Position numbers and translations under genes: made by a program
Source of the DNA: Gongronella butleri
Lineage: Eukaryota > Mucoromycota > Mucoromycetes > Mucorales > Cunninghamellaceae
Assembly (NCBI GenBank): GCA_025201375.1
Contig: JAIWZP010000059.1
Span: 1 to 64,000 of the forward strand
DNA length: 64,000 nucleotides
Direction of reading: 5' to 3'
Part shown: positions 1 to 64,000 of the stretch, one piece after another
How the letters are laid out: each line of letters starts with the position of its first letter
How positions within the stretch are numbered: position 1 is the stretch's first letter
The notes under the pieces: generated by a model
What the model was told of the DNA's origin: nothing
What the model saw: only the letters and a program-made list of their open reading frames with translations
The model's database searches: none

Positions 1-1057
1 CGTTTAGTAAAAACACTTGATAATTGCGCCTTTGCCGCCGCCCACGGCCAAAATGGCATAAAATCGCGTAAAGTGCGATTATCTCGAAATTTTATTAAGT
101 TACGTAACGGACACCGTGTGAGAACTTTATTCGATTCTAAATCAAAATTTACATCGACAACGCGGAACAGAATTACGAATTGAGCGATTTTTGAGGCACT
201 TGTATTAGAGCAGAAACTGCAATGACAGGGCGAAATCGGCGCAAATCGCTAAGTGCTCAAAATCCAGCAATCTGACATGCATTTCAGACTTCACCATCAT
301 ACGATTTACTGTAGAATCATCTATTACCTCATAGAACGTCTGTCAAAGCATCAAGAACGCAAAGCCAAGTGCACACAAAAGGCCAATGGCATTGCCCAAC
401 TCTTACTTTATATCACACAATTCAACATACAGTAGGCCACATTTACTGTATGTATTTTTTTGTTTTTTTTGCGTCGCCTCGCACACCACATCCCTCGCAC
501 TCGTTCCTCGCTCATTGTCGCAGCACGTCCGCGTCCACCTTGTGCTTGGCCCGCACGCGTCCTTTTTATACGCGCTCGTTTCAAAACACGCGTCGCAACG
601 CGTTCAACGCGTGAATACTGAAAAACTGAATACAGTAATTGGCTCGGCTCCCGCCTCGCCCGATCTTCACGCGCATCCCATTCATGTCTTGCTTGGTCAC
701 CAGCATTGTCCAACAAGACGTCCAGTCATCGTCATTATTCACCTCGTCTTTACTGTAGCCGCGCGACACACGCATCTCAAGCCAAGCCTCGTTCCCGCCG
801 CGCCGCAAGCGCGCAAGTCTGTAATTGGTTGGATACAGTAGCGTAGATAGATAGCGTACAGTACTGACGCGTTGTGCTGAGTCAAGTCAATATTGCTGTG
901 GGAATCGATGCAATGATAACCAAAAAAGATGTTTTGCTGTGTATGTAGTAAAAATGCTGTTTGTCGACGACGTACGGAGCGATTGACGTGCAATAGTGAT
1001 CGAATGTGTGGTGTGGAAGGGGAAGAGTGTGTATAAAGTAGAGATGAACGTAGAACT
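1..1057. other. Gene-free intergenic DNA
   Basis: No reading frame here shows a recognisable domain or a coherent exon chain. The stretch is AT-rich and contains several copies of the short palindromic motif TAC(A/T)GTA (for example near 431, 834 and 858), a motif that recurs in other gene-free parts of the window. It ends at the foldback element that begins at 1060. Confidence 0.6.
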
Positions 1058-1059
1058 TA

Positions 1060-2074
1060 CAGTACCGTCCCCTACCAAAAAAAGTGTCCCCTAGTCAATT
1101 TTTCTGCAGTGCCATCTGAAAAATTTATCACTTTAATCTCATCTGTATTGATCAATAATGGCTCGAATGACATGAAACTTTGTACAAACGATAGTTAGGA
1201 GGTATAAAAAAGACTATGAAATTATAAAATGAATACAGAAAGCGGGTTTTGAAATAGAGCAAAAAAGGGGAACCTGACGCGTCACGCGACGCGACGCGTA
1301 CCCAAGCTTATACAATGGCCTGTGGAGACGAGTTGACATTATGAATCAATATCCCCAAATTTTTCTGAGACAATCATGGAAGTGTCTGATTATTTCTGCC
1401 AATTCATTTTAGGGCACACGTGTCATGCCAGAGCACAGCGTGTCAATTAGTCAAATTGTCACTGTGACGCGCCAACCGCCAAAAAAGTATGGAAAAATGA
1501 TTTTATCTCTAGCAAACAATTTTAATCTCTTTGTTGACTTGAAACTATGATAGTCATTTACTTTGAAAGCCTAAGAGTGGATACTATTGAGTAGCTGTGT
1601 TTATATCAACCAGGTAGGGCATCAGGTCACATTAAGGAAAGCGCGGCAAATGGCGCGTTCGACGCGTCACAGTGACAATTTGACTAATTGACACGCTGTG
1701 CTCTGGCATGACACGTGTGCCCTAAAATGAATTGGCAGAAATAATCAGACACTTCCACGATTGTCTCAGAAAAATTTGGGGATATTGATTCATAATGTCA
1801 ACTCGTCTCCACAGGCCATTGTATAAGCTTGGGTACGCGTCGCGTCGCGTGACGCGTCAGGTTCCCCTTTTTTGCTCTATTTCAAAACCCGCTTTCTGTA
1901 TTCATTTTATAATTTCATAGTCTTTTTTATACCTCCTAACTATCGTTTGTACAAAGTTTCATGTCATTCGAGCCATTATTGATCAATACAGATGAGATTA
2001 AAGTGATAAATTTTTCAGATGGCACTGCAGAAAAATTGACTAGGGGACACTTTTTTTGGTAGGGGACGGTACAG
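1060..2074. mobile_element. Foldback transposon with 412-bp terminal inverted repeats
   Basis: Bases 1060-1471 and 1663-2074 are reverse complements of each other over 412 bp, with only a few mismatches visible (for example one base in the terminal CAGT/CTGT and one near 1376). They are separated by a 191-bp unrelated centre (1472-1662). The outer ends read C(A/T)GTACCGTCCCC and are flanked on both sides by TA (1058-1059 and 2075-2076), which fits a TA target-site duplication as used by Tc1/mariner-type transposases. The arms carry no transposase reading frame, so this is a non-autonomous element. The near-identity of the arms suggests recent insertion or arm homogenisation. Superfamily assignment is inferred only from the TA and the CAGT-like end. 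Confidence 0.85.
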
Positions 2075-2097
2075 TACGGTACGGTATAGTATGTGCA

Positions 2098-2275
2098 CAG
2101 TAGAATGCCTCTATATCGGCATTTTCAAAATCAAATTTTTGCCTGCCGTGCCAAATGCCGATACACGAAACAGCGTCTAGCGCTTGAAGTCGTCAAATGA
2201 CACTGAGATTGCGCCGTTATAAGGTCAAAACCGATATAGAGGCTGCCGATATTATACTGTAGCGGCATTCTACTG
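2098..2275. mobile_element. Candidate MITE with 12-bp inverted ends
   Basis: The segment starts with CAGTAGAATGCC and ends with its reverse complement GGCATTCTACTG. A second inverted pair just inside (CTCTATATCGG near 2112 and CCGATATAGAG near 2232) strengthens the symmetry. It is 178 bp, has no coding capacity and lies only 23 bp from the larger foldback element. No clear target-site duplication is visible. The inner part might simply be a decayed copy of a longer element. Confidence 0.5.
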
Positions 2276-2299
2276 CAGTGCAGTACCTTCACTGTATGA

Positions 2300-3140
2300 A
2301 AAATGCATTTTCTCAGGACTGAGTTATCCGACCTCTGGAAAAACTTTGAATCATCGAAGTCTTGAGTCGACGAGTGTCCACTTGCCTAAATTTGGAGCCA
2401 AATGGTCAGGTTCATCTGGCAGAACATGTAAAATATACAGTAGTTTGGCGTTGGGGTTTCACTAGCAAACATGAGTCTCGAGATTTCTCGAGACTGAGTG
2501 ATCCGATTCGCGAACAAATTTAACACTGTTGAAGAACCGGGTCTACCATCAACTGGTCCAAATTTGGGACTAGACGAGCGAGTTTCTGAGAAGAGCCAGT
2601 TTCACAGGCGTAAATAATGGGGCACGATCATCAGCATTTTGTCTCGTACTGCGGCAACGGCTTAGCGTCCCGACACGTGAGTTACCTCAAATGAATCAGC
2701 GAGCAAACGCGGTAAAAGCACTTGTAATTTGGAGATATCGCTTCGAGTTTTTGGTGAGTTAGCCTTGAGGGGTCGTTTTGACCCTGATTTTGCGCAAAAT
2801 GCAATTTCTCAGGACTGAGTGACCCGATGTCTGAAAAACTTGACGTCATTGGAATTTTGTGTTCATCATTCTCTAGTTCAAATATAGACCTGAGGAACAA
2901 GATTCGGAGGATGCGCCCAGTAAAAGTGGGTACGGTTTTGTCCAATTTGGTAACGCACGCGACAACGGCCCAACGGACCGACGCGTGAGTCACCTCAAAA
3001 GAAAGAGCGGCCAAACGCGGCAAAAGCGCTTGTGGTTTGGAGAGATCGCATTGAGATCTCGGCGAGTTGTTGTAGCATTCAGAAGATTTCGGGTAAAAAC
3101 GCGTGTGTGCGGCACAGTGGCGCGTTGGACGCGTCGAATC
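2300..3140. repeat. Degenerate tandem repeat, family B
   Basis: Two to three diverged units of roughly 300 bp follow one another. Shared landmarks are a block reading like GGACTGAGTGATCCGA (about 2318, 2492 and 2814) and a block reading like GACGCGTGAGTCACCTCAAA (about 2673 and 2977), followed by AAACGCGG(T/C)AAAAGC. A further copy lies at 36.58-37.33 kb. Open frames across this block (for example a 161-codon frame on the minus strand) are not conserved between units, so it is treated as non-coding repeat DNA of unknown origin. Confidence 0.6.
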
Positions 3141-3423
3141 ACGTTTCACTCTTGAAGCAGTGTTCATAGGTAGCCATCATTGGATTATTTTAATTCAAGG
3201 AGCACAAAAAAAGGTATAAGACGCGAGGCAAGTACATTCAAAAGCATGGGAAAGAGAAAAAGTTGTACACAAAACGAAGGGAAGGGAGTGGTGAAAGCCA
3301 AGATAGAGTAATAAAAGAAAAAGGATATCTAGATCATACGCACTGGGAAAAAAAAGGTTTGGCGGGAGGTGGGGAAACAGTTGGGGAGGCATCGATGTAT
3401 CCTTTTGGCGGGGTTTTGGCGGC

Positions 3424-4102
3424 TTAAAATGCCTTTTTGTGGATAATGTCTGGGTCTTCTTGGTATTCCTCGGCGGACACCCACATCTTTTTAAATGTGC
3501 TGAGCGATGCGAGAATGGACCCGCCGATCCAAGTGCTGTATTTTCGCTCGGGCGGCGCGTAAATTCGAATTTTAATGTCCTTGAGCGACAAGCGCTTGAC
3601 CTCGGACAACAAGCGCTCACCAAAGCCTAGATGAAAACGAGGATCAGCACGACGTCCAATTTTTTTTTTTTTTTTTTTACCTTTGCACAGAGTGGAGCCG
3701 CCCGAGAGGACAATGTTGGAATAGAGGGATTTGCGCAGATCAAGGTCGGCGCGGCCAATGCAGTCGACAATGGTCTGGTGGACGCCTGGATATTCCTCAC
3801 CAATGAGCTCGGGCTGGAAGAGGATCTCGGGCGCGCGGAAGCGCTCTGCACCGAGCTTGATGATGTTGCCGTCAGGCAGCATAAAGTCGTCCATCTTGCC
3901 ACTCGTCTCCTTCTCCTCCTTGGCAGGGTTCAATGCCACGTAGCATGTCTTTTCCTTGATGATACGCACCACCTCCTTCTCGGCCGTAGTGCGGAAATTG
4001 TATCCGGCCTTGCGCAGCAACAGCTGAAGGTGTTCCGTGACATCTCTAATTTAAAAGAATAAAAAGGGGAGATGTGAGATGCGTGATCTCGCAATGCTTC
4101 CT

Positions 4103-4147
<45 letters not shown>

Positions 4148-4988
4148 CGGCCAGCAATGTCGATGCGGCGGATGGCATGCGGGACGGCAAAGCCCTCGTA
4201 GACGGGAACAGAGTGGGTGACACCATCGCCGGCATCGACAACAATGCCTGTGGTGCGGCCGGACGAATACAGACTGAGGACGGCCTGGATGGACGTGAAG
4301 AGCGCAGGCACGTTGAACGTCTCAAAGAAGATTTGCGCCGCATTGTCGCGGTTGGAGCGCGGATTCAAGGGTGCTTCGGTCAAAAGCACCGGATGCTTAT
4401 TAAAAAGAAAAAAAAAAGATGCAAATGAGGAATTGGATCCCAAACCAACGTTCTCAAGCAATTTTTTGTACCTCTTCCGAGAGCGTCTTTAGCTCGTCGG
4501 TGTAAATGTATTGCCAGATGCGCTCCATGTCCTCCCAATCGGTGACAATGCCGTGTTCCAGGGGGTAGCGGATCTTTAGCAAGCCACGCAGCTCTTGCGC
4601 CTTGCGCCCAATGAACGTGTCGCCCTCTACAGCACCGGCCATGATGCGCACGTGCTTGGGCCGGCCAACCCTGATGAATTGAAAGGTAAAAAATGAGAAA
4701 CACGCGTGATTTGCGCGTAAACAAGCTTACAATGAGGGGAAAAAGCACTTTGGCTGCTCTTCACCGGCAAAGCCGGCCTTGATAACGCCAGAGCCCTGAA
4801 TAAAATAACGCGGTGAGCAAAGAAAAAAAGAAAACAAGAATAAAACAAGAAAAAGGTCTTGATGACGGCTTTTACATTGTCAATGACGACGGGCTGGTTG
4901 GTAAGGACCTAGTGGCAACAAAAGAAAAGGTAAGTGGCTTGAAAGAGGCAAGAAAAAACGCGCGTACATCGTCGAATTCCGAGTTCAT
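3424..4988 (-). CDS. ARP1: Dynactin actin-related protein Arp1 (centractin)
   Basis: Seven exons on the minus strand (4968-4988, 4876-4908, 4731-4795, 4472-4670, 4148-4395, 3681-4045, 3424-3626) give 377 residues, the usual Arp1 length. Arp1 forms the short actin-like filament of dynactin, the activator of cytoplasmic dynein on microtubules. The product has the actin-fold nucleotide-binding segments ([16 protein letters not shown] near the N terminus, [13 protein letters not shown] in the middle, LSGGSTL towards the end). Its C terminus, [13 protein letters not shown] then [11 protein letters not shown] and IIHKKAF, is Arp1-like rather than conventional actin-like. The first two exons are tiny (21 and 33 nt). 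The start was chosen because it gives the [16 protein letters not shown] terminus in phase. It shares a 207-bp divergent intergenic region with CDT1. Confidence 0.95.
4109..4144. repeat. (CT)n microsatellite in an Arp1 intron
   Basis: An almost perfect CT dinucleotide run lies directly next to the donor of Arp1 intron 5. Read on the gene strand the intron starts GTAAGAGAGAGA. It is probably length-polymorphic. Confidence 0.9.
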
Positions 4989-5195
4989 TGCGCGCAAAGA
5001 TGAAGCAGTAAGCAAGAGTGAAAGGAAAAAGGAGCACAAAGAAATGAAAGGGGAAAGCCAAAAAAAAGGGGGAGAAATTGATGATGGCCGGCGGCGTTTG
5101 AAATACAGGCGCGCGTTGGACAAGTCACAAAAGTGTGCTCAATCAATTTTTTTCAGGCCGTTTGCCCTTTTTCTTTCCCTTTTTCCGCGTCTCCC
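4989..5195. promoter_or_regulatory. Shared divergent promoter region of Arp1 and CDT1
   Basis: Only 207 bp separate the two start codons of the head-to-head genes, so both promoters and 5' leaders must lie here or inside the genes. No clear TATA box is visible. Purine-rich and pyrimidine-rich tracts occupy most of the space. Confidence 0.5.
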
Positions 5196-7067
5196 ATGCA
5201 ACAAACAGCCTGGCTTTCACAACGAAGAGTACGTGCGCGTTGTTTTTCAGACCAACTGGACTTATTTATTTCTCTTTGATAGAAGCGGCGCGTTGAGCAG
5301 TCGCAGGAAAGCAACAAGCGCCATCAGACGGACGGCAAGGCATTTGGAGCACCCATGCTTGTGGAAGAGGTTTCCAAGCAGCCCGCCATGGTGGTCGAGG
5401 TAGGACTAATTGCTCTGAAATCACAAGAGGCCTGCTCACATCCCAATTTTTTTTTTTTTTTTTTTAGTCTGTAAAGCGTGTGAACGAAGCGCCAGCCAAA
5501 AACGCCGGGTCGAGAAAGAAGACAAAGGTGACGAGCAGCAACCAGACGAAGCTGACCGACCTTCTCACGCGCCAACGACCGGCCACACGCGCTGCCGCCA
5601 AGGCTGGTGCCTCTGACGCCACAAAAGAGGCCATTGTCACCAAGGACGACGAAAAAAACGATGCAAACGATACAAACGAGCACAACGACAGCGAAACGAC
5701 CTCGTCGCAGGAAGAAGTAGCCGACGATGAGGCTGAAGCGTCAGGGATGACGACGCCGCCGATGCAGGAACGCGACGAGCAGCTCAAATCGCAATCATCC
5801 GCGCCCACACCCACCCTCCACGCTCAAAACACGCCATTGACACCCGTCACGCCTTCCAATGCCGCCGATGCTGCCGCCAAATACGCTTACCTGAAGGACC
5901 GCGCACCTATCTCACCCGTGCATCACAAGGTAATCAAAAAGCACCGCAATTCGCCTTGCTGTGTGCTCAATTTATCAATTTTTTTTATTTTTATTTATTT
6001 TTTTTTAGCTTGAAAAGGAGCGTCTCAAGAACGAAGTTAAAAAGCAAAGCACCCGAGCCGAAGAGGAGGCGTCGGACGCGACGCCGCAGTATTTACCCGC
6101 CACGGCATGCATCCCAGAGGTAAAAAAAAAAAAAAAAATCACGTGAATTCAATGGTTTTGTACTCAGTTTGCCCATTTTTCTAAAGCTTGAGAAGAAGCG
6201 TATCAGCGAGGAGTGCAAGACGCTGGACAAGCTCGTTGCCGCCCTCGATACGACGCTGACGTTCCACGCGGCGCGCAATGTCACTGCCTTTTTCCACAAG
6301 ATCCAGCCCATGTTGCGCAATTCCACGCGAAAGTACGTTGTCGTTGCCCCTCGATACGCGCATTGCTTTTTCCTGGCTAATTCACCGTCTTGTTTTGCAT
6401 TTACGACATAGGAACATTGAACTGTCACACCTGTGCAAAGTCTTGTTTATTGCACCCGAGCTGTACGACGTGGAGACCAAGTTGCTCAAGGAGTTTAGCA
6501 AGGATGTCGAGGCGCACCAAGTGGCCATTGGCAAGCAATACACGGTGCCCATGACTGGCAAGGACATTGCAGGGCGCAACAGCCTCATTCACTCGCGCAC
6601 CAGCGAGTATTTCGAAAAGCATCAAGAGGTATTTTTTTTTTTTTTTTTTTGGTATCATTTCGCATTGCGTGCTCTCTCCAAGTGCTGACCCTGCCCCATT
6701 GCTTCTTCCAGCCAAATGCGACAATACCCGAGAAATCATTACCCAAGCTTGACAAGGTGGTGGACAAGAAAGAATGGCTGAAAACAGCCAATTTGCCTGA
6801 ACACGTATGTTGCCCCCCCTTTTTTTTTTTAAAAAAAATGGCTGACTTTTATGCTTCTCTAGGTGCGCTCGGTGTTGGAGCTGCAGGAAAAGAAGAAGGA
6901 AATCAAGGAAGAGCAGGCCAAGCCGCGTCCCGAGCCTCAAGGCACGACAAAGCAGCGCGCAAAGGCCCTTTTGGAACGCGTAAGACGAGACGCAATCAAC
7001 ATAAAGACAAAAGCTCACTCTTTCATTTTTTTATATATCATAGTTGCGCAACAAGAAGAAGAATTAA
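5196..7067 (+). CDS. CDT1: DNA replication licensing factor CDT1
   Basis: Nine exons (5196-5228, 5283-5399, 5468-5929, 6009-6119, 6187-6332, 6412-6628, 6712-6804, 6863-6979, 7044-7067) encode 439 residues. CDT1 loads the MCM2-7 helicase onto origins with ORC and Cdc6. Residues 76-87 read QTKLTDLLTRQR: a PCNA-interacting box with the TD pair and a basic residue four places after the second hydrophobic, the signature of a PIP degron read by CRL4-Cdt2. The region from about 205 (LDTTLTFHAARN, then AFFHKIQPML and LSHLCKVLFIAPELY) resembles the central winged-helix (geminin-binding-like) CDT1 domain. The C-terminal block with LPEHVRSVLELQEKKKE resembles the MCM-binding region. Residues between about 100 and 200 are acidic and Ser/Thr/Pro-rich. 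Identification rests on motif memory, not a search. Confidence 0.75.
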
Positions 7068-7088
7068 AGTGTTTTAAAAGTCTGAGTC

Positions 7089-7094
7089 AATAAA
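7089..7094 (+). terminator. Likely polyadenylation signal of CDT1
   Basis: AATAAA lies 22 nt after the CDT1 stop codon and is the only canonical hexamer before the next promoter. Confidence 0.55.
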
Positions 7095-7291
7095 CAAAGA
7101 ATCACATTTTGCATGGAAACGGCATTTGTATGCTGGCATCGGGGTGTTTAGAGGCTTTGGGAAAGTGAAGATTGAGCGGCGCGTGAGAGATGGGCACAGA
7201 CAATAGACACAAAAAAAAAAAAAAGGGTGCGTGGGAGACCATTTCTTTTTTTTTTTTTTTTTTTTTTTTTTGTGGCGCGGTCATGGATTGT

Positions 7292-7331
7292 GCCAACCAA
7301 TTTTGCCAGGTCGCCAACCAATTTTGCCAGG
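7292..7331 (+). promoter_or_regulatory. Twin 19-bp promoter repeat with CCAAT cores
   Basis: The 19-mer GCCAACCAATTTTGCCAGG occurs twice without mismatch at 7292-7310 and 7313-7331, 21 bp apart, so both copies face the same side of the helix. Each contains a CCAAT core. They lie about 65 bp upstream of a TATA box and about 165 bp upstream of the start of the DUF4097-like gene, so they are probably its upstream activating sites. The binding factor is unknown. Confidence 0.6.
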
Positions 7332-7394
7332 AAATGTGCCAAGCGAAAAACCCAAGAGGTGCCAGGTGATACAGCCAAGCGGCAAATGAAAATG

Positions 7395-7400
7395 TATAAA
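7395..7400 (+). promoter_or_regulatory. TATA box of the DUF4097-like gene
   Basis: TATAAA within GTATAAAAAG lies 93 bp before the chosen ATG and downstream of the twin CCAAT repeats. Long T runs (7246-7271 and 7424-7441) flank it and probably keep nucleosomes away. Confidence 0.55.
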
Positions 7401-7492
7401 AAGTGGTCGATCTGGTGGATCGATTTTTTTTTTTTTTTTTTTCACTACACACACACACTCCACTTTTTTATTCTTTCTCGCTCTTATTCACT

Positions 7493-8890
7493 ATGCAGTC
7501 TATGTCTGACGTTGAGAAGCAGCCCCTTTTGGAGCAATACCAATATGGCCATGCTGTGGACGCGTGCCCTTGCCGGCAAGCGGGCTATGTGGACTATCGC
7601 GCGGCCGAGGCGCGTCGCAACAGGCGCAAGCGCCGGTTTGGCTGGTTGTTCTTTGGCTTCATGGCGCTGATGCTTGTTGGTTTCAGCCATCGCCAACGCA
7701 TTAATCACTACATGCATCATCACCACCAAGGCAACCTTGAGCGCCAGCCCCAGATCAGCGCCAATGCGCTCTCCACGTCCGTCCAGGATAAGGTCTCGCT
7801 CGCGCACGGCCTCACCTATTGCTCAACCAGCCCCACCATCCCCTGGCACGGAAATACCGAAATTGACCTTTCCGAGGGCACCGTCGGCCTGTCCGTCGCT
7901 CACAAGGCACACACGGGCGGCAAAGTGTCCCTGAGGGTAAGAAAGAAAAAAAGCAACAAAAAACAAAAAAAAATGGGGGACGCGAAAGAACTAAAAGCTT
8001 TTTTTATTCTTTTTCATGCGAAAAAAAAAAAACAGGGAGGCGATGTCCGTGTCGTACAAAATGCAGAGCTCAAGACGCCTCGTGTCACCATTCTCGTGCA
8101 CTTGGATACTGATGAGTTGCAAGATGAGGTCACCTTGGAACAAAAGCAAGAGGAAGGCTTCTTGGGATTGATTCTTCACGTAAGCACACAACCCTTGTCA
8201 AATTTTTTTCTTTCGCGGACCAACCTTATTTTTTTTGATCCAATTAGACGCAGCACAACAACTGGGAGAACGGGTGCCTGACGATTAATGTCAAGGTGGA
8301 ATTGCCCGCCCTGGACTCTTTGGAAATCCTGGATCTTGGCTTCATTTCGAATGATGTGACGTTCGAGGAGGCTTTCAAGTTCAAGTACGTGCTGCACACG
8401 GCGACGGTGAGCGGCCACATTATTGGGCAAAAGGTGCTTGCTGCGCCAGAGCTCCAATTTGCCACCGTGTCGGGCAATGTGAATGCTGAGGTGGATGAGA
8501 TTGATGGCACGCTCAATATTCATGCTGTCTCGGGCAACGTGGAAATCCGCGTGCTCCACATTGAAAAGACATCTGACGTCAAGGCCGAGGCCGTCTCTGG
8601 CAATGTCAAGCTGGTCGTGGTAAGTCCATTGAACACTGAAAGGGAGACAATAGGGCGCCAAAACACTCATTTTTTTTATTTAGCCCTCTTCGTTTGATTC
8701 CTCGTTCAAAATGTCCGTTCTGAGCGGCCAAGCGACATTGGACACGTCTGTTCCCGAAAAGACGCACTTTAAGGTGCACAGGGGCCCTGTTGGCAAGACC
8801 ATCACCGGCTACGTTGGCGACAGCGACGACCAGGTCAGCCACATTGAACTGAACACCGTCTCTGGCAACGTGCATCTCGCCTACGAGTAA
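7493..8890 (+). CDS. Single-pass membrane protein with DUF4097-like beta repeats
   Basis: Four exons (7493-7936, 8036-8179, 8248-8619, 8684-8890) encode 388 residues. A basic stretch (about 41-48, RRNRRKRR) precedes one hydrophobic segment (about 49-64, GWLFFGFMALMLVGF), giving a type II topology with a short cytosolic tail and a large lumenal or extracellular part. The C-terminal half contains recurring short strands of the pattern (A/H/T)VSGNV (near ATVSGHI, ATVSGNV, HAVSGNV, EAVSGNV, NTVSGNV). This is typical of the DUF4097 'putative adhesin' beta-solenoid fold found in bacteria and fungi, whose function is poorly known. The gene has its own TATA box and twin CCAAT repeats upstream. It converges on DBP10, with 175 bp between the stop codons. 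Confidence 0.75.
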
Positions 8891-9065
8891 AGATTTCCAC
8901 CTCCAATTTCCATATCATACCAATTCCGCTCCTCCAGCCTCTCTTTTGGCCTCCTTTCTTTCTTTTCTTTTTTTTTTTTTCAAACAAAATCTATGAATGC
9001 TACATTTTTATGAATATGATGAATAAAATAAAACCAAAAGAAATAACCAAAAAAAAAAGACCAAT

Positions 9066-12000
9066 TTATCGTCTTCCGCCTCGACCGCGACCACCACCAC
9101 CGCGACCGCCGCCGCCACGACCACCTCCGCGGCCACCTCCACGGCCACCACCGCGTCCACCACGGCCGCTGCCGCCGCCACCACCAAAGCCGCCGCCACG
9201 CGCGTTCTTGTCTCTGCGCTTTGTGGCCTGGACGCGTGCCTTTCGGATTTGGCTGGCGTCTTTGAGCTCGTTTTGGGTACCGCGGCCGCCTTCGCGACGT
9301 TGGCCGGTGGCCTGGCGTTTGTTGGAGCCAAAGGAGGATTTGGACTTTGTCTGGTCGTCATTGTCGTCGTCGCCACGCTTGCGCTTCTTGAGCTTGCGCT
9401 CATAATCGTGGGTGAGCGGGTCGAGATCCTTGGCTTCTTGCATCTTTGTGTGCTTGTAGCGGCGCTGCTGTGCCTTGAGGGCCGCCGAGGGCAATTCTTG
9501 CTCGCCCGTGCGCGGAAGAGCTGAGCGCGTCTTTTTCGCCCATTCATCGTAGCGGCCACTCTTGTACGACGCCGGAATCAACGCGCCACTCTCGGTACGG
9601 ATCATCTTTTTGTTGTCGCTGCCCACACCCGTGCCGCGCACGTACTTGTGCTTCTTGGCATCCCATCGAAGCTGCTTCTCCTTGTTGCGCATCGTGTCAT
9701 TCTCGTCTCCCAAAAGATCCAGCTGCGCACCAGATGCTTGCTCCGTGAAATTGCCACTGCGCATCGAATAACCACGCTCCGTGTCCGCGTCCTTTTGCGT
9801 GTACGAAATGTAAAACTCCTCATCGCGGTACGACGCACCTGAATAAAAATCAAAAAAAATGAAAAATGGTCAACAAAACCGCGTTTTTTTCTTCCATTTT
9901 CCCACTTTTTTTCCTTTTTTTTTTTTTTTACCCTTGTTGGCCGAGGACGCGGGCGTGCGGAAGGCGCGCTCAATTTCATCCTCATCGGCTTGCTCGACCA
10001 ATTCGGCGGCTGGAGCGTTGCTGGCTTCGGTTTTTGCCTTTTCCTTTGCTTGACGGACTTCCTCGTCCTCGGCAGCACCATCTTCGGCAACCTTCTTCTT
10101 GCGCAAGCCAATAAACGAGTCGACATTGGCGCGGCGCTCGCGCATGATGGCGGTGGCCTGATTCACCTTGCGCGTGCCGCGCTGGCCCACCTCAAAGATT
10201 GTCTCGGCAGGACGGAAGCCCGAAATCATGCTGATCATCGCCTGACGCTCTTGCTCCATGGCATTGTTGTTGTCCTCGTTCACTTTTGGAAATCATAAAA
10301 AAAGAAGTTGAGGGGTCAATGCCTCTTTTTTTTTTTTCTCCCAATCCATTGAGATTACTTACAGAGCAAGGGGTGGATTTCCTTGAAAGCTTTGCGCTTC
10401 ATGAGCTCCTTGGCACGCGCATAACTCTCGGGCGCGGCCTTTGGCTTGGTGCGCGAGTACAGCTTAAAAGCATTGTTGGCGGTCTTGACCTGGCCCTCGA
10501 GCTCTGCATCGGTGGCGACCTTGTCATTGAACCAACCGAGGTCGTCAAGCAACACATCCTTGGGGAATGTGCCGATGGACATGTCGTTGGTGTAATCGAT
10601 TTCTTCCTTTTCCGACCCAAGGACGAGCGGGCGCGTCAAAAAGAGCGCAAGATCGACCAAATAGGGCATTTCTTCGGCGGTGACCAGTGAGTACGCCCAG
10701 CCGCGGCGACCGGCACGTGCTGCACGGCCGACACGATGCACAAACACCTTGGACGACCCGGCAAAATCGTAATTGATCACGTTCTCGAGAATCGGGATAT
10801 CAATACCACGCGCCGCCACGTCCGTCACCACAAGCAAGTTCGTGTCGCCATTGCGGAACTTGCTGATCTGGATGTTGCGCGCCGTCTGGTCTAAGGAACC
10901 ATACACGTACGATACTTGGTACCCGAGCCCAAGCAGCAGACTCGACAAATATTCCACATGGTGCTTGGTCGACACAAAAAGAATCGTCTGCCGGTCCTCC
11001 TCCGTCGCAGAGCGTCGTTTGCCCTGCTTGGTCTTTACAGATTTCGGCAACTTGATCACATAGCGCAGCAAATACAACAATGCCGCCTCTTTTTCCACTT
11101 GTTGCACAGAGAAAAATGCCATCTAAAAATCGGTTAAGAAATCAAAAGGACACAGTGAATAAAAACAGAAAAAAAAATGTGGAGACGCGTCCGATCGCAC
11201 TTTTTTTCATTCTTTCATTTCTTACCTCCAGGTCCTGGCTGATCTTGGTATCGACGTCGAGACGGACAAGAGTGGGTTCCTGGAGACCGGCTTTGGCAAA
11301 ATCGACAAGTAACTTGGGCAGTGTGGCTGAAAAGAGCAATGTCTGACGATTGGAGGGGAAGCGCGACAGCAATTCGTGCAATTGGATGGCGAAACCCATC
11401 TCAAAAAGGCGATCGGCCTCATCAAACACGACGTATTCAACGGTGCGCAGGTCAAGTTCGGTCTCGACAACCAAGTGGAGAAGACGACCAGGCGTGGCAA
11501 TCAAAATGTCGGGATTGCTGGCCAGCATGCTGAATTGGTCGTCGAGCGAGTCGCCACCGACAAGCACACAGCTGCGCAAATCCGTGTATTTGCCCAATTC
11601 CTTGCACACCTTTTGTGTTTGCAGCGCCAATTCACGCGACGGCGACATGATCACGGCGCGCGCACCCACCTTGGCCGAGTGCTGCTTGAGACGCTCCAGC
11701 ATCGGGATCAAAAAGGCCGCCGTCTTGCCTGAACCTGTGCGCGCCATGCCAACAACATCCTTGCCCTCCATAATCACAGGAATACTCTTGCGCTGGATCG
11801 GTGTAGGCACATTGAAGCCCTTGTGCAGCACCGCCTTGAAGACATTGTGCGAGAGACCTAGAAAAAATTGAGGAAAAAAAGAGGAAAATGAGCAAAACAA
11901 GGAACAAAAAGAACAAAAGGAACAAAAAAGGAGCATTTCTCTCTATTTTTTTTTTTTTTTTTACCCATGGACTGGAAGCCGCCGGATTTCTTCTTTTTGC

Positions 12001-12505
12001 GATTGGCCTGGATGTTCTCATTTGTAATGAAGCGCTCCTCAGCATCGCTGTCCTCGTCTTCCACGTGGATGGCAGGCAAAACGGGTTGTTGTTGCTGCTG
12101 TTTCTTGTTTTTCGTCTTTTTGCCGTCGTCGTCATGGCCGTCAAGGTCGTCGGCGGCCGCCTGGGGCAGTGGCGCAGGCTTCTTGCCTTGCGACAGCGAC
12201 CCAAACATATCCATCTCGAGATCCGAGTCTTGATCGTTGTCCGAGTCGTATGCTTGCATGCCCAGACCACGGCCACTGCCGCTGCTCGGCACGATCTCAA
12301 AGTCCGAGTCCTCCTCGTCGTCCTTGTCCTTTTTGTTGTACTTGCGCTTCTGGTATTCCTTCTTCTTCAGCTTCGTGTTGGACATGGCTTTCTTCTCAAC
12401 AACATCGCCCTTGCCCTTGCCCTTGCTCGATCCATGTCCACCCGTGGCCTTGCCACCCGCAGACTTGACGTTGGTGGCCTTGCTCAGCGCTTTCTTCGCA
12501 GCCAT
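9066..12505 (-). CDS. DBP10: ATP-dependent RNA helicase Dbp10/DDX54
   Basis: Five exons (11965-12505, 11226-11857, 10363-11122, 9932-10282, 9066-9838) encode 1,018 residues. Dbp10 is a nucleolar DEAD-box helicase for 60S ribosomal subunit assembly. An acidic/basic N-terminal extension is followed by the Q motif (about 182-206, [11 protein letters not shown]), Walker A ARTGSGKT (219-226), DEAD (326-329), SAT (357-359), and [11 protein letters not shown] (520-530). The C-terminal region has DEEFYISY and [17 protein letters not shown], matching the Dbp10-specific C-terminal domain and separating it from Drs1/DDX27. The tail is a long RGG/GGGR array (from about 970), an RNA-binding element. The start was chosen as the first ATG of an open exon giving MAAKKALS. 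Long T/A runs sit in introns 1 and 4. Confidence 0.93.
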
Positions 12506-12744
12506 GCCAAACAATAAAAAAAAAAAAAGTAAAGAGAAGACGAAAAAGGAGCTGGAATAAAAAAAAAAATGCGCCCCTCGCAAATCCTTTCCACTGTAAA
12601 AAAGAAATGACAAGTTTAGACCAATCAAAGCATGCTATTTCGCCTCCTAAACTTACCTTTATTCAAGGTTGGAATCCTGTCATTATACTATGAAAAGGCC
12701 AAAAAAAAAGGGGGGACGGGTGAGGTGAGTGAGCTGCTGTGCAT

Positions 12745-12820
12745 CGCCCTCTTCCGTATAAAAGTCCTTACAGAGTGTTGAACACGATGAGTCGTTGGCA
12801 GAGCTGACTCTGAAAGGGCG
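12745..12820 (-). ncRNA. Candidate structured RNA (omegaRNA-like) past the Fanzor stop
   Basis: Hand folding on the minus strand suggests a closing stem between 12812-12820 and 12745-12754 (CGCCCTTTC with GAAGAGGGCG, one bulge), extended by CATC/GATG pairs outside. Inside it lie two short hairpins, CAGAG-TCAG-CTCTG (about 12800-12813) and ACGA-CTCA-TCGT (about 12784-12795). Fanzor and TnpB guide RNAs are usually made from the 3' end of the nuclease gene and the element end, which is where this lies. No energy calculation or covariation was possible, so this is only a candidate. Confidence 0.3.
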
Positions 12821-12873
12821 ACAGATGCCATCGACACGCGTTCTTGACTTGGTTTTATCGGTGCCCCGACCAG

Positions 12874-14705
12874 TCAATTGGATGGAGGATTGAAAGTTAC
12901 AAACGTAAATTGGCCCGGAGGTGGAGGTCTTGGTCGTGTTGGTCGTGGCCGCGGCGGCGCGGCTGGCGGCGCGGCTGGTGGCGCGGCTGGAGGTGGTTGA
13001 GGCGGTGGCTCTGCTGTGGATGGGCGCGCAAATGCGCGAGGAAATGACCCATGCAGCACCATGGAGATGCCTTTTTGTAGGATGTTGCGGCTGGCGTTGC
13101 GATCGCGGTTCCAATATGTCCAGCAGGTTTTGCACCGGAGGACAGAATATAAACGTTTGATCGCTTCTTGGCCAGATGAAGGGGCCGGCTCCTGCTGCGG
13201 CGGTGACGGATCGTGTGGCGGTGGGGACGGCTCGTGTGGCGGTGGCTGTGTCTCTTGGGGTTGTAGTGGCTGCAGCTGTTGGTGCTGTGGGCATGAAGAT
13301 GAGCATCAATCGCGTGCTTTTCCCTTTTTTTTTTTCTTTTTTTTTTTTTTTTGACGTACCTGGAAAGCATCAATCAAATTCTGCATGCGCTGGTGGTGTA
13401 GCAAATCCGACATTTCTTGCTCAAAGTCGTGCAAGGTACACTGGCGCTCTTGGAATTGCCCAAATGACATTGATTTGCGCAGAAGCCTGTGTTGGTGAAC
13501 TTGAGCCGCTGATTCGAGAAGCAAATGATCCATGTCTGTGCCGTCTTGCACTTGCTGTAGCTGGCCTTGCTGCAGTTGCAAATGCTCTGTGTGCTGGCGC
13601 TGCAAGAGGCTGCGGTATTCAAGGTCTTGCCGATCGAGCAGCTTGTCGAATTCACCACCCTGATAATCCATTAACACATTCACCTGATCATCATAGTGCT
13701 GGTGGAGCCATGGAGCTTCTCGGGGCATTGGTTGTTGGGTTGGGGCCGAGCCGGATGACGCAGACGCGCGATGCGGGACTGAGAGATCGACTGACACGTG
13801 CTCAAGCGTGCGCTGCTTGCAACAAGAGCAAACTTGAGACGTGAGATACTCGTCGATTTCGACGAATAAGAGGCGGTGTTGGTTGGCGGCTTCCTTGAAA
13901 AGCTTTTTCACTCGCTTTGGGAGGCCGGCTTGGGTGGATGAGCCGCGAAATACGCTCTCGCCCAGCTTGGCATCGCCAAAAAAGATACATGGCAGGCGTG
14001 CGTCGGAGGCGGTTGGCGCAGCTCGCCATTTTTGGCCCCTAAAAAGAAGAACATGTCAATGTGGGTCTTTTTTTCCATTTTTTCCATTTTTTTTTTTTTT
14101 TTTTTTACCTTGGGATGGGGTCAATATGGCCCGGCACAGTGGTGGGCGGGTTGATGAATTGGTTGACGATGGATGCGTCGGCCTTGTAGCGCATTCGTGA
14201 CACGTTAAACCGTCCTCGATTGACGCGCAAAGTATAAAATTGCAGGAGAGCGTTCAAATGTTGAGCCAGATAGGCCAAGTAGCGACTGAGAGCTGCGATC
14301 GAGACGGTGCGTGTGGTGGGGATGTTGCTCTCGATTTTCTTGATGCCATGCTTTTTCCTGATGCTGTCCAGCTCGCGACCCCATTGCCGTGCAGGTGCCA
14401 TGTACGATGCGCATGACATTTTCCGAAATTGATGAGGATGTTTCATGGGGGAGACATCCATCGTGCAACCATCCGCGGCCGAGACCAAATCGCGCTCGCC
14501 GGGGTCCAACCCCCACACATGGAAGTAAGGGAGATGCCAAGGTTCAAGGTCTGCAATTTCCAAGTGAGGGAACGTTTCTTGGGGGCGCGATGCTTTGGCG
14601 TATTGCATGCAAACTTTGTAGCCGTCTGTCGTGCAAATGTGTCGTGATGCCAAGTGAGGGGATTGTCTTGAAGGGGGGGGGGAAAAAGAGGCATGAGTTG
14701 TCCAC

Positions 14706-14740
<35 letters not shown>

Positions 14741-15853
14741 TGTGTGTTTTACCCTGCCAGGGCGCCGGGTCGGACGAGGACATCTTGGCGGATGACGTTT
14801 TCATAGGCGGCTTCCGTACGCGCTATTCTCTCGCCGGCCGCGGACATAATAGTTGGCATCGAATGCGCGTCCAGGGTGATGTGTGTACGTCTCATTGAAG
14901 ATGTGGGTGACGCGCCATATACTTTGCAGCGCTTGGTAGCGGGAGCGGGCGGAAAATGACATCGGGCGATCATATGCGGGTCGTGAGAGGCCCATTCTTG
15001 GCAGCGGCGCGACCAATACAACTCCTTGCGTGCCTTTTTGACGCTGGCTTGGATGGCATTCAGGGTGCCGACGCCGAGATGGTGCCACTTGCTTGTGTCA
15101 AAGGGCGGATGATCGAGTGCATCGCGGTCGTTGGCTGCTTGCACCATCGCTTTCGCAAGGCGTCTCTGCTGGCTACGGTTTAACACCACACCAATCTTTT
15201 TGATGGCCCTGTGAGCCCATGAGCGCGTGGTCTCGGTGCTGTACGGGTGGAGAGCGGCATTCGAACGCTCGGCGACATGGTCGAGCAACAACAGGTATTG
15301 ATGAAACACCTCTCGGAAGCGGCTGATGGTCGCCAAAGAGATTTTGCTGTACGCGGGGATGGCGACGCTTGCACCACGCGCAATGGCCAGCAAATCGTCT
15401 CTGGTCGTCGAATCGCCCCAATGTCGGCACCGCGCCCAAATCTGCATCGCTTCTTCTCTCACCGGGATGCCGTCGCGACGAAATGGAGAATTGACCAAGG
15501 TTATCACAGCCTGCATAGATGCCGTGTCGGCACTCAATGCCGTGCGCAACGCATCCACGGCTGCATTGACTTGTTCCACAGGCAGATCGTCGTCAATCGT
15601 AGGCATATTGGACTCCTCGTCGATGTCGAACCTTTCAAACAGCAGCGCTTTGACAATATTGAACGCCTTTCCCTTCTTGATCGTCTAAAATGAACGAGAG
15701 AGGGCGTGAGTGCGACCTCTTTTTTTTTCTTTTTCTTTTTCTTTTTTTTTTTTCTTTTTCTTCTTTTTTTTTTTCTTTTTCTTCTTCTCTTTTTTTTTTT
15801 TTTTTTTTTTTTTCTTTTTCTTCTTCTCTTTTTTTTTTTTTTTTTTTTCTTTT

Positions 15854-15915
<62 letters not shown>

Positions 15916-16946
15916 GGAATGTCATTTTGTAGCTGATGGCACATGAACGAGGCGAGGCGCTGGAAGAAACATTCTGTGACGAAATTGGATAAGCATGTTG
16001 AGAGGTCCGCATTCTGGTAATTAAGCACTGCAAAGTGCTCCAGGTGGCCGTGTGGACTGGAGATCGTGAGGGTTGGGTATTGTGCCATGAAATTCTCAAA
16101 GAGAGCCGCGATCCGGGGCCGATGCATGCCGAGAATCGTCTCGTCCGTCATTTGCTTTCGTAGAATGAGTTGTTGCACGCCGTGTTGAAATTCTTTTGTG
16201 TAAAGGCATGGTGGAAGCGGCTGCATCGCCTCGAATTGGGCCACGACGTAAAAATTGACAAACGCCAGCTTCACCACGCGCATCGCTGTCGCGAAGCAAC
16301 CAGTCTCGCGAATAGCTGACATCACCCCATCCTTGACGGCACCCTCCAAGTTCAAGACGCTGCTTAGCTTGCCAACACGCGTCACCGTGTGAAACTTGGT
16401 GCCAATCAAATCGGCCAATCGCTGCGCCTTCGTGGCACCACGATTGTACTTCTTTGGCTGCTTTTGCTGCATCGCGCGTCGTGCGTCCTTCCGGCCCTGC
16501 TTTTTTGCTCGCTTGGTGGCCACGGATTGCCTGCCTAGCACGCGGCGCTGCGTGTTGACAAGATGACCGGTGCTGGACCCTAAAAAAAAAAAAAAAAAGG
16601 CGTGTTGGTCTCTGAGGCACGCGCCCACCTCGTGCTCTTCACATGTATACTCGTCACCACCCCTCCTTTTCGACATGTATCTTTGTAACACACCCTTCAT
16701 ACCTTCACCTGGGTCGTCGTCGTCGTCATTGTCTTCGTCGTCTTCGTCGTCAGCTGCTTCTTGTTCCGCAAGTTCCTCTTATTAATGCACAAAACAAAGC
16801 AAAATAGGCTTTCAATTCGCGTCTGCGTGACGTGTATTGTCTTTTTTTTGCTTACGCTCGTGCTTTTTCTTATACCGCAAGTATTGCGATTGTTGTCTTG
16901 GCGTCAGGCCATCGAAATTTGTACGATTAAAAGGGGGTGTAAACAT
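12874..16946 (-). CDS. Fanzor-type RNA-guided nuclease (eukaryotic TnpB homologue)
   Basis: Seven exons on the minus strand (16856-16946, about 16703-16777, 15915-16579, 14753-15684, 14109-14666, 13360-14038, 12874-13284) join in phase to about 1,136 residues. Fanzors are transposon-linked relatives of TnpB that cut DNA using an RNA guide. The RuvC core is visible. RuvC-I is HVWGLDPGERDLVSAADG (Asp642). FFGDAK (about 793) and VEIDEYLTSQVCSCC (Glu837 in the DEY motif, then Cys844/Cys847) follow, and the last block is LRCKTCWTYWNRDRNASRNI (Cys1051/Cys1054, Asp1061 of RuvC-III). The Glu in DEY fits the shifted catalytic glutamate reported for Fanzors. The two CxxC halves of the zinc ribbon are about 203 residues apart, separated by a Gln-rich then Pro-rich insert. 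The tail is Pro/Ala-rich. The exon 2 donor is ambiguous (16703 or 16709, both in phase). No terminal repeats bounding a transposon were found. All key catalytic residues look intact. Confidence 0.85.
15721..15912. repeat. Near-pure T/C tract filling a Fanzor intron
   Basis: About 190 bp of T interrupted only by C, ending with 57 consecutive T (15856-15912). On the gene strand it is a poly-purine A/G run starting directly after the GT donor of intron 3 (15914-15685), so most of that intron is one purine tract. Sub-blocks of the type CTTTTTCTTCTTCTCT recur, suggesting slippage expansion. Confidence 0.9.
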
Positions 16947-19900
16947 GGCGGTTGAGATTGGGTGAATGAAAAGAAAGAACAAACAAAAAAAAAACGCGCC
17001 TTCCGAAAAAAAAAACACGGCCTTAATCCCGTGCCTGTCGGTCAATTAAAATCAGAGCCCGCCACTTATGACACAATCCATTTCCACACAAAAAAAAAAG
17101 AGATGGTGTGAGCAAGCGAAATGGAAAAGAAACGAGCGCGACGCGATAAGTGCGCTCTTGTGTCAGCCTAGAGACGTAATTTATTGTCAATCAAGGTGGA
17201 ACAGAAAAAAAAGAGAGCGAGAAAAAAAGAGAAAAGAAGAAAAAAATGGGAGAGAAAAAGGTAGAGAGAAAACGCCAAAATGGTGAGGCGAAAGAAGCCC
17301 TGTGCCAAAGTGCCCACCCTTGCAAATTTGGGCACCCCAGGGGCAAGTTGAATGGGAAATGCTTAGACAATTATAAGTTTTAGAAGAAATAATAATGACA
17401 GCCCACCAACGAGACACTGCAACAGCACGAAATGCATCCCATCGTGAAACGGCGCGCTAGAAAATCTGATCGGGACGCGACGCGCAAGCATGTTACTCGT
17501 CATTGGAGCTCGTCATCAGCAAATCAAACTTTAGTCGTGGCAAGCGTCCAAAATCAAAATCGAAAATTTGGGTTCCCAGAATTGCGCCAAACTCGCACAC
17601 AAGACAAAACACATGAAGAAACCACGAAAAACGACAAAAAGGAGATCGATCCGATTGCTCGGTGATTTTGGATTAAATTTCAACAACGAATTGCACGGGA
17701 AAAACGCGCTGATAGTGCCGCACTGAGGCGCCCAATAGCAAGAGGGGTACCAGATGCATTGATTTGAAAAGGAACAGACGCGTGTCACTCGATGCTTGAC
17801 GCGGTTTTTCACGCGTCGAAAATTGTCTATGAATTTAAAATCGCGTCGAACTTGCCCAAAAATGTCACTTTTTCAGAGATCACGCATGTCATCATACGCA
17901 GCGAGCCTTACTCTTGCTGGTGGTACATATTTCGTCAAGATACAGACACTAAATTTTTCCTTGAAGCGAAAAAATGGGACAAATTGCATTTTACGCTACA
18001 ACTAACCGATGGACCTCCAGGTTTTGGTGCCATTTTATCGGTAAACAAAGGGCCCTCCACCATGTAGTGAGATTGGCGTGGTGATCTGACGACCTAAATG
18101 TCACCATTTTCCGGAGGTCGACTGCACCCCTTGGAAATTTCGTGGTTTTTGAAAATAGACCTTGCGCCCCAGCCAGTGGCAGCAACGCGCTGAGTGTGGG
18201 CTCATTTGAAAGAGAAAGCGTGCAATTCACAGGTGAAAGCAGTTTCTTTCTAGTAGATTGTAAAACGATGGACAAAAGGCTATGATACAATAAAAGCGTC
18301 TTAATAGAAACATTGTCGACAACAACCTGATCGATCGCCAGTTTCACGGCACAGCAGGCGGGTAACACAAGCTCAATACACATGGAATAAGATTGATGCG
18401 TATTGGATCACGCATTGCTTGGCAATGTGCCTGCCTAAACTTCAAAGGTGTTCCAATTCGAGATCGCTCTCGCTAAAGTTATCCGATTTCTGTCAAATTT
18501 GAACCGGTTGTCCTTTGCAGACATCGAAAGCGATACAAAGTTAAAAGGCTTTAATTGTCGCATGGGAAAAGAAGATGCTCTACAAACCCCAAATTTGCAG
18601 AGTATATTGTATTACAGTATGATCCGGGAATGTTGACTCGCGGATAAATGTACTGCTTGATGGACGCAAAAGATAAAAAAAAAATAGGCTCGAATTTGAT
18701 GTCAATAGATAAGGCCAAAAACAAAAGCAAAATATATAATAATATGAACAGCCATGATGTGTGTTTTCGCTTATTTGTAAAATGACATGCGCAAACCGAA
18801 CGACCGGATACATGATCAGCGTACACTATTAAAAAATCAGACTTTGCATGTCGGGACCCAATGAGCACAATGCCATCAAACAGGGAGAAAATAAGAAAAC
18901 CCCAACCATTTTATAATATCCTTTTTTCCATGTTAGCCGGTTGAGCCGTGATCAACAGGCCCGCTGAGCAAAATATAACACACAATGGCACGTCGCCAGG
19001 GCTCCCCCCTCCTCCTTCGTGTAGACAAACTTCCGGGCTGAACGGCTAGTAGGATGCGGCCGCTTTTTTTTGTTTTTTACCAAAACGAGTCAAAACAACT
19101 CATTTTTTCTATCAATAATGGGTTGATTGTTCTGCACAATGACTTTGAATGCCGCTCGTTGCATTTTTTTTTTGCAAAAATTATTGTTGCAATGGCGATT
19201 TTTTTTCCGTCACGCTTGCCTACCTGCAGCGTGACCAAGTGCTTGCATGTTGACGCGTGCGCTCTTTTCTCAATTAGGAAAAGAAGGCACAATTTTTGTG
19301 GTCCCGCAGACACATTAGGATTTTCGGGAAATGTGGCCAATCAACAAATTGATGCCCTAATTTAGGCAAGTTTCTCCCGTGTTTTTTTAACGTGTTTGAG
19401 CCTGTCAAGTCGGAGCTTAAAATGTGCAAAAGGCTTTTTCAATTCAACGCACTGCGCCCCTCAGCTGTTCCTCGTCCCTGTGTGTTATGTAATCGCGTGA
19501 ATGCAAAGGTCCACGCCAATTATACGGCAAAAAGGAAACCCGCTGATAGTCATTTAAAGAGAATCGAATTTCTTCTTTTTTTGCCGCGCAAAATAGCCAT
19601 TTTCGCGAATATTCACATAGCAGTGCCCGAGGTGGCGCGACGCGTCCTCGCGTGTTGAAACGCAATGCACAAATTTTTGGATCAAAACGCTCTTTTCGCA
19701 GCCAATGATAACTAAAAATGTCAATATTGCCCCCAAAACCAATGAAAAGGCCCTTTTTTATCGTTTCTTTTATGATAATCCGAGTCGCAGCGCTCCTGGC
19801 CTATTCATTGACGTAGCTGCAGTCCTCAAGCTTTTTAATGGGCTCACACAAATATTTCTGCGATGACCAGATCAGGCGAATTCAAAGAAATTCAAGAAAA

Positions 19901-20359
19901 AATATTTTTTTTTTTTTTTTTTTTTTGCAAAATTAGACGTGAAATCTTGATCAACAGGTGCTCGAAAACATCCAAGCCGATGCAGATTGCTCGCCTGATT
20001 CGAATGAACCTGTTTCAAAGCTGTTGGATCGATCGAGGCCCCAGCAAAAGACCAAAACGATATTTTTTTTTCAGGTTAAAAAGTAGATGTGCTTTGCTAT
20101 TCTTTTGATTGGTCCCAGATTCGAACGCGAGAAAAATGTGCTTTTTACTGGCGTCATTGATCGCGTCCAGCATCCATCGCACGTTCATTGGCTACGATAC
20201 GACGCGCCTTTTGCTTTATTTGCTGAAGATCATCACGCAAATGTTCAAAGAAGCGTGTCCAAATTCTATTTTGGCCAGAAATCCTGATCCCGGGAGCACC
20301 ATCTCGAACGGGCGATGTTGTAGGATGAATCCATTTGCATTTTTATTTTTTTGTTCAAG
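16947..20359. other. 3.4-kb gene-poor region upstream of the Fanzor gene
   Basis: No coding gene could be supported. The first 500 bp hold A-rich runs and a possible hairpin near 17310-17330 (GTGCCCA..TGGGCAC). A family A repeat copy lies at about 17548-18170. From 18.2 to 20.36 kb the sequence is AT-rich with short unsupported frames only. The Fanzor promoter must lie at the start of this stretch, but no TATA box stands out. Confidence 0.6.
17548..18170 (+). repeat. Dispersed repeat family A, copy 1
   Basis: Resembles 42925-43560 (same strand) and 22950-23580 (opposite strand) along most of its length. Shared landmarks include GAATTGCACGGGAAAAACGCGCT, split here as GAATTGCACGGG plus AAAAACGCGCT (near 17690), CTTGACGCGGTTT (near 17797) and TCTGACGACCTAAAT (near 18087). 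In this copy the frame that begins MAWRSE in the other two is broken by a TGA and lacks the ATG (TTG at 18073). It is probably a decayed transposable element; the class is unknown. Confidence 0.65.
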
Positions 20360-21359
20360 CTACAATTTCTGCTTTTTGCCCATTTTGATATCAAAATCGG
20401 AGCGGATTTCGTAAGAGGTCTCTGCGTCCTTTGTGATGGTGGCGATGGGCAGGTCGTGGATGAGCAGCTGTTCGTGCTGGTGTGCGGCGCGCGCGACGCA
20501 GCCTTTGAAGGGGAGCGCCATCTGCGAGTGACCGATTTCAACGCTGCCGCGGTCGCACGACACTTCCTCGTCACGTGGCGCCGCCGCCGTGTTTGCAAAG
20601 ACGACCGCAACCTCGAATTCAAACGCACGCGACACGCACATGCTGTCCACCAGGTGAATCTCGCTGTTCTTGTCGTGGCCCATCCCCACCGTGCCCGCAT
20701 CGTCAAACGACCACCACGCAGGCACAACAATCAATTGCGCGCCCTGGTTCAGCGCCATCTCGGTGAATCCATCCGCAAACGCCAGATCTGCCAAAAAAAA
20801 AAAAAATCAGCCCCAGGAACGGTCATTTTGTGCTTTTTGAGTTTTTTTTTTTTACCCCAGCAGATCAGGAGGCCGACGCGGATGCCAAAGCGATTGACGG
20901 CGGTGGGAAACCCTTTGCCGGGCGTGTTGTGACCGCGCTCGGCGAGCCACAGATGATTCTTGCGATACTTGATGAGCACCGTGCCGTCCTTGTCAATGTA
21001 GGCGGCCTCATTGTAGCGTTTGCCGTCCTCCTCTATATTGTACGACCCCGTCACAATGTCCACGCCATATTGCTTGGCCAGCGCCGAGAAACGCGGCACG
21101 GGATCCGCCAATGGCACCCACGGCAAGCTCAAAAAGTACCTACATCCATCAAAAATTGGCATTTAGTTTTGCGCGTGTGTCGCATTTTTCGTGCCCTTGA
21201 TCTCTTTTGAGCTCCAATGGCGGTTTCTTACTCGGGGAACACTACGAGGTCAACGTCCTGTTCAGCGGCTTGCTTTAAGAATTGCTCAGCTCGCGTGAAA
21301 TTGAGCTCTTGATTCTTGTCATCTCGGAAGAATTGAACAGCGGCGACGCGCATCGACAT
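20360..21359 (-). CDS. Carbon-nitrogen hydrolase (nitrilase superfamily)
   Basis: Three exons (21232-21359, 20856-21139, 20360-20787) encode 279 residues, normal for a single nitrilase domain. The Glu-Lys-Cys catalytic triad is complete: Glu43 in VVFPEYF, Lys103 in KYRKNHLW, and Cys136 in LLICWDLAF (the Cys codon ends exon 2). The family hydrolyses non-peptide C-N bonds (amides, ureas, N-carbamoyl groups). The substrate cannot be told from sequence alone, and Nit2-like omega-amidase and N-carbamoyl amidase are both possible. The start gives MSMRVAAVQFF, the usual first beta strand of the fold. The C terminus is a short basic end (KMGKKQKL). Confidence 0.88.
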
Positions 21360-21617
21360 TTCTTGAAAGATAAAAAAAAAAAAGATGGAAGAGAAAGAAA
21401 GAAAAAAAAGGGGGCATCGAGCGTGGTAAAATAGGCAAAATGGCAAAAATGGTGCAATTGTAATAGGGTTTCCGGGGCGGTATCTCCGACGACGCAGCAA
21501 CACTATCAGGGGCCTAAGTGTCCCGAATTGGGCGTCGTGCAGCTCATGCACGACCTGCCGACGTGATCTTGTGTCTCTTTTTTTCAGTGCGAAGCTGCCT
21601 TTTTTATTATTTTTCGC

Positions 21618-22218
21618 TTATTCGAGCAATTGGGTGCGCAGCTGTGGCGACGCGTCGGCGTCCTTGATGAGATGCGCGACAGGGAGGAACAGCTGGTCGC
21701 CCAATTGCTTCATCTCGGTCCATGTGAGCCAGTGCCAGTCGCCGTCCACCTTTTCGGGCTCCATGGTGCGCACACCTGCCACGTTGTCCACGGTCGCAAG
21801 CATGAACACCGTCACATAGTGCTTGTTTTCATCCGCCATGATGTCGTTGGTCGTGTGCACCGCGCGCCACTCGGAAATTGCCAAATTCGTCTCCTCCAGC
21901 GTCTCTCGCTCCGCGCACGACGCAAACGTCTCGCCAAACTCAAGGTGGCCTGCAAAAAAAAAAAAAGAAAACGCTGGCACCATCAGCGATCATTGACATG
22001 TCATAGCCACGTGATCCTTTGCAAAGTGCGCGCGTGTCGCACTTTTGCCCTGTATTGTGAGTTTTGTGTTTTTTTTTCGTGTTTTTTTGCTTACCGCCAG
22101 CCAGCGACCACTTGCCAGCGCCGTGCGAGCCCTTGCGCTTGGCAAACAAAAACTTGTACTCGTCACCAAACTTATGTCGGATCAGATTCCCAAGACCAAC
22201 TTGCACTTGTCCGCTCAT
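21618..22218 (-). CDS. NUDT15-like Nudix hydrolase
   Basis: Two exons (22095-22218, 21618-21949) encode 151 residues. The Nudix box spans the intron junction and reads GGHLEFGETFASCAERETLEETNL in two parts (GGHLEFGETF, then ASCAERETLEE), fitting G-x5-E-x7-RE-U-x-EE. The preceding AKRKGSHGAGKWSLAGG and the later NKHYVTVFM and EPEKVDGDWHWLTW match the NUDT15/MTH2 pattern. Such enzymes remove pyrophosphate from nucleotide triphosphates, including oxidised or modified ones. It lies 258 bp upstream of the nitrilase-family gene on the same strand. Confidence 0.88.
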
Positions 22219-24512
22219 GGTTTAAGAAAAAAGGAAATGAGAGGGAAGAAATGCCCCTGGCCGCGCCCAATTCATGCTCAATTTATTCATGCATGCGATT
22301 TTTAGTGCCCAGACGTGACCGCAGCAAGCGATGACTCATAGAAAAGAAAAGACACCGTGACGCGCCTTAGATCCTTGCTAAACCCCAAAAAACGGCGCCC
22401 CCATCCAATGTAGCGCAACCATCGCCTTGTCTTGCATGAGAAACAACACAATTTCAACGCGCAGAGGGTCGGACCCGGTTTGTTGCAAGCACAACATGGC
22501 TATTTTGGGCGCCTGAATGGTGGAGGCAGGGATCATTTATGCGATTGCGCCTGAAACAGAGAAACTAGAGAGACAAGAGTAGATGCGCTAGAAAGCCGCT
22601 GCTCTGATGCACGTGGTAGCGGGGTCAGACAAATCGCTTTCAAGAAACCGACAAGGCAAAAACGCAAAAAAGCAAAAAATGCATTTTAAATAATTTGCTC
22701 GGCCATGTCTCAGCAGGATCTTTTCTAGAGACAAATGCTTTTACGAGTCTCGTCGTGCTTGTTCATTTGAGATCTGCCACGTTTTGGTATGTCGTGTTGC
22801 TGCCGAGAAAAAGACCAAAAGCAAGAATTACACTCTTTACAGGGATTGTCCTTGATGAAAGTGCCCCAAGTATGGTTCTAAATCTGAAGCAGGCAGCACG
22901 GAAAGTGCCTCGTTCAAATGATCTATCCTCTGGGGTACCTGCGATTGCTGGATAGCGCGAAACGGCGATTTTAAAAATCGTTGATTTTCCTTGACGTACA
23001 GTCGAGGAGCTGAAAATTGAGAAATTTAGTTCTTCAGATCGCCACGCCATTCAACCACAAGGTGAACGGCGCACATTCACCGGTGGAAATGCAATTTAAT
23101 CGAGGGGGACCATTGACTGAATTTTGCGTAAAACGAAAAAAGCTGCGATTTTTCATCCCAAGGCAAACTCAACGAGGATTGGTCGCAGCGCCTTGCAAGT
23201 CATATCAACAAAAAGAGCATGGCGCGCTGCGTACGTGGACATGGATGATCAATGAAAAAGGTGGTTTTTTGGGCGTTTTGATGCGCTTTCAAAATCATAT
23301 AGATTCGCGTGATAAACCGCATCAGACGTCGAGTAACACGCGACTACTTCTAGATCAGTCCATGCACCTGGCGCGTCTCTTGCTAGTGGACGCGCCAGCG
23401 GAGATCTATGAGCGCATTTTCCCTGTGCAATTCGTAATTGAAATTAAATGTAAAATTGCCCCTTGCTTGTCAACCAGCGAGTCGATCTCACTCTTTTTTG
23501 GCATATTCCGTGGTTTCTCCTCTTACTTTCTCTTGTGTATAAGTTTGGTGCAATTCTGAAGACCCATTTTTCAACTTTTTTGTTTGGCGGCTCGACAAGA
23601 CTAAATTTTGATTTGCATGTAGCGTGTTCCCAAATACGTGCGACCGCGGCAAATGACGCCCCTCTCATGTTTTTAGCTGCCCATTTCATACTGCGATGCG
23701 TTTCGGGTCGCTGCAGTGCCTGCTATGGCTAGTGACATGCCAATTTTCGCCGCAACAGCAGCAGGTCCTGGTGGCCTCGGGAAACGTTGACCAAAGCAGC
23801 CCCAAATTTTAAGCAATGGATGGCCAACCTAAGCCCTCCACTGTGCCAAGTTTTCATGGTAGTTGGCCTATACAATGGTGCCATACGCATTGAGAACAGG
23901 GTCCAAGTACAGTTTTGTTTAGTTCCTTGCCGTATTCGCAACATACTCACCACAAGCCGCAAGTGCTTTTTAGCTCCTTGTCTCGCTCATTCTTTTGATA
24001 TTTTATGCGCCGCCGATTGGTACCCTCGTTGCCGAGTAAAATATGACAAGAAATCAGCAGCGAAATCGATTCTTTATTGTTGTTCGCCGATGAGATATCC
24101 GCTGATGCGTGTCAATTCCTACCAGAGTAGTTTTGCTTTTGTGTTCATTGTATCCTGAGCAAGAAAAAATACTGGTCGATTAGGCGGCTGTCAAGGAAGA
24201 TGCAAATTTTATGTGTTTTACAATTTTTCGATTAAATTACGCGCTGCAGGTGCTAATGCATGAACCCAATGCTATCAATTATGCACAAATTGGTTCGACG
24301 ATTCTCAGGTCCTTTTAAAAATGTTGGCGAAAGACCCAGTTTTCTTGTATCTTTTTTTTTTTTTTTTGAAAATCGTACGCAATTGCGTCAAAACATGCGC
24401 GACCAGAGACGCGTCCTGGGCTGACGCATAGGAAAGTAAAGGTATACGTGACGTGTTCGAGCTTTATTTTTTTTTTTTTTTTTTAAAAAATGTGAAATGC
24501 AGTGAGTGCGGG
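22219..24512. other. 2.3-kb intergenic region with a repeat copy
   Basis: No gene was found between the Nudix start and the end of the BORCS5-like gene. A reversed family A repeat occupies about 22950-23580. The rest holds short frames without recognisable domains, and a T run at 24465-24484. Confidence 0.6.
22950..23580 (-). repeat. Dispersed repeat family A, copy 2 (reversed)
   Basis: Reverse-oriented relative of the copies at 17.5 and 43 kb. On the minus strand it holds a frame starting at 23050 that reads MAWRSEELNFSIFSSST, nearly the same as MAWRSEDLNFTIFNSST in the 43-kb copy. An upstream block reading DAVYH..LYDFESAS is also shared but carries an apparent one-base shift before the IHVHVRSAPCSF part. 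The repeat is therefore probably a decayed coding element. Confidence 0.65.
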
Positions 24513-25919
24513 CTACGAGCTGGGGGGATGTTGGAAGAATTTTTCCGAGGACGAGCGTGTTGGGAATAAAGACGATTCCTGGCTGATTAGGGAGCGTAAT
24601 TTCTGCATGGCGGAAAGCGGGGCTGTTGGTGATGATGGCGTGGACGAGGACGGGGCGGGTTGTTGCGGCATTTGCGTATTGCGATGTTGATGCGAGGAGG
24701 AAGATGATGCAGCGGTGGCATTGGATGCTGCCGGGCTGGCGATGCTTGTTGTTGTGGTCGTTGCTGTGGTTGTAGGGTGCCTTGATTGCTTGTCGTGCGA
24801 TTGCTGCTTCTGCAGGAGACGCGGTGGCTGTCTGTTGGCAGCGCGGTCGTGCAATGCCTGTAGTGCAGGCCATCTTGCGCGAAATTGTGGGTGATCTGCA
24901 CGGTCCTCGGCGTCCAGCAGGTGCTCAATGCGTCGCAGAGACTCAAAGATGGTCGTCGTGTGTTGTCGCGACTGTTTTGCCTGTTCCTTGATCAACTTGG
25001 CTAATCAAAAATGGCAAAATGACAAAATAGGCGTCAGCGCCATATGCACCCGTGTCGCCATCGCGTGATTTTACCATCCTGCAATTGGTCGCTTGCAAGC
25101 TTGGCTTGATTCAAAGCAACGGCAATGGTCTGTGTGGTCTTGAGACCCAGATGATCCACATATTTGATGCGCTGCGCCAAGCGTCTCTGCCAATAAAACA
25201 TAAAATTGAGCGCGCGCCATTCAATTCATTTTTTTTTTTTTTTTTTGCTCGGTCCATCTGCAGTCTTTGTCACTGTACCTGAGCCAAGTTGATCCGTGTC
25301 ATGTGTTGCTGAACATGCTGTTGAAGCGACAGAAGGATATCTACCAAGGGATCCGCGCGTGCTACAGGCCATCAAATGGATAACGAGAGTTGAGTCAATG
25401 TCAAAAAAAGACGAGAGCGGCATGTGATGCATTGGTTGGCGCTGGAGACGCGCGGGAAAAGGGGTGTACCTGACGATGTAAAGGATGCAATGGACGGCGA
25501 TCTTATGGATGAGGCCTGTGACGTGAGTGCGTCGCGTCCAAAGACCTTGGGTATATCGAGCAGCTGCTCAAACGAGAACGAGAAACGAGGATTGTCTTTG
25601 AGCAGCGGTTGCACCTACAGACAAAAAGAAACAAAAAGGGCAAAGAGCCAAAAAAAAAAAGGCTTTAAAACGCCATTTTTCGATTTTTTTTTACGTACCA
25701 TTTCTGTCTCGTGGAGGCGCTGCAGTAGCGGGTCAAGTTCTTGCGAGGGCGCCTCGACCACTTTGACTATCCCCTGTTTTAAAAAAAAATCGGTAAAAAT
25801 GCTTTTTTACAACAAAATAGGCCGGTTTACCAGGTCGTCGTTGCCTTTATCGTCGTTTGCATCTATTTTATATGTGAGTTTGATGCCGTTTGTTTGTCTT
25901 TTTCCTTGCTACCTTGCAT
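24513..25919 (-). CDS. BORCS5-like subunit of a BORC-type complex
   Basis: Seven exons (25913-25919, 25831-25862, 25699-25773, 25470-25614, 25279-25361, 25075-25186, 24513-25000) encode 313 residues. Residues about 20-50 (LDPLLQRLHETEMVQPLLKD) and the helical region about 90-190 (DPLVDILLSLQQHV, RRLAQRIKYVD, IFESLRRIEHLLD) follow the order seen in BORCS5/LOH12CR1. That protein is part of the BORC complex, which couples lysosomes to Arl8 and kinesin. The C-terminal third is low complexity (Thr, Ser, Pro, His, Gln). The start is uncertain. ATG at 25919 gives a 7-nt first exon in phase. An alternative ATG near 26051 with a GTGACG donor would give an MG N terminus suited to myristoylation, as in animal BORCS5. 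Assignment rests on pattern memory. Confidence 0.6.
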
Positions 25920-26159
25920 GGCGCGCGACTAGGATAAGGGGAGTCTGAAAAGCGGGAAGAAAAAGTGCGACAGAACGCGGCAGGCTGACAAAACGGTGTG
26001 ATCACGTTCATTCCTTTCAGGCATGTTGAGTTGCCGTCACCGCCCATTGGTCCGTCAAACTCCGCTTTGACCCCACAAAAATACAAAAGAGGGAGAAAGG
26101 CGCTGATTTCGACTCCTTTGCTCTTTTTTCTATAATTTTATAATTTTATACTTTTTGCC

Positions 26160-27496
26160 ATGCAACAAGTGCAAAGCCAATACACAAAAGCGCTGCGATA
26201 CTTTGTGCTGACCAAGTATGGGTTGGCTGCATCGACATGTGTCAAGGCGATGGCGTCGTTTAAGCACCATGTGCCACCTGCGCAGGCGCACGCTATCCGT
26301 CAGCAGCTTTTAACGCTCTACCTCAACATTGCCGCCACCAGCATCGATGCCTCTGCCTTGGAGGCCGCGGTGTCGCCGCGTCTTGCCAAGCAATTCGGCC
26401 TGACACTGGCAGACGCGACACCCGAGGCGTTTGTCCAGGGCCTATGGGCGCAAATTGTTCAATGCTACGCCGACCACGCCGGCGACGTCGACGCCGCCTT
26501 GGTTTCCGCTTAGTAAAGTGCATTGACACCCCGTCCATTTTTTTTTTTTTTTGGCATTTGATCACGTCAATTCTTACGTTAATTTCATTTTTTGATTCTT
26601 TTTAGCTTGCTTGTCAGCATCAAATGGCATGTCCCTGCCGTGGGGCGGCAGGTGGCCGAGGAATGGTTCGCGTCGGTGCCGGATGCGACGCTGGACAGGC
26701 TTGCCAATGCGTCCGCGGAGGATCGTCAGGCGTACATTGACTGTGTTCGCGTCTACACGTGTCGCATTCTTACGCAGACGGCCGATTATGCATCTGCCAA
26801 GTCATTCATCGAGTACAATGGCATTCTAGGTGATGACGACAAAAAGGTAAAAGTGGATACATGTGGGAATTGACAGTCAAAATCTCACGCTTTCTCTCTT
26901 TTTTCTCTTTTTTTTTCTTTCTTTTTTTCTTTGTATTTTAGGTGCTTTACGAGACGGTGGACGAGGCCGAGGCAAACGAGCAAAAGGAGGCTGAGCAGCG
27001 GCGATTGGTTGAGCAGCAGCGACGAGAAGCCGAGAATGCTGCCAGAGCGCTTGCTGAGAAGCGTAAAGCCGAGCAATTGGCGGCAGCGCAGGAAGCGGAG
27101 CGACAACAACAGGAGGCATTGGTACGCGAAAAGGAAGAAGCGCAACGTCAGCAGGCATTGCAGCAAGAAAAGCAAGAGAATCAACAAAATCAACAAAATG
27201 CGATGAATGAGCCCGCGTCGTCGCCTGTGCCACGAGGCGCGCCCTCGTCATCATCATCAGCGACCACGAATGGCGGTCCCTTGCTCGGTCCTCAGCCTCA
27301 ATTGACCATGATCAAGACGTGGATGCATCAATTGCGCACGACGGGCTCGGCCGCGTATGTGGCCATCCTGCTCGTCCTGTTTGCCCTCGTTGGCCTGCTT
27401 CGCGGTCCACGGTCGCAAGTCACTCGCGCCGTCAGGCTGGTCATGATGAAATTGTGGCAAACCATCCAAATGGGCACAAAAGTCACCTATTTGTGA
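26160..27496 (+). CDS. Tail-anchored helical-repeat protein (Pex26/Pex15-like?)
   Basis: Three exons (26160-26512, 26606-26846, 26942-27496) encode 382 residues. The first 200 residues are helical and TPR-like in character (YTKALRYFVLTKYGLAAST, LYLNIAATS, YIDCVRVYTCRIL). A highly charged Glu/Gln/Arg coiled coil follows (about 205-275), then a Ser/Pro linker, one hydrophobic segment near the C terminus (about 336-352, YVAILLVLFALVGLLRG) and a basic tail of about 30 residues. The layout is that of a C-tail-anchored organelle receptor and reminds one of Pex15/Pex26, the peroxisomal anchor of Pex1-Pex6. No diagnostic motif was seen, so the function is a suggestion only. It diverges from the BORCS5-like gene with about 240 bp between. 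Confidence 0.6.
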
Positions 27497-27639
27497 TGCT
27501 TGAGCCCCTTTTTACCCCCCCTCTCGCTTTTTTTTTCTCTCTTTTTTCTTGATAGATCCCCCTCCTTCCCATTGTGTACTATACAAAAGATTTTTTTTAA
27601 AAAAAAAAGGATGCAAAAAATCATGAAATGGCTTTTTAT

Positions 27640-28119
27640 TTATACATGGTACAGGCGACTTTGGGTGGATTTAGGCGAGGACGACGTCATGGTGCTTGTG
27701 TGAATCATGGAGCGTGTGGCGCGTGAAAAAACATAATGCGAGGGTGACGGCACCTGCGACAAATTGGCGGTGTACTTCTTTTTTGGCGCCAAAAGGTCTG
27801 TGCTGACCCAAAAGATGATGCCGCCAATGAGCGCGACAAAGATGATGAAGCCAATGACGCCAAAGATGCGTCGGTGGCGCCTGCGACGGCGCTGGTGCTC
27901 GTTTAACCAGTCGGACACAATCGCTTTATCATCATCCAGATGCTTGCTCTTCGTGAAATCAGGGTCGCTGCGATTCGCCTGTGCCCACAGCGTGCTCGAA
28001 ATGCTCACCGCATCCGCGTCGCCATGAATTGGCCCTTGCGGTACAGCTTCTGGTCCTCCGGTGGCCGCCGACGCCATGTGTACCCGCTTTGGCGCCTGGA
28101 TATCTGTTGATTGTTCCAT
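27640..28119 (-). CDS. Small single-pass membrane protein, unknown function
   Basis: An intronless frame of 159 residues. A hydrophilic N-terminal part leads to a strongly basic stretch (HQRRRRRHRR, about 75-84), directly followed by one membrane segment (about 85-107, GVIGFIIFVALIGGIIFWV). A short Ser/Thr-rich C-terminal part of about 50 residues follows. The positive-inside rule predicts the N terminus in the cytosol. No family was recognised. It converges on the tail-anchored gene to its left. Confidence 0.6.
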   Translation of the reverse strand: MEQSTDIQAPKRVHMASAATGGPEAVPQGPIHGDADAVSISSTLWAQANRSDPDFTKSKHLDDDKAIVSDWLNEHQRRRRRHRRIFGVIGFIIFVALIGGIIFWVSTDLLAPKKKYTANLSQVPSPSHYVFSRATRSMIHTSTMTSSSPKSTQSRLYHV

Positions 28120-29181
28120 TCAACAAAAGGTAGACCGCCTGTACGTATGTTTTTAAGGCGTAAAAATAAAAAATAAAAAAGTCGTAAAAAAAATAATGCA
28201 AGGAAGCAAACTGGAAAAGGAAAGAGAAATGACAGCCAGACAGGTCGTAGCGAGTGCGTCTTTCCCGCCTTTATTGCGCGAGGGAAGTTTGACTGGCGGT
28301 TTTGCGGAGGTGTCAGTTTGAACTCCCTCTCAGACATTTTTTTTATGATACGCGTCCCTTTTGCCTCTGCCGCTTGCAGCCAAATCCATTTCATAGCGAT
28401 TGGACCTTACAATGTGCGTAAAAAAAAGGTGCAAAAATACAAAAAAATAAAAAGAGAGCCGTTTTGGTCGTTTGCTCGCGCCTGTTTTTTTCTTCTTTTT
28501 TTTTTGCATGAATGAGACGGTGGGTGCCGCCCAATTCTGTATCTTTCAGCTGCCAAAATGTTTGTAAGTCCTGCTGATAAGCGCGAATCCCGTGATGTAG
28601 CGGAACATCGCGTAATTTTCCATTTCATGGGCGTCCAGAGGCGTCGGTGACGCACGGCGAGACAACTGGGCCCATCACTCTGGATTTCAATGTGCAGATC
28701 GTCTCATCTTTTTGGACCCGACCGCTCTTTTTTCGCGTCAAAGAGCGATTTTCAACCTTTTTGCTTTTTGCTCAATGTGCTTGGATGAAAAATCAGACCA
28801 AGACGATGGTAGAGACACGCACTGATCGCCTTTTTTTTTTTGCATGGGAATGGCCGCGCCATCTGATCCGAGCGCATCGGACGGGCTTGCCGTGGGAGAG
28901 GTGGCCTGCCCGTGACAAATATTTTGCTGTTTTTTCATGTGCTTGCTTGCGAGTGTGCTGAATCGCCATGGATCTGCATGAATTTTAGGCCAAGCTGGCT
29001 GCATTGTGTTCCTTGATTAGCCCCCTCGGTGCGATCACATGCAAACTTTAAATCCCTTTTTTCTTTTTCGTTGCCTCTCCCCTTTTTTGTTCACTTGTTT
29101 TCGTTTGGATCCCTTTTTCTTTGCGCTTTCTTTTTTCTTTTCATATCCCCTTGTGCAAGTTGTAAAAAAGAGGACCATGCG
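28120..29181. other. 1.06-kb intergenic region between divergent genes
   Basis: Separates the small membrane protein (-) and the tail-anchored coiled-coil gene (+). It contains one exon-like open segment (28546-28665, minus strand, listed separately) and otherwise only short frames and T-rich promoter-like tracts just before 29182. Confidence 0.5.
28546..28665 (-). CDS. Exon-like orphan coding segment
   Basis: After a CAG acceptor-like site, 39 codons and a stop read LSRRASPTPLDAHEMENY.. and ..AMFRYITGFALISRTYKHFGS. Composition and codon use look like a genuine C-terminal exon of a small protein. A matching upstream exon could not be joined with confidence; a frame starting at 29004 (MQPAWPKIHADPW..) is one possibility. 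It could be an unannotated short gene or a relic. Confidence 0.3.
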   Translation of the reverse strand: MSRRASPTPLDAHEMENYAMFRYITGFALISRTYKHFGS

Positions 29182-30255
29182 ATGACGGTGCCCGATTATT
29201 CCAAAGCCAATGGCATCAAGGAGCTGCCGACCGCCAACAATTTTGATTTTCCGGTCCTAGAACGTTATCTGTTCTGGCCAACACGCACGCCGCGCCCCGT
29301 GTCGCGCACCATCACCAAGACATACCATGAGGCGGCAAACAACTGTACGTAAAAGAGAGCTCAAAAGACTCAAAAGGCTCGAATCCCAAAAATATGCTAG
29401 CCATGCCGCCCAATTGGCCATTGAGCGAGCCACTGACGATCCCATTTTTTTTTTCAAAAAAAAAAAAGGCGCGTACGACCCGTCGCTGGTGCCGTCGACG
29501 GCAAGCATGGACACCAGCAAGCCGCTTGCCCCTTCCTTCATCTCACGCACGTCGTCCAAGCGCGCCGTGTCCTTTGACGCTGAACTCTACTTTCATCTGA
29601 CCGCGCGCTGGCCGCCGTTCCCGCTCATGGATGCCACACCACGCACAACACACAGGTAAAAAAGAAAAAAAAAGAAGAAAAAAAGTCGAAAAAGCTCACC
29701 TGGCCAATGCATTTCTGTTCTCGCAGGCCCATGGGCGACCTACTGAACGCGTTGCAGGACGACATTGAGCGATACACCGCCAAGATTGCCTATGACAAGG
29801 CGCGCGTCATCGAGTCGCGCAAAGAAATCGAGGAAATGCTGGTGGCGCTGCCTGAGCTGGACGACAATATCACGGTAATACGAGAAGGAGCGACACGGAA
29901 AGAAAAAAAAAAAAAAAAGAGCCTCATGCCGCCCTTTTTATTTTTCTCTCTCTAAAAATAGCAATTGATGCGGCAGATGCCACCTTACGACGCGGTGACC
30001 AGAGACCAAATCGATCGATTTAGCAAACGACGCGCGTCGATGCAGGATATGCTGCGCGAGGTGCCGTCATTGACGGAGGAGCAATTGCACCTGGACCTGA
30101 CGCCACGCTTTTATTCGCTGCAAGAGCGCTACGAGAAGAAAAAAGTGATCCATGACATGGGCATCCTCATCTGGGACTCGCTCGTATTTGCCACGCTCTT
30201 TTTTATGATCACGCTCATCCTCATGGCCTTTTTCTTCTTCCGGCCGTCCGACTAG
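29182..30255 (+). CDS. Tail-anchored coiled-coil protein, unknown function
   Basis: Four exons (29182-29344, 29469-29655, 29727-29874, 29962-30255) encode 263 residues. Two charged helical stretches (about 120-165 and 180-225) look like coiled coil. The last 25 residues form one hydrophobic segment (LVFATLFFMITLILMAFFFF) ending RPSD, with no room for more than a few residues beyond the membrane. This predicts a C-tail-anchored protein inserted post-translationally. The first ATG in the leader (29177) opens a two-codon frame (ATG CGA TGA) overlapping the true start, so a minimal upstream frame may lower translation. No family recognised; a SNARE or tether-like role is possible but not shown. 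Confidence 0.65.
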
Positions 30256-30464
30256 GCATCCCTCCCATGATTCCCCTCTTTTTCCCATATTTCCCATATT
30301 TCCAGATCATATCATAGAAGCTCGTTTTTTAATTAAAACACAATATTTTAAGATGACAAAACACAGGGCAAAATACAACACAAAACATTCTTTACGAAAA
30401 AGGGAGGAGAGAGGAAGAGCGAACAAGAAGGAAAAAGAAAAGAGGGGGGGGAAACAGGGTGTGT

Positions 30465-32112
30465 CTAGATGTGCAGGGCCTGGACGGTCTTGCCAAAACC
30501 AACGGCGACCCATTGGGGTATCGACTTGCTCCAAGACAATGAATTGATGCCTTGGTCGGCTGCGTAGGCCAAGATTGGGTCGCGCACCGACCGCAATGGC
30601 GGCTGGTTGTGCTTGGAGGCCGGCTGATACGGCGACGACGAGCGATCCGGGTCTTGGATGTCCCAAATCAACACCTGGGTGTCATCACCTGGCAAAAAAA
30701 AAAAAAAAAAAGAGAAGCAAAGCGTCAGTGTCACGGTCAACATCGAACAAAAAGGGCGGTTTTACCCCCGGTGGCGATTTGGTTTGGTTTTGCCGGACAC
30801 CAATTCATGCAATTGACGCTGCTCTGGTGGCTATTGACAAGCTCGACGATGGGTGCGCTCGGATGACGGATGTCAAGGATCTGCACCGACGGCGAATCCA
30901 TTCGAAAGGTGGCCAGTAGGTTTGCATTGATGCGGTTGAATTGCAACCTGAGGAGCGGACACGATGTTGGGTGCTGCATGTCCGATGATTGTCGCGGCGT
31001 CGCAAGCGCAGGCGACTCGTATAGAATCGTCGAGTGCTCAAGCGATCTATTTTTTTTTTTTAAAAAAAAAAGGTCATGAGACTTCCGCTTTTTTTCTGAT
31101 TTTTTTTACGAATGTACTCTCTTTTTTCTTTTTTACCGCAAGTCAAAGAGTCGGACGCTGCCGTCGGCGCCGACGCTTGCAAAGATGTCTGCAGACCCGT
31201 GCATAAACCCGACATCGTACACGTCGCTGTCATGCGCAATGAGCTGTGTTTTTGCCTGGTTCGTTTCCACATTCCACACCGTGCACGTGGTATCTATGCT
31301 GGACGTCACAATCAACGATGGGTCCGCCTCATTCCAGTCAAACGACGTCAATGGCGCACAGAAATCCGACTGCTTCATCTGCAAAAATCATCAAAACGCA
31401 TTGATCAGATTCCATGGACGCTTCAATTCGCCCGCAGCGCGTCCGCCCCATTCCCCCCTTGCTTTTACATTGACGAGCTCGGCCTTTTTGATCAGTTGCT
31501 GCGTGAAATAGGCAGGCGTGTTGCGTCCATTGATCGAATTGCTCGTTTTGCCGTAATGCGGGTTGTCCACGAGTTCCCATAGTCGTAAAATATCGCCCGT
31601 CGTGGCAAGCAGGTCCGTCGATCGCGCGCCCATCTGATTTGCCATAAAAAAAAACACCATGAGAACAACCAATGGGATTTTTTACGTGTGTGGTCGTTTC
31701 TCTTTTTGCACTTTTTGCTCGTTTTACCTGGGATGGCTCCCAAAGCACCTTTGTGAGTGGATAATACGAGTCGGTCTCTGCGACGGCCACGAAATCAGGG
31801 TGCTGAGGTTGCTGCTGGCCGTGAACGAGGTCGGTCCGCGAGATAATTTGGAGCTATTTTTGAAAAAAAAATCGAAAATGAGCGTGTGTGATGTCGCTTT
31901 TTTTTATGTATCGCTTTTATCGGTGCACACGACCCTTGACCCTTGAGCGAGGTCTTCATGGCGTTTACCTTGTTATTGTTGTCTTCTATAAAGCTGCCGA
32001 CAGCGAGGCGAAACGCGCTATCGCGTGTTTTGCACCAGTCCAAAGCGTAAATGGGCCACGGGCTGTCGTATTGGTAGACGTCCTTGCGCTGCCCGTACGC
32101 TCTACTGTCCAT
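30465..32112 (-). CDS. WD40 protein DCAF7/WDR68 (AN11/HAN11 family)
   Basis: Six exons (31969-32112, 31728-31853, 31469-31633, 31137-31378, 30766-31046, 30465-30688) encode 393 residues. Several stretches match the highly conserved DCAF7/WDR68/TTG1 family: [14 protein letters not shown] and [15 protein letters not shown] at the start, then [69 protein letters not shown] and finally [11 protein letters not shown] and DPILAYAA. The protein is a seven-bladed beta-propeller scaffold for DYRK/HIPK-type kinases and, as a DCAF, possibly a CUL4-DDB1 partner. It carries a longer insert around residue 245 than animal members. Introns 3 to 5 contain long A/T runs. Confidence 0.93.
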
Positions 32113-32344
32113 CTTTTGAATATTAAAAAAAAGAGAGAGAGAAAGAGTAAAGAAAAGAGCGTGGGGGAAGAGAAAAAAGCGAAGCGGCTCCCAAAAAAAG
32201 CATTGGGTCGAAAAAGGCAATTGCGGCATTAGCCGCTACCCCCACTCGCAATTGGGCTGCGTACCGTGGCACTGGGGGGCACGACAATGCCAATGGCTAT
32301 CAGGCGGTGGATGTGCGCGCTTTGGATCTTGACGTGGGTTTGCC

Positions 32345-32385
<41 letters not shown>

Positions 32386-32749
32386 TCATTTTTGTCACAG
32401 AAAAAAAAAAAAAAAAAAAGGCTGACCCTGTTTGTTTGCTGCCCGTTGGGCCAAACAGTCCAGGGAGCAAAGGAAACAAAAAAGCGCCCTCCTTACTTTT
32501 GTGCAACAGCAAAGCCAATCAATTGTCATGCAGCTGGCCCCGCCCGCTTTGGCATCTTTTGGCATTTATAAACGGCCAACAAGAGCGTGTTTTATTCCAC
32601 ATCTTTTTTCTTTTCCTCGTTCTCACACACGCTCTTTTTTTTTTTCCCTTGCAGACGATTTTTTTTCTCTCCCCCTCGCCTCGAATCCCCCCCTTTTTTT
32701 TTTTCTTCCTTTTCATCTTCCCCTGTCTTTTTTGTGCCTTTTTTTTTCC
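32113..32749. promoter_or_regulatory. Divergent region upstream of DCAF7 and FYVE gene
   Basis: Contains a 38-A run (32346-32383), a second A run (32401-32419) and a TATA box TATAAA at 32567-32572, placed 178 bp before the FYVE gene start. The stretch 32220-32338 is an open frame of coding-like composition (..RNWAAYRGTGGHDNANGYQ..) without a start or an obvious partner exon, possibly a relic. Confidence 0.5.
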
Positions 32750-35082
32750 ATGGCTTGCACTCATACCTTTAAGCCTGACGCGACCTTTTCGTCGTCACGC
32801 TCCATGCTGTCTCCTAATGTGTCCTCCAGTGCTGCAATGGCACGCCCCATCAAACAAAGCAGGTGAGACAAAAGATAGGAGAGTGTCCCAATTGACCCTT
32901 TTTTTCATGATTTTCTGCGCGCCCTCTCTTTTTTTTTTTTTTTTTTGATATGACGGTCATCTTTTTATTCATCTGTTTCTTTTCATGTTGAAATCGCCCT
33001 TGGTATTGGCATTGCTTAGACACGCGAGTAAAGCGCATCAATCGCAGCATTTCCAGCATCCGACACATAGGCCCCTGTCAACGAGCAAATTGGCTGCGAC
33101 ATCCAAGGGTGTTGGGCCTCATGACCACGCGAATCATGCCGGTCATACCGTACGATGGACCCCGCCGCCTTTGTACTCGGCAACACTGTCCCCGGACTCT
33201 TCAGCAGCCCCTTTGGCGTCTCATCCTCATCATCATCACGCTCCAATTCATCATCACGCGCACTCTTTTGATGGCACGGCTACCAAGAGCATGAGCACGA
33301 ACCTCCGTCCTCGGCGCGGATCGATTTGCAACCGGGCGTTGTCGTCGCAACAACAGCAGCAACAAGAGCAACAAGAGCAGGAGCAGCAGCAGCAGCAGCG
33401 GCTCCGGCAGCGGCGGTCATCCATGGCCGAGCTCACTCGGCATCCTGCATGGCTTGAACACGCAGGCTTCATGCGCCGGTCCAAATGCTCAGCATGCAAT
33501 CCCGACCCTGCCCCTGTCAAGAGCGTCCTGAGCCCTCCTGACTCAATTGCCGTCCCTATTTTCGGTGGATCCAATTCAGCAAAACCCAAAAAAAAGGCAT
33601 CCTGGCCAAATCATCAACATCATGCCGCCTCGGTCACCACGACATCAACCAAAAGGCGTTGTGGAGGGTCAGCGCCCACCCTGTATCTCCCATCCTCGTC
33701 GCCGCCAAGGCCTGACCATCATCACCACCACCACCACCACCATCCTCATCATTCACACCATCAGCACCACCCATTGGATCAAAAGCACCATGCTCATCTA
33801 CAAATTCGTCACCACCCGCGCACGCGGTCGCGATCGCAGCCGACCCTGCCCGCCCCGCCACCCCCAACAACCATCAAAAAGACCAAAAATCGAGAAAAGG
33901 CAACGTCGCCCCCGCCATTGTCCCTGTCACGCGCCAAAAAATCGGAAGCAAGCACCATTATGTCCCTGCTGGCTCATGATCATCCATTCGATGCCTCCAT
34001 GGCTCTTTCAGACGCTTCGTCGTCGTCGACATCCTCATCATCGTCATCGTCCTCGTCACCTGCACCAACGTCGCCGCCCATCCAGGACGCTGTGGCCCTG
34101 GCGGCCGCCAATGCGCTTGTGTCGGCTTATGTGACCAAGCAAATGCAATTGACGCCTGCACAGCGCTTGATGCTGCTCAACAAATTGTCGCGACCCGACG
34201 CCCTGAATGCTATGGCTGCACACATCCGCAACACGTCGTTTTCGAGGCCATCCACCTCGTTGGCCGCTGCTCGCTCAAATGGGCAGGATGATGCGTTCAA
34301 TCAGGCTTGGTTCCTCACACATTATGACCCATCGGCGCTGATGTTGCCAGCCGTCGTGCACGACACGCCTATTTTGCACACGGACACGGACAACAACCTA
34401 AACCCGCGTAAATCGGCCATTGGGCACCTTTACGACACATTGACCGACGCGTCGTCGACGTCTGATGATTCGACATCATCCACGTCGTCCACCCTGCAAC
34501 CTGCGTCGTCGTCGTCGCCATTTGACTGGGCGACGCAGTGGTTCAAGTCGTCGTCATCGTCACCCAAGGACACCAATGGCCCCATGGACGACGCAGACGC
34601 ATCCATCTCCCCGCCACCCCTGTCGCCATCCTCAAATGCTGCCCCAGGAAAACGACCACTGTTTGTGTTTCAAGGCATGGTCCATTTAGGCAAAGCTCGC
34701 CGCCAATACGCGCTGACCCTAAGCCCGGACGCGCCTCATTCGTTTTACATCTTGCCGCGTGACAATTGGGTCCCTGACCACCAGGTGCCGCGCTGTCAAG
34801 TCAATGCCTGCACCGCCCCTGCCTTTGGATGGCTAAACCGCAGACATCATTGCCGAAGGTAATCGAAAAAGTAAAAATAGCCCAGTGCGTGTGCTCATCT
34901 GTCCTTTTTTTTTTTTTTTTTTTTTTTTTTGCTTCTCTCTCCACGCCAGGTGCGGCCAGGTCGTGTGCCAAGACCACAGCATGAACAAGCTACCGCTCTT
35001 CCACCAAACTGATACCACGAAACACGAGATGGCCCGCGTGTGCGACCTTTGTTGCCACCAATTGCTAAACGAAATGCAATAA
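32750..35082 (+). CDS. FYVE zinc-finger protein, Ser/His/Pro-rich
   Basis: Three exons (32750-32862, 33020-34858, 34950-35082) encode 694 residues. The first 600 residues are low complexity (poly-Ser, poly-Gln near 120, poly-His near 240) and probably disordered. The C-terminal 70 residues form a FYVE finger: WVPDHQVPRCQVNAC, then FGWLNRRHHCRRCGQVVC (the R-R-H-H-C-R phosphoinositide pocket, split by intron 2) and VCDLCC at the end. FYVE domains bind PtdIns3P on endosomes and vacuoles. The N-terminal WxxD is present as WVPD. Intron 1 ends shortly before a second possible ATG, so exon 1 is a prediction supported by phase. The stop codon TAA is part of an AATAAA hexamer (35078-35083). Confidence 0.85.
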
Positions 35083-36577
35083 ACACGTCATGTTGTCAAA
35101 AAAATAAAAAGTGCTACGCTCTAGAATGATGTAACGTGATCTGCGCTGGCTTGTTCCTTTTTTTTTTATTATTTTGTGTGTGCAAAACAAGATGCAAAAA
35201 GGGGCATCGTGCATCAAGCACATGAAAATGACAAGCGGGCTAGGCCTCCGCGCGCTAGTCACCATGCTGGCTCGTCTTGTGAGTCATTGACATGATGGCC
35301 CAAAAGTTTCATCTGCGTTTTTTCTTTTCTTGCATGGATCAACAGGACTGCAACCCGGAAAAAAAGTGCTTCATCTTGTCCCATTTTCACCCTTGTTGGG
35401 GAAAACACACATGTCAAAGCCCATCACATCTTTTTTTTTTTGGCCCTCCATCTGCAAGCCTCGTCCCTCTCCTCCTCCCTGCGTTCCGCGTCGTGCGCTT
35501 GCGCGTGCAGCCGATGTACTTTTTTAAAAGAGCAAATGCTGCAGCACCATGGAGCCCCATGCGGCTGCCAAGTGTGCCGCGCGTACGTACCTTGCCCCCT
35601 TTTTTTTTTGATGATGCCTTGCACTGCGCATAAACACGTGCATCGCAGCCCCATATAGGCTTACTTTGACTGGCGGCCTCCGCAGCCTACTCTTTTTTTG
35701 GGCCGCGCGCTGCGTGTTGGTGCATTACCCTGCATCTGGTCGCTGTGCTCACCGTCCGTTGTGCACTCATCTCGGAGGGTTCAACCAGTCGACAGTTAAT
35801 AAAAAAAAGAGCAGACTCCGCGGCCGTGAACGACGCCAAGACGCCGATTACATTTTTATTTTTACGAACTTCTTTTTTTTTTTGCTATTTGCGTGTCATT
35901 CGTGCCAAGTGGAATGCGCAGCTTTGCACTGCACGGCACTGCACGTAGCCCATCCTTGGCTGCAATTTTGCAGCCTGCTTAGAAGGTCCACGGTAGACAG
36001 AAAAGAAAAGCCATTTGATGAAGAATTGTATTTTCAAGATCTTACCCGATTGAATCTGTTTTCCGCTAGACAGCCCTCTCAAACACAAACCCATGAGGCA
36101 GGGCAAGAGAGCAAAACATTTCTGTATGCAGTGGGATCGCTACAAACCCGCAATAATATGAAAAACTTTCGCTGCGCGTAAAATATTCATTTCATGATGC
36201 TTAATCCACCATGTTCCTGGTGTGCAAAGGAGATTATTGGGAGCGTCTCTGGCACACATGGATTGAGGCCCTGTGCAAGGTGAATTTCACAACAACAGGG
36301 TTATCTTGCGTGAAAGTGGTCTATGATAAATGCACCTTGTAAAATGGCAGTAAGGGTGGTTGATTTGAAAACATTTTGCACGTCCATGTTCTTTGACATC
36401 ATTGCTCGACAACTACATACTATACGTACTGTATGTACGACAGTAGCCAAAATGCACAAATGGCATTATCATAAGCATTATTTATTAAGATTCACGAAGC
36501 GGCGGCATCTAATTATGATAATAAGATCAGCTTGCTTCTTGGTGGTGTCGTACAGTATGATACAGTAGGTACAACAG

Positions 36578-37330
36578 CGGCAACGACTGATGAGCGCCCC
36601 GACGCATGAATCACCTCAAATAAAACAGCGGTCGAACCGGTAAAAAAAAGCACATGTGGTTTGTGGTACAGCGTACAGTATGAGGACGACATCATCGCGT
36701 CGAGTTTTCGGCGAATTATGATACAAGTCTTCACGACGGGGTCGATTTGGCCCTGATTCATCATGCAAAATGCATTTCCTCAGGACCAAGCAATCCGATC
36801 TCTGAAAAAATCTGACATCATTGTAGAAGTTTTGTGTTCACCATACAGTAGTAGGGTTTCTCAATGGGCCACTCAACTCACTCAATTTAATTCAATTCAA
36901 TATATTTGAATTGATTTTTTTTTTTTTTACAGTATCTGTCGAATTCAATTCAATTCAATTCAATTCAATTCATCATACATTAACATCACGCCCGTTGAGC
37001 GACCGTAATTCACTTCAAATGAACTGAGCGATGAATTGAATTATGGCCAGCACAAGTGAATTGAATTGAGTCGAAAAAAAATTCAATTCATTTCGCCCAT
37101 TGAGAAACCCTAGTTCACCATTCTCTAGTTCAAATATAGGACCGGATGAACAAGATCCAAAGGATGCGCTCAGAGAAAAGGGCGTAAGAACTTCTCCATT
37201 TTGGTAGCGCACGCGACAAGGACGCAGTCGATTGATGTGTGTGGCCCCTCAAGTTGAAAGCACTTGTGTTTTGGAGAGATCGCGTCGAGATTTCGGCGAC
37301 TTGGTGTGCAATGACTCTCGAGAACTCGTG
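36578..37330. repeat. Family B repeat copy, split by a MITE
   Basis: Bases 36578-36844 and 37113-37330 together follow the family B unit seen at 2.3-3.1 kb (landmarks CCCGACGCATGAATCACCTCAAA, given here as GACGCATGAATCACCTCAAA near 36600, then CAATCCGATCTCTGAAAAA near 36791 and TCTCTAGTTCAAATATAGG near 37122). The break between the halves coincides exactly with a 9-bp duplicated target. Confidence 0.7.
36845..37112. mobile_element. MITE with 9-bp target duplication, inside family B repeat
   Basis: The insert carries the inverted ends TAGGGTTTCTCAATGGGC (36852-36869) and GCCCATTGAGAAACCCTA (37095-37112). GTTCACCAT occurs directly outside, at 36836-36844 and 37113-37121; the intact 2.8-kb relative has a single site. 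A 9-bp duplication is typical of Mutator-like elements. Seven extra bases (ACAGTAG) lie between the left duplication and the left inverted end. The centre is rich in ATTCA/TTGAA pentamers and a T run, with no coding capacity. Confidence 0.8.
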
Positions 37331-37529
37331 ATTTAGAAGCGTAAACAAGAAATTGACCATTGAACACTGGCATTTGCCTCGATGACGCGTGCTTTTTTCA
37401 TGCAATGCTAGTCAATCCTCTCTTTTTTTAATTTCTGAATGAAGTGGTATATGCAAAGATGTGTCAAAGTGTGGGTGAGGGGGGAAAATACGATGAGTGA
37501 AATGATCGATTGTGCGGCATAGTGTCGAT

Positions 37530-37911
37530 TTACGGCCACAGTGACGCGCTGATCTGCTTGCACGCGGTGCTCGTGGAGGCGAAATGGCTTGGTGCTATGC
37601 GGAGCGGCACGTCCAGGCGCATGAGGTTGATTTTGTTGAAGCATTCATTGAATGTTTCGGCAGGGAGTGCCGATTTGAAGTAGCAGAACGCGTAGGCCGT
37701 CATGTACGCATCATAGTGCGCGCTATGCAGATAGGCAGACGACGCGTGCGCGGCTAGCAATGGCAATTCAGGCATGCGTGCCGTGTCCTTGGCTTTGACC
37801 GATTTGGCGTCGATAGTAATGCCCAAATCGCGATCCATGATCCGCTCAATGTCGTGCGATTTGACGCATGTGCGTCCATTACCGCAATGACCGTGTCTCT
37901 GTTTCCCGCAC

Positions 37912-37954
<43 letters not shown>

Positions 37955-38917
37955 CGCGTCAATTACCTGGTTCTCTCGCGTTTTTCTCAATCTTACCGCG
38001 TATTGGGCGCAAATATCGTCGTCGTCGTCCTTTTTTGCTTTTTTAGACTGGTTTTGGACATTGTCTGCAGCACGTTGTCGTCGTTTTTGAGAGGGTGTGA
38101 GTGCTGTAGCGGCAGTATCTGCTGAATTAGGCGAGGGCGTGGTCAACAAAGGTGGCAGAGCTTGGATGGCGGCATTGTCACTGGCGGGGGCAATGGGAGG
38201 TTTGATTTTGACTTTGAGGTGCTGGGCACCGAGGCGCTTGCACTTTGTAAAGACGTAGGACAGGTATGAAATGTGCTCATTGGCGCCGTCTGTCGCAAGG
38301 AATTTCGTGTCGTAAAAGCCGCCGGGGAACAATTGGACGAGATCGGCGACGAGGGTGGCGAGACGCGTGGGCAGGTTGGCAATGAAGCTCTGGTACAGGT
38401 ACATGATGTCGAGAAGGCCATTGTGGACGATGACGGGGATGCGCTTGTCGTGCAATGTCTTTAGGATGGCGCGCCAAAAGCGGCGCATGGGCTCGGCGCG
38501 CGCAGCATAATCTATTGTATCATCGCCGGCCTGGAACGGGATGCCAATGCGGAAGATGCGACCGAAATCAAGACCGTTCTCGGCCAGGAAGCGCAAATTG
38601 CTCGGGTTTGCCTGGAACGTGGCGGTATTGGCGGCGACAAACTCGAAATTGGTCATGTTGTAGCGCGTGCGGCCGTCGTCCTTGTTCTTTTTTTTGCTGC
38701 TGCTGACAACGGTCAGGCCAAATGAAAACAGGGTGTGCGTGCGCACGATCTGCGACAGCTCGGCGTACCGCTGGTCCATATGTTTTGTGACTTTTGGCGC
38801 AAAACCCGAGAATTCACAGTCAAACGCCACATAGTCGCCCTCGCCCAGCACCTGCAGGATCGGGCCGATGAGTCGCTCAAAATTGTCGTTGGTCACCTCT
38901 GTGTAGGTCACCGACAT
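37530..38917 (-). CDS. TOE1-type CAF1-family deadenylase
   Basis: Two exons (37997-38917, 37530-37898) encode 429 residues. The DEDD nuclease fold is clear: DYVAFDCEFSGF (Asp33, Glu35), HNGLLDIMYLYQSF in the middle and the closing HSAHYDAYMTAYAF. Between the two halves lies a CCCH zinc finger, C303-x8-C312-x5-C318-x3-H322, reading ICAQYA, then RHGHCGNGRTCVKSH; its first Cys is in exon 1 and the rest in exon 2. The nuclease-CCCH order and the basic stretch SQKRRQRAADN..KKAKK (a likely nuclear signal) match TOE1/CAF1Z, which trims 3' ends of small nuclear RNAs in animals. The intron has a run of about 40 A on the genomic plus strand (T on the gene strand). It is head to head with the F-box gene. 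Confidence 0.88.
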
Positions 38918-39311
38918 TTTTGATCAAAAAAGAAAAAAAAAAAAAAAGGAAAAAGAAAATGGTAAGAACATTGAAAGTTTTGCGCGACCTGCCCTACTCC
39001 CCCCCCCCACCATCCGCCTCCGTTTGATTCTCCGTCGCCACCAAAAAGGGGGCTCCATTGATCTCGATCGACCTCCAAAAAAAAAAGAAATAAAAAAAAA
39101 TGAGGGAGAGGGGAAGAATGGGACGTGACGTGCCCAATTTCACGACAAGTACGATGAAAATGGATGTATGAAATGAGCGGGTTCATGCGAAAAAGGTGAG
39201 AATGCAAGGGGCGCGTGCTCGTGCGGTGTTTCAAAAGCAACATACAAGGGAATTTCTACGCCCTGATCTGATTTTTGTTAGTCTTTCTTTCACTTTTTTG
39301 TTTCTCACGCG
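38918..39311. promoter_or_regulatory. Divergent promoter region of TOE1 and F-box gene
   Basis: 394 bp between the two starts. Contains A-rich runs at 38926-38947 and 39076-39100 and a C run at 39001-39008. No TATA box stands out. Confidence 0.45.
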
Positions 39312-41606
39312 ATGGAGACGCTTCCAGCTGAAATCCAGCTGGCGATTGTGGACTATCTGTATGATACCAAGGACAAGATCGAGCTGGGGCGAACGTGTCG
39401 GCGGTTTGAAAGGCTGTTGTATGGGACGCCGCGGTGTTGGTCGCCTTTGGACCTCTCTTTATATGCAAACCGGGTGACGAATGCTGTGTTGTTGTCGATG
39501 CTGCGGGCACGGGGGGTGACGATTGTGCCATCGCGTCAATTGGAGACGCCTGTGTTGGATGGCATGCAATTGCAACTAGATGCGATCAATCTCAGTGGAT
39601 GCCATCTATTGAGCAGCGATGCCGTGCTCACCGTGGTGCGTACACTCCCACGTGTGAGCACATTGATCATCAACAGGTATCCATCCATGGCGGCCCCGGA
39701 AGAATTGGATCGGCATCCACGCCATTATAAACGTACACGGCTCACCATGATTGATATGCTGCGCGACGACCTTTATCAGTGCCGCCCGCGCCACGGGCTC
39801 GCGTCGACCACCATGGATCTCTCAAAGCAGCCGCTATGCTGCCTTTCCCTCGCCGATATCACGCTCCGGCATCTGTTTTTGAATACAAAGAGTCTTTCCA
39901 CGCTTTCATTGCAACATCAGGCGCTCAGAAAGGCCACTGTCCAGCAGATGCCGTCGCTCCTGCCTCAATTGCGGTCGCTGGACATCTCGTCGTGCGACAT
40001 TGCCGTGCCCGACCTGCAATTGCTCCTTCGCACTTTGGTCCCACGCCTGCACACCTTTAAAATGCTCAATTTGGACCTGACCAACCTGACCTTGCTTGGG
40101 TTGCAGCTGCACGGGCGCGGTCTGCAGTGCCTGCATCTGTCATGCATTGATCCGCAATGGCTGCCCAGCATTGTGCGCGTTGTCCAACATTTGAGCGAAT
40201 TGGCGGATTTCCGTATGACGCGATTAAGGTCCGGCAACATTGACGCGCTGATTGCCGCCCTCGCGCTTCGCCCAAATCTGACGCGTCTCGATCTGTCGCC
40301 AAAACTGGAGCTGTACCCCAAATTCTTGGCCACGTCATCCATGCAAAATGCGTCCAATCCACACCAAACCGCGCCTCAACCCGCACAGACCACGTCGTCC
40401 TCCAACCGCACCACCGTCATCACCATGAATACGAACAATGGCACCAGAACAACCACCATCACCACCACTACTAGCACCACAAGGACCCCGAATGCCACCG
40501 TTTTACCCCAAAATACGCCAAATGCCCAACAACGACCGCCCACACCCACGCAGCCCAATGTCACCGATACCGATACCCCTAGAGATGCTCTTACAGAGCA
40601 ATTACCGCCATCGCCACCGTCACCTACTGCTTTATCATCATCAACAGCCAATGGTTCGGCAACAAATGCCAATTCGACGCAAATCGCGACAAATTCGCCG
40701 TCGACGACGCCCATTCCAACGCCGACACGCGCAGGATTGCATCCTTCCCCTGCCGCATCAGGCGGGGCCACGGTGCTGCCGCCTCAGGCGCAGGCGATGC
40801 TGCGGCGGCCTGCACATGTGTTTCCACCGCATCCGCATTATCATCCGCACGCACGGGCACGCGTTGCAGCCGCTGCCCATTACAACAATTATAGCCGGTA
40901 CAACAACACCATGTTCACTCGCGCAGAGCACAATTTATTGGTGACGCCCGGCGCACTTCAGCCACTTGCCGCCCTGGCCCATCTCGTCGAGCTCCGTTTG
41001 TGTTTCCCTACCGTCGACAAGACCGCTCTTGCGCGCTTCTTCCGTACAACCGCCGCGGCACACACGTTGCGCATACTTGAGCTGCGTTTGCGCCCGACCG
41101 TCGTCATCCATCACGTCCATCGCCGCCGTCCACCCGCACAACACCCGGAAAACGCGTCTGACGTGCCCAATGGGCTTGACCATGGATCTGACGATGGAAA
41201 CAGCAGTGGCAGCAGCAGCAGCAACGACGACACCGATGAGATTGCGCATGATTATATTGACGGCATCGATCATCTTACTCAATTGCACACTTTGCAATTG
41301 TTCCACGTGCCGCTTCGTGCTTGCTCCGTCGACACGATCCTGGGCCTTTTGAATTTGCAGTCCCTCACCTTGTACGAGGTTGGCCCGCTCGGCAAATTGC
41401 GAACAGACTTTCTGCGCACCTGGATGACCCAATTGCCGCGCCTGAACATGATCCGCATGGATCTTGTCCCCTTTTCTCTCGCCTCCATCAGCGACCTGTT
41501 GCATGACACGCTCGATGAGAGCGTTATCACTCAGGCTGCACAAGGCCACCACAATGGCGACACTATGCTCTTGCGACAAGACAATCAATGGCAATGGATA
41601 GACTGA
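39312..41606 (+). CDS. F-box protein with leucine-rich repeats
   Basis: A single 764-residue frame without introns. The N terminus METLPAEIQLAIVDYLYD then CRRFERLLYGTPRCW is an F-box, which binds Skp1 in an SCF ubiquitin ligase. Residues about 60-330 contain irregular leucine-rich repeats (for example LRSLDISSCDI, LTRLDLSPKLEL). A Thr/Asn/Pro-rich stretch (about 345-530) looks disordered, and leucine-rich repeats resume to the end (LQSLTLYEV, LNMIRMDLVPF). The split repeat array with a disordered middle is unusual. Lack of introns is unlike most neighbours. The substrate is unknown. Confidence 0.85.
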   Translation: METLPAEIQLAIVDYLYDTKDKIELGRTCRRFERLLYGTPRCWSPLDLSLYANRVTNAVLLSMLRARGVTIVPSRQLETPVLDGMQLQLDAINLSGCHLLSSDAVLTVVRTLPRVSTLIINRYPSMAAPEELDRHPRHYKRTRLTMIDMLRDDLYQCRPRHGLASTTMDLSKQPLCCLSLADITLRHLFLNTKSLSTLSLQHQALRKATVQQMPSLLPQLRSLDISSCDIAVPDLQLLLRTLVPRLHTFKMLNLDLTNLTLLGLQLHGRGLQCLHLSCIDPQWLPSIVRVVQHLSELADFRMTRLRSGNIDALIAALALRPNLTRLDLSPKLELYPKFLATSSMQNASNPHQTAPQPAQTTSSSNRTTVITMNTNNGTRTTTITTTTSTTRTPNATVLPQNTPNAQQRPPTPTQPNVTDTDTPRDALTEQLPPSPPSPTALSSSTANGSATNANSTQIATNSPSTTPIPTPTRAGLHPSPAASGGATVLPPQAQAMLRRPAHVFPPHPHYHPHARARVAAAAHYNNYSRYNNTMFTRAEHNLLVTPGALQPLAALAHLVELRLCFPTVDKTALARFFRTTAAAHTLRILELRLRPTVVIHHVHRRRPPAQHPENASDVPNGLDHGSDDGNSSGSSSSNDDTDEIAHDYIDGIDHLTQLHTLQLFHVPLRACSVDTILGLLNLQSLTLYEVGPLGKLRTDFLRTWMTQLPRLNMIRMDLVPFSLASISDLLHDTLDESVITQAAQGHHNGDTMLLRQDNQWQWID

Positions 41607-43956
41607 ATTGCTTTTAATAATAAACCATCGCTTCTTATGCCCGATTTCTTCTTTTTGAAAAACGAGAGAGGGAGCATGCTGCAGAATACACGCTGTCATC
41701 AACGCTAACACCCCGAGACGCACAACAGCGAAAAAAAAGTAGGCAGTGGTGAGTAGAAACCTCGAGCGGGGCTCAGCAAGCGGGCTGCCCAAGAAGCAAA
41801 TCGAGCAAGTGGGTACTGCTGACCCGCGGAGCACGCTGCAGAAACTTAATGCACTGACCCATCGTGTCGCGTTTGCTTCGATTTGGTTATGTCTTTTCTC
41901 TTTTTTTTTTCTGGGCTGTTAAGGCTGAAAAGGCATGTAAGACTTGCAAAAGGCGGTGTATATATTCTTAAAAGTCTCTTTGTCTCTTTTGACTTCATAA
42001 GCATCGCTGTCGTGAATGCCAAAGAGTCGTCGTTTAAGCGACAAAAAAGCAAAAACGGCGATTGCATGCTAACGGTCACGCTGTAAATAAAGATCTACGC
42101 TGCCGCTCCAGGTATCGAAAGATGCGCCTGAGTCTCCTCTATCTGAAACAACTTGTTTTGTGGCGTTACAATGCGATGCCGTTGAGAAACAAACATTTAA
42201 ACCCTGAAGCTGCTGTTTTAATCGACTTGCCGCAGCCCTGCGGAATGCAGTGCCATGGTTTTGTTCCGGTCGACGCACACAATCGTGCTCTACACTGCAC
42301 TATTAAAAAACACAAATCGAATAGGCATATTGATAAGAAAAGGCACGTTTCATGGTATTTCATCCTCGTCGTAGAGATACCTCTTTTCGACGCACCTCCT
42401 GAGCTTGGCGCCACTATTTCGCAGAGAAAATTAGAAAATCAAGAAAAAAATGTGCTTTGAGCGTGGAATTGAGTGTGGATTGAACCCAAGAATGCTTGTT
42501 TTGATCCCATATGAATCAGCGCCATAAGACGGTCAGAAAGAATACGCCCTGTGATGAATCTGTCGTGATCTCACTGAGGTAGCATTAAAAGTACACGCTA
42601 CACCGAGTTTACACTTTTTATTTCGCACGAGTGCACGAAGCATCTTGTCGAGAAACAGGGCACTCGTCGAATCTTTTGCCTTGGTCTTTCTTTGTTTCAA
42701 ATCTGGGACGATTTGGGCAAGCTCACTTGGAAGTGCTCTTAAGGGTGCTCGTTTTTTAGCGACAGGTCTATTGTAATTCACCAACAAGGCACTTTCCAGC
42801 CCTGAAACGCGTCTTACCATGAAGTGGCGAGCTAGAAACTCTAAAGGGTATTCATCTCATGGCTGCCACAAATGATTGGGGACGCGCCAGACGCAATTCA
42901 AAAAAACGGCTGTGTAGAGCTCTCGAACCAAAATTGAAAAATCAGGTCTCCAGAATTGGACCAAACTTTCATACAAGAAACGCTGCAAGGAGAAACCATG
43001 GAAAACGCAAAAAGAAGACGCGGTCCATCCAGTCAGTGACGAGCAATGGGCAATTTTAGATTTAATATCAAAGGCGAATTGCACGGGAAAAACGCGCTCA
43101 GAGAGCTGTGCTGACGCGTCCACTAGCAAGAGAGACGTCAGGTGCATGGATTTGATACGGGACAGGCGCGTGTAACGCGACGCTTGACGCGGTTTATCAC
43201 GTGTCGAAAAACATATATGATTTTGAATCCGTGTCAAACATGCCAAAAAATCACATTTTTTCACGGATCACCCATATCCACATACGCAGCGTGCCTTGCT
43301 CTTTTTGATGATATAACTTTCAGGGCGCTGCGCGGAATCCTCGCTGAGTTTGCTTTGCGATGAAAATCCACAGGTTTTTGCGTTTTACGCGCCAACCTGT
43401 TGATGCACCCCAGGTTTTTATCCCGTTTGCGTAGGCGAATGGCTATGCTCTACCATGTGGTGGAATGGCGTGGCGATCTGAGGACCTAAATTTCACCATT
43501 TTCAACTCGTCGACTCTAGCCCTTGGAAAATCGGCGTTTTTCAAAATCGTGAGAGCGCGACAACCAGTGGTCGTAGAGCCTCGGGGGCGGGAACGAGAAG
43601 GCTTGGATTTACTTGTTCAAATGACAAATGTCCCTAGAAGTCTGACGTTCATCAGGAACCAAGCAGAAAACAACAAAATGCTCCATTTGCGAAATTCTCG
43701 ACAAGTGCATGACAATCATTACTTTAAAACAATAGCAATGCACGCGACTGACAAAAAGACCAATGGTCCAAAATGCAACTTTGATGTCATAGCGGCTCGG
43801 ATGGTTTAAAAAAAAAGCAAAAAATGAAGAAACTCTGCCCGCTCATAAACATCCGTTTGTTTTCTCCATTCATCACGCTCTGACAATGCCACCAAGATGT
43901 TCCCGGGCGATTTGCACGCGTCAAGACACCGGCTAGGCACAACATATAGGCGCCAC

Positions 43957-43999
<43 letters not shown>

Positions 44000-44267
44000 T
44001 CCAAAATCATTTTCATTTTTATCCCGGCGATAGAAACAAAGGTGGTGAGTGTACAATGTGACGGAGGAGGATGGGGAAAGGGGGAAAGAGAAGGAGGGGA
44101 ACGATACCAAAAGAAAAAATATAGATAATAGTTGAATTACGAAAGGGAAAAAGGAAAAAAAACGCGCGCATATGTAACAACAAGTACAAGTGGAGGAGGG
44201 GGAAGGGGGAAAGGGGCGTGGAACAACAGCAAAATTGACGGAGGGGGGAGATCATGTGCAGGTGCAT
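41607..44267. other. 2.7-kb intergenic region with family A repeat
   Basis: No gene supported. AATAAA at 41619-41624 is the likely polyadenylation signal of the F-box gene. A 95-codon minus-strand frame at 42533-42820 and other short frames have no recognisable domain. A family A repeat lies at 42925-43560, a run of 39 A at 43959-43997, and purine-rich sequence leads up to the NST1 stop. Confidence 0.6.
42925..43560 (+). repeat. Dispersed repeat family A, copy 3
   Basis: Same orientation as the 17.5-kb copy, opposite to the 23-kb copy. It retains two coding-like blocks on the plus strand. One reads LDAVYHVSKNIYDFES.. and ends RSVPCSF then stop (about 43180-43308). The other starts ATG at 43465 with MAWRSEDLNFTIFNSST and stays open for 114 codons to 43809. 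Confidence 0.65.
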
Positions 44268-47200
44268 TCACCTGTCATTCTTGAAAGAGTAATTGAGCGA
44301 GGTTGAAAGGGAGGGTTGGAAAGAAAAGGGTGGAGACGACGTCTGGTGGTGCAAAGCGGATGCGGGCGGGTGGCCGGGTGGCGGCTGGGGCGCGTTGTGT
44401 GGGGGCAGCATGCTTGTGCGGCGCAGCGGGTCATCTTGTGTGCCTGGGGGAGCTGGTGCGGCGGCATTGGCGGCGGACGACGCGGCAGGTGCGCGGGGGA
44501 TGGCGTCGTAGCGCACAAGGACGCCCTGCTGTGGGTGCTGGATGCACTGGAATTGCGCCGATTGTGCCAAAACCTCGTACAACTCGCGCGAGTCGACGGT
44601 GGTATCACAATACAAGTCCGACATCATGCGGTGCAGCTGCGTCATCGTGTACTGTGAGCTGGACCCGCCTCCCAAAAAGTATTTGGCTTGTGTGATCTCG
44701 TCCAATTTTTGGTACGCCACTTTGGCGCGATCCAACACCTGTGCTTGCCGGTCCGTCTATTAAAAGAAAAAAACCAAATCGATGAGAAATCTTGTTAATG
44801 TGGTCCAATTCCATTCAATTTGTCGAATTCGTCGAATTCTCTCAAAATTCGCTCAAATTGACTCGTCCCCACACGTACCTTGTCAAAGCGCGATTGCGTG
44901 CCATGGACATTGTCAGCGAGCAAAGACGTGGAGGCTGGCCAGCCGCCATTGGTGCGCCAATTGCTAAAGGGCGAGTCCATGGAGAAGCGACGATCCACGT
45001 CCAACCGCGAGTGGCCCAGCAGATCTTGGTCATTGAACGGCTTGATTCCTAATTAAGAAAAAAACACGAAAAAACGCGTCAATTCATGCCTTTCCCCCCT
45101 CCCCATTTCCTCCCTCCCCACGATTTCAATTTTGTTTACCCTGGTTGCCAAAGAGGAAATTTGAGAAAAAGGAGGATGACGGGTCTGGTTGCATGAGGCC
45201 ATTGGCGGCATTGGACGAATTTGTGTCGAAATGGTCGAATGCGCCGAATCGCGAATTGACGGGGCTACCGATGGGTCCTGCCATGGCCGAGGGGCGTCGG
45301 TTGTGGTGTGTGGGGATGGAGACGCCTGGGGGTGCGGCGACGGGGGGCTGGGGTGTGGTATCCGAGAACGACAGTTGATTGAGTGTGCTAATGGATGGGC
45401 GTCGGGCGCCATTGGCGAATGCATCCATTGTGGACGAAGGCGGCGGCAGCTGCGAGTGTGTTGTGGGCGGGGACAAGAGTAAGCTGGTGGCAAAAGTGGA
45501 GGCGAGGGATGCGTCTGTTGGTGGCTGATTCTGCTGGGAAGACAGCGAAGGCAGCGACGGTGACGATCCGGTAGGCAGAGCGGTTGTATTTGACGAGGAT
45601 GGGGCGAGCGGGTTAGCGATTGACTGGAACAGGCTTGGTGTGGAAGTGTTTCCGGGGGTGGAAGAGGACGAAGTGGACGATGGCGATGGCTGGAAGGTGG
45701 TATGGCTTGCGGAAGGCATCAATGGGTGGTGAAGGGGCTGTTGTTGTTGTAAATGGGCGATGTGAGGTGGTGGAGGCGGATGTGGGTGATGGTACATGGG
45801 TTGGGGTGGTGGTTGTTGATGCAATGGCTGTGACGGGGCGATGGCGGCAACGGAATTGGTGGAAGGAGGTGGCGTCGTCGATTTAGACGAGCCCATGAGG
45901 GCGTCCATGAGGACTTGCTGTCGATTGACCTCGTCGGCAGGAGCTGGTGACGCGGTGGAGGGCGAGGCCAAGGGCGGAGAAGACTGGTTGAGGTGATTTA
46001 GCGGATTGGCCGTCGAAAGGCCAGGTGGCAACTTGGCTTTAGGCTTTTCCGGCACAACCTGCTGCTTTTGCTGCTGCTGTTGTTGCAATTGCTGCTGCTG
46101 CTGCTTCTTTTTCAGCTCGGCCTCGTGCTTGGCTTTCCGCTCAGCCTCCAATTTCGCCTTTTTCTCGCGTTCCGCTTGAAGAGCACGCTCCTTCTCCTCC
46201 TTGACACGCTTCTTCTCTTCTTCCTTCTTCAAACGGTCCAATTCGCGCTGTCGACGCGCCTCTTCCTTCTTTTGTCGCTCAGACTCGCGTCGTTCGCGCT
46301 CAGCTGCCAATTTGCGCTCCTGCTCTTGCCGCTTGCGCGCTTCTTCTTGCTTTTGCTGCGCCTCTTTGGCCCTGCGCTCTTCTTCTTGCTGCTGCTTCAA
46401 TTGGCTAGAAAGAGAAAAAAAGGACGAAAATGAGCCAATGGCGAGGAATTGGACTTGGCATTTCGTTGAAATGGAATTTTTACCGCTTCTTGTCCTTTTT
46501 CTTCTCCTTGTCCTTTTGCTTTTTGAGCTCGCGTTCTTGACGTTGGCGATCTTCCTCCTCGAGTTCCTCGAGAAGGCGTTGCTGACGCTCACGCGCCACT
46601 TTTTCGCGGTACGCCTCGTGCACGCGCTGCTCAAACATACGAGCGGCGAACATTTGGAACATCTTGCGGCCGGCGCGCATGCGCTGCTCTTCGGTGCGCA
46701 CATCCTGTAACAAAAAAAAAAAAAACCAAAAAGAAAAGAGGAAAAAAAAGAGGAAAAAATACAAAATGGTGTGAGTCCGGGCTTGGCACGTGCGTGTGCG
46801 CGCGGGGAGCGGGAGAAGGGCGTCCATTTTTGCATACCTCCTCAATCTCGTCGGGATCCTCGTCTTCATCTTCGTCGAAATAGTCGTCATCTTCCTCGTC
46901 CTCTTCTTCTTGGTCGACAAACGCCTCTTCATTGCGCTGCATGCGGCGTTCCGCGAGGCGTTCCATCATGTCAAGGAACTTTTTGCCGTCATTCTTGAGC
47001 AAATCGTCGGCCACGGTGAGGATGCCTCCTGAAAATCATAAAAAAAACGTGAGATCATCTGTGTGTCGCCAGCACGTGCTTGCTTTTTTCCGTTTTATTT
47101 TTTTTCTTTGTTTTTTTTTTTCTTGGTGTACCCTTGACGGTGAGGCTGTTACCCAAACTGATGTTGTCTGCGGCGTGTGTGAGGCGAGCAAGGTTGGAGC

Positions 47201-48293
47201 CGACGAGGCCATCAGGGTCAAACGACTCCATATCTTCCTCGTCATACGAGTCCGAGTAGTCATCTTCGCCAGAGAGGTCCGATACCTGGTCATCGTCGTC
47301 CTCATCGTCGTCGTCGTCGTCGTCCATCATGGTGATATCGAATCGATCATAATGGTCGTCGTCGTCATCGTCGTCGTCGAGGTAATCGTCGTCATCCAGG
47401 AGGTCGTCATCGTCCTCATCGTCTAAATCATCGAAGTGATCGTCGTCGTCGTCATCATCATCATGGAATTGGTCTTCAAAGTTGGTGTCGTAGAGCCCAG
47501 GCGCAGGGAACCCGTGCAACCCGCTTGGATCGTACAATTGCTGTGTACTCTGCTGGTGGTTGGCGTAATTCTCGAGCTCCTCATAGTACGCGTCGTACAG
47601 CACCTCCAATTCGTCTTCAATGGCCGTCCTAGCAGGGCGGGAAGAAAGAAAATGAGCAAAACAGAGGGGGGGAAAAAAAGCGACTTGCTTTTTTTTTCAT
47701 TTTTTTCGTTTTTACCTCTTTTTGCCGCAGACGGAGCAATTGCAGCTGTTTTTCTGCTGTTCCTTCATTTTGCGCAAGACGGCCTCTTTTTCGACCTTGA
47801 CGAGCGAGCGGCGCTCATCCTCGCCGAGCTGGAGCCAGAATTCACGAATCTTTTGGCGTTCCTCGGCGCTGCTTGAGCTTTGCCAAAAGTCGTCGGCGCG
47901 ATCCTTGCCATGTGGGCTGTCACAATGATGTGACGAATGGTGGTGATGATGGTGATGGTGATGCGACGACGATGATGAGGCGACGGCATTGTTCACGGCG
48001 GCATTGGCGGCAGGCACAGGCGCGGAATTGGGCGGTGGAGGTGGAGGCGCCTGCAATTGCTGCTGCTGTTGTGGCTGTTGTTGCTTCTTGTTCTTTTTCT
48101 TGTTCTTCTTCTTCTTCTTGAGGGGCGCACTCACGGCAACCGGTGGTGGCAGGGCCATGGACGCGGCCGGCGGCGCAAGCGGCACATTCACGCTGCCATT
48201 GTTGGCATTGTTCACACTGGTGGCCGGTGGCGACGCCACAAGCGACCTGCTCTTGGTCGCGGGTGCGGCCATACGTGTGCGCTTCTTGGTCAT
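44268..48293 (-). CDS. NST1-like stress-response protein
   Basis: Seven exons (47716-48293, 47132-47628, 46838-47028, 46484-46704, 45140-46404, 44879-45048, 44268-44756) encode 1,136 residues. The N-terminal core reads [20 protein letters not shown], then [20 protein letters not shown] and [19 protein letters not shown], the hallmark of fungal NST1 (a negative regulator of salt tolerance in yeast, of unclear biochemistry). An extreme Asp-rich stretch follows (about residues 250-330), then a long charged coiled coil of Glu/Lys/Arg/Gln repeats (about 490-700) and a Pro/Ser/Gln-rich tail. Poly-His and poly-Lys runs lie before the core. The start was chosen at MTKKRTRM, the ATG closest to the conserved part without an upstream stop; an in-frame ATG at 48392 is possible. 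Confidence 0.88.
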
Positions 48294-48932
48294 GGTTCGG
48301 TGGGATAAGAGGGGTGAGTGAGGAGGTGGGAAAAAAGAGGAAAAAAAAAAAGAAAGAGAGAAGGGGTAGGCTGGAAAAGGGGATGGCGTCACCAGACAAA
48401 AAAGAAGAAAAAAAAAATGGGGACGTGGGTGGTGTTGCTGTTGTGGATAAAAAAGGGGAAGAAAGCCTCTATTTTACAAGCAATGCCATAAAAGAGTAAG
48501 AAAACAGCAACATAAAAAGGGCAGAACGTGAGATCCAAGGCGTCACACATACCACCTCATCATTCGGGTTGTTTTTCTGTTTACCTGGAGAATCAAACTA
48601 CCCTAAACGAGAAAAAAAAAGGGCAGAAAGAGACGCAAAAAGGAAAAAAAGAGGCGAAAAGCGAAAGAAACCTAGCAAAAGGAAAGGTGGAAGGGGGGAC
48701 GCGGCGTAGATTGCAAAGAAAAAGTAACAAACAAGAAGGGGTATTGCGTTCAGTGAAAAAGAAAAGCGAAAGAAAGAAGAAAAAACAAGCTGGCTGGCCC
48801 TTTTTTTTTTTTTCTTGTTCCAATATGAAAGTCAGCAAAGCAAAAATGCTTTGGTGCCTTCTTTTTTGACCCTCCCCAAAAAAAAGTCACATGCCTCCCA
48901 TCTTTGGAACGGCTGTTTTTTATTGGCGGGCT
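48294..48932. other. NST1 upstream region, purine-rich
   Basis: Lies between the NST1 start and the stop of the transporter gene, both on the minus strand. It is dominated by A/G-rich stretches on the plus strand with lysine-rich pseudo-frames. No gene supported; the NST1 promoter must be here. Confidence 0.5.
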
Positions 48933-49064
48933 CTAGTCATCCAAATTCTTGTTGGACGATGTTATTGGTATCATTTGGTAACTTGATCGCTCTGGCACCT
49001 TGGACAACTTGTAATAATTGTACCAGATGATGCCCATGATCGATACAATCACTCTATGGAATAC

Positions 49065-49095
<31 letters not shown>

Positions 49096-50621
49096 AGCGA
49101 GCGCGATGAGTCCAAAATTCAGAAAAAAAAATTGAAAAAATGACGCATACCCCATGATGGTCTGGGTGGTGAGGACGTCGCCATAGATGACGACGGACAA
49201 GGAGATGACAAAGACCTCCTTGCTAATGCCTGCGACGCTCAAAGTGACCGTGTTTGTGTTTTTGATGAGATACAGCTCGGACAGAATCATGGCAAAGGCC
49301 AATAGGCCACCGATGGCCATGAGGCCAAACGATTCGAGCGCGTGAAACGCGCCGTCCGACTGCTGGAATTGCGCAATTGGGTGCTCCAGCAACAAGCTGA
49401 GTGTGAGTGTGCTGGCAAACATGATGGGACTGAGGTAGTACATGGTGGCGATGGGGCTATGAATACCAATTCCATCCTGCTGGAGCAGCAGCTGCGTCAT
49501 ATTCCATCGCAAACCAGACGCGACCGACGCGACAAGCACAAGCACAAAGCCTGTCGTGTCAAACTTGGTCTCGCCCTCCACGGTCAAAAGCACCCCAGAC
49601 ACAATCACAAGAATAATCATGATCAGCTTCCACCGCGGCTTCTCAAACCCAAACATAAATGCAAACAGCAGCACCCATACGGGCACGCTGCTCTTGATCA
49701 TCGTGTAAAATGATAGCGTGATGAACACGAGCGATGCATTGGCGCACCCAATCTCAGTTGCCGCAGCGACCGCGCATGGCACCTAATTTTTTTAAAAAAG
49801 GAAAAAAAATGAGCAATGGCTCCTCGCGCCCGCCCCTCCTTTTTTTTGAAATGTACCACTTTGCGGATATAATTGGACATGGAGAGTGCCTGATCCTTTG
49901 GCCGCCAGCGATCGGGATCATAGGTCATCATGGCCAAGGTGATGAGTGAGTGCATGCCCGTGTGAATGGCGCTGACGAGCAAGGGGAATTGAAAGTTGAA
50001 ATGGTCCTTTCCCATCAGGTTCTTGTTGTAAAGTGACAGCGACGTGGAAAAAAAGTACCATGACAAGATGTAAAGCGCGATTTTCAGCAGATGCTGGTGC
50101 TGCGGCTCGATCAGATGCCGTGTCAGGTCCGTCTTGCCTGGCTGGTTGATCTGGATCGAGATGCTGCCCTTTTCGGGCAATGGTGGCAGCGATGTGTACG
50201 GCGATCGTTGCTGAATTGGCGATGCCGGCGCAGGATAGCTGTTCGTGTGAATCTTTAGCAATGGCGGCAGCGAGCCCCGTCGGCCGCCGGCCCCTTTGGC
50301 CGCACCGCCACCTTGGTGTTGCTGCGGCGGATGCGGCGTTGGCGACGATGACGAGTAAGACGAAGATAATGACGATGATGACGCCTTTTTTTGAGGCAAT
50401 GCGTGCTGATGTGATACTGATGAGGTGGCATGGTGGTGCTGATGCGAGGGAAGATGCGTGGACGCACTGCGACTATGGCTAGTGCCTCGCTTGGCTTGTG
50501 CAGATGATGAGAAAGGCCGTGGCGCTTCGAGCGATGCAAAGGCAGACACTGGTGGTCGCTCTGTGTCGCCGCTCTGCCGCTTTTTCTGCGTGTCCACCGA
50601 CAAGGGGAGGATGTCGTCCAT
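48933..50621 (-). CDS. Triose-phosphate/nucleotide-sugar transporter family protein
   Basis: Three exons (49857-50621, 49151-49782, 48933-49053) encode 505 residues. The first 175 residues are Ser/His/Pro-rich and cytosolic in character. From about residue 180 the protein has roughly ten hydrophobic segments in the TPT/DMT arrangement, with typical pieces such as LYILSWYFFSTSLSLYNK and LVFITLSFYTMIKSSVPVW. The later KEVFVISLSVVIYGD is the conserved segment of the second half. These carriers sit in Golgi or ER membranes and exchange nucleotide sugars or phosphorylated sugars; the substrate cannot be deduced. The 5' leader has an (AG)n run at 50630-50648. The last intron is mostly a 28-A run on the genomic plus strand. 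Confidence 0.88.
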
Positions 50622-50988
50622 CGAGGAGAGGGAGAGAGAGAGAGAGAGAAAAAAAAAAGAAGAGAGGAATGAAAAAAAAAAGGGGTGAGAGATCTCAAAA
50701 AATAAAAAAAAATCAGGCCCCGCCTCATGGGCCATGGTTGATCACCCGCCCACCGCTTATTGCCATAGACACGGGCCATCTGCTGACAGCTGCACGCTGC
50801 CCCTCTGATGCGTTTCCACTTTCCAGGCCGCCCATTGCTTGCTAGAGACTGCTTTGACTATTGAAAAGCTTGCTAGAGACTGTTTTGACTATTGAAAAAA
50901 AAGGTAAAAGTCACCTTTTCAGTTGAGGTCATCCCCCTGTGTCATCGGTTTATCATAAAAATCAGTTGGCCAATGCACTTGAAAATGT

Positions 50989-51210
50989 ATGATACAAGGG
51001 CGTGATTTTTATGATATCCGTTTTGGAATTGAACAATTGACACAAAATCAAGGCATTGGATCCGTCACTACGTCCATTTTTCAGCGCAATCAGTACATTA
51101 TTAGGCAGAAGCAACAGAACCTGACGCGCGCTGTCGCCTCAGTACATCAGTACCTGCAGCAGCCTTGCAGCAATGCGCTACACTGCACAAAAACTAACAC
51201 CACTCTTTGA
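50989..51210 (+). pseudogene. Coding-like relic, unknown family
   Basis: A 73-codon open frame reading ..FYDIRFGIEQLTQNQGIGS.. and ..TSIFQRNQYIIRQKQQNL.. has protein-like composition unlike the surrounding repeats. It lacks an identifiable partner exon and is followed directly by a family C repeat unit. Probably the remains of a gene, family not recognised. Confidence 0.3.
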
Positions 51211-51227
51211 CATTTGCCTCCGTAAAA

Positions 51228-52236
51228 CGAAAAAGCGTTTTTTTCCGGACTTTGCAGGCTCGTTGTGCCTCCAGAAATTTTTTTACAGCCTACTTGCGCG
51301 CCAATGAAAGACGCGTCATGTGAAGCACTACGGCCAGTGTGCAGGATGCGTCCGCCCGATTTTTTTTTTGATCCTGCAAAAGTCCAATAAACATAAATTT
51401 GACGTATTTAACATTCATCTCTCCAGCACTTTCGCGGGTGACCAATCCTGACAATCTGCGTGTCACCTTGCCGCACGACACGTCCGACGTCCTGACCAAC
51501 ATTGTGCACCAGGAGGTGCTTAGAAACACGTAGCTTTTGCCATGTTTTCCTCCTTTTTTTCTCTTTTGCCTCGCTTTTTTGGCGTTTTGTCTCTTTTTTC
51601 TTTTTTATTTCCCCTTTTTTTCTTCTTCTCTCTTTTTTTCTCCTTTCCTTTTTTCTGTTCCATTAAATGACGTCTCTTGCCCACACAAGAGCGCACATGG
51701 ACCATTTAAAATTGATCCTTGCGTTACTGTAAAAAAATGGAACCCAGCATGCCAGCAAGCAGCAGTGCAGCACCGGTCTTTACGCGCTTGACAGACTTTG
51801 GATGCGTTTTCTGACGCGTTGTGCACACGCATTGCACGCGTCGCTTCAATATCTGAAACATCGCCCTACAGCACACTGCACGTACACATTTATGATACTG
51901 TATACCTTTGAAAAACCAACAAAGTGCGTGTTTTCAGACTTTGGCGGCCTGCTGTGCCTCCAGAATTTTTTTTACAGCTTAGTTGCCCGCCAATGAAACT
52001 TGCATCATGGTGTAAAATACAGTATAGCTCAGTGTTCAAGACAGCCCGCCCGATTTTTTTTAACATGAAAATGTAAAAATGCGTGTTTTCAGACTTTGGC
52101 GGCCTGCTGTGCCTCCAGAAAATTTTTTACAGCCTCCTTGCCCGCCAATGAAAACTGCGCCATGGCCTAAACTACAGTATACTGTAGTCCACTACTGTAC
52201 TCAAGATGGACCCACCGATTTTTTTGGACTTGAAAA
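51228..52236. repeat. Family C repeat, three units
   Basis: Units of about 155-160 bp at 51228-51381, 51922-52077 and 52078-52236 share the landmarks GGCCTGCTGTGCCTCCAGAA, TTTTTTACAGC and GCCCGCCAATGAAA (the first unit is the most diverged). The last two are directly adjacent, the first is 540 bp away. No coding content seen. Confidence 0.7.
51427..51533 (+). pseudogene. Orphan terminal-exon-like segment
   Basis: After the acceptor-like CTCCAG at 51421-51426, 34 codons and a TAG stop read ..LSRVTNPDNLRVTLPHDTSD.. and ..VLTNIVHQEVLRNT. The composition is convincingly coding, yet the sequence just upstream is repeat DNA. It might be the end of a truncated gene or of the 50,989 relic. Confidence 0.35.
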
Positions 52237-53058
52237 TGTAAAAAATATGACCCAGCACTAACCGCCTGCGGTGAGTAGCGGAGGCCGGAGGGCATCAGAG
52301 CCGAAGGCTCGCCCAGAAGCTACGATTTAGCTACAGTAGTTTAGACTTTAGAGCAAATTTTGCAACAAAAATGCTTAAATAAAGCAGCAAAGCGCTACGA
52401 CTACTTTTAAAAAATTCAGGGGTCACTCAGGGGTCACACTTTTCTAGCTCAGAATATCCCAAAAATGGAAATTTTCAAACTCCGAGTTATCGATGCATCC
52501 CAAACAGGTAACTCCGACAAATCTCTTTTGGCACACAAAGAGGCAAAAAAGCATCATCATTTTGACCCCCTCCTACTGTAAAGTGCGTGCATGATGATGC
52601 ATGCAGTATTACAGTACTGTATTTATTGTCATACTGTACTGTATTATTACAGTATGTATCATATCATATGATAGGATCATAAAGAAGGAATGTGGCGTGC
52701 ATGCGTGTTGTTGTTGTTGTTATTTATTTCTTGAAATGCGGCGCGCACGCACGACGCTTCCTCGAATTCTTGCTTCTTCTTGTCTCCTTCTTTTGTCATA
52801 CTGTACATACTGTATTGTTGATTGTTTACAGTATGATATGATATCCTGACGACATGCACGCTTCGCGCCTCCTTGTCGTCGTCGGCACGCCTTCCGAAGT
52901 GTTTCATGTTTCATTCTTGCTTCTCTTCTCCCTGCTGCTGTCTCTTCTTTCTATCATGCATACAGTATAAATATTCAGCCTTTTTCCCCAAAAAATACCC
53001 AAATTTTTTTTTGAGTTTTCTCCTCACAGATCAATCACCACCACGTAATTACTGTTGT

Positions 53059-53733
53059 ATGGCCATCACTACTTCACAAGGTGCCAAGTCTTCTCGCGCG
53101 GCAGGGCGCTTCGAATTGGTGTACGCTGGGTCGACAAGCAGCGGATACCACCGCCATAAGCGTGCGTCGCGAAGCGGCGCGCGCACGGATAATTGGTCTC
53201 CCCCGCATCGCGCGCGTGGACCTCGACGTGACGGTCTCAAGGAGAATCGTTACAGCAGCTTGTATTATATTTATTCTTCGTCCACATCACAACAACATGA
53301 AGGCACGTTTTTTTCTGGTGATGCCCGCGCTGCTGCTGCTGCTGCTGTTGCCTCCCCAATGGAGGCCAAGGTGTCTCCACCATCAAGCCCTGTCGTCATC
53401 CCTTCTTTTTTTGTGGCGGCTCCCAACGTGCCCGTGGCGCCAATTCTCTCGTCGTCGCCTTCTGGCTCTCGTGATCAACAACAAAGTCGTCGCTCCTACT
53501 ATACCACCACCAGCGGGCCAATGCCCACGAAAATTGATGCCACGACGCCTGGTAAACACACAAATTTCAAGAAATCGGGCGAGGAACAACGTGACAAAAG
53601 TGGCCCTCGTCGAAGCATCAACCAAGAAGAGCGCAACCGCCGCATGAAACTCAATTTGTGCCTTTATTGCGCCAAGCCCGGGCACCTGGCTCGCACCTGC
53701 CCAAACCAACCCAACAACAGAAAAAAAAATTAA
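53059..53733 (+). CDS. Gag-like CCHC zinc-knuckle protein (retroelement relic)
   Basis: A 224-residue frame from the ATG at 53059; an in-frame ATG at 52873 would add 62 residues. The only recognisable domain is at the C terminus: EERNRRMKLNLCLYCAKPGH, then LARTCPN, a CX2CX4HX4C knuckle preceded by the basic (R/E)-rich helix typical of Ty3/gypsy Gag C termini. The rest is Ser/Pro/Ala-rich. No protease, reverse transcriptase or integrase follows before SmD2, so it is either a Gag fragment or a domesticated copy. The end NNRKKN then stop lies right after the knuckle. Confidence 0.55.
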   Translation: MAITTSQGAKSSRAAGRFELVYAGSTSSGYHRHKRASRSGARTDNWSPPHRARGPRRDGLKENRYSSLYYIYSSSTSQQHEGTFFSGDARAAAAAAVASPMEAKVSPPSSPVVIPSFFVAAPNVPVAPILSSSPSGSRDQQQSRRSYYTTTSGPMPTKIDATTPGKHTNFKKSGEEQRDKSGPRRSINQEERNRRMKLNLCLYCAKPGHLARTCPNQPNNRKKN

Positions 53734-54541
53734 TCAAAGGGGGCGCCACGCGCCAGAAATCAAGCAAGTGTGCGTGTCAAAACATCAAAGTGATCAAAAA
53801 GAAGAAAATAACAACAATAATGCACGCACGCCACATTGGTCCAAATAAAAAAAAAAACCACTGCTCCCAAAATCATGCTCGTATGCATGCACGCCACGTA
53901 CAGTATGAAATCATATCATTTCATATCCAAAAAAGTCCTTTTGTCAAGAAGCAGCATCATGTTGTGGTTTATTTTGAGCTTTTGCCCCGCCGAGCAAATC
54001 AGGCGTGCTTGGATCGCGTCGCCGCGCAGTGCCATTGGGCGCTCCTGACAAACAATTCGCTCAATTTTTGTTTGGGACATTGCGAGTAGCGCCTCAACGA
54101 CAAGCAATTGACAGCTGCACACGAAATCCTACTCGATGTTTCTAGCTCGCTTATTTTCTCCCGTTTCAGATGAATTTCGCGCTTTATTGGCGAGTTACAG
54201 ATCGTAAAAGAGCCTGGGGATACTAAAATGCAAGTGCATCGGTCGCGATGCCTGGTACCGGTGCTTCATCATCCCGCTCTCTCATTTTCCACGTTTCGCA
54301 CTCATTTGTTTGGTCATTATTCTTCTCTTTCTATGAAATCAATGTGAAGTCCTGTTTTTCTCAGCCAGCTCATCACCAGCACGTCGACATGCGACCCATG
54401 GAGCGATCGATGCATGATGGACACGCATTGAGACGCGTCCACTCGCGGACATCGGGCCTCCATGTCGTCGTCTTCCTTGTCATCGCACCATAAATAGAGA
54501 GAAAAAGCACTTTTTATGTATGAAATCAATGGGAAAGCTAT
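53734..54541. other. Intergenic region between the Gag-like ORF and SmD2
   Basis: No gene supported. An exon-like frame (54361-54493: HHQHVDMRPMERSMHDGHAL..) follows a TTTCTCAG acceptor-like site, but no upstream exon was found. AT-rich ATATCATTTCATATC-type sequence lies near 53910. Confidence 0.5.
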
Positions 54542-55111
54542 TTACACATTGCGCAGCACTATAATAAAAAAGAAAATGCGTGAGTCGACGAACAGCGGGC
54601 GCGCTATGAGATTGTTCTTTTTTTTTTTTTTTTTTACCAAGCACAACTGTGTCACCGCGGAGGAACATCTTGCTCACAAAGCGATCCTTGTTCACGGCCT
54701 TGGACTTGGTGCCCTTGCCGGTCTTGGGCGTCTCGGTCCACATCTGTACATGAGAGAGAAAGAAAGAGGGGAGTGTAAGCCGCTGACACGAGGCGAACTG
54801 GCGCCCAATTGGGCTGATTTTTACCTCTTTGACGTTCTCCAGGACCATGTTGCAGTGGCGATCGAAGGCTTTGACGCGTGCAAGCAGCTTGTGGTTGTTG
54901 CGGCAGCTGATCACCACCTGGTTGTTGTTCTTCACGGCCTGCTGCAGAACGGACAGAGGACCTGTGCTGAATTGCTCCTCCTCTAGCTGATGAAGCTCCT
55001 CCTCCGACATTTCGTTTTTGGACTTGGTGGCGAGTGTGCTAAACCGAAGAAAAAACAAGCACGCGTCAGTGTCACCGCCGCAAAAATGCAATTGCTGTCG
55101 CTTTACCTCAT
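54542..55111 (-). CDS. SMD2: Spliceosomal core protein SmD2
   Basis: Four exons (55107-55111, 54825-55038, 54638-54743, 54542-54558) encode 113 residues (animal SmD2 has 118). SmD2 is part of the heptameric Sm ring on U1, U2, U4 and U5 snRNAs. The Sm1 and Sm2 motifs are clear: [35 protein letters not shown] and later [19 protein letters not shown]. The first coding exon is only five nucleotides (ATGAG) and the last only 17 (ending LRNV then TAA). Both were placed because they restore the expected MS..NEM start and the LRN end in phase. Confidence 0.93.
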
Positions 55112-56560
55112 GTTGATATAGAAGATCCAAAAGAAAAGGAGACAAAGAAGAACAAACTTGGAAGAGAAACAAAAATAACAGACGGAAAAGCTGCAAACAA
55201 GAAAAAATCGGATATTCAATCTCCGCATGGTCCTCTTCACAGAGCCCACCGCAGCCCTTCAATCATAGCCAAATGCTTTCTGACATTCACAATTGCTTGC
55301 TGTGCTTGATTTGAGTCGCGTCCCAGCACTTTTTTTTTTTCTTGTTCAAGTCACAGGTCTGCGACATCGGGGCCTATCATGGCCACGATCGTCAATGGCA
55401 GTCAATGCGTATCAAATAAGCGTAAATTAAGCCTTTTGAGACTAATTGTGCAAAAGTGTACGCCCCTGCTCAACCAATTCTTGCCTGCTTCATGTCGAGT
55501 CCAAGGTTGAGAGAGTCACAAGGTTGTTTGGCAAGTCGCTCCCTGGCACGCCCATGGGTGCGCTATATTTTTTTCTTTTCGCCCACTTCAGCCCACACCC
55601 TGTACAAAAAGGTGGACAGAGCCGCCGTTAGAAATGCCATGAGCGAGGTTCATTACGCACAAAAACACGAAACACAAGCCGTCAACAGCTGTTGGATGCG
55701 AAGCGTGCGTTTACATCGCGTTTTTTTGCGGCCACCAAAGATCGTTTCGCATTTCATCTTAAAAAGTGGCCCCGTAAAGGCAAAGAATAACAATCATGCC
55801 TAGCTTAAGCACCAGTGAGCCTCGCAAACGTCGCCTTGCATGAATAAAATAAGGTCATGGGAAGTGCGCACTGCATGATCTTGGCGAAAAATAAGGGGTA
55901 TTCGTCTTGCCATTATGCCTGGATCATCACGCGTGCATGCAACGATGGTGTGGCACGACGCGTGATAAGGCGTTCCCCTTGTACCGGGTCGTTGATCACT
56001 TAAAAAAAAAAAAAAAAAAAACGCGCTGCCAAATGAGAAAAAGCAACAATTTAAACAAAGAAAAATGCAAAAAGTAATTTGCTAAACCAAAAAACAAGAG
56101 CCACAAACATGAGAGACGCTGGTCAGGGGTGGCGGTGGGGGGGTCATCGTGCTCAATGAGGGGGCGTAGGCTTTAATTGTGACAAAAGAGCAGCTGTTTC
56201 CCGCACGAGCCGAAGCAAGCGTGGCGCATGGGCTCTTTTTGTTTTAATTTAGAATAAAGATAAAACACTACACGTACAAAGAAAAAAACAAAGAAATTGG
56301 AGGAGAAAACTATACAATAGGGGGAAAGGGGCAATGGACAAAAGTAAGATGTATCTGCTTCACATCTACACAACACATACAAATATCGGCGCACGCACGC
56401 ACGCACGCCAGTATATATAAAAGATACCAAATCGAGTCAAAATGCGACGAGAATCGGTGGAAAAACACAAAAAAAATAAAATAAAAAAAAAATAAAAAAA
56501 CGCCAACACGCATCATGAAACAAGAGGGTGACGGGGGGATTTGAGGCCACGATGCCTTTT
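55112..56560. other. 1.45-kb intergenic region
   Basis: No gene supported between SmD2 and the MGCC protein gene. Contains A runs (56001-56018), an ACGC tetranucleotide run (56394-56407) and A-rich plus-strand sequence near the 3' end of the MGCC gene. Confidence 0.55.
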
Positions 56561-56906
56561 TTAAGCCTTGTTCGTTTCAGGATCCTTTTTTTCGTACGTG
56601 CCTGTGGTCAGAGGATGCACACGTTTTGCATTGGTGGTCATTGGCCGCTGGAAAGTGGGATTGGGCGTCGTGATGATGCTTGTTGGCTTTTCTTCCAAAA
56701 TGGTCTCATTTGCTTCCGATACGCGAATCAAGTGTGTGCCTTGGCCCTCAGGTACGTGTCTCGCAATGCCCTGGTTGTCGATGGTCACCTCATACACTGT
56801 TGGCTGCTCAAAGAAGAAGAAAAAAAAGGGTCAATCGCAATTGTGAGTTTCAAGACGCGTGCATTGTGCTCCGCTGCACCTTTTCTGATGAGTAGCAGCA
56901 ACCCAT
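56561..56906 (-). CDS. Small dually acylated protein with LAMTOR1-like start
   Basis: Two exons (56880-56906, 56561-56806) encode 90 residues. The first exon gives MGCCYSSEK: Gly2 for N-myristoylation and two Cys for palmitoylation, so the protein should be anchored to a vacuolar, endosomal or plasma membrane. The first eight residues are the same as those of animal LAMTOR1/p18,the Ragulator anchor. The remainder (QPTVYEVTIDNQGIARHVPE.., Thr/Pro-rich tail) does not resemble LAMTOR1 helices. It may be a strongly shortened relative or an unrelated acylated protein. It lies 237 bp downstream of the CSA stop on the same strand. Confidence 0.7.
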
Positions 56907-57143
56907 GATGATCAATGGCTTTTGTGAGAGGGAATTGAAGCAAGAAAAAAGAGAGCGAGAGAAGGAGAGGAAAAGAAGCAAAAAAATGCCCACAACAAAG
57001 GGCCAGGCACAAAGAACAAAAAAAAATCGAGGGCTCTTTTTTTTTTTATGTTTCAAGAGAGAGGGCCAAACAAACAAAATGAACTTTATTCTTATGAAAA
57101 AAAAAGGCACGCAGTGCATATCTTGACGACGAATCACCAGGGG

Positions 57144-59120
57144 TTACAAGTCGTCGTCGCTGTCGCTCCATGCATCCAGCTAAATAGAGATTATGTGAGT
57201 CCCCGCGTCCCCTCCCCCCCTTCACAACATGATATCAATTTTTTTACTTCTTTTTTTTTGATGCTTACCTCCATGTTTGTGTCATTGTTGCCATTGGCGT
57301 CAAATGGGTTCAAGAATTGCGGCTCGACGGGTGGGCGATTGGCGTCCCAGACGAGGATGTCGCCCTCTGTGGATCCGCTGTAGAGTTCCTGGTGCGAGCC
57401 GCGCTGGTCGACGCTTGTCACGCGGCCATATGCACCTCTTAGTCGCTTTGTCAACTTGCCGTCCAACAGGCCAAACACGAGCACTTGCTGGTCGTCACTG
57501 GGCACAAACAAGAGCGGGGGCCACACGTCGGCATCCGAGATTACTGCTTGCAGACTCGCTTTGAAGCGATTGCGGAACGACGTGCCATAATTCACAAGCT
57601 CATTGCGCCCCGTCGACGCGTCCCACAATCGTACTTTTTCATCCTTGCCGAGTGTCACCAGGTATTGTCCATCTGAAGACACAGCAAGCCCATTGACGGG
57701 CCAGCTGCCGTGAGCCGTGTTGGTTTCGCCAAGGGGATCCGCTATAATTGAATTGAATTGAATCGAATTGCATGTTCCTGTCCCCCTTTTGTCCCATTGG
57801 CGTCTTGTCGCCATCGCCAACTCCCCCCCTTGACCTTGTGGAGCGTGTCACAGCCCCCTTGCCCTGATTTTTTATTTTTACCTCGATTCTCTTGATCAAG
57901 CGACATCAGACATGCTGACGCGCGTCGAATGTCCCAAACACGCACCGTGCCATCGCCACTAAATAAAAAAAAATGCGGTTTAGTCACCAATTTCTTGCCA
58001 ATGCCATGGCATGGATTGTCATTTCCATTGCTCTCTTTCCACTCACCCGCCGCTGAACAGAGTGAATTCCTTGGTGGGCGACCAAATGCATGAATATACC
58101 TCGCCAACGTGGCCCGATAAGGAATGCGTGAATGCACCGCTGCGTAGATCACACAGGCGTATCCTTGGCTCGGCAGCTGCAGCTACAGTAAGAAAAATAA
58201 AAAAGGAGGCGTCAAAAAAACGCCCAATTCGCTGTTTAACGCTTTTTTTATCTTTTTTTTTTTAGTCCTTGTCTTACTTGCGACGAGTGAGTGTGTGGCA
58301 ATGGGCGAAATGGCTTGTCTATGCACTAAGGACTCGAGCGGAAATGTGCATGCAACCTAATAAATCAAAAATAGAATAAAAGCAGAGAAAAATTAGGACG
58401 ATCGCGTCGATCACCCCCTTTTTCATGACGCGGGCGATCGAAGGTGCTCATGCACGACCACTCTCCTCATTTTTTCAGCCTTACGGTCATCATGTTGGTA
58501 TCCCAGACACGCACGGTCTGATCGTAGCTTGAAGTGATGAACATGCCCGTGTCAAACGGGTACCAGGACACGCTCGAGACCGCGTATTGGTGTCTATCGG
58601 CTCTACAAATGCAAATTGTGTGCGCGTGAGAACGCGTGAGCAATAAAAATCGCGCGTATTACCTTGCCACACTGGCAATGGGGGGAATCTTGGTGACATT
58701 TTGGCGCGCGGCGCCCACGTGCATGTCGTAAATGTGTACGCGTCCGTCCGAGCCGCCAGACATCAGGCTGCGGCAACGTAAAAAAGAGAAGGAGACAGCG
58801 TCAGAGTTGTGCATTTCGCTCGAATTGATCATTTTCTGGAGTTTTTACTATCTTTCTTCAATGTTTTCCGTGCCAAGGCAGGTGACGGCGCCTATAAAAG
58901 TACGTGTGAGAGAGTGCGCAAGGAGAAGAAAGAAAATTCACTAGGTGTGAGTATTTTATACGCCTAGTTTGACCGAAAAAGGCGTTTTACCTCTGTGGAC
59001 GCGTTTCATTTCTTTTTGCTGGCTAAGCTGCAGAGCATAATATCGCTTTGTTACCTCGGCACGGCGGATAGTCAAGGGCTGGATACAGCCATACTCGCGC
59101 ATCTTGAGGTAGCCATACAT
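57144..59120 (-). CDS. ERCC8: CSA/ERCC8 WD40 protein (transcription-coupled repair)
   Basis: Nine exons (58991-59120, 58849-58891, 58663-58767, 58485-58602, 58278-58356, 58047-58182, 57882-57958, 57269-57741, 57144-57179) encode 398 residues (human 396). CSA is the DDB1-CUL4 substrate receptor that acts on stalled RNA polymerase II. The N terminus MYGYLKMREYGCIQPLTIRR aligns without gaps to the human start, which fixes the ATG. The remaining landmarks are LMSGGSDGRVHIYD, SVSWYPFDTGMFITSSYD, RIRLCDLRSGAFTHSLSGH, VRVWDIRRASACLMSLDQ, DEKVRLWDASTGRNELVNYG and ELYSGSTEGDILVWD. The last, 36-nt exon encodes the acidic end LDAWSDSDDDL, counterpart of the human DAWSSSDEEG. It shares a 216-bp divergent promoter with the PheRS alpha gene. 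Confidence 0.93.
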
Positions 59121-59336
59121 GAAGACAAAAACGCAAAAAGAATAGAATTGTCGCAGCAAAAGATACCTTTTTGGAGGCCGACTTGCTTGCTGCGCGTCGG
59201 AATTTGAAAATGTTCCGGCGGCGTGGAGTCCGGCACCGGGCCGTCGAATGAGTCACTTTGGGAAATTGAAAGTGGCTGATCCCTTTTTTGTTCTTTCTCT
59301 TTCCCTTTTTTTTTTCGTTCCTTCCATTTTGCCACC

Positions 59337-61262
59337 ATGTCTACCGCCGAAACACTGCAGCACCTTGTGCTCCAAACGCTCGACAAGAACACCGTTATCA
59401 ACGACTCAAAGGACCTCGTTGAGGACCAGCTCGCTTTGCTGGGCGCTCTCAACAGTCTCAAGTCCAAGAACGTAAGGACCCACCCTCTTCCTGTCACCGG
59501 GGCAACTGGCTCTTTCTCGACTTTGCACGGCCCACCTGCACACCGAGAGCTTGCGTTTTTTTTATTTTTGCCACATTCTTACGTTGTTTTTCTCGTTTTT
59601 ATATAGATGGTCGACTTTGAATATCTTGACCGCGAGGTTTGGTACCTGACCGAAGAAGGCAAGCAGGTTGCCGAGCAGGGCAGCCACGAGGCGCGCTACT
59701 TTGACTTGGTCCCCGCTGGCGACGAGGGCATTTCCATGGCAGAAGTCAAGGTAAAAACGTCAAAACATACACAATAAGCGCGGCACGATCCATTTACATG
59801 CTCCTTTTTGCTTTTTTTTTCTAGGCTGTGCTGGGCGACGTCGCGTCGGTTGGCCAAGGCAAGGCCTTCAAGAACAAGTGGATCAAGAAGAACGGCGACA
59901 ATGTCCTGCGTCTCGTTGATTCGATTGTCGATCAGACCAAGCTGGATCTCCAGGAGGTGCAAAAGAATGGCACGCTGTCCAATGCCAAGCTCTTGACCGA
60001 CTACAAGAAGCGCAAGCTCGTCGATAAGCAGTACGACCCGCAATTGCTATCATTTTTCGTGTTTTGCTGTTTTCTCACTTTTTTTATTCACTTTTGTACA
60101 GAAAGCTGACGACGTACAAGGTGACCAAGGGCCCTGAGTTCGCGCTCGAGATCAAAAAGGAGGCCACGGACATCACGTACGAGATGCTGCAGTCGGGCGA
60201 GTGGAAAAACGCGACTTTCAAGAAATACAACTTTGATGCCGCGGGCATTGCGCCCAATGGCGGCCACTTGCACCCCCTGATGAAGGTGCGCCAGGAGTTC
60301 CGCGAAATCTTCTTTGAAATGGGCTTCCAAGAGATGCCCACCAACTGCTTCATGGAATCCAGCTTCTGGAACTTTGATGCTCTCTTCCAGCCCCAGCAGC
60401 ACCCTGCTCGCGACGCCCACGACACATTCTTCTTGAAGGGTAAGCTAAAAAGAAAGATCAAAAAGGCAGCCGGACACGTCACAGGACGCGCCGCGTCGCG
60501 TCTTTTTTCGATTTTTTTTTTTTTTTACTTATTTTTTTTACTTTTCTTTGGCTAGACCCCGAGACGACGGACCGCTTCCCTCGCGACCTGATGGAAAAGA
60601 TCCGCGTGACCCATGAGACGGGTGGCGACACGGGCTCGATTGGCTACAATTACAAGTGGAAGGAAGACGATGCGGGCAAGATGCTTTTGCGCACACACAC
60701 GACGGCCGTCAGCTCGTACATGCTGTACCAGTTGGCCGAGAAGACCAAGGAGCAGGGCTTCTTCAAGCCTGCCAAATACTTCTCGATTGACCGCGTGTTC
60801 CGCAACGAATCCGTCGACGCGACGCATTTGGCCGAATTCCACCAGATCGAGGGCGTTATTGCCGACAAGAATTTGACGCTGGGCGACCTGATTGGCTTCA
60901 TGGACGTGTTCTTCAAGAAGATGGGCATGGACAAGATCCGCTTCAAGCCGACGTACAACCCCTATACCGAGCCGTCCATGGAGATCTTCTCTTACCACGA
61001 CGGCCTCAAAAAGTGGGTCGAGATTGGCAATTCCGGCATGTTCCGCCCCGAGATGCTCCAGCCGCTCGGCCTGCCTCCTGATGTCCGTGTCATTGCCTGG
61101 GGTCTTGGTCTCGAGCGCCCCACCATGGTCAAGTATAGCATCTCCAATATCCGTGACCTCCTCGGCCATAAGGTCAACATTGGCATGATCAAGGAATACC
61201 CCGTCTGCCGCCTCGACAAGAAGATGGGCAAGGAATTGGTCGGTCTCAGCCAAGACGATTAG
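59337..61262 (+). CDS. FRS2: Cytosolic phenylalanyl-tRNA synthetase alpha subunit
   Basis: Five exons (59337-59471, 59607-59750, 59825-60030, 60102-60439, 60556-61262) encode 509 residues, the eukaryotic cytosolic length. The enzyme, an alpha2-beta2 class II synthetase, charges tRNA-Phe. The N-terminal winged-helix DNA/RNA-binding region is followed by the catalytic core: [68 protein letters not shown] and motif 3 in [13 protein letters not shown]. The start has a good context (GCCACCATGT). It is head to head with CSA. Confidence 0.95.
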
Positions 61263-61637
61263 ATCTTTTTCTCTTTCTTTTTTCTCTTTTCCTCGTTTTT
61301 CTCTATTTTTTTTCTTTTGTACTGTGCTTTTAGATCCCCTTTTCGAACATTAAAAAAATACGCATTTTGCACGTCCATTCCATTGCATGAAAATTGGCGA
61401 GCAGAAGGGCGCAGGCTTGCGGTGCCCAAAAAAAAAGATTTTTTTTTTCTTTTTCTCCCTCGCTTGTCTTTTCTTTTATTTTTCCCTCTCTTTTCCTCCC
61501 ACAAGGCTCCTCGCTCTTCATCTGCCTCCGTCCACCCTCACTCGGTAAGAGCGTGTCTTTTTTCTGCCGCGACCTTGACACTGACATGATTGAATTTCTT
61601 CGTTTTTTGACTTAGACACATAATATACACATCAAAG
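61263..61637. promoter_or_regulatory. Casein kinase II beta upstream and 5' leader region
   Basis: Pyrimidine-rich sequence (61430-61500) after the PheRS stop is followed by a likely non-coding 5' intron (donor CTCG|GTAAGAG at 61545-61550, branch-like CTGAC near 61581, acceptor CTTAG at 61611-61615). A 23-nt leader exon (61616-61638) follows, whose last base is the A of the start codon. Confidence 0.5.
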
Positions 61638-62674
61638 AGTAAGACAATCAACGGCCCCAATCAAGGCACCTGGACGTACACTCACCTGTTTTTCTTATTT
61701 TCCTTGCTTCCATAGTGGATGACGTTAGCACCGGCTCAGACAGCGACTATTCAAAGTATTGGATTGATTGGTTTCTCAGCACCAAGGGCAATGAGTATTT
61801 TTGCGAGGTTGACGAAGACTATATCCTCGACCGGTTCAATCTGACCGGCCTGAATGCCGAGGTCCAGCATTATTACATGGAAGCCTTGGACATGATCACC
61901 GACAATTTGGGTAAAAAACAAGAAATTGACGCAATGGAAGCAATGGATGCGACCAACATCTTGCCATCCGTCTTGCTCACCTTGTATTTCTTATTTTTTG
62001 ATCCCAACAGATGAAGAAAATCTCGACGAAAAGGTGCGCGAGGAAGTCGACAAGGCGGCTCGTCACTTGTACGGCCTGATTCACGCTCGTTTTGTGATTA
62101 CGACACGCGGCTTAGCCAAGATGGTAAGGGCATCGTGGACCCAATGTGTTGCCAATGGACCAATTGGGTCGGCAATGGGATCAGTTGGACGAATTGGACG
62201 AACAACGGGGCTATGATCAAAAATCTGATTACATTTTTATTTTTTATTGTTTGCTTTTCTTTTTTGCGTTTCCACTAGCTGGACAAGTACAAAAAGGCCG
62301 AGTTTGGCCGGTGCCCGCGTGTGTTGTGCAATTTGCAGCCATTGCTGCCTGTTGGCCTGTCGGACGTGCCAATGACCAAGACGGTCAAGCTGTATTGCCC
62401 GCGCTGCGAGGACATTTACAACCCAAAGTCATCAAGACACGCGTCGATCGACGGCGCGTACTTTGGCACCTCTGTGCCGCACATGCTCTTCCAGGTGCAC
62501 CCGTCGTACCTGCCCACCAAGAACTATGAGCGCTATGTGCCTCGCATCTTTGGCTTCAAGGTTCATGACATTGCCGAACAACATCGATGGCAAGATCGTG
62601 CGCGTGAAGCCTTTGAGGAAAAGGTCAAGGAGGACCGCAAACAATTGGAATTGGAGCTGCACGCGAACCATTGA
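61638..62674 (+). CDS. CKB1: Casein kinase II regulatory (beta) subunit
   Basis: Exons 61638 (the A of ATG), 61716-61910, 62011-62123 and 62279-62674 encode 234 residues. CK2 beta dimerises through a zinc ribbon and holds two catalytic subunits. The product has [30 protein letters not shown] and [16 protein letters not shown]. The ribbon [19 protein letters not shown] is followed by [14 protein letters not shown]. Exon 2 begins TGGATGACG directly after CCATAG, so the start codon appears to be split A|TG by an intron (61639-61715); without it no in-frame ATG precedes the conserved part. The acidic N terminus ([12 protein letters not shown]) is a likely autophosphorylation site. Confidence 0.9.
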
Positions 62675-63201
62675 TAAAAAAAACACGAAAAACACGCTTT
62701 TCACCCGTCACACCGCCTCCCACATCACGTTTCCGCTCTTTGCGCCAATTCACAGCCCTTCGCGCCTCTATCTATTCTAGTTTTTTTTTTATTTGGATTC
62801 CTTTTTGGCATACGCATCATGATCATCTGACCCTTTCCACCATCACTTTACCGCATGCTACCTTGTTTTTTTCATTGTTCCCGCCGCCTTCCCCTTTTGA
62901 GCCCCTTATTTTGTTAGCTTTCATTTTTCATTGTCTCTTTTTGGAGTAAAGGATGTTGCCTGTACTTTTTATCGTGTGGGGGGCCCATTGTGATCGTCGC
63001 CTCATTAATGCAAGTCATTGACAGCCTCCCTGCAGCCATGGGTGGATTTCATTGTTCTCGCAGGCGTCTTAAAGGGAGGATTGCGCGCGGGTCCACTTCT
63101 TTTCTTCCCCACTTTCAATTTACTTTTTTTTTTTTTTTTTTTTGGCATCTGCTGTTGCCCCCCTCCCTTTCTTTTTTTTTTTTTCTACGCTCCTTTTCTA
63201 T
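62675..63201. promoter_or_regulatory. Intergenic and promoter region before the last gene
   Basis: About 530 bp of pyrimidine-rich sequence with T runs at 63125-63143 and 63172-63184, leading to the ATG at 63202. No other gene seen. Confidence 0.5.
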
Positions 63202-64000
63202 ATGCCTTCCACCCCTTCGTCGCCTGCTGTGGCGTCTGTTGACACGCCGCTCAACGCGCTCAATTATTACAAAGAAGATTACCGACGCATGGACGCGCTG
63301 AATATGAAATTGGGACGCGCGACAGCGTTTTTGTACTGGAAAGACCGCGGCACCATGGCATTGCTGGGATTGACGCTGTACCCATTGATTCTGACGTTCC
63401 TGTTCATCCCGTGGTGCTGGCCGCTCATTTATGATCCGTCTCGACCGACGATGATGTTGTGGCTCATTGGCGTCATGCTGGTTCATTGTTGCCACTTGCT
63501 GACTCTGGCTCTGTTTGGTGTTGCGCTGCACTTTTTTGCGTGGAAGCTGGCCAATGGCGTGTTCCGCGATCTGTACCAGGTGATGAACGACACGCGGCGC
63601 GAAATCTTGGGCGAGCGTCCCGAGGAAGTCACGGTCGACGGGTATGTGCGCCTGATGGAGCTGAATTTCCCCAAAATCGACCGCGTCGCGCCTTGGATTG
63701 CGCCCGTGTGCACTGCCAAGCGCGTCCAAGACGCGTACGTCCGATACACGGTACCTGTCCATGTGATTCTTTTGTTTCTCGAGTCGCTCGTGCCCAGCAT
63801 CGTCTTTTTTGTGATGAGCGACGCATGGACTATGCGCGACTCGGTGTTCAACCTGTCGCTCTATCTCCTTTGGATGGCCATTGTGTCCGTTGGTTGTGTG
63901 GGGGTCATCTTGTTGCTGAATCTTGCGAAATGCCAGGACAAGGACCTCCAGGACCCGTCCGACATGCCGCGCCGCCCCGACATCCTCACGCACAGGTTCC
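63202..64000 (+). CDS. Polytopic membrane protein, partial (runs off the window)
   Basis: An open frame from ATG at 63202 to the last base of the window, 266 codons without a stop or a clear intron. Four hydrophobic segments are visible: about 52-75 (LLGLTLYPLILTFLFIPW), 85-112 (MLWLIGVMLVHCCHLLTLAL), 185-206 (VHVILLFLESLVPSIVFFV) and 218-242 (YLLWMAIVSVGCVGVILLL). A soluble loop of about 70 residues between segments 2 and 3 contains VMNDTRREILGERPEEVTVD. No family was recognised. The 3' end lies outside the window. Confidence 0.7.
   Translation, partial: MPSTPSSPAVASVDTPLNALNYYKEDYRRMDALNMKLGRATAFLYWKDRGTMALLGLTLYPLILTFLFIPWCWPLIYDPSRPTMMLWLIGVMLVHCCHLLTLALFGVALHFFAWKLANGVFRDLYQVMNDTRREILGERPEEVTVDGYVRLMELNFPKIDRVAPWIAPVCTAKRVQDAYVRYTVPVHVILLFLESLVPSIVFFVMSDAWTMRDSVFNLSLYLLWMAIVSVGCVGVILLLNLAKCQDKDLQDPSDMPRRPDILTHRF

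Follow-up and report, generated by a model that had tools for sequence, protein, structure and literature searches.

A predicted Fanzor1 gene inside a transposon remnant with CACTA-like ends in Gongronella butleri

Does a Fanzor-type nuclease gene that seems to stand alone in a fungal genome still bear the marks of a mobile element, or has it become a gene of its host? The question is raised by a locus in the window, by which we mean the whole stretch of 64,000 nucleotides from Gongronella butleri that was analysed, and for which the original prediction had described a single gene in want of a decision between mobility and domestication. To answer it, the identity and completeness of the gene, the sequence surrounding it and the relationship to other copies in the same genome have to be considered in turn.

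The gene is read on the minus strand, from 16946 to 12874, as seven exons that join in phase into 3411 nt (1136 amino acids and a stop), with neither stop nor frameshift interrupting the frame of 1136 codons. The six introns are all GT-AG and measure 70-230 nt. Exon 1 (16856..16946; all exons on the minus strand) opens with the start ATG at 16946, and exon 2 (16703..16777), which encodes an acidic segment, has an alternative donor 6 nt away (exon 16709-16777), giving 1134 or 1136 residues. Exon 3 (15915..16579) encodes the N-terminal region, a putative REC, and exon 4 (14753..15684) would extend over a REC/WED region. Exon 5 (14109..14666) contributes TDG and the RuvC-I motif GLDPGER, with the codon of D642 at 14504-14506; exon 6 (13360..14038) the alternative glutamate E837 (codon 13849-13851), the first CxxC and the start of a long insert; and exon 7 (12874..13284) the end of that insert, the second CxxC, the RuvC-III aspartate D1061 (codon 13102-13104), a Pro/Ala-rich tail and the stop. 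Exons 6 and 7 offer weak alternative splice choices, in frame.

The motifs are arranged as follows. D642 lies in the D-P-G of GLDPGER, and E837 is held in DEYLTSQVCSCC, with exactly six residues between it and C844, the first cysteine of the CxxC at 844-847; the second CxxC occupies 1051-1054, and the block CKTC-WTYWNRD carries D1061. DPG at RuvC-I and a glutamate six residues ahead of the first CxxC are the Fanzor fingerprint given in PMC10711439, and the window protein shows both. The same source describes a TDG motif in the WED domain as a Fanzor1 trait; TDG is present at 601-603 of the window protein, in what would be the WED domain, and likewise in the paralogs C23, C16, C15, C1a and C39a (such labels denote Fanzor copies elsewhere in the genome, which was searched over 33.0 Mb in 110 contigs). 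The Fanzor1 motif D-X(125,275)-[TS][TS]xx-[C4 finger]-X(5,50)-RD, taken from PMC3627910, is found here as D642, TSQV followed by CSCC, and CKTC followed by five residues and RD; as written there, it is also compatible with the unusual distance between the two CxxC pairs discussed below.

The window protein scores 33 bits against Pfam PF07282 (6.7e-8; cut-off 26.3 bits), so this match is not due to chance. Searched alone against the PDB with phmmer, it gave chance matches only, and the RuvC-I piece of paralog C23 gave none. When three long proteins encoded in this genome, among them the window protein (A3; its piece shares 39% identity with C23 and 28% with C16), are combined into a profile, the PDB matches are GtFanzor1 first (6.5e-6), the TnpB-like L79 second (2e-4) and SpuFanzor1 third (3.3e-4). 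With a profile of nine C-terminal pieces (A2), LaTranC comes first, L79 and several bacterial OrfB/Cas12f-type chains come next, and GtFanzor1 is ninth (6.2e-5). Given this change from first to ninth place, the Fanzor1 assignment rests on the fingerprint motifs more than on the ranking. All nine A2 members match NCBIfam guided_TnpB at E <=0.01, with member 1, the only one for which bits are shown, below the model cut-off; searches of protein databases for Fanzor relatives returned none at E 1e-3 among the 7999 candidates sharing most words that were scored per search. Judged by its motifs (DPG, the alternative glutamate, D1061, TDG), the window gene is a predicted Fanzor1, and the presence of D642, E837 and D1061 supports the view that the catalytic D-E-D of a Fanzor-type TnpB relative is intact. 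The original prediction had claimed as much: a complete Fanzor gene at 12874..16946, spliced in phase over seven exons; a Fanzor/TnpB-like identity; GLDPGER, a glutamate motif with CxxC and a CxxC-W-NRD motif; and intact catalytic positions. The join and its introns, the frame, the three located residues, the PF07282 score in the profile search that it had proposed, and the A3 matches to GtFanzor1 and SpuFanzor1 bear it out on all these points.

One feature of the gene sets it apart from its relatives. Its zinc finger is stretched to 203 residues from one CxxC pair to the other, compared to 22-26 in eight paralogs; the stretch (13135..13818, minus strand) is Gln-rich and then Pro-rich, and intron 6 lies inside it. 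It might, wholly or in part, represent a missed intron, with the true finger as compact as in the eight paralogs, whose short spacing is a point in favour of such a view. Moreover, 18 of the 63 donor-acceptor combinations tried near the borders of the stretch preserve the frame, and the donor GTGTCA used with the acceptors CGCCGCAG or CGCAGCAG would remove 603-606 nt and leave 27 or 26 residues. However, none of these 18 combinations involves a common donor (GTAAG, GTATG, GTAAA, GTACG or GTGAG), GTGTCA being a poor one; a size of ~600 nt compares badly with the 70-230 nt of the gene's other introns; and on either side of intron 6, whose splice sites are good, the reading frame runs through the stretch uninterrupted. 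We consider a missed intron unlikely and keep to the seven-exon model, in which, despite the stretch, no cysteine of the finger is lost, nor the glutamate or the aspartate, and the block from the alternative glutamate through both CxxC pairs to RD aligns through the eight paralogs. Two of the paralogs, C1a and C39a, have a low-complexity stretch of their own elsewhere, Ala-rich and in a frame ahead of RuvC-I.

Regarding the surroundings of the gene, the supposed lack of visible transposon ends did not survive closer inspection: we found the window Fanzor gene inside a transposon remnant with both ends recognisable, the right end at 12592 and the left end at 19394. The right terminus (12592..12663, minus strand) comprises the conserved 3' sequence AATAAAGGTAAGTTTAGGA...ACAGTG, a candidate guide-RNA scaffold region, and the 3' side of the element terminates as ...TTTTTTACAGTG at 12592. 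With up to two mismatches allowed, the 19-nt motif AATAAAGGTAAGTTTAGGA has three matches in the genome (window, C18, C23), all at Fanzors, and its reversed control has none. The idea that it is a general genomic repeat was excluded by these matches and by a DNA search with the right end, which finds itself only (one match). The left terminus, CACGTTAAAAAAACACGGG... (19285..19394, minus strand), is homologous to three other Fanzor elements and was placed by homology: minus-strand 19394 aligns with the C16 element, with similarity from CAC exactly. Its 110 bases have four matches in the 33-Mb genome, every one at a Fanzor locus (window, C68, C16, C39) and 5' of the Fanzor. The window had offered two candidates for the left end, between which the homology to the C16 element decided. 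A search with a joined end pattern, in which features of different families had been mixed, gave no matches.

The related elements C18 and C23 have the ends CACAGCAAAAAATG... and ...CTGCAGTG and are bordered by the 3-bp duplications AGA and ATA. Their left flanks also have GCTTC in common ahead of the duplication; a longer end including GCTTC was considered, and the shorter one is favoured by the matching duplications at both copies. Both ends could be read in eight elements, five of which have perfect 3-bp target-site duplications, or TSDs (AGA, ATA, GAT, TAG, AAC), an outcome with a chance probability of ~5e-8 by our own arithmetic (1/64 each). In the window element, the right flank GAA (12589..12591, minus strand), at the expected site of the TSD, and the left flank AAA (19395..19397, minus strand) agree in two of three bases; the flanks of C16 (TTT/CAG) agree in none and those of C55 (TAC/TCA), whose right end is mutated, in one. 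The base directly 5' of the duplication is C in all six sites with two or three matching bases and T in the other two, which as a sequence preference is a lead only. Taken together, two termini and TSDs (perfect in 5/8 related elements, 2/3 bases in the window) point to carriage by a eukaryotic non-IS607 transposon.

Members of the EnSpm/CACTA superfamily have CAC...GTG termini and 3-bp TSDs, and the Fanzor elements resemble them in both features. The CACTA transposase domain PF02992 occurs at nine places in the genome, eight of them over cut-off, and none of the nine is near a Fanzor match listed for PF07282 or for the window protein; the sole CACTA family left end that was read starts with CACCGGGG, unlike the Fanzor elements. 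We therefore call the latter CACTA-like only, by termini and TSD. Of 24 frames taken from four elements (C18, and the window, C16 and C68 in their 5' parts, C68 over 1.6 kb only), 10 were compared with Pfam and none of these showed a transposase, and the Fanzor elements thus look non-autonomous. The reading we favour, at a probability of roughly 0.85, is that a non-autonomous DNA transposon, bounded by CAC...GTG and by 3-bp TSDs, carries the Fanzor1 gene as its cargo. A transposase acting in trans would move the element, and the Fanzor itself may act through a guide RNA and DNA cleavage in a copy-keeping role.

The other copies in the genome show what has become of the family. The original prediction had advised a look for them, and PF07282 finds 20 places: 17 other loci over the cut-off alone, 90-98% identical pairs among them, two (C2, C32) only together with frame neighbours, and one (C12) below it. 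The window copy is absent from these 20, presumably because its finger is split. The window protein itself has at least 48 exon-scale matches in the genome, counting those to its own exons; 41 candidates out of 63 were scored. Nearest to it by protein, among the matches scored, are fragments at C13 and C72 (55-61% identity, with stops inside the matches), followed by C18 and C23, a pair sharing 98% identity along 3.88 kb. Other near-identical pairs are C1/C75 (95%), C55/C39a (91%) and C16/C24 (92%), of which C24 has suffered an internal deletion. Copies in this genome have evidently moved recently. Differences at codon positions 1/2/3 amount to 17/18/37 between C1a and C75, 5/3/10 between C23 and C18, 187/142/429 between C1a and C55, and 194/144/424 between C1a and C39a, with one stop codon each in C55 and C39a in the codon-position alignment. 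The third-position excess between these paralogs, the window copy not being among them, suggests purifying selection on the Fanzor family.

The window copy, by comparison, is probably old and immobile: it may be understood as an old single insertion, just 5' of the gene for a DBP10-like DEAD-box helicase, that another repeat went on to split. A copy of a high-copy repeat of ~2 kb (17250..19271, strand unassigned, boundaries approximate), with at least 41 matches in the genome (40 scored of 971 candidates), sits as a nested insertion within the element's 5' part, and the left part of the Fanzor element was hidden because of it. Sequence at 17.5-18.2 kb, tried as part of the Fanzor unit, was excluded as belonging to this genome-wide repeat. 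The repeat lies between gene and left end and begins ~300 bp upstream of the ATG. With its frame intact the gene may, as the original prediction allowed, be active, although the repeat has parted it from that end. The gene could consequently be dead, its promoter cut off by the nested repeat and its frame intact only through shortness of time. Such a view is doubtful, though it carries some weight; 1136 codons without stop or frameshift and six canonical introns speak against it, as do the ~300 bp of upstream sequence that are left. Conversely, the same intact frame, in what is the single copy of its subfamily and as compared to the stop-bearing fragments C13 and C72, could indicate that the element lost its mobility after insertion and that the host keeps the copy, e.g., for regulation of the DBP10-like gene or for defence. 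The imperfect TSD and the repeat nested in the element agree with domestication, and so does the position of the helicase gene (10355..12505, minus strand), which lies on the same strand as the Fanzor gene and has its ATG at 12505, 87 bp past the right end of the element. The helicase has its top three matches, of the best 120 listed, in Halteromyces, Chlamydoabsidia and Absidia (78-79% identity), so that this one gene points to a probably mucoralean host. For the Fanzor, no orthologue indicative of long constraint was found in other species among the 7999 candidates scored per protein-database search, and both transposon ends are still recognisable, which makes domestication quite improbable. 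The window gene is best regarded as transposon cargo at a probably old insertion site.

The right end of the elements deserves separate consideration, for it has the look of an intron. In the window, a candidate terminal intron of 63 nt (12594..12656, minus strand) extends from GTAAGT, preceded by G, to ACAG, followed by the terminal TG. The 3' sides were read at 18 loci, and the terminus is visible in 15 (for C47, C28 and C23b no position could be assigned). YAG stands at the terminus in 14 of these 15, with the last bases changed in C55, and C1b has CTG; at the eight left ends, taken as reverse complement in the outward direction, YAG is absent and AAG occurs in two. Between stop and terminus, 17-217 nt past the stop, GTAAG is found in 10 of 11 loci with a located stop, the C47 terminus in this count being a guess, and GTAAA in C39b. 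The chance of GTAAG is 0.05-0.19 per locus and, by our own arithmetic and grouping, ~5e-7 to 5e-6 over six lineages. The candidate intron spans 61-126 nt across loci. A yTnAy motif, short and overlapping the sub-terminal ATTGG that is present at both element ends, occurs 19-35 nt ahead of the right end in all ten cases tested; of the Fanzor gene's own six introns, four have it, at -19 to -31. Among the right ends, GTAAG and a CTNAC-like motif hardly vary.

A sequence core (GGGGAGCATAGCAA-like) recurs across a number of families, being harder to make out in the window and C18, and would suit a guide-RNA scaffold. No common pairs emerged from RNAalifold in eight paralog 3' regions, nothing in the window exceeds an Rfam gathering score, and the stability of the window 3' piece is not unusual (z -0.14). 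TnpB excises the guide RNA out of its own mRNA (PMC10278001), and for that reason an intron at the right end would make sense. The right end could act as a working splice acceptor, making the guide-RNA region between stop and terminus an intron; splicing would free the Fanzor mRNA of the scaffold, and unspliced read-through, with the flank as guide, would serve as guide RNA. We offer this as a tentative proposal, more likely wrong than right, considering that YAG followed by TG and a T-run are also the typical look of CACTA-like termini and that the AG is missing in C1b. If true, it would be a eukaryotic answer to the bacterial conflict of TnpB cutting the guide from its own mRNA, and the window copy would moreover be joined by splicing to the 5' side of the helicase gene next to it.

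Lastly, comparison with known Fanzor systems shows what is ordinary about this locus and what is new. The order of RuvC and zinc finger is the same as in GtFanzor1 and SpuFanzor1 (PDB 9cer, 8gkh), and PMC10432273 places the SpuFz1 guide RNA where the conserved stretch from stop to right end sits here. The window protein differs from both in the long stretch of its zinc finger, and its element in having 3-bp TSDs with CAC...GTG ends. It has 1136 aa, whereas most Fz1s have 600-700 aa according to PMC11423790, which also describes Parasitella parasitica Fanzor1 (PpFz1), in which an FRI domain of ~100 aa within RuvC binds cyclophilin. PpFz1 is a Fanzor1 of the same fungal order with a nuclease half likewise enlarged by an insert; the window stretch, however, is Gln/Pro-rich and lies between two CxxC pairs, and is likened to FRI by enlargement only. 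No Parasitella-named chain is among the PDB matches of A2 and A3. Mucoralean Fanzor1s on transposable elements were described from Rhizopus, Mucor and Phycomyces in 2013 (Bao and Jurka; PMC3627910), with TSDs, for those treated in section 12 of that paper, of 9 bp (MuDR-like), 11-12 bp or putatively 6 bp, compared to 3 bp here. In the literature searched, outside which most subscription papers lie, Fanzor was not found together with CACTA, and together with EnSpm in one work only, as separate families. In outline, then, this is an ordinary kind of gene for Mucorales, in an unusually large variant and in an element type that the literature searched was not found to describe for Fanzors. What the study contributes is a group of Fanzor1 elements bearing 3-bp TSDs and CAC...GTG ends. 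Since the frames of the young pairs are largely intact and their termini readable, it becomes testable in one fungus whether Fanzor aids transposon survival of excision, and the intron-like right end provides a concrete test of whether nuclease mRNA and guide RNA can come from one eukaryotic transcript.

The element that holds the window Fanzor harbours a high-copy interspersed repeat of ~2 kb (window, about 17250-19271), which shares 81-82% identity with the two copies compared and has one end in opposite orientation between the copies compared. Pieces related to this repeat also lie close to several further Fanzor loci. The coding introns of the window Fanzor contain long A/T homopolymer runs (poly-T on the plus strand), for example the intron at 15685-15914, and a long A run is also present at the start of the first intron of the adjoining DBP10-like helicase gene.

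Elsewhere in the genome, a Fanzor element with an internal deletion (contig C24, 87540-90788; locus L036) consists of a C16-type 5' region fused to the element's last exons. The 427-bp inverted repeat on contig C47 (locus L004, 163-588 and 758-1184), its arms 99.3% identical, is possibly a young palindromic element; it is located near the 3' end of a Fanzor. Two elements with a PF02992 (CACTA family) transposase, C53:92261 and C62:184371 (loci L063 and L064), show 99.8% identity across 3.2 kb, the C62 copy extending past its contig end, and their left end reads CACCGGGGTAAATGG. Lastly, weak matches to PF07282, the Pfam family marking Fanzor loci here, occur at C2:489573 and C32:248211; they contain stops, and their frames of ~800 aa differ from the multi-exon Fanzors of the same genome.
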